Shown piece by piece: positions 1 through 64,000 of a stretch of 64,000 bases of DNA. The translations under genes and the position numbers were made by a program. Each line of letters begins with the position of its first letter. The stretch's first letter is position 1. The stretch lies in NCBI GenBank assembly GCA_946811695.1, contig OX328124.1:60094754-60158753 (forward strand). The letters are read 5' to 3'. Under the pieces are notes generated by a model, which saw only the letters and a list, made by a program, of their open reading frames with translations, was not told where the DNA came from and searched no databases. This DNA comes from Gonocerus acuteangulatus. Lineage: Eukaryota > Arthropoda > Insecta > Hemiptera > Coreidae.

Positions 1-252
1 GTATGTTGACGCACCAGCTGTATTTCGAAATAAGCAATTTCTCCAAGCTTCTGTCCTATTTGGTAATCATGCAAAACGAATGTTTTGATGCGAGCGTCAT
101 CCTTTGAACACAGCCCTGCTGCATAATGCTCTTCCATTGGGATCATCCTTCAAGCAGACTTGAAGTTTCATAGATTCAGGAATTATAAAGCTGGGAATTT
201 CCACGTTCTGAACCCCGGATTCTGGGAATAGTGTCTTTATTGCTTCCCCATC
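1..252 (-). pseudogene. Exon-like coding segment at window edge, one frameshift, unidentified
   Basis: Read on the minus strand, an AG acceptor at 253-254 (...ATTCTCAG) is followed by an open frame of about 49 codons beginning DGEAIKTLFPESGVQNVEIP. Near 101-106 the frame shifts by one base, and a second open stretch (DDARIKTFVLHDYQIGQKLG...) runs to position 1. The total is about 84 residues of complex, non-repetitive composition. Upstream of the acceptor the frame meets a stop, which fits an intron boundary. I do not recognise the family. It could be a host exon with an assembly error, a decayed gene, or a transposon-encoded protein. The window cuts it off, so the 3' side cannot be judged. 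Confidence 0.4.
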
Positions 253-3200
253 CTGAGAATCCATGAATCATGGAATATGGGGATATTCAAGCCAATAAAT
301 AATAGATCGTGTGATAAACAAATGATATGAAATTCGTCTTCAAGGAAATCATTTATTTTTTTACAACAATTTTTACGAATCTAGTATGGGTATTATTCTC
401 TTCAAATGTCATTATTCTACCCAGATAGCGAGACTGCTTTGTGCAGTACAAAAAGTATCAAAAATAATCAACAATCAGAAATTACTACTTAGTGTTGAAA
501 AAATAATGGGTCTTTTCTAAAATCTATCACAAAGTCTTTTACCCTGCATGCTAAGCCCCCAAAACGCAGGGTTTGTATCTCCAAATTTCACTCAATATTA
601 AATGAAAGTGTGTATGCATGCTACATATTTATTGATCAACTTGATTTTTTTCTGCTTCATTCTTGAATAATCTGTTTTAAATTAATTTTCATTGTTATGC
701 TAAACATCCCGAATTCGGATGTCGAACCACCAACTCTGAGGTAACCTTTTTCACCACACCATCCACTTCCACCATCTGAATATAATTTCTCTTCCCAACC
801 CATCCTATTGGCCCACTTCCAAATCCAAATCCCAAGACATAGTGGATTATTTAATGACTAATGGTGTCAGGCATGTTCCTTTCCATATTTGCAACCTATT
901 TCATTTATCCTCCGATCCCATCATTGATCAATAGCCCAGTTGATTGGTACTCATTCAATCCTCCCCAAGCTCCTCTCTGAACCTAAAAATCCCTTTCAAG
1001 GCTAAAGACTTATTTCCGCTTAGAACCTCACAGATCATCTGCTATAACCTATTACCCAGATCACATAAAATTCTTTCGTACCGAAAAAAGAACAGAGCCA
1101 GAAGAATATTTATTTAATTATAGAGTTCCACAACTTAGGCGACTAACTCTTTAAACACAGTCAACAGTCAAGTGAAAAATATGTATAAATATATAAAAAA
1201 AAAATAAGAAGGAAACGAATAACTGTAACAAAGAAAAGAAAAACGTAGAATAAAAAATAGAATGGAAAATATAAATAAATATATATACTTGGATTTTTTA
1301 TTTATATATTTAAAAGTAAATATGGTAAACGACACGGAATCTATCTGACAAGACTCGCCTCAACCAACTGCCAAGAGAACTACAATACGAACTACACAAA
1401 CACTTCAGCAACAAAACCTCTAAATACACTCACAAACGTACTCCCGACGACAAATCCCTATAGACAGCCACGAAAAGAATCCTATCCCAGCCTTATCAAT
1501 CAGATCCTCTCCGTCGAAATGATAAAGCAGAGCTAAAACCGACACCGAAACTTCCTTCATTGGTAAGCTCATTTAGTTACTTTTTACCCGCGAATAACGC
1601 AGATCCGAGAGTCTGCTCCATGACCGGACTCTGTAGACGAATAGCTCTGTGGTTGAAAACATGGAGATGGCTGCTTTTTTCAAACAATCTTTATAAATAT
1701 TTAAGGCATTACTGTAATTTATATATTTATGTAACATTATCCGAAGCCGTTATGAAGAAATCATTCTTGGAGTTGCAGTTTCTGTCCGCCAATAAAGATC
1801 TAAACCCTGTGAATATATCAATATAAGTTACCAATCCAAAGGAACGCTTAAGGTATAGTTAACGGGAAATTAGAGTCAAGTACGGAAGTTTTTATATCAT
1901 ATTGTCATACTTTATATTATTTTGTCTCTTGGTAGAACCCACTTTGACTACAAATAGCTAAGACAAATAAACCTTCCCTCGTTCCAATCTAGAAGTATTG
2001 ACCCCGAAAGACTACGCGCCAGTACTGATGACTTGTCGTAACTTTAGAATACTACGTTAGGCGTAAATACTTTTCGTCAGTGCATTTCGACCATTGCTTA
2101 TATTACTCACGGCGTGTGAAAATGTGCTTGGGCGGCATTATCGGCGGAAACACTCCTAAATTTTCTCCAAGCAGCAGACGTCCTGTCAGCGAAATGCTAT
2201 CTACGGTTAGTACGGAGAGTCCAAACTAAAATACTTAAGCGTCATAGAAAAGTTCAATAACCCATCTTCTTGTTATGTCACTTAGAAGTGGGCAAATAGC
2301 TGATATGACAAATTCTCATCTCACAGGCTGGAGGGGTTACTGACCCCCTCCTTCCATGTTTACTACAAGTTTACTATAGGTTTACTCCAATACTCACTAC
2401 AATTCCCAGATGATATATTCATTGAACGAATAAATAAAATTCAAGGACAAGGAATAGCAGTCAAAATGCTATTAATTTATTTTCACTCTCCAATTTCCTT
2501 CCCACGAGAAGACAGCACACACATTTGTCCTCCTTATAGTGAAGCAAAATATATTTCAATAAACAGAATGAAATGGACTGCCCAATTACATTGGGATGCT
2601 AGGCACTAAGCATGCTTATCATCAAATCGGAAATAGACTAAAGGCTTGATGGTTCAGGGCACATCTGTAAGAAATCACCACCTTTGTTTATATTTTTGTA
2701 AATTTTATTTTTGATATAACAAACGATTGTATGAATTCTTTAAACTACTGTATGGCGGGCTCAAATTACTAATATGCTCCTAACAATCGACATATTTGTT
2801 ATATTGCCAAGAAACTCGGCAAACATCCTGGTCATCTTAAGAGAAAGATGTAAAAAATAAAGTAAAACGTCCAATTAGGGTTTTAGTCCACAATTAAATT
2901 ATTAATTTGTTCTTAACGGTCGTTTTTTTGTTTTTTTTACGTCCATTGGAAGTTGTAATTCAGTCCAGAACGAAATTGAATAAAGTGTTAATAATTGAGT
3001 GTGATGTTCATTACAAATGTAAAATAGCAAAAAATAATCAATAATAACACCTTTTCATTTGGTCATCACCACAAACAAAATTCGTCTTCATTTCTTTTTT
3101 ACATGACATTTCGGCCACTTAGCCATTTTCGCACTAGAAGAAAAGTAAAATATTAACATATAATAAAACCCCCTTTGTTCCCCTTTACACCAATTTATCT

Positions 3201-4608
3201 GTGTCCAAAAATCATATATAATTTAAAACTTATTTTACATCAGTCCTTTTATTACAATCTGTATTTTAGGCTTTGTCATCCTGGCCAATCTCAAACCATC
3301 TATTAACCTTTAAACTTATTTTTACATATTGCATTAATCTTAATTTCTCACAGTTATTTCATTTTCAATAATTTTGGTTACTAAATTAATGTAAAGGATA
3401 AATAAGGGGGTCTCATTAGATTTTGATCTAATTGTTAATTCTTAATTTGCTTCTAGTGGGGAAATGACCCGAACATCATGTAATAGAAAAATGTAATAAG
3501 CTAGAATTCACATTTTTCTTTGTGAAAAAATAATATAAGCAAAAAACTAATCCTGTATATTTATTTTATTTGGATAGGCTTTTAAAGTGATTTTTTAAGG
3601 AATTCTGCTTACACTGTACACCTATGATGATGAATGGGTTCAGTTATACATCTCCTGCGTGACTCACATTTTCTTCATCTTTGTGGAGGAAATTTGAATC
3701 AATAAAGGAATGAAAATGACTGCAAATTAAACGAACGACCGAGATTTAGAATAATTTTCTCCCACCTAATGAGGCCATCTCCCGCGAGGCACGTGTGAGC
3801 ATCTCAATTATCTCCTGTTCGATCCCCATCATTTACCTAATGCTCCTGATTCAGCTTATCGTCACAGATACGTTTCAACATTATTCCTTCTGACCGTCAC
3901 TTTCAGTCTCGGGCCGGAGTAATGAACAGGCAGTTCGATGATTGTTAATAGTCAATACTAAGTTTTATTGTAATATGGTAAAATCTATATAATCACAACA
4001 TTACAAAATTCCCACTCATTTTTATAAATATGGCGAATGTAGAGAACAAAAAGAACCAATGCTGATTTCTAGCTTTCAATTATCATTTATAGCAAGCTTG
4101 ATATATTGAAAAAATGGTGCTAATGGCTCATTTTCGATGCACCATAAAAGAAATAAAAAAAAAAAAAATAAGGACAATATACGAAGATTCCGAACCATTT
4201 CATGTCTGTTAATAAAATATTTTATTCTAATCCCAATAAAGCTACACTTATACACAAATAAATTTTTTTTAGGTATCTATTTAATACGAATAAAATAAGG
4301 TTATAATGAGCGATCCGCTGTGGCATACACCAAGTACTACCACCGTGTGGAGTGCAACTACTATAGACCTGTAAGTCAGTACCACTGTGGTATGTAAAGA
4401 GCGGCTGTTCTGATACTCGCAAAAATTAGAAATCCTACATTCCTAAAGTTGTTTGGAGGCTTATCTTTATGACTCTAGAAAGGGACTTGCAGATGACGAG
4501 GGTACACTGAGAGTTACCTGGGGACAGGGAAATGCCCCCCACCCTAAGCCTCCTAGCTCCTCACCTTCGAATTCCTATGATTTTGTTAAATGAATTTAAA
4601 CAAAAAAA
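253..4608. other. AT-rich stretch without recognisable genes
   Basis: No credible coding region was found. A slightly less AT-rich patch at 1330-1560 and another at 1980-2230 have mixed composition but no family I can name. Sequence at 2725-2860 resembles the interior of the hairpin family seen at 9780-10670 (shared phrases such as CAAACGATTG and a following TGAATTCTTTAA), so it is probably an old fragment of it. Confidence 0.5.
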
Positions 4609-6269
4609 GTCCGACTCGCAGGAACTGCATCATCTTAGCGTGGTTCCTGTTCATATCCCTATTGTCGTTTGAAAAGCTTAGAATAGAAACAGATAATATT
4701 TTTCCCATGAAGATGAGTGATAAGTAAAGATGGAACGGTGGGGATTCGGCTAAAGAAACCTCAATAAGATTTTTGTTAAAAAGCTTCGTCGCTTTGTTTT
4801 AGCCTTCGTCAGCTAAAATGACAAGAAAAGCAGAAATTAATACAGAAACAAAAAAAAAAAAAAAGTTTATAATTGAGATAAGTAACAGAACTATAAATAC
4901 AATTAACTTATTATAAAAGAACAATTTCGTCTTAAATTCTTAGAATGAGTAGAATGAAAATCAATAGAAACATAACAGAAAAAGAAGAAAAAAAAGGCTA
5001 TTTTACTGAAGTTTATATAAGTAAAGGTGCTTATAGTAACATTAATTGATTTTACAAAGAAATAAGAAACTACATACCAATGAAAACTATAGTAGCTAAT
5101 AGTAAAATTAATTAATTTTACAAAGAAATAAGATACAACATACCAATGGAAATGCCGGGAGGCAGAGGAAGACCAAGGTTGACAGTTAAGTAACCATTGT
5201 GGATAATATTTTCCTCGGCCTTTGTTCAAAGGGTTTTATGGCTTTACCTGGTCGTGGTCCGCCAGAACCCTAGATAGTAATAATTCTACAAATAAAATCA
5301 ATTGAAAAATAAAATGAAATAAAACCAACAGCATGAAGGCAATTGAAAATATTCAAAAGACGTCATCGAATCTCTTTCTCTTGGCAAGCTATTTTTCTAA
5401 CAATGAATTGTTTTTCTTATTTTACCTAATCTGTTTTATTGTCAAATACATTACCCAACTAAAAGCAATTAAAAAAAAAAACAAGGAATAGAAACAGACA
5501 AAAAGAACTGTTCGAATACACGAAATCAATTACTTCAAAGTTTAAGCACTTATTTCTCCGACTGACATCAACTAATCAAAAATTGTTCCAGAATCTTTTT
5601 TGTAGAGAATTTATAAAGCTTTCAGATAATTTCTATCCACTTATCACGATTTCCCAACCGTGTTCAAGATATAAATGAAATTATACGAAGTTCCCAAAAC
5701 TTTTCATGTCTGTTCATAAAATATTTTATCCTAACCCTTCCTTAACTCCAAACGCAACCAAAAGTTTAACATGTTAGTTTTGATGAAATTGAAACATGCA
5801 AAAAATGTTTCAACTGAATTCCATGATTCTAAGTACCCAAACCAAAAACGATATTCAACAACTATTTTTCCAATTTTCTCGAAAACGGTTAAAGCGATCG
5901 TCTTGAAAATGGTTTCATTAGTTTTTCTTGGCCAAGAAGCCTATAAAACGAGTACTTACAAGCATATGAACTCAAAAACGTAAGCGTTACGATTTTTTTT
6001 GCGCAAATTTCGCCCCAAACGCCATCTTCCAGTGGGCGGATTTTGCTGGTTAACGAACTTGACCTTTCAAATTGGACGACGGATTTTTGTACCAAATTTC
6101 ATCAAAATCGGACCATTAGGGAAGCCAGAAATGAGCGAACAGACAAATATATATATATATATTATTATTCTTGTGGATGACCCAAAATATTTCTTAATGC
6201 GTTTCGTTCTTTTAGGCTTAGGGTCGGGAAAAAGTAGTACTTCCTTGTGTCACACCACTTTATTTTTTC

Positions 6270-6316
6270 TGCCCTACATGTTTCGTGCTTAATTCATTCG
6301 CACCTCATCAGGGGCA
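6270..6316 (-). ncRNA. Hammerhead-like ribozyme core, mirror copy in left arm
   Basis: This is the reverse-complement twin of the core at 6427-6473, with the same stems and triplet, so the locus presents one ribozyme-like motif on each strand. Confidence 0.6.
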
Positions 6317-6426
6317 CTTCTTGCTAAGAAGTCCTCTCGTCTCCTCATGTATCTTCTACGGAGGCAGTATTACCCCTGCCTCCGTAGAAGATACATGAGG
6401 AGACGAGAGGACTTCTTAGCAAGAAG

Positions 6427-6473
6427 TGCCCCTGATGAGGTGCGAATGAATTAAGCACGAAACATGTAGGGCA
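6427..6473 (+). ncRNA. Hammerhead-like ribozyme core in PLE tail (right arm)
   Basis: The core CTGATGA (6432-6438) is followed by one extra G, then stem II GTGC...GCAC (6440-6443/6455-6458), then GAAA (6459-6462), then ACATGTA with a two-pair stem III, and GGGC (6469-6472). The GGGC pairs with GCCC at 6428-6431 to form stem I, and T6427/A6473 extends it. The predicted cleavage triplet is GTA. PLE 3' ends are known to carry minimal hammerheads with short stem III. The extra base between CUGAUGA and stem II departs from the canonical fold, so activity is uncertain. Confidence 0.6.
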
Positions 6474-6702
6474 GAAAAAATAAAGTGGTGTGACACAAGG
6501 AAGTACTACTTTTTCCCGACCCTAAGCCTAAAAGAACGAAACGCATTAAGTAATATATATATACAAATTTGAACCCCCGTTATTTTCGGTCTCTAGGGGT
6601 TCTGAAGCGCGAAATTTTCTAGTCGGCACTTCCAGATTGTTTCATTGTATCAACCTTATAAGCGGGGTTCCTCCCTATGAAGGGAGGGAGGAACCGCGCT
6701 AA

Positions 6703-8264
6703 AAATTAATAAATAGATAAAAACTGCTCAAAATAGGGAATACCAAAAACAATTCTAAAGAACGAAATCAACACCAGTACAGTAATCTATATATTCATAG
6801 GGCATCTTCGAATTCCAAGATGCCGTTGAAACAAAATATTGTTTCTATTTATACGTATCCTGTTTTATTGACTAATACATTTGACTACTATAAGCAATCA
6901 CAAAAATAACGAGCAGTGAAAAACACTGTAGGAAACACACAAAAAGATTCGTTCAAATAAACGAAATTACCTATCTTTTAAGCACTTATTTCTCCAAATA
7001 TGACCATCCCATCGGAAATGTCTTCAAAACATTTTTTGTAGAGAATTTAGTAACCTTTCGAATGGTAATCTTTTGCTTGCCAAGATTCCGAACCGTTTAC
7101 GTGATATTAATGAAAATATAAGAAGTTCCCAAAACTTTTCATGACTAAAAATGAAATATTTTATTTTAATCCTTCCTTTACTCCAAACGTAACCAAATTT
7201 TCAACATATTAGTTTTGATAAAACTCAAACATGCAGAAAATGTTTCAACTGAATCCCATGATTCTAAGTACCAAAATCAAAGACAAAAAGAACACTTCGA
7301 ATAAGCGGAATCAATTACTTTAAAGCTTTAAGCTCTTATTTCTCCGATTGACATCGCCTAATCAAAACTTTCATTAGAACCTTTTATGTAGAACATTTAA
7401 TAAGCTTTCTAATGGTATTCTTCCGTTTCCCAAAATTCTCAACAGTTTTCGAGATATTAATGAAAGTTCCCAAAATTTATATTATTTCTAGCAACAGAAA
7501 ATTGGCCTCATTTTTCATATCCTGTTTTACACACAAAATTTTCGCAACATAAGAAATTACAAAAATAAAAAGCAATAAAAAACGAAAGGAAAGAGACAAA
7601 AATTACAACAAGAACGACAAAAACCCGTTCATAAGAACAAAACAGACGTATTTGAAGTTTTAAGCACTTATTTCTCCGATTGACATAACCTAATCAAAAA
7701 TAGTTACAGAATCTTTTTTGTAGAACATTTAGTAAGCTTTCAAATAGTTTCTATCCACTTACCACGATTTCCCAACCGTGTTCGAGATATTAATCAAAGT
7801 ATACGAACTTCCCAAAACTTTTCATGTCTGTTCATAAAATATTTTATTCTAACCCTTCCTTAACTCCAAACGTAACAAAACTTTCAACATATTAGTTTTA
7901 ATAAAAGTAGAACATGCAGATAAAGTTTCAACTGAATCCCGTAATTCTAAGTACCCAAACCAAAAACGGTATTCAAAAACTATTTTTCCAATTTTCTCGA
8001 AAACGGTTAAAGCGATCGCCTTCAAAATGGTTTCATTCGTTTTCCTAGCCCAGGAATCATATAAAACGAGTACTTACAAGCTTATGAACTCAAAAACGTA
8101 AGCGTTACGATTTTTTTTGCGCGAATTTCGCCCCAAACGCCATCTTCCAGTAGGCGGATTTTGCTGGTTAACGAACTTGACCTTTCAAATTGGACGAAGG
8201 ATTTTTGTACCAAATTTCATCAAAATCGGACCATTCGTCTTCTATCTAGAGAGCGAACAGACAA

Positions 8265-8343
<79 letters not shown>

Positions 8344-8479
8344 AATTTGAACCACCGTTATTTTCGGTCTCTAGGGGTTCTGAAACGCGAAATTTTCTAG
8401 TCGGCACTTCCGGATTGTTTCATTGTATCAACCCTATAAGCGGGGTTCCTCCCTATGGGGGAGGGAGGAACCGCGCTAA
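6703..8479 (-). mobile_element. Dispersed family R, copy 2, in tandem with copy 1
   Basis: It shares all R blocks with copy 1 in the same order, including the (AT)n tract at 8263-8341 and the terminal hairpin GGTTCCTCCCT/AGGGAGGAACC at about 8446-8470. The left boundary abuts the 5' hairpin of copy 1, and the GTCCGACTCGCAGG terminus is missing, so it is a truncated tandem unit. Some interior blocks (7280-7470, 7640-7800) are repeated within it, suggesting internal duplication. Confidence 0.6.
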
Positions 8480-8775
8480 AACGGTATTCAAAAACTACTT
8501 TTCCAATTTTCCCGAAAACGGTTAAAGCTATCGCCTCGAAAATGGTTTCATTCGTTTTCCTATCCCAAGAAGCCTATAAAACGAGTACTTACAAGCTTAT
8601 GAACTCAAAAACGTAAGCGTTACGATTTTTTTTGCGCGAATTTCGCCCTAAACGCCATCTTCCAGTGGGCGGATTCTGCTGGTTAACGAACTTGACCTTT
8701 TAAATTGGACGACGGATTTTTGTACCAAATTTCATCCCAATCGGACCATTAGGGAAGCCAGAAATGAGCGAACAG

Positions 8776-8840
<65 letters not shown>

Positions 8841-8973
8841 TTTGAACCACCGTTATTTTCGGTCTCTAGGGGTTCTGGAACTCGAAATTTCCTTGTCGGC
8901 ACTTCCGGATTGTTTCATTGTATCAACCCTATAAGCGGGATTCCTCCCTATGGGGGAGGGAGGAACCGCGCTA
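8480..8973 (-). mobile_element. Dispersed family R, copy 3, short 5' portion
   Basis: It starts directly after the hairpin of copy 2 at ACGGTATTCAAAAACTACTT and contains only the 5' third of R, with (AT)n at 8779-8836 and the terminal hairpin at about 8938-8970. It is the third unit of a tandem array in one orientation. Confidence 0.6.
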
Positions 8974-9779
8974 AAATGTTTTCTTCAAAGTATCTGAGGA
9001 TTGAATAAATTAACCACACATAACTCTCCTGACATATTTTTTGCAGTTATTTTCAGATTTATTTATTTTATTTCTTGAATTTATTTGCCCGAACCGAACA
9101 GGGAATGATTTTCCAATAAAAAAAAATTACTTATTAACCAATAAAAATGAACTTTTTATACGATTATGTGACAATCTCACGAGGGAAATAAATTTCTTTA
9201 AGTGACAAACTAAAAGTTTATTTATTTCCGGAATAAAAACATTGTAAAAAAAACTCAGCAGAAAGCACGTATATTAAATGATACACCCTGGAGGCCAGTT
9301 CTACAATGCCAAAGATGCAGAAATAATTTGCTATAACAGCGATTTGCTCTGGCGGCAGTTATTGATTGCCAAGGCTGTTTTCGCTTACTACAATTAGAAT
9401 AAATCTACTCTTTATTTTACTATTATAGTAATGCTGTTTATTTTATGAATTGAGCAATAACTATATATATTCTTATAATATAATATGCAATACAAAATGT
9501 TCACAGAAGGCGAAAAAAAAATGCTCACTGAAGGAACGTCGTTAAGAGGAAAAACGACTTGGGCTGACTGAACCTTTAAGCTTGATGGGTATGAGGCCCT
9601 TATTCTGGTTCTCTCACACAAAAATAACTGATTTCTTTCAGCATGACTTTGATTATAAAGGTATTTATCTGTTAAAACTTAATTGCATTTTTTATATAAT
9701 TCCGAATATTTTGATATTGATCAGATGGCGAAGAACTAAGACTTTATAATGCACTTTTCCTAGTCTCCTGGATTATTGT

Positions 9780-9939
9780 TGGCAAGTTAGTTATAACCTT
9801 AATCCTCCTCAGTTACTTTTTAGCACTTTCCTCCGAAGGAAAGTAGCTATTGAGGTTGGACTCATGACGGAATTTTTGAAAAATTTCTTCAAATCTTTAT
9901 CGATCCTACCTAGTAGACACCGAAAATGACCCCGTTAAA

Positions 9940-9986
<47 letters not shown>

Positions 9987-10670
9987 TGTTAACACGATAG
10001 CGGCCAGAGTTTTTGTTTTTTCGTCACGAAACTTGGTTTATAGCATTCAATTAGCAAACGATTGAACGAATTCTTTAACCACCAAAGTCGGTCCACCGGA
10101 AGGGGGGGTTTACCCCGAACTCAAAACACTAATTTGACCATGTCAGCCGTCATATTTGTTATATTTCAACGAAACTTGGTATTCGTAGTGGTAATATAGA
10201 GTGAAAAGTGAGATATAAAAATCAACTAAATCGGTTCATTAGGAGGGGGGTTTACTCCGGACCCACAATACCAATTCGCCACTACCAGCCGTGATTTTTG
10301 GTATATTTCGACGAGACTCGGTATTCGTAGTGGTAATCCACAGGTAACTATGTGTTGTAAAAATAAACTAAATCGGTTCATTAGGAGGGGGGGGGGTTTA
10401 CTCCGGACCCACAATACCAATTCGCCTCTACCAGCCGTGATTTTTGGTATATTTCGACGAGACTCGGTATTCGTAGTGGTAATCTACAGGTAAATATGTG
10501 TTGTAAAAATAAACTAAATCGGTTCATTAGGAGGGGGGGTTTACTCCGGACCCAAATTACTAATATACTCATACCGGTCGTAATTTCTGCTGTATTGTAA
10601 CGAAAATTATATATATATTATAAAAATGAGCTGAATCGGTCAATCGGAAAGGGGGGGTTTGCTTTGTAAT
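9780..10670. repeat. Second hairpin family (S) with (AT)n and about 4.5 tandem 145-bp units
   Basis: A hairpin CTTTCCTCCGAAGGAAAG lies at about 9828-9845, then (AT)n at 9941-9983, then tandem units marked by GGGGTTTACTCCGGACC. The markers start near 10109, 10251, 10397 and 10540, spacing 142-146 bp, with a last partial unit to 10670. Each unit contains TTCGACGAGACTCGG and ACTAAATCGGTTCATTAGG. The same hairpin with flanking TAGCTA/TTGAGGTA recurs inverted at 44440-44495, so this is a dispersed element rather than a locus-specific satellite. Confidence 0.7.
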
Positions 10671-11513
10671 ATATTTCAATAGAAAAGCCCGCCGGACGTA
10701 GGTTCACAAAGCCGCCGCAAGGAGCGATTTCTACCACTATCCTGTTCCTGTATCCTGTTCCTGCGTTAGATCAAAATACGATAATATGAGGTTTTTTGTA
10801 TTTATTACGTAGTGTAGTATAGTATTTATTGCCATGTGCAAACATAACTCTGGAAGCAAATTAATAATTGATCAGTTACTCATTACAAAATTAAAAGAGA
10901 ACTATTCATGTTTTTATTTTATTTATGTAGGATATTTTAAGCAAATTGTTCTGGAAAGCAGTCTAAACTACCCAAATTCTGAGGAAAGTGCTTAGTTATG
11001 CAGCTCCTGCGTGACGGACTTTTTAATATTACTTCAATTTATTCAAAGATTTGAAGACTTGAGCAGATATGTGTACAGAATTTAGAATTCTAAAATATTT
11101 ACAGATGAGCTGTTTACATTTTACTATGTTTCCATAACATAATAAAATTATTTATTTATTTATTTTAACATAGAGTTCGCACAGCATTACTGCACTTTTC
11201 CGTTTCCGTCCAAGTAAAATAAATTAATTATATAATAATAAGTTAATAAATTTAAAAATATTTAAAAAACAAAACAAAATAGTGTAATTTATTAAAAATT
11301 AATTAATTCAAAAAATATTGCCAAAAGCTTCCGACTAAATATCTAAGTTTTATCGGAATGAAATGGTTGTGGGTAGATTCTGAGGATTAAAAATGTTAAT
11401 AAAAGGGCATTCTTCCCCAAAAGAATAAAAGTAGTTCTCCAAAGTCACACGGTAATTTTAGATGAAGCTATACGACGTCCTACGCCAATAACATAAAATA
11501 CAAAATACATTAA

Positions 11514-11517
<4 letters not shown>
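10671..11517. other. AT-rich stretch, nothing recognised
   Basis: There is no credible gene or repeat family here apart from a short GC-richer piece at 10680-10760 (with a CCTGTTCCTG direct repeat) and short A/T-rich runs. Confidence 0.5.
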
Positions 11518-11563
<46 letters not shown>

Positions 11564-11900
11564 ACTAAGTCCAATATATATCATTGCACGGAAGGTTTGC
11601 CTTAATACAATTAGGCTGTAAATTTTAGTTAATTCAGTTTTTTAGCTCTTGAAGAGGCACCTAAAGGTGAAACATGTAGAGACAAAGAACAAATAAAATG
11701 AATTGACTTTGTTAATTCTCTTTCATTGACCTTCCGCCTGAAAAATATTGCATTAAAATGTTTTCGCAATCGATTTTAACAGCTGATCTGCGGTAGCTAT
11801 GATTAGATCTCGTCAGTCTACCTGAGGAAGGTTCTCTGAGCACTAAATATTTAGAGCAAAATAACAGATTAATAAAAAATAATCTGTATTTAATAAAATG
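11518..11900 (+). mobile_element. Decayed Penelope-like element tail(s)
   Basis: (AT)n at 11518-11560 is followed by PLE tail sequence. A degenerate hammerhead-like core lies at 11646-11683: TTGAAGAG, a CACC/GGTG hairpin, AAACATGTA, with CTC/GAG closing. GGAAGGTTTGCC...TTAGGCT (11589-11623) matches the tail at 56285-56310. A second CTGAGGA...TAAA motif lies at 11821-11855. No coding frame survives. Confidence 0.5.
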
Positions 11901-13016
11901 ACACCTGCTGCATAGAGTATTCGCTGAATAGAGCAAAGACTGCGCTGTCTATATTTCTATTCATTTAGAAAGCCTTCGTTATAAATAGATTAAAAATACA
12001 TGCTATAAAAATAAATTGTTTATTTATTTATTTTTCAATACAAATATAAACAGGATAAATCATAAAGGATAATGTAATTATTAACTATAATAGAAGGAAT
12101 GTGGCCCAGGTAATAATGACTGTTCATCATTTGCTGTATTGGAAGTGGATGTGTCAGCAAGAGCAGGGATACCAGCCTGTAATTGGGCTATTTTGGAAAG
12201 GTCACTCAGAGGTCATTGACTACCAAGGTACAATCCACGGTCAGTCAACTCCTTACCATAGCCATCTTTAGATAGATTACTTTAATCCAAGAAATATGTG
12301 GTGGCGTTTGATTAACATCTTCATAGGGAACGACCATTAAAATCTTCATAACGCTCAAAATAAAATAATTATTTTAGTTCAATTTGAAATGGAGATCATG
12401 TTGTTAGTTAACTCTCCCCTTTTTCATAATTTTTTTTGAATGCAAGCTTTAATTTGTCATTTATAGTGAATGACTAATAGAACAATAAATAGTTCATTCA
12501 GAAAAAAGTGTAACATTAAAATATATAGATAGATGTCATATAAATTATCTCTAGAAAGTGACCAAGCTCATCTGAGGACTGTGACAGAGATCTAGCTAAC
12601 TCTCTTCTGAATTGCTACTTGCTCTATAGTTCTGGGTGCATCTGTAATTCTGGCAGGAATATCTTCGGAACAACTCCCTTTCCTTTGGACTAACAACTGG
12701 CAATATCCCACTACTGGCCACCTCGGTGAAACGCTTTTTTGCTTTTTTTTTTTTTTTTTTTTTTTCAAAAATGACGATCTCACAATTCACTCTTCCGTAA
12801 GTCTTTGGCTTCTCAATTTTGACCCGGATCAAGACCTACCTGTGTTCCAAGTTTGGTCAAATGGTGTGGATTTGTATAAGGAGAAGGAACAAACAAACAG
12901 CTGAATCTTGTATATACAGATTTTTATGAATCGTGTCATAGCCAATTTGGATTTTTGTCAGATACTTTTCTATGGAGGGCAGTGTAAAACTGGTTTTATG
13001 CATTATTTTTCTTAGC
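11901..13016. other. Gene-free stretch with poly(T) at 12724-12765
   Basis: 12085-12270 and 12560-12720 are less AT-rich but show no frame I can defend. Short minus-strand readings there are split by the T tract and are not convincing. Confidence 0.4.
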
Positions 13017-13027
13017 AGAGTGGATAC

Positions 13028-13218
13028 AGCCAACGGCCATAGCCACGTTGAATGCACCGGTTCCCGTAGATCACCGAAGTAAACCAAAGTTGGGCGTGGT
13101 CAGTACCCAAATGGGTGACCGACCACGTGCGGTTGGCATTATAAAAGGTCGGTAACCTATAGATAGCCCGGCTCTAATGTCCAAATAGTTGATGCGCTGT
13201 TAAAAACGAAAAAAAAAA
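13028..13218 (+). mobile_element. 5S rRNA-derived SINE (SINE3-like), complete copy with target-site duplication
   Basis: The head (13029-13133) is clearly 5S rRNA: GCCAACGGCCATAGCCACGT, GAATGCACCGGTT, GATCACCGAAGT, GTGGTCAGTAC, GGGTGACCG and closing GGTTGGC. A segment of helix IV/loop E (CCTGGGAAC in normal 5S) is missing, as it is in the second copy. A non-5S body follows: GGTAACCTATAGATAGCCCG, then TTGATGCGCTGTTAAAAAC and an A-rich tail. An 11-bp perfect duplication AGAGTGGATAC flanks it (13017-13027 and 13219-13229), which proves LINE-style insertion. The retained 5S internal promoter blocks could drive Pol III transcription. Confidence 0.9.
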
Positions 13219-13229
13219 AGAGTGGATAC

Positions 13230-14233
13230 TCTTAAATACGAGTTTTAAACATGTTAACCGAAAATGTTTCCTTGATATTTACCTAACATTTTGTTTTAGA
13301 TGTTATAAATATTGATAGACTTATTTCAAAAACACTTTGTCACATAAACGGAAGTTTGTTAAACACGGGAAATCTATTTTTAGACAAAATTCATCTTAAC
13401 GGTGTTTGTGATTTATTTAAATTTTAATTATATTTTTATTTTATCTATATTTGAGCATTTTTATTTTATTATTTAACTTTTATGACATGAATTATTTCAT
13501 TATTATTATTACTTAACGGAATATTTAGTATGCAAAACAGCCTTATAAATGTATATTATCTATAATATTCCAAATATTTTCATTATCAAGTATATTATGT
13601 AATTTTGAGAGTAACTCATTTTTATTCAGGCGATTTCCCTTCCCAAAAATATCAATAATTTCAACGCTCGTTTTAGGAAACCATAGGCTTAGTGATTCAA
13701 ATGCGAATCGCCTAAGATAATTAAATTAATAACTGATTATGACCTTCCAGTTACATTTGTGTAGCTACCTCGATGTGAGAAATCATTTCCAACACGTTAT
13801 GTCAATTTTTTTTTTATAAGCAATTGTATAAACAAGATTTTTTGTTTCAGGCACTCGAAATCGTTTTATTGGCCAGTTATATTTTTATTTCCACTTCATT
13901 CTAAGTATACACATTTCGTTTACGCTTGTATAGAATAAAAATTATCCTTCATTAGCTTTCATGAGCAGTTTGAGATATTTCGAAATCGGGGTTAGTGGAC
14001 TGATGACCTTCGAATGCTTATTAAGTTTCTTTGAAAAAGGTCCACGTGCAAGGTTCAACTAGTAGATTCCGGTGTAACAAATGATGATTAAATAAATAAA
14101 AAGAAAAAAAAAATCATGAACTCTTTGAGTGCTGCATGATGTTGAGTGCAAGATGATTTATGTTGAGTGCTTTACATACTCTCTGACATCCATGTGGGTT
14201 ATGAAATTAAAATTTATATTATTTTTACATAAT
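13230..14233. other. AT-rich stretch, nothing coding
   Basis: No gene is seen. A LINE-like 3' tail may end at about 14095 (GGTGTAACAAATGATG then ATAAATAAAAAG), but no coding remnant precedes it. Confidence 0.4.
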
Positions 14234-14342
<109 letters not shown>

Positions 14343-14754
14343 GTGTGGGAATGTACAGATTTATATATAAGTATATATTTATTTATTTTATTTATTGTTT
14401 AACGCCGTTAGGTGATAACACAATTAAAATATTTGAAGTAGGTATATACTTGAAATATTTCTATTATATATTTAAATATGTGCTGAGCACAGAAATAACA
14501 GTTTTTTTGTTGTTGTCTTAAATACTGTTATTTCTGTTATTTGTGTTTCTTTGTCATTGTGTAGATGCGTATGTGTTTCTCTGCCATTTTCTTTACTTTG
14601 CGCCTCTGTTAATTTATTTATTTGCTCTCAAGTTAAAACTACTCATCAATTTGTTTTTTATGACCAAATTGATCAGTCAATTTATACCTCTGTTTACTTA
14701 ATATGCAAAATTGTTTTATAACCTATTGGTGTAATGAAAAAGTTGTTTAATTTT

Positions 14755-14900
14755 TTTTTTGTTGTAATTATGTATATATTTTTTAGCTGAAAAGGGCTGC
14801 CAAAGAGCTTGCCGAAACGTTTGAAACATATATTTTGCTGACAATCGGACGTTTTATCAAAAAAAAACCAAACAAAATATGTTGTGCTAACGACCGCATC
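14755..14900 (+). mobile_element. Penelope-like tail with hammerhead-like core
   Basis: GCTGAAAAGGGC...GCCGAAACGTTTG at about 14787-14830 matches the CTGAAGA-stem-GAAACGTT layout and is closely related to the tail at 42137-42180. The GGC/GCC stem II is retained and the core has one A substitution. No coding sequence remains. Confidence 0.5.
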
Positions 14901-14927
14901 AAAATGAAAATAAGAAATATTACACAT

Positions 14928-15784
14928 AAATTCATTTATTATTTAAGACTATACCTAACACATTAACTCCATTTTTGTATGATTACCAAAGACATCTAAA
15001 TAGTCTGTCGATATTAATTTTTTAGTGTTCACTTTATTTTTAACTGTTAATGGTCGGTCTGGGGAATTTTAAGAGCATAGCACCCTCGTTGCGGTACTCA
15101 AATAAATAAAAAATAAGAAAATCTGTCCTCTTCACTGTTGAGTCTCTGGTCGTGGGTAACAGATCAATAAGATCGTTGTGTTTTGTCACTTCTTTGCACC
15201 ATGAAGTTTTAGAATTTTAATTTTGTAAACATATATGGAAGTTCGGACCTTTTTCACCAAACCCATCCGTCAATAAATGTCACTCGACCCCTCTAACCTG
15301 GTGGATTGTAACCTGGTGTTGACCAAAATGCGCACTTCCAAGAAACCGCGAGGATGTTCAGGAGTGATGGTATTTATAATGGCGAAATAAGAGATAGAAA
15401 ATGTCACAGCACCATTTGAGAAAAACATTCTTCATAGACTCGATCGGCAGACAACCTTGGTCAATACAAACCTTGGTGGGGAAAATTAATTGCATTTATT
15501 TTTCGTCGATCGTAATGATTTCTCAGCTATCTCAGAGGAAATGATTAGTTTACGTAGTCACGTCGTCCGATTAGAGAAGACGAAACGTCTGCAGGAAGCA
15601 GCGTCGAGATATAGCAGGTCATTGGCACTTCCATAACAGCCGCCACACCTAATAGGGCTCAACTTGCTAGGGTGGCGAGGCGGTAGTCAACATATTCTTC
15701 AAATAGCATGTTAGTAAGCAATAATCCATATGAAATATTTTGTTTCGTATACTATTTACTAAACTCTTATTTAATGACGAGTCG
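14928..15784. other. Gene-free stretch
   Basis: A possible LINE 3' end lies at 15055-15120 (AGCACCCTCGTTGCGGTACT then AAATAAATAAAAAATAAG). 15240-15700 is of balanced composition but contains no open frame I can support. Confidence 0.35.
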
Positions 15785-15785
15785 A

Positions 15786-16150
15786 GCCAACGGTCATAGC
15801 CACGTTGAATGCACCGGTTCCCGTTGATTACCGAAGTTAAGCAACGTTGGGCATGGACAGTACCTGAAAGAGTAACCGACCATGTGCTGTTGGCATTACA
15901 AAAAAGGCGGCAACCTGTAGATATTCCGGCGTTAATAGGCCAATTGTTGATACTTTTTTTTTCCTTAACACCTCACCGACATCTGGGCCATTAGTGCCGA
16001 CATCCATGGTGCAGCGAGGAATTTTCTCAATGAGCCGTGGAATGAGAAAATTCCTGGCGCGCCGGTGGAACTCGAACCCACCATCTCTGGCATGAGAATC
16101 TAAGGCGTTAGCTACTGGACCACGGGGAGCCCCTTGATACGCTGTTATAC
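15786..16150 (+). mobile_element. 5S rRNA-derived SINE, second copy, split by a tRNA-derived SINE
   Basis: The 5S-like head is at 15786-15893, with the same missing helix IV segment (AACCGACCATGTGCTGTTGGC). The body follows: GGCAACCTGTAGATATTCCG and GGCGTTAATAGGCCAATTGT. At TTGATAC (15947-15953) it is interrupted by a minus-oriented tRNA SINE (15954-16133), after which TTGATAC repeats and the 5S-SINE tail resumes (GCTGTTATACACAAAA). The shared deletion and shared tail show both copies belong to one SINE family rather than independent 5S pseudogenes. Confidence 0.85.
15954..16133 (-). mobile_element. tRNA-derived SINE, family B, nested in the 5S SINE
   Basis: On the minus strand it begins GGGGCTCCCCGTGGTCCAGT (A box region) and has a B box GGTGGGTTCGAGTTCC-like segment at about 16064-16085. 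The body is CAGGAATTTTCTC and its inverted partner GAGAAAATTCCTCG, and it ends in a short A tail (T run at 15954-15962 on plus). TTGATAC is duplicated on both sides. It was inserted into the 3' part of the 5S SINE, so it is younger. Confidence 0.85.
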
Positions 16151-16576
16151 ACAAAATGAAAACTGAATACGTAATATGGTACAAACAGTAATATATACTC
16201 ACAGAACTGCAAGAATAGGGACTACTATGGCATTCAACGTGACATGCATAACTTACAGACCCACCCACACTAAAGATATTACAACATCCACGGATAAAAA
16301 TATATATAACCAACTATAAAACTTACACAAACAGAACTGTTGAATATTGTACACACACGTATGTATCCTCTGTGTTTGTGGCAAACCATGGCTGGTGAAC
16401 GCGTCGGGGAAATAAGGAATTTTATAAGTATCAGCTTCAACGTAATTGATATATTCTTCCTTTACGAAGAGGAAGTAGGGAAATAGAAGAGGTCTATATT
16501 TGATGAGTTTCAAATGTTGCAGTATAGAGAGTATGTATGGACTACTTTCTCTAAAAATTTGTTGTAATTTGCGTGG

Positions 16577-16819
16577 CCTGGGCGTATATAAGGGGGGGGG
16601 GGTCTGCTGCCCCCCCCCCGAAATTTTGCTTTGTTGAGAACATTTTATGTAAATATAGCCTATAACAACGAAAATGTCTTCTACATTTACCCTGGCCTAC
16701 TAGGTGTCCAGAGGACCTTAGAACCCACAATTTTCACATATTTAAAATTTTCCCTGCACCCCAAATGCCAAGGTAATACCTGCCCCCCCCCCGAAATTAT
16801 TTTCTGTGTACGTTAGTGT
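16577..16819. mobile_element. hAT-type MITE, same family as 47025-47294, inverted
   Basis: It starts CCTGGGCGTATATAAGGGGG followed by GGTCTGCTGCCCCCCC and CGAAATTTTG. It ends CCGAAATTATTTTCTGTGTA. These match the two ends of the 270-bp element at 47025-47294 in opposite orientation. Flanking octamers TTGCGTGG/TCTTGTGG agree at only 5 of 8 positions, so the duplication has decayed or is misplaced. Confidence 0.6.
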
Positions 16820-18186
16820 CTTGTGGAATGTTGAGTTTTTATGTGGAATGTTGATGTATTTTTCGTTAGTCCAATCGTTTATTGTGTTCTTAATTTGTAA
16901 TCATTTATTGTCTGTTTGTAGCCAGTAATGCAACGAGTGCTTGTGGGAAACAAGTCATGTGCTGTTATTTTTTCAATGCCTAAGTTATGTTTCTTAGTTG
17001 TCTCTTTTGCATGTTTCTCTACGTATGTACATAGGCCGAGTTAGTGTAATTGTTCGTTTATCTGTATAATTATTGGATGATTAGTTTAAATAGTATCTAG
17101 GTATCATAAAAGAGATTATTCTTCTAGCGATAATGATTTGATAATTAAGACATTGGTGGCGTATTCCTTCCTCCGTAATATAAAATGGCCTGATAAATTC
17201 AAATCCAAGTTGAGGACCCTATTCTGGAGCGAAATAAGACAACAATATTGTCTGAATTGAGAAAAATAAAACTCTATTCTCTTTGCCTGAAGCCTTGGCT
17301 CCGTTGAATGAATTACTTAGCCATGCCGGGCACGAAGATCAAAGGAACTTGGTCCAAATCACAGCAAGGTAAATTAATATATCAAAATGATTATGTCGTT
17401 CCTCACTTCCCTTAGGGTAGGGAAAGAAATATCAATTTCGTTAATCAGCATAATCCAAACACTGGGCAATTTCAAAAAATTAGAAATGAATATCATTAAA
17501 ATTACGTAATTGTAAGTACATATTTGATTAGATAATTTCCTTTATCAATTATAAAAATTGAAAATAAATAGAAAAATGAAAATACTGAGAAACAAAAAGA
17601 ATAACCAGAATTACTATATTAGAATGTATAATAATTTGACATACAAATGTGAGCCTCAACACATATTGAATGACCACGTCACTAAAAATCAAGGGCAGGG
17701 TAACCCCAGGAAGACTTATTATTACCCTATCCTATCAACAGAGCGGAAAACTCTTTTTCTTCGAATCTATAGCAAATAGCACTCACTGATTTGCGTTAAT
17801 AGGCCTCCATATATATTTTTTATAATAGTTTGGTGTGTGGGATTAAATATAGCAACTTTCAATTTGATATCTTTAACTGTTTACGTGAAAAAAAAAAAAT
17901 GAAATGAATTATCCGAGCGCCGGATAGAGTTGAAGATTATTAGAAGTATTAGAAAAAACATTATGAATATACATGAGGATCACATTTTTATTTTATTTTC
18001 ATGAATAACTCCGAAGCGAAAGCGAAATTGGGCTAATAAATCACTGAATTGTTGATTTTGTTCCATTGAGTATGAAATTTGCAGAGACTAGAAATATTCT
18101 ATTTATACTAGTAGAATATTCTATTAATGCTAAGAATATTATTTATACTAAGATATTTTCCATTTATTTATAAAATTTTCTTCCTA
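16820..18186. other. Gene-free AT-rich stretch
   Basis: No family was recognised. A minus-free lysine/asparagine-rich reading at 17558-17779 is compositional. 18065-18170 has short tandem AGAATATTCTATTTATACTA-like repeats. Confidence 0.4.
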
Positions 18187-18668
18187 TCTAGGCGCACAGT
18201 AGTGCGCCAGGCCAAGTTCCGGCCTAAGCACACTGTGTGTATATTACAGGAGGTCTTAGAGCCGATTTTTACTCTCTCATAACATTCAACCAGGTAAAGA
18301 TAAAGATATGAAATTTTACACAGGTATTATACTACTAGATTTGAGTAAAACTGGAAATTTTCATAATTCTACATCGTTTCTGAGATATAAGCGATCGAAA
18401 ATCGGGATTTATAGGACTTATTGGGCACTTCCCATGATGCTAGAACTTGAAATTTTGCATGATGATAGATATGGAGGTGTTATTGAAGGAAAAAATCGAA
18501 AACTCCTGAAAAGTTGTATTTGACTCCGCTTCCGGGGCGGGGGCGTGCCAGTTTTGTACTTCCTTCGGGAACCCGTCATTCCGTCCGAAACCCGTGATGT
18601 GGGGTATCAAATGAATCGTCTTGGTATGAAGAACCTATATATGATGTTTTAAGAAACAATTAGACGCA

Positions 18669-19245
18669 TATAGGCTCGGTCAAAATCTTATACCAGCTGT
18701 CTGTCTGTATGTTTGTTCCTTATAAAAATCCGTACAGTTTGACCGATTTTGACCAAACTTGGGATACAGATGGGTCTTGATGCGGGGAAAATCATAGGCT
18801 AGGTTAAATTGTCTATCAGCTGTCTGTCTGTCTGTTTGTTCCTTATACAAATACACACCGTTTGGCCGATTTTGATAAAATTTGACACACATGTCGGTCT
18901 TGATCCGGGGAGTGTCATAGGCTAGTTCAAAATCCACACGATTTGACAGATTTTGACCAAACATGGTACATAGGTAGGTCTTTATCCGGGTAGTGTCATA
19001 GGCTAGGCCAAAATCGTCTATCAGCTTTCTGTCAGCATGTTTGTTCCTTACACAAATTCACTCCGTTTGACCGATTTTGACCAAACTTGGCACACAGGTA
19101 GGCCTTGGTCCGGGGAATGCACTAGGCTAGGTAAAAAAGGTCTTTCAGCTGTCTGTCAGTATGTTTGTTCCTTATACAAATTCACACCGTTTGACCTATT
19201 TTGACCAAACTTGGCACGCAGGTAGGTCTTGATACGGGAGTGTCA
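18669..19245. repeat. Tandem repeat, about 123-125-bp unit, 4.7 copies
   Basis: Units start with ATAGGCTAGGTC-like sequence near 18669, 18792, 18917, 18999 and 19121. Each contains CAGCTGTCTGTC, GTTTGTTCCTTATACAAA, TTTGACCGATTTTGACCAAA and TAGGTCTTGATCCGGGG. The third unit carries an internal deletion of about 40 bp. Confidence 0.85.
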
Positions 19246-19351
19246 TATTACCTATGACGTTTTGTACTTTTTGTTCCATCGGAAAGCCATCATTCCATCA
19301 TGTGGGGTATCAAATGAATCGTCTTGGTAAGGAGAACCTATATTTGATGTT

Positions 19352-19639
19352 TTAAGAAACATTTCGACGCATCTTAACAACAACAGTTGTGACTTCTTTC
19401 TTAAATGTAGTAAATAAAGTCGTAGGGGCTAACTGCATAATATACTTGACAGGAGATACTAAGTTTTTCAAAGTCGAGCCATCTAAATTCCAAAGTTTAG
19501 GATCACAAACCCAAAATGTATCGTCTTTGTTCTTATCTTTTTCTTGAAGGCCTTCTACACTTTGCCTATTGTGATCTTTATCCTCGGGATAAGGTTCCTG
19601 TGTTTTATAGTGTAATAGTTTAGTTAAGAGAGCAATCAA
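19352..19639 (-). other. Open reading frame of unknown nature inside the 2.1-kb element
   Basis: It has 95 codons, lysine/threonine-rich, and no recognised motif (contains DDTFWVCDPKLWNLDG). Upstream the frame closes quickly. Its composition is less biased than surrounding AT repeats, so it may be a scrap of a captured exon or transposon protein. A chance reading is equally likely. Confidence 0.2.
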
Positions 19640-20715
19640 TTTGTCCTCTAGAGTAATGTCATCTGGAAGAGCTTCTAACTTTTCTAGGCTAGTGATTAGA
19701 TGTATGTAGGTTGATTATTGGTATCAAATATCAAGCAGGTGTACAAAAAGCCTGTAGGTAACTAAATTTTAATTAATACTTAGAAAAAAGTAATGAGATC
19801 CAAAAAAAAAAAACATAAATGTGAAATAGAGGCCAAGTTCCTCCCCCCAGAAAGAAACACTTCCTTCGCCTAGAATATCCCCTCCTAAAACCCCCCAAAA
19901 ACGCCTTACCATCCTACATTCCAAAAAAGTAGTATGAGTTACTGTATTAAGTGCACCATATTTTCAACCAAAAATATTTGCCAATACAAGAGATGATACA
20001 AGAAAGAAATGTCCAAGTTCATTACTTGGAAGACCTCATAGTTACTTACTAAGAACAGTAAAGACACTTCAACTGACCTTTAAAAATAACAATAAAAATA
20101 CTTATATCCAGTTACTAAAATATCACTTTCCTCAACCAGGTATATTCTTAAACTTGGCAATGTTTAGTTTTCTCTCTAAAGATAATTTCGGCACAAATAA
20201 AACATAAATAATGTAATATACACACAGTGTGCGTATGCCGGCAGTTGGCTTGGCGCACTACCGTCCAACTAGATTATACCTAGAAATGGATATTACATTA
20301 GGAACTTTTTAAATAAAAATTGCATTCACTAAAAATAACTAGTCTGCTTTTCGAAGTAAGAAGGAAGAATAAATACAAGGAGATAATTTGTTATTCAGAG
20401 AAATAACAAACAGTAAATATTGAATAATTTAATCAAGGATGAAGCATGATTATAAAAGTAGATAACAATATGAGTGAGTCACCTTTATTATTAAAACAAT
20501 TATAATCTGTGTTAATTGTAATAGTAAAAATGTCATATTTTGTTTTATCGTCGATAGAAATGCAAAGTATCGAATGTGAAAAAACGCATTAGTCATTTTC
20601 AATATTTACTGATTGCTGTTGGACTGATGTACGGCAAACTCTCGAATCTAAGTTCAGTCAGTGTAGGGGAAAGTAACCGCTGTTAAAAGGTCGAATCTAC
20701 CGACTACTTGACTGT

Positions 20716-20761
<46 letters not shown>
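20716..20761. repeat. (AT)n at the 3' edge of the PLE
   Basis: Alternating AT lies directly against the end of the Penelope-like element tail. Confidence 0.95.
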
Positions 20762-20764
<3 letters not shown>

Positions 20765-20850
20765 CACTTTTTCTTGTTTGTTTTTCTGGCAGGGGGTCGA
20801 TAAAGCAGTACACTCTTTGTTCACATTAACTGCTTTATTTGTTATGTTTC

Positions 20851-20890
20851 GCCCGACATCTTTCGTGCCTTTTCGCACCTCTTCAGGGGC
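20851..20890 (-). ncRNA. Hammerhead-like core in PLE 3' UTR
   Basis: On minus: GCCC (stem I), CTGAAGA, extra G, stem II GTGC/GCAC around GAAAAG, GAAA, then GATGTC and GGGC closing stem I. The predicted cleavage triplet is GTC. The layout is the same as the palindrome at 6193-6550, but stem III is weaker (G opposite G). Confidence 0.6.
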
Positions 20891-21160
20891 TTTCCTATGT
20901 AACAATATTTTTTGTAAATCCTAAACTTTAAATTGCTTACACTAATACACATATCCTGTCCCTAAATAATTTACATTTCAACATATAATATTTCAACTTA
21001 ATCTTAATCCTACCTTATCAAGAAGTCCTCTCGTCATGTTGTCTTGCTTGAGTCAGGCGTAGTACTGAAAAGTGATCTGTGGTAATTAATATGGCCGTTT
21101 GTATCGATTCTTTAGCTGTTTTCATGGTATCGATTATTGGTGAAATTTGTTTTGTAAGGT

Positions 21161-22236
<1,076 letters not shown>

Positions 22237-22249
22237 TTGTGTGTTTCTT

Positions 22250-22395
22250 ACTAAATTTTCTACAAAAAAGGTTCAGAAGCAATTTTGATTAGGCGACATC
22301 AGTTGGAGAAATAAGTGCTTAAAACTTCAAATGTGTTTGTTTTGTTCTGTTGATCGGGTTTTTGTAGTAATTTAACACACTTTTTTATTGTGTTT
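22250..22395 (+). mobile_element. Internal fragment of family R
   Basis: CTTACTAAATTTTCTACAAA, then AGGCGACATCAGTTGGAGAA and ATAAGTGCTTAAAACTTC match the R interior. It lies directly upstream of the 5' end of the next R copy, as in the tandem array at 4.6-9.0 kb. Confidence 0.6.
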
Positions 22396-22530
22396 TTAGC
22401 GCGGTTACTCCCTATCTCCATAGGGAGAACCCGCTTATGAGGTTGACCTCATGACGCAATGCGGAAGTGCCGACTAGAAACTTTCACGTTTCAGACCCTA
22501 AAGATCACGAAAATATAGGTGGCCCAAATT

Positions 22531-22585
<55 letters not shown>

Positions 22586-23808
22586 GCTTGTCTGTTCACG
22601 CTCTAGCATGCTCAAAAATGGTCCGATTTTAACGAAATTTGGTAACGAAAATCTCTCTTCTAATTTGAAAGGACAAGTTCGTTAACCAGCAGAATCCGCC
22701 CACTAGCAGATAGTGTTTGGGGCGAAATTCGCGCAAAAAAATCGTAACGCTTACGTTTTTGAGTTTATATGTTTGCAGGTACTTGTTTTATACGTTTCTT
22801 GACATAAGAAAAGGAATGAAACCATTTTTAAGGCGATAACTGTAACCGTTCCTGAGAAAAGTGGAATCAATGTTTTTGTAAGTCATTATATTTTTGTGAG
22901 TACTTTGAATCGCGTGATTCAATTGAAATATTTTCTACAACTTGGAAATTAATCCCAACTAAGATGTTTAAATTTTGGTTATATTTGGAGTTAAGGAAGT
23001 ATGCGAAAAAAATTATTTTATTAATAGACATGAAAAGTTTTCGGATCTTCATACATTTTTCGTAAATATTTCGATAACGGTTGGGAAATCGTGCTAAGTG
23101 GAAGGTGACCATTCGAATGCTTACTAAATTCTCTACAAAAATGGTTCTGAAGCAATATTCGATGGAGCAACGTCAATCAGAGATATAAGCTCTTAAATCT
23201 TAAAAAGTGTTGGTTTTGTTGTTTTGAAAGGGTTTTTCTCTTTGTTTATCTCACTTTTTAAATGGTTGTTTCGTGTTTTAAATTGCATTTATCAGTAAAA
23301 TTAGTATAGGAGTAAAATAAGCTAAGAAACGGTGAAAGGTATTGGTAATAATAAGTCTGGAGTGGCTGTGGTAATCAAGATGGCTGTGGCTAATCATGAT
23401 GACGTAGTTTGTTTTGAATTCTCCTGTCTTATAACCTTCCTCATAGCCTCCAACTGAAGTTATCGTTATTTCTTATTTTATAGAAAGATTTAACCCACGA
23501 AAGAGTGGAATTTTATTCGCCATGAAGCACATATTTACAGTTGGTTATAACAGTAAAACGAATTTGCTAATAAAACAAGATACTTAAAATGACAACGAAT
23601 TTTTGGTTGTTTATAATAGAGCCTTTTCAGCAGTAGTCAAAGAGTAAGTACGTTTTCAGTACATAATTGTATTGACTTATACAGATTAAGAATTATCCGC
23701 TTCTGTGTAAGTTGGCTACTGTCAGTTTCCTGTGATTTGTGATGCTAATCTATTCCATCTCTTCGATATGTAACCGCGCTAAGATGACGCAGTTCCTGCG
23801 AGTCGGAC
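22396..23808 (+). mobile_element. Family R, near-complete plus-strand copy
   Basis: It starts TTAGCGCGGTTACTCCCTAT with the hairpin partner ATAGGGAGAACCCGC, has (AT)n at 22533-22585, then the R blocks GTTCGTTAACCAGCAGAATC and AATCGTAACGCTTACGTTTT, and ends ACCGCGCTAAGATGACGCAG...GCGAGTCGGAC. At about 1.41 kb it is one of the cleanest full-length copies and defines both termini. It encodes nothing. Confidence 0.65.
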
Positions 23809-24035
23809 TTTTTTTTTATTATTTAAATTTTATTTACCTGTAAAATTAGTATTATAGTAAAAGAAGACAAGAAAATAAGAAATGTTTTGGTAATAGTGTT
23901 TTCCTAGATGGAACGTTGAGAAAGCCTAGAGGTAATTTTTCCAGGTAAGGGTACCCACAAAAGGTCTAACCGAAATAATAACTGCTTTTATTTCAAGCTT
24001 TTCAAATGACACTAAGGATAAGAACGGAACCGCGC
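23809..24035 (+). mobile_element. Partial R 3' end in tandem
   Basis: It repeats the last 220 bp of R (CTGTAAAATTAGTATTATAG ... GGATAAGAACGGAACCGCGC) and ends at CGCTAAGA, lacking the final GCGAGTCGGAC. Confidence 0.55.
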
Positions 24036-24107
24036 TAAGATTTTTATTATTGTATATTCATTTAACACCCCTTTACGTTCTATCAAGGCAATTTCGAATC
24101 ATGGTTT

Positions 24108-24112
<5 letters not shown>

Positions 24113-24170
<58 letters not shown>
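24113..24170. repeat. (AT)n microsatellite
   Basis: Alternating AT, about 55 bp. Confidence 0.95.
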
Positions 24171-24171
<1 letters not shown>

Positions 24172-24339
24172 TTATTTTTTAATTAATATATTATTCCCGG
24201 TTGAATTCTAAAGGTTTTTCCTTCTTTTCATAATCACTTCTGTTTCTCACAATTCACTCACTTCTCTTCTCAATAATCTTTTTGTTTAGTACATTATTTT
24301 TCCATCGGTTTCTTTTCTTCAATGTTCTAACAAGTCCAT

Positions 24340-24537
24340 GTTAGAATTTTATCTATGCCTGTAAGATTTATGACTTGTCTGTTTCTATTATGATTTTGAT
24401 ATGATTATGAATTTGATATGTTTTCTAAGTTTTAATGTTTACATATTTGAATACTAATTGTAAATGTGAAATATGTGTTTCAATGGACAGAGGTTATCGC
24501 CTTGCGGATGCCCATAAATGAATAAATTATTTTAATT
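24340..24537 (+). mobile_element. Probable LINE 3' UTR
   Basis: TTCAATGGACAGAGGTTATC and GCCTTGCGGATGCCCATAAA, then TGAATAAATT resemble 3' ends of insect I/Jockey-type LINEs, which finish in ATAAA-type repeats. No coding part is attached. Confidence 0.35.
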
Positions 24538-24820
24538 TGTTTCAGATGACTTGAAGAGCTCTAGATACTAGAGAGATGCCTACGTGACCTAGGCTGGAGG
24601 TAGTGTAGTCTCCACTATTGCTGACTAGTGCTGACCTAGCAGTGTACGATATCCACATTATCATACACCCCCATCCTATGCGTACATCCTTACTACATTC
24701 AGCAGATACTCACTGCGTCAAGATTTCATCTGGTCTTCAATAAGGGGATGAATTCCTGAGTATAATACCTCTAGGGGCTAATGTATTAATAATATTTGTT
24801 TGCATTTTATTATAAATAAA

Positions 24821-25012
24821 GTGGTCCTGTGGCCAGGCGTGAGCATTCCGCGCCAAGAGTAGTGGCTTCGATTCCCGCTAGGGGGATGGCTTTTCTTTGG
24901 AAAAAAGAAAATGCATCTGTCCTATCCCGGCTAGAAAAGGGTGATGGCCTATAAATACCCGTCGAAAAATTCTGAGTTAATTATAAATGATAATGATAAA
25001 TAAATAAAAATA
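24821..25012 (+). mobile_element. tRNA-derived SINE, family A, copy with shortened head
   Basis: The B-box region GGCTTCGATTCCCGCTAGGG is retained. The A-box side is shortened by about 12 bp (GTGGCCAGGCGTGAGC). The body GGCTTTTCTTT...GAAAA, CTAGAAAAGGGTGATGGCCT and ATAAATACCCGTC is the family-A core. It ends in an AT-rich (ATAA)n-like tail. Confidence 0.8.
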
Positions 25013-25139
25013 ATGATTTGTACATATCAATAATTTGGTACATTAATAATGAGGTGTCGGAGTGAACCCCCAGTTTTTATGGACCGACTTAGTTTATTTT
25101 TACAAAAGATCACTCCCATTAGATGAGTAAGTTCTATGT

Positions 25140-25173
<34 letters not shown>

Positions 25174-26779
25174 AATATAACAAACATTTCGACCCCTAAA
25201 GGCATATAAATAATACTTTTTGAGTGGTAAACTCTTAAAATGCTATCGTGTTGACATATTATATGAATATTGTTTATATATATATAAGGGTATTCCAGTC
25301 TTAAACCGACAGGCTTCGTATATCGATGGGGAATCGAAAAACTAAGTCAAAAAGTCCTTTGGCGGTTTTCTCGTTTTCGCTTCCTTTATTTATCGCTTAA
25401 ACAAAGCGTTATATGAAAAAAACACCTACACAAACGTTGTAGCTTATTATATTATATTTAAGATGAGACCATGTTCTTAGGTCGAATATTTTACGAGATA
25501 ATCGTGTTTGAATAACCCATCGGATGGACATTTTGTTCCATAGAGAGTTATACATTTTTTTATCTGACGGACCGTCTGCGCTTAGAACGCAAAAGCTAAA
25601 AAAAATAATTCACGGTTCACTTTTATTTTAGTTGGTAGGATCGATGAATATACATTTAAAGACACTTTTCAGATATTGAGTCATGCGTGCAACCTCAATT
25701 AATACATTCCTTGGGTAAGTGCTAGACACTAATAATACTTAATATTTTCCTAGGTTGGAGAGCTGCATATATTTACATTAACCGAAGGATTTACAGCATT
25801 TTAATTCATGTTTGTGAATTCTTCATTAAGGTGTTGGCACTTATTTATCAAAGGCTGTTAGAATAACTAAGTATGGCATATGGATATAATATAATAATTA
25901 ACTAAATAATGTATTTGATTTCAGATTGAAGCTGTCTGGAAAAGGAGGAAAAAGTATTTCTGTTCTGGAACAAAATTCAATGAAAAGAAGAAATGATATC
26001 CTCTAATGCAATTCTTTGTTAGTATCTTAAATTAAAATTATCAACAGCCTCGTTACTTTATGTTACACACACATGACATTTTAAAATGTGTATCAGAGAG
26101 AAAATGGTTATTTGTCGTATATTTATATGATCAATAAAAACATAATAAAGGTAAAAATATTTGTATATTACTAACGTACTAATAAAATAATATATCCGAA
26201 TTGTAAATTAGTAAAAGAGTATGTCCAATGCAACCAAGAGCTGGCCGGTGAATCTCATCATTATTCCCAACAAGTTTTTCAGGGGATAAATCTTAAACAT
26301 GATCAAATAAGTTAAAATATCGTACTATATTAAGTTCATCAATACTTGCATGCTTGCAAAATCTAAAAATGTAATTTTATTTCTTACAAAAAATAAAAAG
26401 AGCCTGTTTCATTTTGTAAAAACTCATAATTTTAAAACAGCAGGATTTGTTATCTAAAAAATAAACTAACAAGAAGAAACAATTTTATATTTGCAGATTA
26501 AGAGATTTTATGCTTGTCGGCTTGTATCAAAGCAATAGAGGATGTTGCTAATGACCATTGTACTCAATACACAACAAATAATAATAAAAGAAATAGTTAA
26601 TATTAAATTTATTGTTTATTTTGCCCTAAAATCTATCTGTGGGGTCATAAATGCTGCAATTCATTATGACTCACAATGATTTATATTTCAAAATGATTAT
26701 ATAATGAGTCTAGAAAAATAAATGGTATAAAATTTACGCATCAAACATCAAGTGTTAGCCTATATAATTAAACTAAATA
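25013..26779. other. AT-rich stretch; poly(T) at 25141-25171
   Basis: GTATTCCAGTCTTAAACCGA at 25290 looks like a transposon end, but no partner was found. A possible plus-strand terminal exon at 25925-25996 is discussed under rejected items. Confidence 0.35.
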
Positions 26780-27410
26780 TTAGAAATTATTGGCAAGACT
26801 GCTGGACTCGACTAACTGACAATAAATTAAAACCATTAAAAATACTAACGAAGAGTGGGTATAAAGATACTAAGGCAAAATAAAGAATAGAATATATAGA
26901 AATAATTCTAGCTCGACTCCAAATTTGCCATACCAGACACGGATTTCTGATGAAATGCCATAACAAACCAATATATGACACGAGCAATGTAGAGCTTACA
27001 ATAAAGCACCTCCTTATGGAATTCAGTAGAATAAATTCTTCTAAGTGTCCTAAGTGACATGAACGAAATGTTGAACGATTACAGCCAGTATATAAACACA
27101 ATATTCTAAGGAATAAATTAGCTTAAGGAATAAATTAGCTTTTAATGATGAAGATGCTGAATCTTTAGGTCATACAGATCCATCATCACTTTGCTTGTCT
27201 AGGCTGCATCGCAATACTTGCAGAACATGCTGAAGACATCTTGTGATCGCCGCTGGCAGTCCTTCCAACCTCAAATGGGTTAGCTCCTATTTCCAGGCAT
27301 GATTAGGGAATCCATCTTAGGAGGTTTATATTCTCCTAACGTAATACATACGGAATAACATGTACTTCGTACACTTAAGGCTTGAGCCTAACCGATAAAT
27401 AAAAATCAAG
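26780..27410 (+). pseudogene. LINE ORF2 C-terminal remnant plus 3' UTR (I/Jockey-like)
   Basis: Plus-strand translation from about 26790 gives LTDNKLKPLKILTKSGYKD, then IEIILARLQICHTRHGFLMK and CHNKPIYDTSNVELTIKHLL. This is the RNase H-distal tail typical of I/Jockey-type ORF2 proteins (RLRIGHT-like, HGFL, then ELT.KHLL with a degenerate zinc knuckle C..C). There are two in-frame stops. The element likely ends at about 27405 with GATAAATAAAAATC. No upstream RT remains, so it is 5'-truncated and decayed. Confidence 0.7.
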
Positions 27411-28744
27411 CAACGTGAAATCAGGGCTTGGGTCCGCTCTATCCACAGGGCCAAAACTCACAATCCACCTTCCTGGATAATGTTTATTAGGAGCTGGACG
27501 CCCGTTCATTTGCCAACCTTTTTTTCAAATGCCATTCCTAAGAGGAGTGACATACTTGTATCATTCTGAAGATCATAATGAGCTCTTAGCCAAACGGATC
27601 CATTTAGGAAAAAAACTGCATGTTTCACGTGCTCCCGAATGACACATTATCATAGAACCAGAGGGGAGACTTGCGCGAGTTCTGCAAAAAGGAGGCTAGC
27701 TGAGTAACTTCTATCATTTAATAAAAAGTAATTCTTTTTCTTTTTTAATAAATTTCTTTCTTTTTTTTAGTTGGATTTAAGGCGAGTCAACCTTTGAGGT
27801 CATTAACACCAGTAGAGTTTAATGGTGTATACATAATGATGTCAGCTGTAATTGTCTGAACTGTAATTATTTTGAATTCAGTCTGTTAATTAACTTCAAC
27901 GTAAGAATTGCTTTAATCAATATGTAACAATCTCATGAAGAATAGTTTTCATTTTATTCTGATAAGATCACAAAAATAAACATGTTGCATTTTGTCTTTA
28001 TCAGTTGTTTTTCTTCCAAAATTACAATTACTTTATGAAATTGAGAGATTATCTCTATTCTGAGTATAGAGGTATGGAAAGGTAATTAAATTTGTCAACT
28101 TTTGTGAGATTCGGGAGCTTACAGAATTTCTTTTGGAAGTGTAGAGATTCTCGATAATTTTTCGCTAGACTTTTGTTATTATTATAAAAATAAACTAACA
28201 AGAAGAATATATAAACGTTTTGAACAGTTATTTCAGGTTGAATATGAAACTTGTGATCATTCAAAGACCATTAGCCTTAAAGAAAATTTAATTTAAATTT
28301 AATTAATAGCGTTGATAAATACAGTATACAAGCAGAAAAAATGGGGGGTTTCAAACAAAAAAATTTTTTTTTTTTTCTAAATAACCTTTAGAAAGGCATT
28401 TGTTTGGAACAAAAAGTGATAGAAACATACGATTAGCAGTATTTAACAACATTTTTGTTCTAGATTAACCCTCATGAGTATTGACATCAATTTACGATAC
28501 TCACTGTATATGGGATACTATTAACATTGTAATTACCAAATATACAGTACGTTATATTATGTTGCCTCGGAGTTGGACACACACCTACATTATGTCATGA
28601 CAGATCCTATTTGTACCTAATATTATTTCGTACAAAATTATTCATACTATCCGAGAAGCTGCCGGATCCTTATATATAATAAATTAATGATAAAAATAAC
28701 AATTTTGTTCATCGAATAGAGTAAAAGTCATTCTTTCAGTAGAT
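27411..28744. other. Gene-poor stretch, possible intron of a minus-strand gene
   Basis: Nothing is recognised except the weak exon candidate at 28123-28169 and a short motif at 27775-27815 (GGCGAGTCAACC...TCATTAACACCA) that also occurs at 60513-60552 and may mark another old SINE. Confidence 0.35.
28123..28169 (-). CDS. Weak candidate exon, unidentified gene
   Basis: It is 47 nt with a good donor (ATTCT|GTAAGC) and a poor acceptor (ACAAAAG). It continues the frame of the exon at 30213-30308 from phase 0: SSEKLSRISTLPKEI. Short length makes chance likely. Confidence 0.2.
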
Positions 28745-28964
28745 TCCTAAAGCAGGCTACACATGATTCAGACAGGCCTGTCAGTTAGACATGAACAGTC
28801 CGCCTAAAAGCCGGTCGTCTGAATGTGCATACATTCCGGCCGCCTGAACAGTCTTAACTGACAAACCGGCCGGAATATATACTCGTTCAGGCTACCGGCT
28901 TTCAGGAGGACTGTTCAGGCATAACTGACAGGCCTGCCTGAATCGTGTGTAGCCTGCTTTAGGA
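28745..28964. mobile_element. Palindromic MITE, 220 bp
   Basis: Ends TCCTAAAGCAGGCTACACA and TGTGTAGCCTGCTTTAGGA are inverted. The similarity continues through CAGGCCTGTCAGTTA, GAACAGTCC and CATTCCGGCCG for about 95 bp per arm, so almost the entire element folds back. AGAT lies on both sides (28741-28744, 28965-28968), a candidate 4-bp duplication. It is GC-rich relative to its surroundings. Superfamily is undetermined. Confidence 0.8.
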
Positions 28965-29490
28965 AGATGACTCCCTGTGATGATTCGAATCGCGTGTCGC
29001 CCTGAGACTAAACTAGCCTATATAGATTTAACCTCGTAGCCACACGTAGACAAACAAGCTAATGCTAAAGATGAGATGAATGAGAGGACCTTGCTCCACA
29101 ATAGGAGGCTCACAATACACAGAATCGGAATACATAAAACATCATCTATGAGGCAATCAAGACATGAGTCTCACCTTAACCTAGTTCGGACATTAGGTGA
29201 CCCCTCCGGCACATCACTCGCTTTGAGTCATCACTAATCAAGGACCGAAAACTTTCCGGCTTATCTCGGGCATTTCAACTTATTAGTTTCGTATTTGATA
29301 ACACAGCCAAAACAAAAGTGCGGGCCCAGAGAGCAGACCATGTCTGCTATATGTTTTTGGGGTCGCTAAATCTGAATCCAGAAAGTGGATCTTTGAGAAA
29401 CAATATCTCGAAAACGAGTAACGCCTGGAGGGTCCTATCATTTTCCAAAGCGTAGAGTCCACTTTAATAAACATGTAGGAATATTTATTA

Positions 29491-29700
29491 TTTATTTAAA
29501 TTTTAACGTCCATTTATTATTAACTACGAATTTTAGGACGGGTTATCTATAGGCTACCACCCTTTTCTAGCCAGGAAAGGGGTAATGCCTTTTCTTTTTT
29601 TCGAAAGAAAAGCCACCGCCCCTAGTGGGAATCGAACCCACGACCTTTGGCACGGAGTGTTAAGAGCTCACGCCTTAACCCTCACGGCTACCGGGTCTCC
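29491..29700 (-). mobile_element. tRNA-derived SINE, family A, full copy
   Basis: The minus strand reads GGAGACCCGGTAGCCGTGAG (class II Leu/Ser-like A box), B box GTGGGTTCGATTCCCACTAG, then the core CTAGAAAAGGGTGGTAGCCT and ATAGATAACCCGTCC, ending in an AT-rich tail. A perfect 12-bp duplication GAATATTTATTA flanks it (29479-29490, 29701-29712). Confidence 0.92.
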
Positions 29701-30212
29701 GAATATTTATTAAAAAAAATTGTTTGTAAATGGAAGCTTAGTTAATTTATTATAGGTCGTTTATTTAATTTACGTCAACTGATACATTGCTCGAATAAAA
29801 TATGGGGGGACTTTTTAAGGGTTTTGTTTTGGGATTTTAAGGATTGCATCAGTTCAAAAATTACATCCGAAGGCCTTGGGTCAATTTTTGTGTAAGAAGT
29901 GAAAGATTGCATGCATTAGAAAACTTATTAAATACAAAAATATAAACAAAAACGCGAATGTTTTAGAAAAGTCATATACTTATACACCCCCTGAAATTTA
30001 TTGCTGAAGAAGTCTTGCCGAAATCTGTTTTTTTTTTTTTTAGTCCATCCATTACTTCGTAGGTTATTTATTAGACGAAGAGAAATAAATTTTCCAGCCA
30101 AAAAAATACAAAAATAAATAAATTACATTATAATTTCTAATATTATTAAGAAAGTAGATTTCAGTATGCATGTAATGCCAATATAACAAAATTTGTAATA
30201 AAAGTGTCCTAC

Positions 30213-30308
30213 CTCATTAAATGGCTGACTCCAACAGAACTCTTCTAAAGATAAATTTAAGATTTTGCTAACTGGTCCAATGATACCTGCTTGATTTTTC
30301 TTCATATT
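30213..30308 (-). CDS. Internal coding exon, unidentified gene
   Basis: It is 96 nt, 32 codons, phase 0 at both ends. The acceptor has a good pyrimidine tract (TCTCTACCTCTCAAATTTTC then CAG) and the donor is GAG|GTAGGA. The translation starts NMKKNQAGIIGPVSKILNLS and ends FCWSQPFNE. Codon usage is less AT-skewed than the flanks. The upstream exon at 31853-31977 ends in the same phase. The protein is not recognised; the sequence has mixed hydrophobic and charged residues without repeats, as expected of a real globular protein. Confidence 0.55.
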
Positions 30309-30549
30309 CTGGAAAATTTGAGAGGTAGAGATAAATGCTCATCAGAATGACGGAATCATTTTAAATTTGACAAGGTTGATGTTGAGTTTGTAGAGGGGGT
30401 TGCGCATCCCATTCTATTAAATATATGACAAGCCTATTATCACAGTCCAAGGATGGAGGGAGGATTTTAAAAGGACATTTAAATTCTTTGAGATAACCCT
30501 TTTTTTAAATAACAAGATGCGCTAGTTGCTGTGGATGATACTTGGCTAA

Positions 30550-30609
30550 AACTTTTTTTTTTTTTTTTTTTTTTTCTTTTTTTTTTCTTTTTTTTTTCTT
30601 TTTTTTTTC
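30550..30609. repeat. Poly(T) with C interruptions
   Basis: About 60 bp of T with single C bases at regular spacing of 9-11 bp. Confidence 0.9.
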
Positions 30610-30793
30610 AATGAATTTTGTATTCGGCCCGCGTTTTGGCATCACCTGTAAGCTTCTCCAGGAGTGGAAAACTGATCTAATTATAAGTTGCAACATTACT
30701 GCAGAATTTGTTGCACTGATGTGATCACTTCCATTCCGATCAGTACTGCCTCTAATTGTAACCCAGATGAAGCCTTCAGAATAAACTCAAACG

Positions 30794-31600
30794 TTGGCAA
30801 AAATAAGTAAGAGAAGCAAATTGTTTTCAATGAAAATTCACGATTTCTACATTAGAAAAATTACATATTTAATGAAGGACAATCAAAAAGAAAAGGTGAA
30901 ACGCAGCTCTTTTAAAAGTAGTGACATAAATTCGAAAACAATGTATTCATTTGACTATTATCCAACAATTTCAAATTCAAACCCTCCGTAAGGATATTGG
31001 GAAAATTGCCAGGAAATATCGCATTAGACAAAAAATTATTTAATTTGAATTAAATATAAATTGACGGATTTAGAACCCATATATAATGTATAAGATGTAA
31101 AATGTAGTTCGCAATAAAAAATTCATTGGAGAGTCGTTGCAGTTATTTACGAGTAGGATAATGTAAAAAACGTGCAATACAAGTAAATCTAATCACAAAT
31201 TTGAATTTGGCAAGGTAAAGATTACAGACAAAGAAAATTATATGATAAAACGCAAAATATACATTAAATATAGAAATAAAGTAGTTAATAAAAACTGAAA
31301 TAAAACATCTAAACAAAATATTTTCCATGTAATTAAATATAATTAATGATTACCATAGTGATATCAAAGTTTTTATTTTATTCATTTGGCTATATTTCTT
31401 TTGAGTATCGATGTTAGGCGCCATTGTTCTTAGCTTCATTCGCGACGTGGTCCCAGTTAGTGGATCAAATGCCTAATAGAGTGGTAAATATTTTTCATTT
31501 CAGCTCCTGATGAGACACTGTGGTGCAAAATTAGTTGAGCTCATATAAACAAATCCTGTTTATCAATTCACCATTTTATTTGTTAAACTTTCGTCTAATA
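30794..31600 (+). pseudogene. Old Penelope-like element, same lineage as 20762-22120
   Basis: The plus-strand translation in shifting frames matches the intact copy. FDYYPTISN then LRKDIGKIARKY (about 30945-31025) corresponds to FHYHPSIAN...CKDVGKISWKY. FIGESLQLF (about 31110) corresponds to the YIGES block. HKFEFGKVKITDKEN and NIFHVIKYN correspond to the C-terminus. There are many stops and frameshifts. The tail keeps CTGATGA at 31507-31513 with a degraded AAAA in place of GAAA. It lies inside the candidate host intron. Confidence 0.7.
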
Positions 31601-31852
31601 AGTAGATTTAATAGGGTATTTTTCGATAGGGTAATAATTTAATCTAAGAAATTGGCGACCCGTGCAACTTATAATATATACCTTTCAAGAAGTAAGGGGC
31701 TTAAATTGTGAAAATTACATATGATTTATTTTTTTTAATGCCATAAGTAGGTCTGAAAATATGTACTATAATTACCTGTATATTTTGAATATTCCCAGGG
31801 ACGATATTTAATTTAGGCTATAATCTAAATGACACAGTGAAATATACTGTAC

Positions 31853-31977
31853 CTTAATTTCAGTAGAATGCTTCCTCCAAATATTTTTAAAACAGTCATT
31901 GGGGAATGTTCTTGGCGAAGGTTCTTCCTTAAGAGCTCGGACATCAGTATATTCGAGATCGTCCCAACTTGTCAGGA
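31853..31977 (-). CDS. Internal coding exon, unidentified gene
   Basis: It is 125 nt: two bases completing a codon, then 41 codons LTSWDDLEYTDVRALKEEPS... to ...HSTEIK. The acceptor is ATATGTTTCAG and the donor AAG|GTACAGTA. It exits in phase 0, matching the entry phase of the exon at 30213-30308. The region 31861-31975 stands out as balanced in composition within very AT-rich sequence. No domain was recognised. The joint reading of the two exons (73 codons) is uninterrupted. Confidence 0.55.
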
Positions 31978-32081
31978 CTGAAACATATTTAAAACAGTAT
32001 GTTCAAATTTAACAGTAGTAGTTTATAGTTATTAGTTAAAATAACTAAAGTTTGTACCATTTATAAGTAAAAAACGCTCAC

Positions 32082-32131
32082 AGAACATAAATTTATCCCT
32101 TTTCTTCCTATTGACGTCCAGCAGCACTCCC
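32082..32131 (-). CDS. Weak candidate exon upstream of 31853-31977
   Basis: It is 50 nt with donor TTCT|GTGAGC and acceptor TATTTAAG. Phase 1 exit fits the two-base start of the next exon. The translation is ECCWTSIGRKRDKFMF. Alternatively an ATG at about 32152 (MYWQYLRECC...) could make this the first coding exon. Evidence is thin. Confidence 0.25.
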
Positions 32132-32159
32132 TTAAATATTGCCAGTACATTGTACACAA

Positions 32160-32182
32160 AAAAAACACACACACACACACAT
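32160..32182. repeat. (CA)n microsatellite
   Basis: A short A run followed by about nine CA units. Confidence 0.9.
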
Positions 32183-32219
32183 ACATATACATATATCCAC
32201 CTGTATTTATTCGTGGTAT

Positions 32220-32310
32220 AAAACCTATATTTTTAAGATAATAAATTTGTAATATTTTTGCGGAGTTTTTGGCTTGATATTCAAGCCTTCATCAGAGCGA
32301 CGAGAAAAAG
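32220..32310 (-). mobile_element. Penelope-like tail with hammerhead-like core
   Basis: On minus: CTCTGATGAAGGCTTGAATA then TCAAGCCAAAAACTCC. CTGATGA, an extra A, a six-pair stem GGCTTG/CAAGCC and AAAA in place of GAAA. Decayed, no coding part. Confidence 0.5.
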
Positions 32311-33074
32311 GTGAACTGTGCCTCAGGGACGTACAATAATTTCAAAAATGGACGAGCCTTGGAGTAAGTCTAGGCTGAGTAAGGATTTTTGCATGTGCAC
32401 AGAAAATGGAGCCAAGTCCCAAAAACGTCCTGCATAAAATAAACCATCTGTTTCTGTTCTAAGCGTTTAAAATCTCACCTGAAATAAGGGTTAAATGAAA
32501 ACAGCTAATGTGACACAATGTCTGCGAGTCGTACATTTCTAGTTTTAACCTAGTAAGTAATACAATGTTCATATAGCTATAATAATGATAATAATTATGT
32601 TAAGAGTTTGCAAATTCTGTAAATATTGCAGTTTTGTTCTTTAAAAGAGTTTTGTACCTTCTTATAAATAGCAACGACTCAATTATACATTCAGCATTAC
32701 TTAAGTCAAATAATTCAAAGTGGACGATAAAACAGAAAAAAATGGGAGGTAGTTTGTTCTTTTTTAATACAATTAGATCCTTGGAAGTTGTTGAAGGACA
32801 AGCATGATTGGAGAGAGACTTTGATTGATGACTTGCTGAAAGCTTAATCCATTCATCAAGGTCATTGCTTTAAACTTAATAAATGACTGGTCTTTTACGC
32901 CGACCTACCATACACTCTTTGCGCCGTGCAATTTACTTCTGGAAAAACTGCACTGGAAACGGTCCGCATAAAGAACTATCTCCTTGGTTTATTTGCTATA
33001 TAAATATATATAATTTGGCTTAGTTAGCTTAATCGAAGGATTAAACAATGGTTTATTTAATAATCCATTTGGAA

Positions 33075-33182
33075 GCCTGGTGGCAGAGGAAGTTAAGGCA
33101 TGAGCACCCCGTGGCTTGGGAGTTGGTTTCTCTCTTTCTGTATTAAGTGAAAGTAAAAATGTAAATAAATAAACTTTTATCC
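33075..33182 (+). mobile_element. tRNA-derived SINE, family A, degenerate
   Basis: GGAAGCCTGGTGGCAGAGGA and GTTAAGGCATGAGCACC resemble the family head. The B box is ruined (GGAGTTGGTTTCTC) and the core is deleted. It ends AAATAAATAAAC. Confidence 0.6.
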
Positions 33183-33379
33183 TTTTCTATTGGGAGAACA
33201 GTAAATATACTTTTAGAGTGTTTTCTATTTATCTATAAGTAAAATAATAATCCTTAGGTGGTAAAGCCGATGACGCAAACAGAAGATGCTGAAGAAAAAT
33301 GTTAAGTGATCAAAAGTTCAACAATTTTTCTTGTTTAGGTCAAAGAATAAAATCAAATTAACATAAACGCAAATTTATT

Positions 33380-33432
33380 AAAACAGGATCCACATGTTTC
33401 GCTTCCCTGGATGCCTCTCCAGGAGCGCAATA
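33380..33432 (-). mobile_element. Penelope-like tail with hammerhead-like core
   Basis: On minus: CTCCTGGAGAGGCATCCAGG then GAAGCGAAACATGTGGATCC. Layout CTGNAGA-G-stem-GAAACATGT is the same as the 6193-6550 palindrome. It ends at AT-rich sequence. Confidence 0.5.
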
Positions 33433-33539
33433 ACTATGTAGATACAGCCAAATGGGACGTCCTTACAGTAATGACTAGCGGAAGGTTCACGTTAGTTATT
33501 TTTAGCTGTATCTGGTTTCTGGGCTTCTGAAGGGGCATC

Positions 33540-33830
33540 GGGGGATTGTTATATTTTCGAATATTTTCTTAAATATCTCAAAAAAAGGTAGAGAGATCGG
33601 GGTAAGTGGTTAACATTTGAAAGGCAAAAATGTTTCCTACTACAAAGATTTGGTTAAAAATTCGCTATTCGGAGAAAACGATGCTTTCGGGTACAATCAG
33701 TAATGAAAAAAATGAGAAATCGTTGCATGAAATGTTCACGGGCCGACGGAATATAAGTCAAATTGCCAATAGAATCTTTAACGTTTTTCAGTACAAGGGC
33801 TATGAGTGCCCACGTAATTAAATTATATAA
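33540..33830 (+). mobile_element. Diverged fragment of family R
   Basis: AAATATCTCAAAAAAAGGTA, GATCGGGGTAAGTGGTTAAC and ATTCGGAGAAAACGATGCTT follow the order of the R 3' half. Strongly diverged. Confidence 0.4.
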
Positions 33831-33967
33831 CTGGAGCTGAAAATGGCCATTCCATATTACAAGTTATTTACCAACACTTACTTCTGCAGGTAGCTGTGTG
33901 AAGATCCATCTTTCAAATGTGTTAATTTTTCAAGTACTATTTAGCTTGTATACATATGTTCATATTA

Positions 33968-34231
33968 TCTATTATATAAAAATGAATCGCTAAATGTGTT
34001 GGTAAGTGCAAATCTCGAGAGCAGCTGAACCGATTTCGCCAATTCTTTTTTTATAACATTCCTTGAAGTACGAGGATGGTTTTTACGGGGAGAAAAATTT
34101 AAAAAAAATGCCAGGAAAAGTTTAAAAACAACACTTTTCGTGTCTTTTTCTCTTCCCTAATGCAAATTCATTTTAAAATAAAAACATATTTTCTCAATTA
34201 TAATATTTTTAACAGTTAACGTATTTGTATA
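33968..34231 (+). mobile_element. Helitron 5' terminal segment, direct duplicate of the next
   Basis: It begins with the canonical insect Helitron 5' end: A then TCTATTATATAAAAATGAAT, followed by CTCGAGAGCAGCTGAACCGA. The entire 264-bp unit repeats at 34232. Confidence 0.8.
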
Positions 34232-35681
34232 TCTATTATATAAAAATGAATCGCTAAATTTGTTGGTAAGCGCAAATCTCGAGAACAACTGAACCGATTT
34301 CGCTAATTCTTTTTTTATAATATTCCTTCAGCTACGAGGGTGGTTCTTACGGAGAAAAAAATTAAAAAAATTGCCTGAAAAAGTCTAAAAACAACACTTT
34401 TCGGGTCTTTTACTTCCTTAACGCAAATTCATTTTTAAATAAAAGCATATGTTCTCAATGATAATATTTTTAAAAGTTAATTAAAAGTTAACTTATTAGG
34501 TTATTTCTGTATAAGAAAAAAAATTAAATAAATAAGAACAAGTAATCACTAGGTGACAATAGAATCACATGTAATAATGCAATTTAAATTAATTTATATT
34601 TGCGTTAACGAAGTAAAAAAGACCCCACTTTTCTATATTCCCATACAAAAGATTCGTAATAATACTTAAAGGTCAATTAGTACTATAATACCATACCATA
34701 AAGTTTAAGTGTTAGTGGAGGGGTTCTGGGAAGGAAAACCAATTGAGTGACATTAGTATCGTATAAATATTAATGTCAATATTTGTCAAATTTTATACGA
34801 TAGTAACATTACTCAAAAACAAATTGTCTTTGGTAAAATGTCACTTGAAATTTAAACATCTCTTTGCTATTCATCTATAATATTACTAAATCTAAAAGCC
34901 ACAAATTTCTATAAAATTACTAAAGTGTTGTGTGTTTGTGACTTACTAAATATGCCTCCTATAAGGGGGCGGACAAATTTAAGCAGAACAACACGAAATT
35001 AAAAGAATCAAAAAAAAAATTAATTATCAAAAATTAATTATTGAAAAACTCAATGAACGTGAAGATCGCAATGAACGTGAAAGAATTAGGTTAAGACAGA
35101 CCCGTGAAGCGCGACATTCGACTAATAATGGTGCAAGTTTGAATCGAGCTGCTGTCAATTGATTACAGTGCCTGCAGCTGTGTTGCTATTGGACCTATGA
35201 ACTCAGGTCGACTATAAACAAATCCCAGGGGCAGTCATTAAGTGTTTGTGGTAATAATCTAGAAAACCCATTTTTCTCGCTTGGTCAATGGTATGTTGCC
35301 TGTTCCCGTGTTGGAAAACCATCTGCTCTGTTTGTTTACGCGTCTGGTAATGAAAGAAAAAATATCGTGTACCATTAAGCACTAAAATAAAAATGAAACT
35401 TAATTTAGAATAATTAAAATAAAATGAAATATAATAAGTAGGTATCATAATAAGAAATATGATATTGTAATTTTCATTGTGATTTTAGTGACTATTAAAA
35501 AAACTTTAAGTGTTTTATAATTTTTATTTCTTGACATAATGTAATTGTTGACTTATTAAGTTTCTTTTTTCTTTTTTTTTTTATCTTACTAGCTGACCCG
35601 GTGTCCCAAATAGCAGAATAAGTATTAAAAAAAAATAAAGAATTGACTGTTAGGCGGTACGAAGTTCGCCGGGTCAGCTAG
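34232..35681 (+). mobile_element. Non-autonomous Helitron with decayed ORF start
   Basis: The 5' end TCTATTATATAAAAATGAAT is preceded by A. The 3' end is GGCGGTACGAAGTTCGCC (hairpin), GGGTCAGCTAG, followed by T, as expected for Helitrons (TC...CTRR, insertion between A and T). At about 34952-35160 the sequence translates in broken frames to PPIRGRTNLSRTTRN, then NERERIRLRQTREARHS and NNGASLNRAAV, which resembles the N-terminus of insect Helitron Rep/helicase proteins. The Rep and helicase domains are gone. A 23-bp imperfect hairpin sits at 34745-34815. Confidence 0.8.
35588..35601 (-). mobile_element. Inverted Helitron 3' end inside the Helitron
   Basis: ACTAGCTGACCCGG is the exact reverse complement of the terminal CCGGGTCAGCTAGT at 35669-35682, giving a 95-bp inverted structure at the 3' edge. 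Confidence 0.75.
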
Positions 35682-35754
35682 TTTTTATAAAAAATAAAAT
35701 CTTCAGTCAACAGTTAAAATCATCTTATACCACATCATATGTTAACATGGATTA

Positions 35755-35889
35755 CGTCGGTTCAGTTCCCACAACGGTTCGTGGATAGTCATTTGAAGAA
35801 AACCAAATAAACACCAGCTCTTTTGTGGCTGGGAAAGGGTGATAACCTATAGATAACTCGCACCGAAATTTGTGATTGGTATAAATATT
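35755..35889 (+). mobile_element. tRNA-derived SINE, family A, 3' part
   Basis: TCAGTTCCCACAACGGTTCG is a ruined B-box area. GGGAAAGGGTGATAACCTAT and AGATAACTCGCACCGAAATT are the family core. The AT-rich tail runs into the target site of the next SINE. Confidence 0.7.
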
Positions 35890-35899
35890 TATATAGACA

Positions 35900-35903
<4 letters not shown>

Positions 35904-35974
<71 letters not shown>

Positions 35975-36312
35975 GTCCCGTAACAGGCCACGAGGGCCCT
36001 GAGGGGCAGATACTATAGAGGTATCTGATTCTTGACCATACGGCACACTAGGGAGATAGTATGGTCTGTACTATGCTCCGGCCGCCTGATTTTCCCCTTG
36101 GCTGCTTCGACTGCTAGAGTCATTAGCACCAACCAAGGTTCCCATTATTAAATTAATTAAAGGCTGGGTTGGCCTAGGGACGGTCAGGGAGGCCGAATCC
36201 TACCCATGAACGAAGACACTAGAAGAAAAAATCTTTAGTGCTTGCTCGGGATTTGAACTCAGGCCTCCAGCTTATTAGTCCAGTGCTCTACCACTGAGCT
36301 AACCTCGCCCCC
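35904..36312 (-). mobile_element. tRNA-Ile-like SINE with poly(T) 3' tail, 14-bp target duplication
   Basis: The minus strand begins GGGGGCGAGGTTAGCTCAGT, with anticodon-loop-like CTAATAA, and B box GAGTTCAAATCCCGAGC; this is clearly tRNA-derived and reads like tRNA-Ile(AAT). A body of about 340 bp follows, containing GTCCCTAGGCCAACCCAGCC and CTCGTGGCCTGTTACGGGAC, and it ends CTGAT then T(67) in the element's own sense. TATATAGACATATA is perfectly duplicated (35890-35903, 36313-36326). The homopolymer is T, not A, at the 3' side, which is unusual for a LINE-mobilised SINE. Confidence 0.9.
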
Positions 36313-36500
36313 TATATAGACATATATATAGACATAATGGAGCACTTCAATAAAAGAGTTCTGCTCTTCCATTTATCAACAAACGCTTGTATCTGGGTCA
36401 AAAGTTTTGACAAGAAATATAAATAAGTAAAAACACCTTAATGTTGGAGCTCAATAAAGAAATAAACACATGTTGAGGGAAGCCTTTACAATCACAAAAA

Positions 36501-36718
36501 TGTAAATTTAAATTTATATTTTAACGTCCATCATTATTAAATGCGAATTTTGGGACGGGTTATCTATAGGTTACTACCCTTTTCTCGCCAGGATAGGGCT
36601 CACGCCTTTTATTTTTTCTGAAGAAACTCCACTAACCCATAGTGGGAGTCGAACCGACGACCTTTGGCGCGGAGTATTAAGTGCTCACGCCTTTACACTC
36701 ATGGCCACCGGGCCTCCA
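36501..36718 (-). mobile_element. tRNA-derived SINE, family A
   Basis: Minus: GGAGGCCCGGTGGCCATGAG, TAAAGGCGTGAGCACTTAAT, B-box-like GTCGGTTCGACTCCCACTAT, core GAGAAAAGGGTAGTAACCTA and TAGATAACCCGTCCC. The 11-bp duplication AATCACAAAAA (36490-36500, 36719-36729) is perfect. Confidence 0.92.
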
Positions 36719-37394
36719 AATCACAAAAACAAACTAATTTAGAATATTTAAATCTATCATAGTTTTATATACCTAAATGTTGATATATTTATACGTCGTA
36801 ATTATTTAAATTTAGTTTACATTTTCTGAGATTGATTTCAGTAGCTGTCTATTTAAGGATATAAATTTGTTTTGTAAAATTAAAGAAACAAAATAAATAA
36901 GAATGCTAAGAACTGCTGGAATGAATTAAGTAAATGAGTTGGTGTTATGAAAAGGCTGCACGGTATGCACCTTGATTGCTTGCCGAAGTAACAAATGGCC
37001 CCTGTTTTTTTTCTCTGTGATTTTTATTTATTTTTCTCTGTTGGTCCGTTCCGCCTACATTACCATATCCCCGCATCCATCAGTTTGCTTAAAAGCTCGT
37101 TCAATGGACACTTCAAGGGCATCGGATAATATCTATTCAATGCAGCAGCTGAAGCAAGCAAATAATCACCAATACAGTCTTCTCGAAGGGGAGGAGCTTT
37201 GCGACTTCAGGTGACTTTTTCCCTGCCAAAAAAAGGGACCTAATTTTTAGTGAGTTCCCTCCCTCCTTTCATAGGGATAAAACCCGATTATAATGTTGAC
37301 CTCATGCTCATGACGCAATCCTGAAGTGGAGACTGGGCAAGTTCAAGTTTCAGAACTCAATGATCACGAAAATAACAGTGGTTCAAATTTATGA

Positions 37395-37460
37395 TTATAA
37401 ATTTGTAGTCAAGGTGTCCCTAAAATAAACGGCAAAAATCCAGGAATCGATCCATGAAAA
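37395..37460 (+). mobile_element. Mariner-like terminal fragment
   Basis: AAGGTGTCCCTAAAATAAAC then GGCAAAAATCCAGGAATCGA match the inverted sequence at 40655-40712, which ends GTTTTTTGGGACACACTGTA. These are two copies of one transposon end (CAGTGTGTCCCAAAA-type). Confidence 0.5.
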
Positions 37461-37494
37461 GAAGTAAATAAAGAACTTTGGCATATATGTCGTT

Positions 37495-37696
37495 GGAGGC
37501 CCGGTGGCCGTGAGTGTTAAGGCGTGACCACTTGACACTCCGTGCAAAGGATTGCGGTTTAGATTACTACTATGGGGTATCACCCCATAGTAGGCTTCTC
37601 TTTAGAATAAAGAAAAGACATCAGCCCTATCCTGGTTAGAAAAGGGTGGTAACCCCCTTAATTTGGACGTAATAGACGTTCAAATTTAAATAAATA
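37495..37696 (+). mobile_element. tRNA-derived SINE, family A
   Basis: GGAGGCCCGGTGGCCGTGAG, TGTTAAGGCGTGACCACTTG, a mutated B box (GCGGTTTAGATTACTAC), core AGAAAAGGGTGGTAACCCCC and an AT-rich end. Inserted in the R copy. Confidence 0.85.
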
Positions 37697-37699
37697 TAT

Positions 37700-38300
37700 C
37701 TCATTTTTGCTTCGTTTCCGAGAAAAAAAAATTATGAAAAGGAAGTCTTCCATAAGGCATGTATAAAAATCGTTATAAGTATATGTTTTATCCCCCACCC
37801 CCTCCCCTCTCACTTTTATTAATTCCCTATCCACCCCACAAATATAGGAGTGAGTAAGCCTCTGATTTTGTGTGGAATAACGAAATAATAGGGCCCCATT
37901 TTCTGACACCTCGACGTAACGCAGACTTTCCTCGATAATAAACTGTCGTTCTTCTTTGAAGAAGCCCTTTTGGTACAGAGATTGGGAAGCTAGTTCCAAG
38001 TCGACGGTTGTCCAGTCCACTATCGGAGGGAAATCCAAAATTGGTTAGGCTATCTTTGGATAGGACGCAGTGGGCCGGTATCTTGGCCGGCTTGATCTTC
38101 AGACCTCACGCCCTTGGATTTCTTCGAATGAGGACAGTATTAAATATTTGGTATGCAGAGAACTCCTCATCCGTCGCATCAGATGTGTCTGGGGAGAGAT
38201 TACGAGATAGCAATGCACAAATGTCTGTCAATGTGCGAAGTGATGCCTGTATTGCTGCAAGGGCCCAAACCTTTGAACAGCTTTTAAATTGATTATTAGG
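37700..38300 (-). pseudogene. Coding-like segment of unknown origin carried in an R copy
   Basis: Minus translations stay open over long stretches. One reads PPIVDWTTVDLELASQSLYQ, continues through EERQFIIEESLRYVEVSENG and fades near 37780. Another frame at about 38125-38290 reads KVWALAAIQASLRTLTDICA and LIRRNPRA before a stop. A plus frame is also open (38008-38292), so chance cannot be excluded. Other R copies lack this sequence at the equivalent place, which fits capture or insertion of a gene fragment. No family is recognised. Confidence 0.35.
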
Positions 38301-39301
38301 AATTATTATTAGATAACGTAACTTTAAAATTATGTCAAGTGTTAAATCGTGGTAAGTGGACAGTAACTATTCGAAAGCTTACTAAAGTTTCTGCTGAATT
38401 GGTTCTAAAGACGTTTTCGAAGGGACGATCTTAGACGGAGAAATGAGTGCTTCAAACCCCGAAGGAGCTGGTTTCTTTTCTTTGCACGATTCTTTACGTT
38501 TGTTTTGTTGATTCATGTTTTTTATATGTAATTGATTTTATCAGTAAAATTAATTTTCTAGTAAAACAATATACTTAACGTTAGAATGAATTTTTGGTTT
38601 TGTAAATAGAGTTTTCGGAGCAGAAGTGGAAGAGGCCGAGTGAGTAATCTCAGCTACTGTAAGTTTCCAGCACACGATGGTCCCTAAATCTCATATTTCT
38701 TCAAGATTTCATGGGAGTAGGCGTATAACTTTTTTAAAAAAACATTGAGTACAGTTATTTCAAGCTTTCCAAATGACACCAGGAATAAGATCTTATTGAA
38801 ACGCGCCAAGATGACGCATTTCCTGCGAGTCAGGCTTTGTTGTCATCAGATATACATTAATAAATCGCGTGTAGCATACATCAACTTTTAAGGAATTGGC
38901 TGATTAACGGCTTATTTACATTTTTATGTAATGGATCGATGAATGTATATGATTCAATACAGTTTCCATTACATATTTCAAGTCTAAATCAAACTACAAA
39001 AATAGTAGTAACACTAGTGTAAGCTGATTTAAACAATTTTCTGTTGCCCCTCGTTGTGAGTCTTATATTCCATGTTTACCTCATTGCATAATATTATTGC
39101 TTTATTACTGAATTTTATTATATTCATAAATTATGCTTGTGGAAATTTGAAAAAATAAAGAGGAAATGATCACTCTTAAAACGTTGTTATGTATTTACAG
39201 TGCATAATTTTTATAATTAAGTATTCTATACACAAACATAAAAAGGGCCAATAAATCATAAATGAAAAACAAAATCATGGGCTCACCAATTAACATAAAA
39301 T

Positions 39302-40058
39302 CAAGGACCGAAATAAAAATTAACTGTTTCCTAAAAATTATGACAAAAAAATTACTTCATAATTTATATTTTTAAAATTAATGAATAACTGTTATGAAAT
39401 AATTTTTATTTTTAAGTTTTTAAAATAAAAATTATTAGAAAATTTCTTTAAAAAAATAATAAAATATATAAATTACGATGGAATTTTTATTTGTATTTCC
39501 AAATAATAAAAATTAAAGATAAAGTGAAACTCATTTATTAAATATCTCTTATCCTCGGAACAAATAAGTAAATACTTGATTTGGAACCTTTTGTTTATTA
39601 GAAGTTATTTGTTTATGTGAGTGAATCAAAGTTCGTCTAAATCCAATTGATTTGTATGAGTATATATTGTATATTCTAGAATTTGTTTTTGTGTATTACT
39701 TTTTTTTTGTTTTTGTTTCTATTCATTATTAGTCGCTATGTGTGCGAGCTCTTAGTATCAATAAATCTATTCATTATGGCACTAATATTGTTTTTTTTTT
39801 CATTTAAAATAATGTTTAAAGTTAAAATAATAAAAAATGGTTATTAAACATTTTTATTAAAAAAAAAATTGAAATAACATTATTCAAATAATTTTTATTT
39901 TTAAGTTTTTGAAATAAAAATTATTAGACACTTTTTTAAAAAAAATAATAAAATATATAAATTACGATGAAATTTTTATTTTTATTTTCAAAAAATAAAA
40001 ATTAAAGGTTAATTGAAACTCATTTGAAATCAAAATTAATAGTTATTTTCGGTCCCTG
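39302..40058. mobile_element. hAT-like non-autonomous element, 757 bp
   Basis: Ends CAAGGACCGAAATAAAAATT and, inverted, CAGGGACCGAAAATAACTAT. Flanking octamers CATAAAAT (39294-39301) and CTTAAAAT (40059-40066) agree at 7 of 8, fitting the hAT 8-bp duplication. Inside, a segment of about 150 bp is directly repeated (39395-39530 and 39880-40025, sharing AATTTTTATTTTTAAGTTTT and AATATATAAATTACGATG). No coding capacity; extremely AT-rich. Confidence 0.75.
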
Positions 40059-40377
40059 CTTAAAATGCATGAAGTCATTAGTTTTGTATGGGATATATAT
40101 ATATAAGAAGTAAGCGGAAGAATCGTTTGCAAAGGAAATTATTACTTGTAAATGCAGCGTGATTAATATCCCAGCTCGTTATCGTGTTAATCGAAATCGT
40201 TTTATTACTTCACCGTACATGTTATTACGGTACAATTGGCGCATGAAGGCCGCCCGCAGTGCTCTAGGCTGCAATCAACGGTGTTACAATGTTTCCTGGT
40301 TTGCATGTTGTTATTTATGAGGTTAATAATGTCATGCTTCTATATATATATATATATCCACTCAAGAATGTGAGTCA

Positions 40378-40854
40378 TCAACTCGCAGGAGCTGCGTCAT
40401 CATAGGGTTCTTCCGTTCTTATCCCTAGAGACATTTGGACCACTTAATCTTCCGTGAAAAATGTAAAATCAAGTAAACATGAGGAATGAAATCCCAAAGC
40501 GAAGCAAGATCTTTGGTGCCACTACCCTAGGAAACTGACAGTATCCTTTGTGGAAATTACTCCATTAAAGCACGGATTTCTCCAAATGACATCACTCTAT
40601 CAAAAATCGTATAAGAACCGTATTTGCAGAAAATTGAATAAGTTATTTTTTTAATTTAATCCTGTATCGATTCCTGCATTCGAAATTTTAGCCGTTTTTT
40701 GGGACACACTGTATATATATATACAATTCCACCACAGTTATTTTCGTGATCTGAGATGTGACATTTTCTAGTCGGCGGCACACTAGTCGGATTGCATCAT
40801 GAAGACAGCCTCATTAGCGGGTTTCTTCCCTATGGAGGGAGGGAGGTTTTTAAA
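40378..40854 (-). mobile_element. Family R, short copy
   Basis: It starts at the R 3' end (AACTCGCAGGAGCTGCGTCA, TTCTTATCCCTAGAGACATT) and ends at the 5' hairpin (GCGGGTTTCTTCCCTATGGA). The interior is largely deleted. It contains a mariner-like end and (AT) near 40712. Confidence 0.6.
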
Positions 40855-40977
40855 TGAATTTGTTAAAATAAATTTGTTCATAAAAGACCTTTGTTTATCT
40901 AATTTGCACTTTAAAAAAAAAAAAAAAAAATCTTTTAGACCCTTTTGTTGTGATGTAAAATTGTTCTTACTGATGTA

Positions 40978-41536
40978 CAGGGTGTCCCAAAATTAATGGT
41001 CATCCGTTGGCCAGATGATTCTCCAATGCGAGATCGGAAAAAATAACCCCCATATTAACCCCCGCACAATTGACCTTGAAATGTTATTCAAGGTCAAATT
41101 TTTTTATTGCATATTTCGAATCTACTAGTCATGAGGAAGAAAAAAGTCATAGGCGCCATGGGTCAGAAATGACTCCTTATGCTCAAAATGACCATTAACA
41201 GCGTATACGTGGGCCATACCATTCCAATCGACTAATGGTGGCTGATTTTGATCATTTCTTTTTTTACATTTTTTAGTAGCCACCATTTGTCGATTGGAAT
41301 GGTATGGCCCACGTATACGCTGTTAATGGTCATTCTGACCATAAGGAGTCATTTCTGACCTTTGGTGCCGTTGACTTTTTTCTTCCTCTTGACTCGTAGA
41401 TTCAAAATATACAATAAAAAAATTTGACCTTGAATAACATTTCAAGGTCAATTTTGCGGGGGTTAATATGGGGGTTATTTTTTCCGATTGGAGAATATTC
41501 TGGCCAATGGATGACCATTATTTTTGGGACACCCTG
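40978..41536. mobile_element. Tc1/mariner-type foldback MITE, arms about 260 bp
   Basis: Ends CAGGGTGTCCCAAAATTAAT and ATTTTTGGGACACCCTG are inverted, flanked by TA on both sides (40976-40977, 41537-41538). Left arm 40978-41243 and right arm 41278-41536 pair almost throughout, sharing TGGTATGGCCCACGTATACG and CGCTGTTAATGGTCATT, leaving a 34-bp loop. No coding sequence. The TA duplication and GGGACACCCTG terminus fit IS630-Tc1-mariner. Confidence 0.9.
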
Positions 41537-41868
41537 TACTCAAGTCGACACTGATTTGGTAACACGGAAGTGAAACACCATTTTAAGGGGTTTCGGGTGT
41601 GCTGAATCCGAATCTGGCATTACTCCCCCCCCCTAAACGTCAAGTTTTTAAAATCTAGGGCTTTCAAGTTTTTTTTTTATAATAATTTGCTCTTTCTGCA
41701 GATATTTTTGTGGCGTTCTGGTTTCTGTATTTTTTAATGCTTTTTGGGGTGGAGAATACGAATTTAAGGTTGGATTTATGATAAGCTGGTACGATTTTGT
41801 AAAAAATATATTTGTAGCCAATGAAACACGCAAAAATGCTGTAAAATTCCCATTTTTCACAACTTTAA

Positions 41869-41872
<4 letters not shown>

Positions 41873-41927
<55 letters not shown>

Positions 41928-42090
41928 GGCGCATCAACAAATCGTAGCTATTAGCGCCGACATCCAGGGTGCAACCAGGAATTTTCTCAGCGAGCCCTGA
42001 GATGAGAAAATTTCTGGCGCCGGTGGGGATCGAACCCACCGTCTCCCGCTTATGAATCCAGCGCGCTAGCCACTAGACCACGGGAGACCC
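41873..42090 (-). mobile_element. tRNA-derived SINE, family B, with long A tail
   Basis: Minus: GGGTCTCCCGTGGTCTAGTG, GCTAGCGCGCTGG, B box GGTGGGTTCGATCCCC, body CAGAAATTTTCTCATCTCAG with inverted partner, and 3' end TCGGCGCTAATAGCTACGAT then TTGTTGATGCGCCGT and about 53 A. The 10-bp duplication CTTTAAATGA (41863-41872, 42091-42100) is perfect. Confidence 0.93.
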
Positions 42091-42124
42091 CTTTAAATGA
42101 ATTATTCTCATTTCAAATAGTGTA

Positions 42125-42195
42125 TATTTATTTTTTAGCTGAAGAAGGCTACCAAAGAGCATGCAGAAACGTTGAAAATATAGATTTTTCAGAAA
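42125..42195 (+). mobile_element. Penelope-like tail with hammerhead-like core
   Basis: GCTGAAGAAGGCTACCAAAG then GCATGCAGAAACGTTGAAAA. Same subfamily as 14755-14900. CTGAAGA and GAAAC are retained with a GGC..TGC stem. Confidence 0.5.
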
Positions 42196-43554
42196 AACTG
42201 ACGTTTTCTCTTAGCCGAATCGCAACCATTCCTTGATTTCTTAACGTTATATCTGTTAGTTAGGAGCCTCTTGGGCTTTGGGAGCTGTCATTAACACTGT
42301 GGAGTTGCAAAATTCCTTTAAATCTAGGTTGAGGTTACATGAAGGCTACAAGGCAGCCTGAATGGAAGGCATGCCTTAGGCACAGGCTGAACAATAGCTT
42401 ATATCTAACGCCAGACCATCGGTGACTGTCTCAATTAATCATGTGGATATGCTGCGCAATTTCTTGATAAATATGCTCCTGATATCGTTCGATGATTCAA
42501 AATATTAACTAATATTGAGAGTCTGGTCTTCATTCATTTCAGGAGCCCTGTTTTAATATTTTAATAGTATATTAGGCGCTTTTTTATGCCAGCCCTCACA
42601 TCTACACTGTTAAATTGGTTAAGAACACTAATTTATCCTCAAAAATCTACCCAATCTTCCTTTCTGTTTTTGTGCTTCCAATTTTAGTAGTCTAAGAATC
42701 TGAAATTATTATGCTTATTTGTTTTATTTATTTCAATTTAGCTTCATAACTTATTCAAGTGCTGAAAAATAACAGGTTGAAATTAAATATACATTTTCTA
42801 TGACTCATTTCTAACATGAAAAGACCACCCAAACACATCCAAGAAAAATTAATTAAAGATTTGCTTTTGAATTTACTGCTTTAATAGGATTTGATTATTA
42901 TTTTTTACGCCGAGTCAAAAAAAAATTAACAGGATATAAGTCATTAGAGAACTGTGATGGAATCCTTTTCTCTAAAGCGCTGTTACTTTTTAATTCCTCC
43001 TTTTTCTTGTATTTCTTTCTTTTTTATATTCTCTCTCATTCCAGGCATTCATTCATTGTACACTTTCTCCATAGCCACGTGGAAGCTCGGCGTGAAGTGC
43101 AATGACCCTTCATCTAGAAGTGCATAAAGACAGGATGATTTAATCTATTTTTTTTTCTGGGAGGTGGTGCATGAAAAAACTCTATATAGTTCAAGATTTT
43201 TTTTTTTTTTTGTTCTTTATTTTAATAAATTATTGGAAATAAAGGGTCACAGTATTATTATATAAATCTAAAGATCACATCGTTAATGATTTGCTAATGA
43301 TTTATTGCTTTTTATATTTCGAGAGAGACGTTAAATACTATTTTATTCACTTTATTAATGTTATATATATATACATTTGTGTACTCATCTATTTCTACTT
43401 TAATGTCGCCTTTTGTAGTAAAATATGATATGATTAATTTCACTACAATGATTATTCCGACAAAGCCATGCCCTGTTAGTCAGTAGTCATATTTTGTGTG
43501 ACTGCACAGTTCACTATGATACATTAAATCTGCGTGACACCATCTATTAGATAT
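42196..43554. other. Gene-free stretch
   Basis: 42245-42480 is of balanced composition but has no frame I can support. T runs lie at 43148-43157 and 43197-43212. Confidence 0.4.
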
Positions 43555-43845
43555 TTAGGCCTATCATTTGAAAACAAACTGACATTGACTAAACATATAG
43601 AGTTGTTACAAGCTAAACTGATAAAATAATAAATTTACTATCAATTGCAAGACGAAACAAATGGGGTCTACAGGTAGAAGCACTTGAAACATTGCACAAA
43701 GGAGCAATACAACCTTTATTGAAATATGGTATAAACGTATCGTAACCTGGACTCAACAAAAATACAATCTGATGAAATTTGAGCGAGCCCAAAAATGTAT
43801 GGGGATTAGAATTATAAAAGCATATGGAACTACCTAATACGTAGC
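43555..43845 (+). pseudogene. LINE reverse transcriptase fragment (R1/Jockey-like)
   Basis: Plus translation YLGLSFENKLTLTKHIELLQ, then INLLSIARRNKWGLQVEALE and TLHKGAIQPLLKYGIN matches the thumb/connection region of R1/Jockey-type ORF2 (YLGV.F...L....H, then KWG...E.L..LYKGAI.P.L.YG). At least three stops. No RT active site or ends are preserved. Confidence 0.75.
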
Positions 43846-44429
43846 AGTCGGATAGTCCTTTAAATACTATAGTTAGTGCATTACTCATCATTGATGCGAT
43901 AAAATTATTCAGCTTCTGCGAGTCGGATAATGTAAGCGTATTATTCAAGTTGTAAATATATTACCTTTTCAATTAATCTACTACGTATGTACTTCACTAC
44001 TTGTAGAACTACGCCATCTATTGACGACTAGTATTGTTTTTGTTCCAGTTATTTATTTAGGGAAGCATGGCAATAAGACCGAAACGTTCACATTTAATTC
44101 ATTAACAGATATAAATAAAATGCACATAAAAGGGGGTTCTAGAAAGTTAGTAAATTGAAATTGGCAATCCAACAGAGCAGGAAAAAATAAAAGAAAACTA
44201 AATTTTTAAAGGAATTTTTAAAGGAAGTTTCTGTGGTAAAAATTGTTGACTATAAAAGAAACAATTAAAATGAATGCTTAATATACTAATTTATAACGTT
44301 AACATTATGTTTGAATTATGAATTGTGTTTTAAATACTTTAGTATAGAGTAAATGTTCAATTACATGGAGGTAGTATAGAGTACATGGAGGTATAATAAT
44401 AAAATAAAAAATAGTATCAATAAAAAATA

Positions 44430-44500
44430 AATTTTTCAAAAATTCCATCATGAGTACCTCAATAGCTACTTTCCTTCGGAGGAAAGTGCTAATTTAAAGA
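44430..44500 (-). repeat. Hairpin end of family S
   Basis: TTTTTCAAAAATTCCATCAT, CTCAATAGCTACTTTCCTTC and GGAGGAAAGTGCTAA are the reverse complement of 9820-9880. The hairpin is CTTTCCTTCGGAGGAAAG. Confidence 0.75.
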
Positions 44501-44936
44501 GAGCATGTATAACATATATGAAATAGATTTTATAAAACTGAGAGAGAAGCTTCGCAATTACTAAAGAGGATAATACAACAGTACTTGCAAACCGTGCTAT
44601 AAAAAAAAAATTATATATTTTAAACTTAAATGTTAGAATTTTATGGGTGGAAAATACCAAAAAAACGAAAGTAAGAAAATAAAACATGCACATCATTAAA
44701 AATATGGAAAAACGGTAAATTACAAAAAGGTATAGAATATTTAAATAATATATTTTTTAATTTATTTGAAAAAACGTAAATAATTTTTACGACTTAAAGA
44801 TAAAACATTTTGTAGGATATGACATATACTTCCTCCGGATATAGATTTTTATTTCTGGACTTATAAGCTTTTAACAGCTGACCCTAAACAGCTGATGCTC
44901 CCCGTGTAGATGATCTCAGTTTGGACTTGGCTCTTA

Positions 44937-45475
44937 AGGCTGCGGGTCTTAGGAACGATACGAGCGATGAGCGACAGAACGACAGAGCGACCGAGCGTTT
45001 AGCAGAAGGGGGGCACTGACTACGATACAGAGCGGCTGAGCGGTAATTTACTTTAGTCTCCGTCAACGCATACTCCAATATACGTTTTTTAATTAAAAAA
45101 TAATATTATAAATGTTTAGTTCATAAAAATATCTTACCTTGCATGATTAACGCGATTCCAACCTCTTCTCATAGTTTCTCAGTTATGATTGTATTTTTAA
45201 AATCACGGTGTCTGTCATTCCATACATTGTACTTAAATTGAAATTAAAAGCTCACATTCGCTATCATCCAATTTACTCTTTTATTAGTACATATTCATAT
45301 TTTAAAATTATTTATAAGAAAGGTAGCTATAAGGTTATAAGCATTGGAAGAATATAAACATTAGAAGGTTAAAACATTGGATGGTCATAAACGTCTTTCC
45401 ACGTTTTAATAAAGATGGGAAACAAAAAACCATAAATGTGAATTGACAAAGTAGTTATAAATTTTATTAGCTTTC

Positions 45476-45531
<56 letters not shown>

Positions 45532-45769
45532 CATTGAAATCCGTTACGATTTAGAGGCTGTAGCCTATTTTTGTAGCATGCAAAGGTGAGCGACGAGGAA
45601 AACTGTAATGTGTGAACCAAGCAATTGACATCAAGTTGTCGCTCATGCCTATTGTAGCCAGTCATCCCTCATTCCTACTGCACTCCAGCTTAGCATTAAT
45701 GTGAGCGACGTTGCTCTGAAGCTTTTCGCTTATCGCTCATCGCTCTTCGCTCTTATCGAACCCGAGGCC
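44937..45769. mobile_element. PIF/Harbinger-like non-autonomous element
   Basis: Left end AGGCTGCGGGTCTTAGGAAC then GAGCGATGAGCG. The right end inverted reads GGCCTCGGGTTCGATAAGAG then CGATGAGCG. TTA flanks both sides (44934-44936, 45770-45772), fitting the 3-bp TWA target of Harbinger. GAGCGA-rich subterminal repeats occur at both ends. The interior includes A(49) at 45481-45529 and no coding sequence. Confidence 0.65.
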
Positions 45770-46465
45770 TTAGTACCCCTGAAGAGGATTAGTATGTGAT
45801 TAAAGTGATTAGTATGTAAAAGTGTTTTTATTTTATTTTACCAATTAAACTTCTGCCTATTTTATAAATAAAATTAAGAATTGTTCACATGGTAAATTTA
45901 GAATGTTTTGGGGGTTATAGAAAACCGCTTGAGCGCTTGTAATGGTCTACGAATTCGGCGGGTCATTTTGCGAAGACCACATCCAGTTACTTTTGAAGTA
46001 TCTGTAGTGATTTTTAACAGTTACTCGTACTCTGTGATAAGCTTACAGGTTCTTTGCCTGTTATCTATTACTACTTGACACATTATCTACGGTTATAAAC
46101 CATAATAGATAATGGCAAGCAATATTTATTAAGAAAAAGGTTAATATGATCAAAATCAATGGTAATTGTGAAATTAAGGGGCCAGCTCTCGGATTTTTTG
46201 GTCCGTTGGTTCTGTAATGTATTTTGATGCACTAAAGACGAATCCGTTAAACAAAAAAATCCCTCTCAACTACGAAAAAAAGTTAATTGTTTAGCAGGTT
46301 ATGAATGATCACATAAACAATATTTGTAAACACACATATTTTATTCCTTTTTTTCTCTCTCTTGTCGGATATTATACATTTATTTAGAATTATGGGAATA
46401 CGTGCTAAGCGTTTCCGCTCGCTGCGCTCGCTCAAGAAGATATCAAAGCTCCAGTCAATCCAACT

Positions 46466-46499
46466 CGCTAAAATTAATAGAATTCAATTAATTTTAGCG
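46466..46499. repeat. Perfect 13-bp hairpin
   Basis: CGCTAAAATTAAT ... ATTAATTTTAGCG with an 8-nt loop. Just upstream, GTTTCCGCTCGCTGCGCTCG may be part of a small MITE; ends were not found. Confidence 0.7.
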
Positions 46500-46504
46500 A
46501 TTCT

Positions 46505-47016
46505 AGTTAATCAAACGAACGTTAATACACTGTTGAAGGTTACTTTACTCCCAGCAAGAACGAATAGAATTGCTCATAGGAATCCGCCAATAGACTTGCA
46601 ATGAAGTTGTGCGCGTGCGCAGAATCACTATTAAAATCACTACTGCTACTTTAATAGTAACTGCATGAGGTCTTCGCAAAAAGACCCAATACGGCAGAAT
46701 CGTTCCTAGAAGGTGATGATGAGCTGAGGGAGTGTCGGATGAAAAGCGCGGCGGAGAGGAGTGCATTCTAGATGCCATTAGGAGCTCAAGGCCGTGGATG
46801 CAAGTGCATTAGGTTTAGGTTGATGACCTTACAGCTTTCCCTCCACCAGTTTCCCTTGCTGACGCCATTCCCTCATGTCACTCCAGAGTTCTACTTACAC
46901 ACTCTCTCCGGCGAGGACGAGTCATCCTCAATCTTAAACAGAACATCATATGTTGATAGTGAATAAGTTGCGAATATGGTTAATGTCTGAGAATGAAAGT
47001 TTTTCAGCACGTTTTC
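46505..47016. other. Moderately GC-rich stretch without assigned gene
   Basis: 46610-46960 is clearly less AT-rich than the surroundings, with open readings on both strands but no recognisable protein. Possibly noncoding exon or old element. Confidence 0.3.
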
Positions 47017-47024
47017 CTACATAG

Positions 47025-47294
47025 CAGGGGCGTATATAGAAAATAATTTCGGAGAGGGCTGGGAAAATTTCGGGGGGTTGAGACCATTTCCGGTGTATGG
47101 AATACTAACAATTTAGATCTTGGAAGAGTTTTAGCCAACTTAACGCTGTTACACCCAAAATAGAATATGTTTTATGAACTAAATGATCTTATTTAATTTA
47201 TTTTTAAGGGTTTTATGAACGTTTTACCGATGAAATCAAAATTTCGGGGGGGGGGGGCTGCAGCCCCCTTAGCCCCCCCTTATATAAGCCCATG
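47025..47294. mobile_element. hAT MITE, 270 bp, with perfect 8-bp duplication
   Basis: Ends CAGGGGCGTATATAGAAAAT and, inverted, CATGGGCTTATATAAGGGGG. CTACATAG is duplicated on both sides (47017-47024, 47295-47302). It contains G11 and CAGCCCCC near the right end. The related inverted copy is at 16577-16819. Confidence 0.9.
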
Positions 47295-47302
47295 CTACAT
47301 AG

Positions 47303-47641
47303 GTAGGAAACTCCCATATGACTTAGGCCTTACCTCTCATTCGGGAGAGAAATGTCCACTCTTCCGAACCCATAAGTCTCGAAAATACCGGTGGTTCAAA
47401 TTGTATATAAATATCATTGTCTGTTCGCTGTCTAACTGGCTCAAAAATGTACCGATCTTTATAAAATTTGGAACTAAAATACTTTGTGTAATTTCAATGG
47501 TCAAGTTTGTTATCCATCGGAATGCGTTCACCAGGACACGGTGTGTTAGGCGAAAATCGTACATTTTACATTACTTGACTTCCAGCATTCACTCTTCATA
47601 AGTGATTGAACGAAGGGAATCTAATGAAACCATTTTCAAGG

Positions 47642-47691
<50 letters not shown>

Positions 47692-48114
47692 CCCTTTTCA
47701 AGAAAAATAGAAAAAAAATAGGTTTATCTTATGACGTTCGGATAAATTCGCATATATCTCGGGACTGGTTAGGAAATTACAGTATTTGGGAAGGTTTTAT
47801 TCGATAGTTTATTAAATTTCCTGCAAATAAGGTTCTAATGTAATTTTTGATTCAGCGATCTCATTCGGAGAAAACGGTGTTTAAGTGAAGTAAGTCCCAC
47901 TCAGAATACTGTCAGTTCCCTTTTTTGGTGCTTAAAATCTAGCTTCTGCTTTGAGATATCATATTACAATTTTCAAATTGTATCATATTACAATTGTCAA
48001 ATTTTCAATTTTTAAATGTTTTTCAAAAAAGATTAAGCTTAGCTGTTTCTATTCTAAGCTTTAAAAATGGCATTAGGGATAAAATTGAATTGCTCTAACC
48101 CTCGCTGGCGAGTC
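47303..48114 (+). mobile_element. Family R copy, adjacent to the hAT MITE
   Basis: GAAAATACCGGTGGTTCAAA, the R blocks, (AT)n at 47643-47690, TATCTCGGGACTGGTTAGGA, TCATTCGGAGAAAACGGTGT and the end CTCGCTGGCGAGTC. The hAT element likely inserted near its 5' end. Confidence 0.55.
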
Positions 48115-48329
48115 TTCATTCTTTCTGATTCCCTCATTAAATCTCGGTTTCATCAGATGAGTATGAAATATCATGAACTCAAAATGGACATCAATAAGGA
48201 AATGAGCCCTGGGTCAGAAAAAAATACAAAAGAAATAAGAAGCCTCGTCCACTTGTACGACGGTAACTGTAGCAGATGAATAACGAGTTATAACGATTAG
48301 AAGCCGTTCTGTAAATTTATATCAAAGTA

Positions 48330-48695
48330 AAATGAGTCTTTCACATAATTGTATTCGTGATTTTTTTGCTCATTTTTTCTACCTTGGAGTATTTCTCCAT
48401 CGTGGGATTATAATTTCTTATTCCATTTCATGTAGTCCTGAAAATGGGACATTTCTCCCCCTTCTCCATATCCCTGAAGAAGTCTTACATCTCAAGCCAA
48501 GACGTTCGCTTAAATATAACTAATTTTATTGAGTTAAAAAGTGCTATCACTTCTTTGAGACCTCCACTGAAATATCTAGCTTTCATACAAATGAAAAAAA
48601 GGCCAATCAGGTCTCCCAGTTCTAAACAGTTAATTTTATTATTTAAAAACTGTATTTCGGATTAATGCCATCATCAGGAAATTTTTATTATTATC
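48330..48695. mobile_element. Two Penelope-like tails in opposite orientation
   Basis: Plus: CCTGAAGAAGTCTTACATCT then CAAGCCAAGACGTTCG at 48473-48510. Minus: TTCCTGATGATGGCATTAAT then CCGAAATACAG at 48647-48683. The second keeps CTGATGA, a TGGC/TCC stem and GAAA. Inverted tails recall the palindrome at 6193-6550, but these are different subfamilies. Confidence 0.45.
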
Positions 48696-48700
48696 ACAGG

Positions 48701-49767
48701 TGAAGTTCGTTAACCAGCAGACTCCGCCCACTGGATATGCGGTTATAGGCTTCCAGGTTACAACCTTTCTAACGTAGGAAAACGAATGAAACCATTTTTA
48801 AGGCGATATATGTAACGGTTTCCGAGAAAAGTGAATAAAACTAGGTTTCATATGTCATTTTCAGTTCGGGCACTTCGCAGCGATGAATTCAGTTGAAAAT
48901 TATCTATATATTTCACATTCATCTAAACAAAAATATTTAAATTTTTGTTACGTTTGGAGATAAGAAATTATTAGAATAAACAATTTATTAAAATACATAA
49001 GCATGAGTCTTGTGATCTTCGAATATTCTTTTAAATCTAAAGCAGAAAAAATAATAAATAAATTAAATAACTGTAAAACAGTTGGGAAATCGTGGTATAA
49101 AGACGGCACCGATTCGAATGCTTACTAAATTTCGTCATTTTTTTAATATGTTGTTTTCTTTATTTGGTAAAAACACACAACAAAATAACAATAACACGTG
49201 TGTGCCTCTATACCACAGAAACAAACTAATTCTAGTTTTAACCCTGAAATACTTAGATTTATGTCAACAATTATTATAAGGGAAAAATGCCCAAATTTCG
49301 ACATTAAAAAATGTCGGTTTCGTTGTTTTGAGCGATGGTTTGTCTCTGTCAACCTCAGTTTTTATTTATTTGTGCATAAGATCCCTAATCGCTAGTGTGT
49401 GATTTGCTTTATCAACGTCAGGGGGTAGAACCCATCGAAAGGTCTATGGAAGTTTTTAAGTGGTGTTTTTTTAATTTCATTTAACAGTAAATTGAGTATT
49501 TTAGTAAAAAAAATATAAGAAAATGAGAAACGTATTGGTAATAGTTTTCCTAGAGGGAACTTCCAGAAGCGGAAAGGAGTAATTCCACTAAGGATAGTTC
49601 CTGCTGTGGTTGCTGAATTCTACGATTTTATTTTACATTTCCACGTGTTTACATTTTTAACGAATGAGCAAAACATAACATTTACTGTTTCTATTCTAAG
49701 CTTTTAGAATGACACTGGGGATAAGAATGGAAACGCGCTAAGATAACGCAGTTCCTGCGTTTCGGAC
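48701..49767 (+). mobile_element. Family R copy lacking the 5' end
   Basis: It starts at GTTCGTTAACCAGCAGACTC, continues with CCGAGAAAAGTG and GTTGGGAAATCGTGGTATAA, and ends GGAAACGCGCTAAGATAACG then TCGGAC. Confidence 0.55.
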
Positions 49768-49959
49768 TTTTCACTCATAGGAGGGGTGCTAAAGCCTATC
49801 TGTCTTAAAGTTGTCAGAGATTCGGTGTGCATGAAAAGAGACAGCTTAACTTGCGTGAACCGCTGACATACGGGAGTGTTTCCTGGACATTTGAATAATA
49901 GTTTTTTCCCTACTTTTAAATACATACATTTCCATGTGTTTATTACTTTTCCTAGATGT

Positions 49960-50727
49960 TTTACATTCTCACAACCTAAGATATTTAAATTTTGGTAACG
50001 CTCAAAGCAGGAGAAGTTTTAGCAAAAAAAATATATTAACTGAGATGAGCATTTTTGGGATTTTTGCATATTTTATTAAATTTCTCGAAACCCATTGGGA
50101 AATCATGGTAAGGTTCTGAACAAATTTTCGATGGGACGATCTCAGGTTGACAAAAATTGCTTAAAACCTCGAAAATGTTGGTTCCTTTATTTTGGAAGGA
50201 TCTTAAGTTTGTTTTCCACAGTGTTTTATTATTTGTTGTTTTTTAATTGATTTTAGCAGTAAAATGAATTTTCGGAGGCCCGGTGGCCGCGAGTAGTTAA
50301 CGCGTAAGCACTTAACACTCCGTTCCAAGGGTCGTGGGTTCGATTCCCCCTAGGGGTGGTGACTTTTCTTTAGAAAAAAAAAAAAAAAGGCGTTTGCCCT
50401 ATTATGGCTAGAAAAGGGTTGTGACCTGTTGATAACCCGTCCTAAAATTCGTAGTTAATTATAATGGATATTAAAATTAAATAAATTAAAAAAAATTTGA
50501 TAGTAAAACAAGATAGGTACTTAAAATAAGAACGAATTTTTGGTTGTTTGTAATAGAGCTTTCCGAGCAGAAGTCGAAGATGCCGAATGAGTAATTTCCG
50601 CTACTCTTAGTTCTCACACATAATGGCGCGTAAATTTCACTTTATATACAAGATTTCATGAGAACGTTTAAAAAAAAAATATTCCAAATGAAACCTGCGA
50701 GCCAAATAGTTCCTGCTAATCGGTCAT
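49960..50727 (+). mobile_element. Family R 3' half, split by a SINE
   Basis: CTCGAAACCCATTGGGAAAT, GATGGGACGATCTCAGGTTG, then the family-A SINE at 50274-50490, then GTAAAACAAGATAGG and a degraded end GCGAGCCAAATAGTTCCTGC. Confidence 0.5.
50274..50490 (+). mobile_element. tRNA-derived SINE, family A, full copy in R
   Basis: GGAGGCCCGGTGGCCGCGAG, TAGTTAACGCGTAAGCACTT, B box GTGGGTTCGATTCCCCCTAG, core CTAGAAAAGGGTTGTGACCT and GATAACCCGTCCTAAAATTC, AT-rich tail. Comparison with the R sequence at 38550 (AATTTTCTAGTAAAACAA) shows the empty site, so the insertion point is exact to a few bases. Confidence 0.92.
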
Positions 50728-51047
50728 TTTTTTAGATTGCATTAGAGTTGCCGCCATTAAACGCAAAATATTCAAATTATCAACCATTGCGAATGAAATA
50801 AATATCAACAAAATGAATTTGAAGATGGATGATAAGTATGCAGAGTATCCAGCAATCCCATAAAGTTATGCAGTGCATTGAATTACTTAATTATGTTTAA
50901 TAACCTTTTCTTCATTTTCTAGATATTTTATCGTTTTGTATAATTTATAAAGATGCAGATCTCTTTGGTGTGGAGTTTACAGGCAAATAAAAATATAAAA
51001 TAAAAAAAGTAATAATAATTAAAGTTGAAGTTGAGTATAATGCGTCC

Positions 51048-51430
51048 TTGAGAATGTATGGTCCATCGTGGTTGGAACAGCATGGAGGTAGATCCGTAGT
51101 GCAAGGAGGTCATCGAATCCCGCCTGCAGGGGAGGAGATAATGTATTCAGCTGATTGTATCCGACGAGAGAAGGGTCCGGGGGACTGGTTGTTCGTCCTA
51201 CTTGCCGGCCTATGTAAGTGGAACAGCGGGACTGGAAGTGACATGATCAAGAGGAGGCGGGTGGCAGTGGTGAGGGAAACCGGTGAGGGAAAGCTGAGGG
51301 TCAACGACCAAAGATGCACTTGCACCTGCGTCCTTGAGATCGCTACTTCTCCTACTCTCATACTGCAACTGGGGCTGTGCAGCTCCACCTGACAATGGGG
51401 AGGCTGATTCGAAGAACACGCCTGCAAAGG
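51048..51430. other. GC-rich island, unassigned
   Basis: About half G+C within DNA of roughly one-third. Open readings exist on both strands (51048-51392 plus, 51110-51475 minus) simply because stops are rare here. No domain was recognised, no splice sites are convincing. It could be a noncoding exon, an old element or a horizontally distinct segment. Confidence 0.3.
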
Positions 51431-51839
51431 ACTTCTGAGATAATGGTCTATAATGAATGAAGAGACATACGCCAAGATAATTTCTTGATGAAATAGGCTA
51501 AAAAAAACAAAATGTTATAAAAACTCTATCTATTTCATAGCAGTCATCCTATCACAGAAGGGGTAGTATACAGTAGAAGTATTATAAATTTTTACTCGCC
51601 AAAAATAATACCGCAGAAAACCCTAATGTCGTAAAGATCATCCAAAGAGACTAAACGTTTGAAAGCGACGTTTTCGACGTGACGTTTTTAAATTCTATAT
51701 CACGACTTGAAATAATTCGGTGCTTACGTCCTTAGGCTCTGTGTATAGAAAAGAGCTTTCTTTTTCTAACCAAATAAATAACTATTGTATTACACATATT
51801 ATAGTCTTCTGGTATTGACCGTGTCACAAATTTCTTTGC

Positions 51840-52330
51840 TGACGTTTCGCTAGTCATACTGCCAGCTTCCTCAGGGCTTAGTCTGAGAATGAGGATGTTC
51901 TTCTAGTTCTTCTGTATAAATACCTCTCTTTGTATTCATCCGCGGGCGTAGTCTGCTCTTCCATGTCCCTGATTGGTTGGTCCCGGTCTTGCTTGATTCT
52001 GGTTGGTGGTTTCCATCTGGATCATTGATTGGCTGAATTTCGTTTTTTCTTTTTTCTCTAGGTTCAATTACCGGATGCCATAATTTGCTGAGCTTGTACC
52101 TATCTTCTTTGTAGAATTTTTCCGGGCATCGTACTATTTCTATCGCTTCCCTTATGATCCGTTCTTGATAATTTTCTATTTTCGCAAGAATGCTTACTTG
52201 GTCGAACTGGATAGCATCAGTGTTATAAAAATGTTCTGCTACCGCCGATTTTTTCAATGTTGCCATTCTTAACCGTCTTCATATGTTCTGTTATTCTAGT
52301 GCACACCAATCTTCCTGTCTGTCCAAATTA
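51840..52330 (-). mobile_element. Penelope-like element 3' remnant, second lineage
   Basis: On minus, from 52330: GQTGR and CTRITEHMKTVKNGN (end of a GIY-YIG domain), then the C-terminal region at 51871-52266, then tail CCCTGAGGAAGCTGGCAGTA and CTAGCGAAACGTCAGC with a hammerhead-like CTGAGGA-stem-GAAACGTC layout. One frameshift near 52266. Confidence 0.75.
51871..52266 (-). pseudogene. C-terminal region of a PLE protein after GIY-YIG
   Basis: It has 131 codons. KSAVAEHFYNTDAIQFDQVS, then ILAKIENYQERIIREAIEIV and CPEKFYKEDRYKLSKLWHPV follow the well-known post-GIY-YIG pattern in insect PLEs (S.AEH....H...F....IL......R.IREAIEI...P...N..DG..LS..W.P). The upstream half of the endonuclease is in a different frame and then lost. 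It differs from the intact lineage at 20762-22120. Confidence 0.75.
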
Positions 52331-53920
52331 AATTAAATTATCTTTGGGGTTATTTATTATAACCCCAGGAGGAGGTCTCCAGGTGACTATAAGGGGATAT
52401 TTGAAAGAACCTGATCACAATGGATGTTTGCTTTAGGTCAGTAGATCTGAAACTAGGGGCTGAGCAGGATGCCACTCTAGAAGTGGAAGATCCAAGATAA
52501 GGAATAGAAACTGGGCTCATTCTAATATTTTTAGTTCACTGAATACCGTTTCTAGAAAATACTTTACGTCCTCGGGTTTCTAAATATGCTTTGGCGGTAG
52601 CTTTGCCCAACATGTACAGTTCTAGTACGGCTCGAAAGATGAAGGATTCAATATCGTTAGACAGAGCTTATTTAGTGATTATATTTATTTTAGTCTGCCT
52701 AGAAGGACTTAAGGTTAAGACTCAAGTGTTAAATATGAAAATTTTTAAGTTATGCAATAGAAAATTAAGTACCGATAACCGGAGTGAATGTAAAATTCTA
52801 TATAGAATATTAATCTTGAAAGATTGCAAGTGTCACATGCTATATTGTTGTTGTTTTAACCTTCCAGTAGGGGCGCCCCTTTTTGGTACATCCGTAGAGG
52901 CGCTGCATCTCAGAGGTGCAAACCCTATTTCGCGCGGAAAAATGTGCCTCAGCAACGTGATTACATTGCTATTTGAGAGAAATAGTAGAAATCTGCAGAC
53001 TTGATAACTAAAACAACATTTTTGTTTTTTGCGGGGGACATAAGAAACCATCGTTTTCGATTAAATGAAATCTTATCATATTCGATATGAAATAAAATAT
53101 TAATATAAACTTGAATAATCAATCTATGTATAGGAATTTTAAAGTCTAAACCCGGCCATACCTAAAAACACTCTGCTGTAGTTAGTATAAGTGCCAAATT
53201 TCTGATTCTTTAAAAAAAAGGATCATGTTTCAGGACTACACTATTACTAAGTACTGTTAGTGGAATTACAATACAGTTTATGTTAAAATATATAACATTT
53301 GTAATATAACAGGTTATCCTATAGACCTGAAACATGTCTAAATATACTGGGTGGTCCCGCAGGAAATCGCCATACTTGAGGAGTGTGTACTCCGACTAAA
53401 GTGTAGTTGAATGCCACCAAAGAAAAATTTTTACTTGCATTATTTCCCTAGATATAGTTAGTGATTTTTTGTCTGTTGTGAGTTTTTGACCATTTTTGCG
53501 CTATTAACTTATCATGAAATAATGGTTTGTGAAATGTCCACGAAGTAAACGAGATCTTATAGGAAATTTAATGCAGATTTCGAAAATGTCATCAGAATTT
53601 AATTTACCCTTGGCGTAAACGACAAATAGCGCAAAAATGGTCAAAAACTAGCGTTTAGAAAAAAACAAAAATCGGATAGGAAATCACTCGAATATTGGCG
53701 CTGTACCTAGCAGTTGAAGACCAATTTTTACTCCTCTCATTTATTCTACGGCGGAATAAACTCACCCACATACTCATAGATGATAACATAGTAAGATAGA
53801 GAACGAAAAGTGTAATTACATAAGGGAAATGATGATTATGAAGTAAAACAGCCTACCTGATAACTTTGTAAATACAAATTGTTGCAATATCCAGACGACT
53901 TGCTTTACTTATTCGAAATA
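52331..53920. other. Gene-free stretch; inverted repeat at 53485-53652
   Basis: GTTTTTGACCATTTTTGCGC at 53488-53507 recurs inverted at 53629-53648 with longer weak similarity around it. ATACTGGGTGGTCCCGCAGG at 53347 looks like a TA-flanked transposon end without a found partner. A 137-codon plus reading at 52591-53004 has no recognisable domain. Confidence 0.4.
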
Positions 53921-54221
53921 TTATATATATATATATATAAATCTAACCTATTTAAGGTTTTGAAAAAATACCACATCACAGGTTGAATATGCGTCAATAA
54001 GGGCGAATTCAGGATTTTTTTTTAATTTATAAAAAAAAAATTAAGTATAACTACGTTTTACCGTGGACTCTCTACAACCTACTCATGGCTCATGGAGGAG
54101 GCAAAAGACTTAAGAATCAGTCCTACCGATGGAAATCCATCTTCCTATATTGGAGGCTGTTAGCTTTTTCATTTATCTATGTATTCTCTGAACAGGGATC
54201 CAGTGGGAGTTTTGAATAGAC

Positions 54222-54222
54222 A

Positions 54223-54275
<53 letters not shown>
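54222..54275. repeat. (AT)n microsatellite
   Basis: Alternating AT, about 50 bp. Confidence 0.95.
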
Positions 54276-54278
<3 letters not shown>

Positions 54279-54794
54279 CACGTTTGTGTGTGAGCTCTAA
54301 GGCCAACAAACATTCTCCGTTTAAAAGTTTAAAACGGAAGGTTATTATTTTCGATTTTTCAGCTAAAATAGGGACTAAATAGGGAATATTTCTAAATGCC
54401 TACTATAAATTAGAAAGAGTAAGAGTGGAGGGGTGTATGAAAGCACAGCGAAAAGCTGCAGTTTCCCCTTTAGCGAGAGAGAGAGACAGCGTGCAGAAGC
54501 TGTTCCCAATCCAGGGATCGAGATGACCTAGAATCAGCTGTTTACTGAAAGGGAGGAACCCTCACCAGGTCCTTGCCCTCCCGTTTCTATTCCTGTCCCA
54601 CCGAGAAACTACACCCCCTACCACTCCTCTACCATTTCACTTACAACTCCCCTCGAGACCATTTTCTCTTTTTTTTTTATCCTTAGTTTTCCTTAAGAAG
54701 GATTAATTTCAAGGTCGTTCTAATCTCTTCTGATAGGTCATTAAACCTCCAGTTTTTCTTTTAATTCCTCCCATATCTTTATAACCTTTCTCAC

Positions 54795-54832
<38 letters not shown>

Positions 54833-54860
54833 CGTCTGTTACTCCCTCTCTCTCTAGAAA
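54795..54860. repeat. (CT)n microsatellite
   Basis: About 17 CT units and a second short CT block. Confidence 0.95.
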
Positions 54861-54928
54861 TTAAATTTGTGGATCTCGTTGTTAAAGTGAATTTATACTG
54901 GTCCAAAGAGGAAAAATTAATAAGACCG

Positions 54929-55100
54929 GGTCTCCCTATGGTCTAGTGGCTCAAGCCAAGTATTCTCAGGAGAGTGTTGAAGGTTCGAGTCCCGCCAGCA
55001 GCGGTTGAGTTCTTTCATATTTGGGCACGCTAAGGAATGCCCTTCCTAAACATCCACCATTGATGGATGGGAAGGGCATTAGGGCACTCATCATGTCAAG
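54929..55100 (+). mobile_element. tRNA-derived SINE, family B-related, with different body
   Basis: GGTCTCCCTATGGTCTAGTG (A box) and GAAGGTTCGAGTCCCGCCAG (B box) give a family-B-like head. The body GGAATGCCCTTCCTAAACAT and CCACCATTGATGGATGGGAA differs from family B and shares phrases with 59570-59690. Confidence 0.7.
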
Positions 55101-56269
55101 ATCCATCAAATTATTCCCTCTGGAGCATACCTCTCTCCAGATTTGTGCAAGCCTAGTACTGACTTTTCTTTCATCACTTTGTTTGGGAAATGCATTTTAT
55201 ACCTATTGCCAGGTCTATCTCCCAGGAAAGGTGATCCTGGGGTGGGTACTGTAGGTGACATTATGGCAGTGTACTGTTATGTGTTCGGTGTACTGTTCTT
55301 GGGGGGGGGGGTCGTAAAGCCCCAAGCAACTGCGCGTATCAATGCGCTCCTTGCCTTATATCATTATTATATTATTAGGATAATTAATTAACGATACAAA
55401 TATCATTCTTAGTGCGTAGTCAGTAAAATATGTGAGTTTTTTTGAGACATTTTCCCCTTTATAAAGCATTTTGCTGATCCAAATCAGTGTGAATAATTCT
55501 AGCAATAGTCTATTTGTGTGTTATACAGGTACACACGTGTTACTGTATTGTTTTTTATAACTAATAAAAAATATGACCGGTAAGCCTTAAAAGGCTAGAA
55601 AATCTGTGGCAGACACTGCTCTGGTGAGGGGATATTCAACAAGCGTAAGAGTTAGACTCTCTATCCGCATAGCCAATAAAACATTTCTTTTTTTACTCTC
55701 GGAACAAATATATTTATCTGTTTCAAAGGCTTGTTTCACTTTTAAATAAGTCTTTAAGGTCACGTTTTATGTATTTATACCAACGCCACTCAGATTCTAC
55801 GAACTGAGAGTAAGATTTTTCCACGTCCAAAACATTATTCACCAATCTGTATCCTGGATTATTTATCTGTCAAGGCCAGTAACTTCGGAAATGTTTAGCT
55901 TTCATAAGTGACACTGGAATTGATTTCAAGGCCTCGCCAGGTACCCCATAAGACAAACAATCCTCTAATACAAGCGTTAATTAATGCTCTAGTGAGTGAG
56001 CTAAAAGATTAATTTAGATATATTTATGGTGTAAAAATACTTATGGGATCAATTTTATTTCCCAACATGCAAGTACGCTTCCTGAGTTGGCAGAAAGTCA
56101 AATAATAAATTCTGAATTTATATAATCGTCAATTTATTAAAATGGCTAGACAAATTATCAGATACCTCTTAAGGAGCCTTAAAAAGTAAGCATAGACTAA
56201 ACTCGATATTTTAAACAGCTGACTACAAACACAGCTGATTGTTGCTATGTAGATGTTCTTCAGTTATGA
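55101..56269. other. Gene-free stretch
   Basis: No family recognised. G10 at 55301. 56205-56260 (TTTAAACAGCTGACTACAAA) resembles sequence near 44870 and 11775 and is probably part of the following PLE tail. Confidence 0.4.
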
Positions 56270-56370
56270 CGTAGCCATTGTAGCGGAAGGTTTGCCTTTC
56301 ATTAGGCTCTGCTTAGTTTGTATTTTTCCCGAAGAGGCATTTATGCCTAGACAAGAAACATAGTTGTAAC
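56270..56370 (+). mobile_element. Penelope-like tail
   Basis: GCGGAAGGTTTGCCTTTCAT then CCCGAAGAGGCATTTATGCC and GAAACATAGTTG. Same subfamily as 11589-11690: NCGAAGA-G, hairpin GCAT/ATGC, GAAACAT. Confidence 0.5.
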
Positions 56371-56439
56371 ATTTTAATATGCAAGTATGTTACTCTGGGG
56401 GCAGTGTTTCAGCTAAGCCACATTGTATATAACGCTTAT

Positions 56440-57060
56440 TAGATATGTGGCTCGACGTCCCACCACTGAGACTGGGGCCCTTGTCTTCTGGTGCAGCTCT
56501 CCAGTCCCTAACATCAAGCAGAGTTGTGGCATCGTTGGCTAAGCTGTCCAGCCATCTGATCCTCGGCCTTCCTACTCGTCTTGTTGAGTTCAGTTCCTAG
56601 GTCATAACCTTTTTAGGTATTTCAGTGGCGTCCAATCTAGCTAAACCAAGCTTGATGAAGGTGACAGTGTCGAGGTCGGCAAATAGAGAGCTAAGTTCCC
56701 TATTTGTCCTTCTTCTCATAACTATCTTTACTGGGCCGCATATCCTCATGAGGACTCCTCGTTCAAAAACACTTAGTTTCATGTCATCACATTTGGTCAT
56801 TGCCCAAACCTCTGAGCCATATGAAATAACTTGCCGTACTTCTAAATTGTCGGCCAATTCCATACATCTATTGGCAGCTTTTTGCTTCTTGAGTCACGTC
56901 ATTCTTTCTATTCAGACCCTAGGTACATAAAGCTTTTAACTCCCTGAAATTTAATAAATCCCACTTCAAATGCAGAGCTCAGATCCACATCACCACCAAA
57001 TCTCAAGTACTTGGTTTTACTTTCAAGGACTTCTAGACCAAGTCAGCTAATATGATGCAT
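56440..57060 (-). pseudogene. LINE ORF2 C-terminal remnant
   Basis: Minus from 57060: LESKTKYLRFGGDVDLSSAF, EVGFIKFQGVKSFMYLGSE, then stops and a deletion, then ISYGSEVWAMTKCDDMKLSV, FERGVLMRICGPV, TFIKLGLARLDATEIPKKVM, and RVGRPRIRWLDSLAN. This is the RT thumb through the terminal GRP-RW-D block of RTE/CR1-like LINEs. The loss of the stretch between YLGS and YGSEVW, plus stops, marks it as dead. Confidence 0.8.
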
Positions 57061-57179
57061 ATTAATGAAGCTCTTGGTTCAACATAAGCACTACATTCAG
57101 TAAATAGATATTTTCCTTAATTATTCTCCCCCCCCTTCTCTCTCTCTCACACACTAAAATAAGACAGGTAGAGAACGAG

Positions 57180-57510
57180 AGAAGAAGGAGAGAGGAAGAG
57201 AGAGAATGGAAGAGAAATACAGAGCTATTGAGAGATATAGGATGGGAAATAAAGAGAGGGAGATACAGGAAGAGGAATATGAAGCGAGAGAGAGGAAAGA
57301 TGACCTAGATACCCTGGTAGTTAAGGGGCAGGAAGAGTGGTTGACCCAGTCACTAGTCGGGGGTGGCTCAGCTGCTGTCAGCTTTCACCAGCCTCTCTCT
57401 CCTGTTTGTTTTCATTACCTCCCACTCCTCTCTTCCTCTCTCTCTCTCCTTACATGTAGAACTCTCTGTAACTGGAGGTCAGGACGACGGAGGCATGCAG
57501 TGAGAAGTTG
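57180..57510 (+). other. GA-rich then CT-rich low-complexity region
   Basis: GAGAGA-rich from 57165 to 57300 and CTCTCT-rich at 57390-57450. The purine-rich half and pyrimidine-rich half could pair imperfectly. The open reading 57206-57511 is compositional. Confidence 0.5.
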
Positions 57511-57764
57511 ACGTTAATGATTTAAACGATATTTCATTCACAACCCAGAATTCAGGCATATATCACTGCTGCAGCGGTGGCGTTTTCCTAACCACAAATG
57601 GTACGTGATGCTTATTCCACTTATTGCTTTCAGCTAACAAACAAGCATCATGCACCACCTGAGGAAGCCGGCTGTGATCAATGCCGGACTGTAGGAGGAG
57701 ACTGATATAGACCTTAGATATTAGATAAAAATGCAATCTATCAGATATCTTTATTTTTGCTGTT

Positions 57765-57901
57765 TTAGCGCGGTTATTCCCTCCCTCCATAGGGAGCAAG
57801 CCCGCTTATGACGTCGACCTCATGACGCAATCCGGAAGTGCCGACAAGATAATTTTATGTTTTAGATCCCATAGATCGAGAATATAACGGTGGTTCAAAT
57901 T

Positions 57902-57954
<53 letters not shown>

Positions 57955-59411
57955 TCTACAAAAATTTAGTACTAAAATCTTTTATCTAATTTGAAAGGTC
58001 AAGTTCGTTAACCAGCAGGATCGGTCCACCGGAAGATGCTTTTTGGAGCGATATTCGCGCGAAAAAATCGTAACTTTTACGTTTTCGAGTTCATATGCTC
58101 GCAGATACTCGTTTTATAGGTTTATTACCATAGAAAAACGAATGAAACCATTTTTAAAGCGATACCTGTAACCGTTTTCGAGAAACATTGAGACGCCTAC
58201 TTTTCCAAACTAATTTTCAGTTTGGGTATTCAGAAACGATTAATTCAGCAAAAAGGTGTTCCAGGCGTTTGATAATCATATAATCTATAATAGGTAAATT
58301 TTGGTTCCGTTCGGAGTTAAAGAAGTACTAGAAAAAAATATTTCATTAACAGGCATGACAAATTTTCGGAATTTCGTATATTTTCTAAAATATCTCGAAA
58401 ACGGTAGGAAATCGTGGTAAGTAGAACGTAACCATTCGAAAGCTCACTGAATTCTCTACATAAAAGGTTCTGATGTAATTTTTGATGGGGTGATGTCAAT
58501 CGGAGAAATAAGGACTTGAAAAATCGCAATTGTTAGTTTTGCTTTTTTTCACCGGGGGTTTGTATGTATTTTCCTAACGATTTAAATGGTTGTAACTTAT
58601 TTTAATTGCATTTAACAATAAAACGAGTATTTGACTAAAACAAGGTAAGAAAATGTGAAACGTTGTTGTAGTGTTTCCAAGAGCGAACGTGCAGTCGTCA
58701 TGATATTGTGAGTTTCCTGTTGTGGCGCCTTAAATGTATTTTAACTTACTACATCTGACAAATCACTTTGGCAAGCTACGAGAAACATTCTGTCCTATAA
58801 ATCCTCCCGTCATTCCCTTCGCCGAGAAAATGGTTCCTGGGCCAAAACTGACGAAGAAATATCCCATACCTTTTGCCTACACCTCACCAAAGTCTTTACT
58901 CCTCACCATGATATCAATGATCCTGACCATACACTCCTTGTCTGAAGTCACCTGGACACTCCTCTTCAACTATCACTCCCACCAAAAGCCTTTAATCCTA
59001 AAGAAGTCCTGTATGCTATCTAACATCTTCCTCCAAAAAAAGCCACTGGATATGACCTCATCACTCCCAGAATCCTTAATAAACTCCCGAAAAAACCCAT
59101 TCTCTTCCTAACTTACATACATAATGCCGTACTCAGAACAACATATTTCCCCATCCTCTGAAAAGCCTATTCATCAACCTTCGTCCTATCGTCCTATATC
59201 ACTCTTTCCAATAATGGGTAAAATCCTTGAAAAACTCCTTCTCAAACGCCTTTATCCTTTACTGGAAATATGTTTATTTTCTCTTCGAGATTTTATTTTA
59301 AATTTTTCACGAAGGATAAAACCTCACCAATAACTGCGACTATTCCTTTACTAATTGCACTAGAGACAAGAACGGAAGCGCGCTAAGATGACGCATTCCT
59401 GCGAGTCGGAC
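57765..59411 (+). mobile_element. Family R, full-length copy carrying a LINE fragment
   Basis: 5' end TTAGCGCGGTTATTCCCTCC with hairpin partner ATAGGGAGCAAGCCCGC, CATGACGCAATCCGGAAGTG, (AT)n at 57904-57950, all R blocks, LINE insert 58740-59310, and 3' end GGAAGCGCGCTAAGATGACG then GCGAGTCGGAC. Termini are identical in kind to the 22396-23808 copy. Confidence 0.65.
58740..59310 (+). pseudogene. LINE reverse transcriptase fragment inside R (Jockey-like)
   Basis: Across frames: HLPPKKATGYDLITPRILNK, KPILFLTYIHNAVLRTTYFP, then HQPSSYRPISLFPIMGKILE and KLLLKRLYPLLE. This is the fingers/palm start of Jockey-type RT (PKKATGYD.ITP, then SYRPISLLP..GKI.EK). Sequence before 58890 (FTPHHDINDPDH) also fits. 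Several frameshifts. The active-site YADD block is not included. It has no LINE 3' end, so it was probably captured or left by deletion rather than inserted by target-primed retrotransposition. Confidence 0.8.
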
Positions 59412-59564
59412 TTTTTTTTAATGGTTTAATGGTGTACTCAAAAAAATATTAATTAAAAAAAAAAGAAAGTATATTGGATGCTGATGGTTTAGTGATATAC
59501 ATCGAACACTCATGTGTATGATAATATAACTAAATTGTGTTTATAATAATAAATGTAGGCCCTC

Positions 59565-59695
59565 CCCATGCAGCGGGTTGAGTTTTTCATCAATTGGCCC
59601 GTTGAAAGAATTCCCAGCTCCACCATGGATGTTTAGGAAGGCAACCTATAGATAGCATAGATGCAGAAGCTGCTTAAAAAAAATAAAATAATTAT
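59565..59695 (+). mobile_element. SINE-like 3' segment
   Basis: GCAGCGGGTTGAGTTTTTCA, then CCATGGATGTTTAGGAAGGC and AACCTATAGATAGC. It shares GCAGCGGTTGAG and the mirrored CCTAAACATCCA with 54929-55100, and AACCTATAGATA with family A and the 5S SINE. Ends in an A-rich tail. Confidence 0.55.
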
Positions 59696-60177
59696 AAATG
59701 CGTTTCATAACTTAGTTAATAAGTGGAGAGAGACAAAACACTAAATTCCTAATACAGAAATTGTCATTTATTTCAAATGCGCTTCCCAAAATCGTATTAA
59801 AACTTAGTAGATGACATAAAAATGAATGCAATACTTTTTTATTTCGATCGGAATATACCTTGAAACAGGCATTTAAAATACTTAGGCCCAGAAGCATCGA
59901 CTCGATTTGGCCCATTTTATTCTGGTAATTCTGCATTAAAAAATAGTCGACACGTCTCCGAGCGTTCAAAAACTGTAACTAACAAAACATTTTTTATGAA
60001 AAAAAGTAGGTGTTTTATAGAGAGCTTAGTTAAGAATAAAACAAATTATCCAAGGAATCAATTAAAATACATATATTTCAAATATAAGCGACAACATACC
60101 CACCATCGACAAAACCGCCCCTTGATTGAGTAAATTGTGCTCCTCTGACAATTTGTATAGAATAGCCTATAGATTAA

Positions 60178-60382
60178 TATTTATTTAAATTTTAACGTCC
60201 ATTATTATTAAATAAGAATTTTGGTTATCTATAGGTTACCACCCTATTCTACCCAGGATAGGGCTGATGCTTTTTCTTTTTTGTAAAGAAAATCCAACAC
60301 CCCATTGTAAGAATCGATCCCACGACCTTTGGCACGGAGTGTTAAATACTCGAGCCTTAACTCTCCCGGCCACCAGGCCTCC
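60178..60382 (-). mobile_element. tRNA-derived SINE, family A
   Basis: Minus: GGAGGCCTGGTGGCCGGGAG, GTTAAGGCTCGAG, B box GTGGGATCGATTCTTACAAT, core GTAGAATAGGGTGGTAACCT and ATAGATAACC, AT-rich tail. TTAAT-containing flanks on both sides, not a clean duplication. Confidence 0.88.
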
Positions 60383-61670
60383 CATAAATTAATGTGATAT
60401 TGAATATACATAAAAATGGCATATGGTTATAAAAACTACATCAAATTTCACTTTAGATACATCATACAGTTCAACATGATTTTCTTAGTTTTTTTTTTTA
60501 TTTAATTATTATAATGGCGTGTCAACCCTTAAGTTCACTAACGCCATTCCTGTGTGTGGTAATTTTCATTATAATTCTGTAATAAGTATCAACATGTATA
60601 CATTCTGATTAAATTGCTATCAATAATAGTTCTATTCGCAGATTTTATTAACTCAAACGACAAACGAGAAATGCTCAATTGCTTGTAAAAAATAAAAAAT
60701 AAAACAAAACAAAATAGAAAATAAAAAAACATAATAATAAATGTAATAAAATAATAACAATAAAAATCAAATGAAAAAAGAATCATGTTAATAAAATAAT
60801 ATATAAAAATTGTATATAAATGAAACAAACAAACGAGCATTTCGGTTCTTTATGTTCTGTCTAAATTTTCTTAGTGTAGTTACTATCTTGCGTTTTAGTA
60901 AAATCGGCACTTTTAACAGCTACTTTCTTTTTTAAAGTATTGTTTTTATCATAGTTACACTAACGTAAGTACTAATATTATTATGTAAGCCATTCCCCGC
61001 GCAATAGTCCTATAAGCATAAAAATAAATAAATCAGAATTCACATGAATAATGTAAATTAAAAACTTCTGTTTTACATTACAAAGTATTATTAGCAACAA
61101 AACATTATTTAATTAGATAAATCTCGAAAGCAAGACAGCTCCAGTTGAAACATGGAATCCTCTTATTTATTTAAATATTTTATAAATTGCGTATAATGTT
61201 ATAATAAATTACCACCAGCCGGTAAAAAATCAATCTTCATACTCCCGGATAAAATCTTCTTCTTTTTCTCTTTGTTCTACCGGAACAGGTCTGTGCCTGC
61301 CTGGAATAACCTTGGTGGGGCCGAGTAGAAAAATTCTGAACCCTCCGTTTTTTATCTACGTTCCAACTTTTTTTTCCTCTCATTCTTCCTTTCGTTTTTT
61401 GTCTTGTCCAAGAGTAACCTTTAAGGTTGAATGATATTTGGAAGGGTTGAAGGCCCAAGAGAGTCTGACGATAAGATTCTTGCTTGAAATGGCGTCCTTG
61501 AGTGAGGCTCAATGGCCTGTTCGTTACTACTCCGTGTACAGTTAGGCGTCGTCTGCCACTCCGAGGACTTAACCACTGGGTTAAAACATACAATTATAAA
61601 AAAAAAACAAGAAAACTTAGCCTAAACCAAAAAAATAAATTTTCTGTTGAGCATAACCTTCTTCTTCCAA
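60383..61670. other. Gene-poor stretch
   Basis: A possible LINE 3' tail at 60985-61035 (CCCGCGCAATAGTCCTATAA then GCATAAAAATAAATAAATC). A 118-codon arginine/lysine-rich minus reading at 61237-61593 overlaps a plus reading and matches nothing I know. Confidence 0.35.
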
Positions 61671-61774
61671 TTTTAGCGCGTTTCGTACCTTCCTCCTTAG
61701 GTTAGGGAACCCACTTTAGGCGTCAGCACGTGAGAAGTGATTAGAAGGTTAAGGAGGCTATACAGGTTCAGTTC

Positions 61775-62095
61775 GAATCTCAAGGCCGGGACTGCACAGT
61801 TTCGCCTCAAGGTTTGGACTGTATGGGTCTAGCACATACACGATAAGTTAATAAACCTCAAAACAGGGACTGCACAGTCCAGTTATTGTAGACACAGTGT
61901 ATGTGAAGCATCCTCTTGTCCAAAGACGTCAGGCCTGGCCTGCACAGTCCCGGCCTCATTAACCTGTACAGTTAATCTATTTGTGTTTTCATTCTACTTC
62001 TATGGACTGGACAGTTCAACTCTGGCCTCAAGGCTGTCTCATACACGGTGATGAAATCTCAAGATTTGGAATGCGCAGTCCAAATCATAAGATAT
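61775..62095. repeat. Cluster of GGACTG-NN-CAGTCC near-palindromes
   Basis: Variants of GGACTGCACAGTCC occur about six times: near 61787, 61820, 61886, 61948, 62012 and 62070, several preceded by CTCAAGG or CTCAAAA. Spacing is irregular, 35-65 bp. Confidence 0.6.
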
Positions 62096-62631
62096 TACTT
62101 AGAAACGTCAACATTTCAGAACCCACGTCGCACGAAAATAACGGTGGTTCAAATTAGTTTGTCTGTGTAAATATACTTATATCTTATGATATAATATATG
62201 GGATATAATTGTAAAGGATTCACATTAAATTTTTAATATGTCGATCTTAGCCTCCTAAAACGTCCAGTAGGTACTGGTTTCGTTCCTATAAGCGTGCTTA
62301 TATCTGTTTTTCCTTTTGGCCCTTATGAGCTTCACGTAATAAATTCAAAAAGAAAGTTCCACGCTTCAGGTGTGATTTTAAAAGTCAAGTTAGTTTTTTG
62401 TCCAAAATCACGAGAGAAAAATCATAACGCTTACGTTTTTGCGTTACTTGGCTTCCAAGTACACGTTTTATTAGTAATAGAATGTGGTAAATCAAATGAT
62501 ACTATATCCATGTCCAACCGCTGTTGGAAAAACTAGTTTCTTCTTGAGATTTTCGGATAAATTCCTATTTATCTCTAAACCTATTGGGGAATCGTAGTAA
62601 ATGTAAAGAGCGTATTCGAAAGCTTATTAAC

Positions 62632-63912
62632 CTTTAAGTAGGAAGATGGGGTGTTCTCGGCACCCCATGACTTAATTACCTCTATATTTTCAATTTAAAG
62701 ATTTTTAATCCTTTTCAACTCTTTTGTAGCTTCCTAAATAGTTTTTTTTTTCACATTGAGGTAGCACTCGCATCAGAAAAAACCTTATTTGTTTGTTTTT
62801 TGGGTCTTTTATTGGCTTGGGGTGCTCACAGCACCCCACCTCCTTACTTACGTAACAAACATTTACAATATAATTTTTTGTTTCGACCCTCGTTTGACTT
62901 TTTATGGGAAGAGAATCAAGATATAATGAAGAGGCGTTTTTAGTAAGTTTGTGAAGAGGATGGAGAAGTTGAGTTTATTGATTCGGACGAAGAGGAAAGA
63001 GATATTTCTGAAAAATCATTGCATGAAACATAAAGTGAACATTACGATGAAGAAATATTTTATAATCTACCAAAAGGTGATGTAGACATCAGTGACAAGA
63101 TGTGCGCTACATATCCTGTAGCTCGGTGTGTCCTCTGTCTTTTTAAGACTCCTCCACATAGCCGGCATTAACTCTCAGGCAATATATGTAGCAAATAATC
63201 CTACTACGAACTCTAGTGAGGGTCGACTTCTTAAGAGATATTGGGCTTAAACTGACTGAACCACAAATTGAAAAGAAAGCAACAGAATCTTAGATTTCAA
63301 AATACATCATGCGGCCAAAATGATCGGATGACCGGTCATGGGAAGATGAGCAGAATCAGCACCAAAAACGGAGAAAAGACGTTCTGGTTGATGCCTTAGA
63401 CACACGAAAAGAAAAGTTCAGATAATAAAACAACAATTTTTTGTTGTTTTTGTAAAACATTTAAGCATATGAATGACATGAAACAATTATGTTGTGGAGG
63501 TTTAGAGTATGCGATATGAAGTATTTTACAGATTAAATTTGTATACTTTCCAAAAATATTTTTTTTAAATAAGTACTCTTCATTTGTCTTCTTCTATCCC
63601 TTAATAATCAATTTTAACTTGATTAAGAATTTTTCATTATTCAACAAAGCCATATTTTTGATAACTGTATAAAAACAAAATTACAAATGAAGAAAAACGA
63701 TTACATTTTATTATTTAAAAAAATACCATATTTGAGCATTTTAATTAATTGTTTGGTTATATAACATTGGTTTATAGGTTTAAAAAAGTAAAAGAATAAA
63801 GAAGTTGCTAATTCTAAAACCCCTTTTCGTGGGGGGAATTTTTTTCACTAGGGTGTTGTGAGCACCCCACCACCCTACTTACGTTAGTGTAAACCACCTC
63901 CCTACCTAAGGG
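62632..63912 (+). mobile_element. piggyBac-like internal-deletion derivative
   Basis: TTAA flanks both ends (62628-62631, 63913-63916). Terminal repeats: CCTTTAAGTAGGAAGATGGG and, inverted, CCCTTAGGTAGGGAGGTGG. Subterminal palindromes GGGGTGTTCTCGGCACCCC, GGGGTGCTCACAGCACCCC and GGGTGTTGTGAGCACCCC are followed by CTACTTACGT-like blocks. The element is 1281 bp, about half of an autonomous piggyBac. Confidence 0.93.
62893..63420 (+). pseudogene. piggyBac transposase remnant
   Basis: An acidic start (EFIDSDEEERDISEKSLHET) is joined directly to the C-terminal part: DVDISDKMCATYPVAR, then after a shift LLHIAGINSQAIYVANN and DFLRDIGLKLTEPQIEKKAT. These match the end of the DDE transposase core (VD..D..C..Y...R; L..AGINSQV.Y; FL..L...L..P...RR). 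The central catalytic part with its aspartates is deleted, and there are frameshifts and stops, so no activity is expected from this copy. Confidence 0.85.
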
Positions 63913-64000
63913 TTAAAGTTTTTACAAACAAGGTCCCTATGTGATTTTTGGATAGAGCAATCTTATTCGCACAAATCAAGGGCCTATATAGGAAATAATG

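Follow-up and report, generated by a model that had tools for sequence, protein, structure and literature searches.

Genome-wide anatomy of body-less head-to-head pairs in Gonocerus acuteangulatus supports coupled two-strand initiation by Penelope-like elements

Introduction

Penelope-like elements (PLEs) are regarded as a separate, third class among the retroelements of eukaryotes, with an insertion cycle that is not yet settled. In the available part of the work on the endonuclease-containing Penelope elements of Adineta vaga, inverted head-to-head pLTRs are given as a typical PLE structure, the tail is termed optional, the pLTR includes the first codons and self-priming on antisense RNA is the favoured origin (PMC3846280). 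Inverted pLTRs and short 3' extensions are also mentioned in the accessible portion of PMC8969392, and minimal hammerheads in PLEs are described in that of PMC7761336.

Regarding the reaction itself, both target strands are, according to the accessible text of PMC11167929, cut and extended in vitro by a PLE protein, with two neighbouring internal start sites, one at either limit of the tail; no difference in start site was seen between the strands, unprocessed (uncleaved) RNA was the dominant substrate, and the further steps of insertion are still to be validated. Inverted pLTRs, the optional tail and, in vitro, two start sites with extension of both strands are thus already known from these sources.

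Here we describe a body-less head-to-head pair found in a stretch of 64,000 nt of the Gonocerus acuteangulatus genome (contig OX328124.1; hereafter the window) and its relatives in the same genome. The structure is of a known kind, and its genome-wide anatomy strongly supports coupled two-strand initiation by PLEs.

Results

A palindromic insertion in a dispersed repeat

The two arms of the palindrome are exact reverse complements (175/175) around the spacer TATTACCC; their complementarity stops at 6193 and 6550, leaving unpaired flanks, and the arms face outwards, each with its sense strand directed from the centre towards the flank (Table 1). The palindrome lies between 5531-6144 and 6560-6703, the two halves of one dispersed repeat, and in four further copies of this repeat in the 64-kb window the halves are separated by (TA)n alone. 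Therefore, the palindrome was inserted into one such repeat and is bordered by its two different, matching halves. The inserted stretch spans 6162-6550 and thus exceeds the perfect 175-bp palindrome of an earlier note on this DNA, which was itself confirmed, by 31 nt (6162-6192) on the left, without counterpart on the right. This 31-nt tail is missing from the four empty repeat copies, and its best other match in the window is 21/31. The target repeat with its central (TA)n is present in five copies in the window (5531-9000; 22400-23200 and 57760-58520, both on the minus strand).

Table 1. Positions of the insertion, its flanks and the related PLE copy in the window.
Feature	Position	Strand	Basis
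Left target flank, (TA)n of dispersed repeat	6137..6161	.	empty-copy comparison
31-nt tail, outer end of left arm (proposed start site B)	6162..6192	-	absent from empty repeats; equivalent position in other genome copies; diverged form at the 3' end of PLEs with an ORF
Left arm, pLTR (leader) copy, tailed	6193..6367	-	exact reverse complement of 6376-6550
Hammerhead-like motif, left arm, stem I to stem I	6270..6316	-	descriptor scan, core at 6311
CAG microhomology at arm junction	6365..6367	.	alignment to 21-kb PLE; same overlap in L018, L032, L045
Spacer TATTACCC, first bases of right-arm leader copy	6368..6375	+	alignment to 21-kb PLE, 8/11 bases
Right arm, pLTR (leader) copy, untailed, ends at proposed start site A	6376..6550	+	exact reverse complement of left arm; comparison with genome copies
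Hammerhead-like motif, right arm, stem I to stem I	6427..6473	+	descriptor scan, core at 6432
Right target flank, (TA)n of same dispersed repeat as left flank	6551..6571	.	empty-copy comparison
Hammerhead-like motif of 21-kb PLE copy, approximate bounds	20847..20891	-	descriptor scan, core at 20886
119-nt GT-AG intron kept in 3' end of 21-kb PLE copy	20895..21013	-	family comparison
Frame of another, 5'-truncated PLE copy; C-terminal part matches GIY-YIG nuclease domain	21161..22228	-	Pfam PF01541

An RNA spanning the locus is predicted to fold into a 175-bp hairpin with a computed energy of -349 kcal/mol, so that the long duplex expected earlier for a read-through RNA follows from the sequence. 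Elsewhere in the window, 41033-41488 holds a large inverted repeat (211-nt arms, 94% complementary, 34-nt gap) that has outer ends similar to GGGTGTCCCAAAA and resembles a MITE or a fold-back element. Two 5S rRNA-like copies (13029-13138 and 15786-15895) and a weak tRNA match (36239-36308, minus strand) are also present.

Relationship to PLEs

The 3' end of the PLE copy located around 21 kb in the window (the 21-kb PLE) aligns with 6365-6550, spacer included, in agreement with the PLE origin proposed in the earlier note. Over the spacer region 8/11 bases match, a level reached by 45 of the 63989 11-mers of the window. As read from this alignment, the spacer and the CAG are assigned to the right arm, the left arm being joined through the 3-nt CAG overlap.

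The Pfam GIY-YIG model PF01541 matched a 121-aa piece of the 21161..22228 frame with 23.0 bits, above the cut-off of 22.6, and 320 aa of the same frame with 19.4 bits, below it. An 820-aa frame from a relative in the genome gave 18.3 bits with the GIY-YIG model, also below the cut-off, and no match when compared directly with the RT model; its protein search returned 104 homologues, most of them listed with PF00078 (RT) and some with PF01541, an earlier protein search with a shorter frame having yielded no homologue. Thus, a frame combining RT and GIY-YIG is found in relatives, and the insert itself carries no frame. A single-sequence structure model of the nuclease domain was discarded as unusable (mean pLDDT 41.5).

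Other PLE remains were seen in the window. At 51871-52340 (minus strand) lies a second, different PLE 3' end, in which remains of a GIY-YIG-like frame, recognized by eye and without any Pfam match, are followed by a hammerhead-like CTGAGGA..GAAACGTC. A strongly decayed PLE remnant at 31050-31560 (plus strand) contains a broken CTGATGA motif at 31503 and a weak tblastn match to the 21-kb frame (31113-31259, E 0.025). A tandem repeat of approximately 142-146 nt occupies 10098-10603, and similar sequence adjoins PLE ends in L068 and L077.

The hammerhead-like motif

A hammerhead descriptor (CTGANGA, stem II, GAA, minimal stem III, UH and a stem I of at least 4 bp) matched in full at only three sites of the window, one on each strand of the palindrome, as previously noticed, and one at the 3' end of the 21-kb PLE (Table 1), with 0 matches in 100 first-order Markov windows. 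At E values up to 10 the window matched none of the Rfam hammerhead families, and the ribozyme assignment rests therefore on the motif. Several other candidates were rejected: the Rfam matches at relaxed thresholds were mostly to microRNA-precursor models, as any long hairpin may give, and included no hammerhead; a loose hammerhead match at 61465 is probably due to chance, since 18 such matches appeared in 200 simulated windows; and pattern scans of viral and prokaryote collections gave either no match or matches without further likeness, judged as chance.

Among the arms mapped genome-wide (see below), core and stem I were intact in 74 of the 83 that span the motif. Changes amounted to 7/1454 in the core vs. 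179/11885 in the remainder, 112 of these 179 falling at four subfamily sites, and the sequences give no clear sign of selection on the ribozyme core. None of 98 arms begins at q100-110, where hammerhead cleavage would place the RNA end, which lends no support to a role of the ribozyme and agrees with the dominance of unprocessed RNA reported in the accessible text of PMC11167929.

Head-to-head pairs are the common arrangement among the scored regions

The genome from which the window comes (1.1 Gb, 135 contigs) was searched with the right arm as a tail-blind query. The best 40 of 1455 candidate regions were scored (73 matches), and all of them, window included, were mapped with a 217-nt query in which q1-186 correspond to 6365-6550 of the window and q187-217 to the left tail. 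Head-to-head pairs, the inverted pLTR structure characteristic of PLEs, were found in 36/40 regions, the other four showing one mapped arm, although in one of these (L042) a stub of a second arm is seen by eye. A second search with the tailed left arm, which favours tailed arms, added 12 loci among the best 40 of 1528 scored candidates: nine pairs, two single-arm loci and L068, left out of the pair count for having a stub of 19 nt. As the best-scoring ones of 1455 and 1528, respectively, the scored candidates are probably the youngest. The search for other inverted pairs proposed in the earlier note thus yielded 45 pairs among the best-scoring candidates, window included, and in 45/45 the orientation was head to head; the view that two PLE ends joined in this manner are not a normal PLE product finds no support in this count or in the typical PLE structure as presented in PMC3846280. 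Direct tandems, the other classical arrangement of PLEs, also exist in this genome, as two PLE coding ends at G000:C1:163185930-163190248 (plus strand) exemplify.

Insertion sites were AT-rich in 51/52 loci, as is usual for GIY-YIG Penelope-like elements, with (TA)4 or longer within 30 nt on at least one side in 51/52 and on both sides in 41/52. Target site duplications are illegible in (TA)n, and a stretch of approximately 11 nt, TAGTAAAGAAT, is seen by eye in the single-arm locus L051. A PLE frame was joined to 0/52 inserts, and one locus has a diverged PLE piece approximately 700 nt away.

The exact identity of the arms, taken in the earlier note as a sign of a very young event, is not unique to the window, as five other loci sharing at least 130 nt between their arms are also identical. 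The two arms of one locus agreed at the four subfamily sites in 138/140 comparisons, where approximately 49 disagreements were expected, and when all variants of 35 pairs were considered, 32/75 were shared between arms compared to a mean of 11 and a maximum of 21 in 2000 shuffles. Therefore, each insertion used one RNA, or RNAs from one source, twice, and later gene conversion between the arms could add to their agreement.

One tail per pair

Exactly one tail was present in 34/36 pairs of the tail-blind search, with none in two (L017 and L026) and two tails in 0, whereas the search with the tailed arm gave one tail in 8/9 pairs and two tails in the remaining one (L057). Overall, 42/45 body-less pairs have one tail, compared to 22.5 expected if tails were independent (P = 4e-10). 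Pairs with coding sequence behaved likewise. From 126 matches of a protein search, 13 neighbouring head-to-head pairs of PLE coding ends were chosen by eye, and the 11 that were readable had exactly one tail in every case (11/11), eight on the plus arm and three on the minus arm. All pairs combined, one tail was found in 53/56 (P = 4e-13 at p = 0.5), and in 45/47 (P = 8e-12) when the tail-biased search was left out.

Most untailed arms stop at or beside GCATTAA(G), and six stop elsewhere (q53, 162, 165, 177, 177 and 181). The tail recurs in diverged form at the 3' ends of ORF-bearing PLE copies and, in L075, an ATG located one base past the tail opens a frame of at least 150 codons, so the tail is itself PLE sequence; its 31 nt fit the optional tail of 30-40 bp of GIY-YIG Penelope-like elements.

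The arms as probable copies of a spliced 5' leader

The starts of the arms are clustered, with 47/98 at q1-3 and 66/98 at q1-8. The bases before q1 are not common, with at most 4/6 matching the upstream sequence of related leaders, and the accumulation at q1-3 reflects therefore real ends instead of an effect of the query end. The common arm start CAGTATTACC resembles TCAGT, the initiator of insects, and related families read TCAGTACTACG and TCAGTATTACG at this same point. From this we infer that the common arm start corresponds to the 5' end of the RNA, which in the window would fall close to the A of CAGTATTACC, at 6366.

In the family of the 21-kb PLE, the 3' end was visible in seven of the eight loci examined, with no such end seen in the eighth (L071), and a 119-nt GT-AG segment was kept in 7/7. 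In a second family, 6/6 3' ends align over nearly their whole length, GT-AG segment included. This intron is exactly missing, with AAG joined to GAAAG, from three head-to-head arms (both arms of L072 and one of L074); a diverged arm of L070 is also contiguous at the splice point, as is the arm family of the window. L075 was dropped as evidence of splicing, its match beginning only 10 nt before the splice point.

As the 3' ends of related families keep an intron that the arms lack, and as approximately half of the arms share one end, the "PLE 3' ends" of the earlier note are better read as copies of the pLTR or 5' leader. On this small sample of three arms, the template was a spliced sense RNA, because splice sites of the GT-AG type on the sense strand would be of no use to an antisense transcript. 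In the subfamily to which the window belongs, a spliced template is probable by homology to the related family. No unspliced ORF-bearing parent of this subfamily appeared among the scored candidates, where it might be missed because intron-bearing copies score lower in the arm search.

Junctions between arms

The 45 junctions comprise 18 with overlap, two blunt and 25 with a filler of 1-61 nt. When filler-free junctions were considered, an overlap of at least 3 nt was found in 8/20, vs. 3.7% of random joins, and by their sequence the junctions look as if two 3' ends had been joined through microhomology. Among the 42 pairs with one tail there are 37 junction classes; the shorter arm is the tailed one in 14 of these pairs and the untailed one in 13, with both about equal in 15. 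Four loci (L018, L032, L045 and the window) share the CAG junction between q1 and q12; at the centre, the tailed arm is shorter in L045 and the window and longer in L018 and L032.

Discussion

The stretch 6162-6550 is very probably a body-less Penelope-like insertion built of two joined cDNAs, one per target strand. According to this model, the PLE protein complex would cut both strands of the (TA)n tract, and each cut 3' end would prime reverse transcription inside the 5' leader of the spliced sense RNA, one strand starting at site A (the end of the untailed arm) and the opposite one at site B, 31 nt further 3' (the end of the tail). Each cDNA would then extend to or near the 5' end of the RNA, and both cDNA ends would be joined by microhomology-type end joining, in the window via CAG/CTG, with an enzyme that we infer to be polymerase theta-like. 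The A and B starts would be coupled, for example by two protomers acting on one RNA, as suggested by the presence of one A and one B in nearly every insertion. A strand starting at the downstream pLTR of a tandem RNA would lead to a copy with a PLE body, and both strands starting in the leader to a body-less pair. Two separate cDNAs joined end to end thus replace the template switching or dimer joining formerly proposed for the locus.

We lean, with some reserve, towards extending this to PLE integration as a whole, which would be a coupled asymmetric two-strand reaction in which, for almost all insertions, one complex and one spliced sense RNA use site A on one strand and site B on the other, with end-to-end joining of the cDNAs, so that the classical inverted pLTRs, the optional tail and the swarms of body-less pairs would all be its products.

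The same two-strand mechanism may have used a different template, that is, a dedicated short non-autonomous RNA transcribed from such inserts, as in a PLE-driven SINE-like family, in place of the leader of a full-length PLE mRNA. This is possible, though we hold it for the less probable choice: the lack of PLE frames joined to the 52 inserts, the existence of subfamilies with diagnostic changes and the absence of an ORF-bearing parent of the window subfamily among the scored candidates are all in its favour, but parents with intron and ORF score lower and could be missed, and related families with frames carry the same arms beside coding sequence.

Self-priming on an antisense PLE transcript, whose 3' end would fold back and prime its own copy to give a head-to-head repeat with a palindromic centre, is the origin proposed for the Adineta vaga elements in the accessible text of PMC3846280, and the centre of the window could indeed fold back through CAG/CTG. 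Nevertheless, head-to-head arms lack exactly a GT-AG intron that an antisense RNA could not splice out, which speaks against antisense self-priming (PMC3846280) for this genome as far as its sequences can tell, and the arms are often unequal in length and the tail may be on either of them, making this origin very unlikely.

Just as improbable is snap-back synthesis or hairpin repair, by which one cDNA or one inserted arm would later be copied into an inverted duplicate. The identity of the window arms and the recurrence of the q1/q12 CAG junction in four loci are what a favoured fold-back would give, but the copy would carry the tail state of its template, whereas 42/45 pairs differ in tail between their arms; in addition, two of the four CAG loci have a tailed arm that is shorter at the centre and the other two a tailed arm that is longer there, and strongly unequal arms, such as those of L046 and L035, do not fit.

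Spreading of the palindrome as a unit, like a fold-back element or a MITE, would explain the many dispersed copies with similar ends and is even less probable, as arm lengths vary independently, with unequal arms and 37 junction classes in 42 pairs in place of fixed terminal inverted repeats copied as a unit. Perfect palindromes are a known type of assembly or library artefact, an origin with a negligible probability here given that both flanks continue one repeat copy and that 44 further pairs have their own flanks and mostly unequal arms.

Thus, two cDNAs primed by the two target strands on a spliced sense RNA remain the preferred reading, and the pairs offer a rare view of insertion by elements whose class is little understood. 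The one-tail rule, a simple signature that can be counted in genomic sequence, links the pair of start sites observed in vitro with the two strands of the target. As for the template, the choice between sense and antisense RNA is decided for this genome by the spliced arms. The genome contains many near-perfect inverted pairs, which would yield long hairpin RNA if transcribed. In the open-access literature, where most subscription papers are missing, no report was found that treats one tail per pair as a rule, describes spliced inverted arms or presents body-less pairs as common.

In the twin priming of LINEs, both target strands prime cDNA to give an inverted insert in which different parts of the RNA are joined. 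The pairs described here share with it the priming of cDNA by both target strands and the inverted insert, and differ in that both arms are the same part of the RNA, with two fixed start sites. As in the metazoan retrozymes, judging from the available part of PMC7761336, the inserts are short, non-coding, carry a type I hammerhead-like motif and are perhaps moved by PLEs. Retrozymes, however, consist of direct repeats in tandem with hammerhead cleavage sites as their limits (PMC7761336), unlike these inverted pairs, in which 0/98 arms start at the cleavage site.

The likeness to Poseidon of Anolis carolinensis (PAc), as far as the accessible text of PMC11167929 describes it, includes the cutting and extension of both strands, the two internal starts bounding the tail, the AT-rich target and uncleaved RNA as main substrate. 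The distance from stem II to the arm end is 111 nt here; in PAc, whose ORF begins at stem II, the starts lie 111-118 nt into that ORF (PMC11167929). The PAc sites are inside the ORF, and no difference between strands was seen in vitro (PMC11167929), whereas the genomic pairs described here use one site per strand.

Finally, the endonuclease-containing Penelope elements of Adineta vaga, in the part of their description available (PMC3846280), share with these pairs the inverted head-to-head pLTRs, the palindromes at the junctions, a tail of 31 bp carried by one inverted pLTR, a microhomology junction and the existence of solo pLTRs. In contrast to that account (PMC3846280), in G. acuteangulatus one tail per pair is nearly universal, body-less pairs are common, splicing is seen in related arms, and in L075 the tail precedes the start of the frame.
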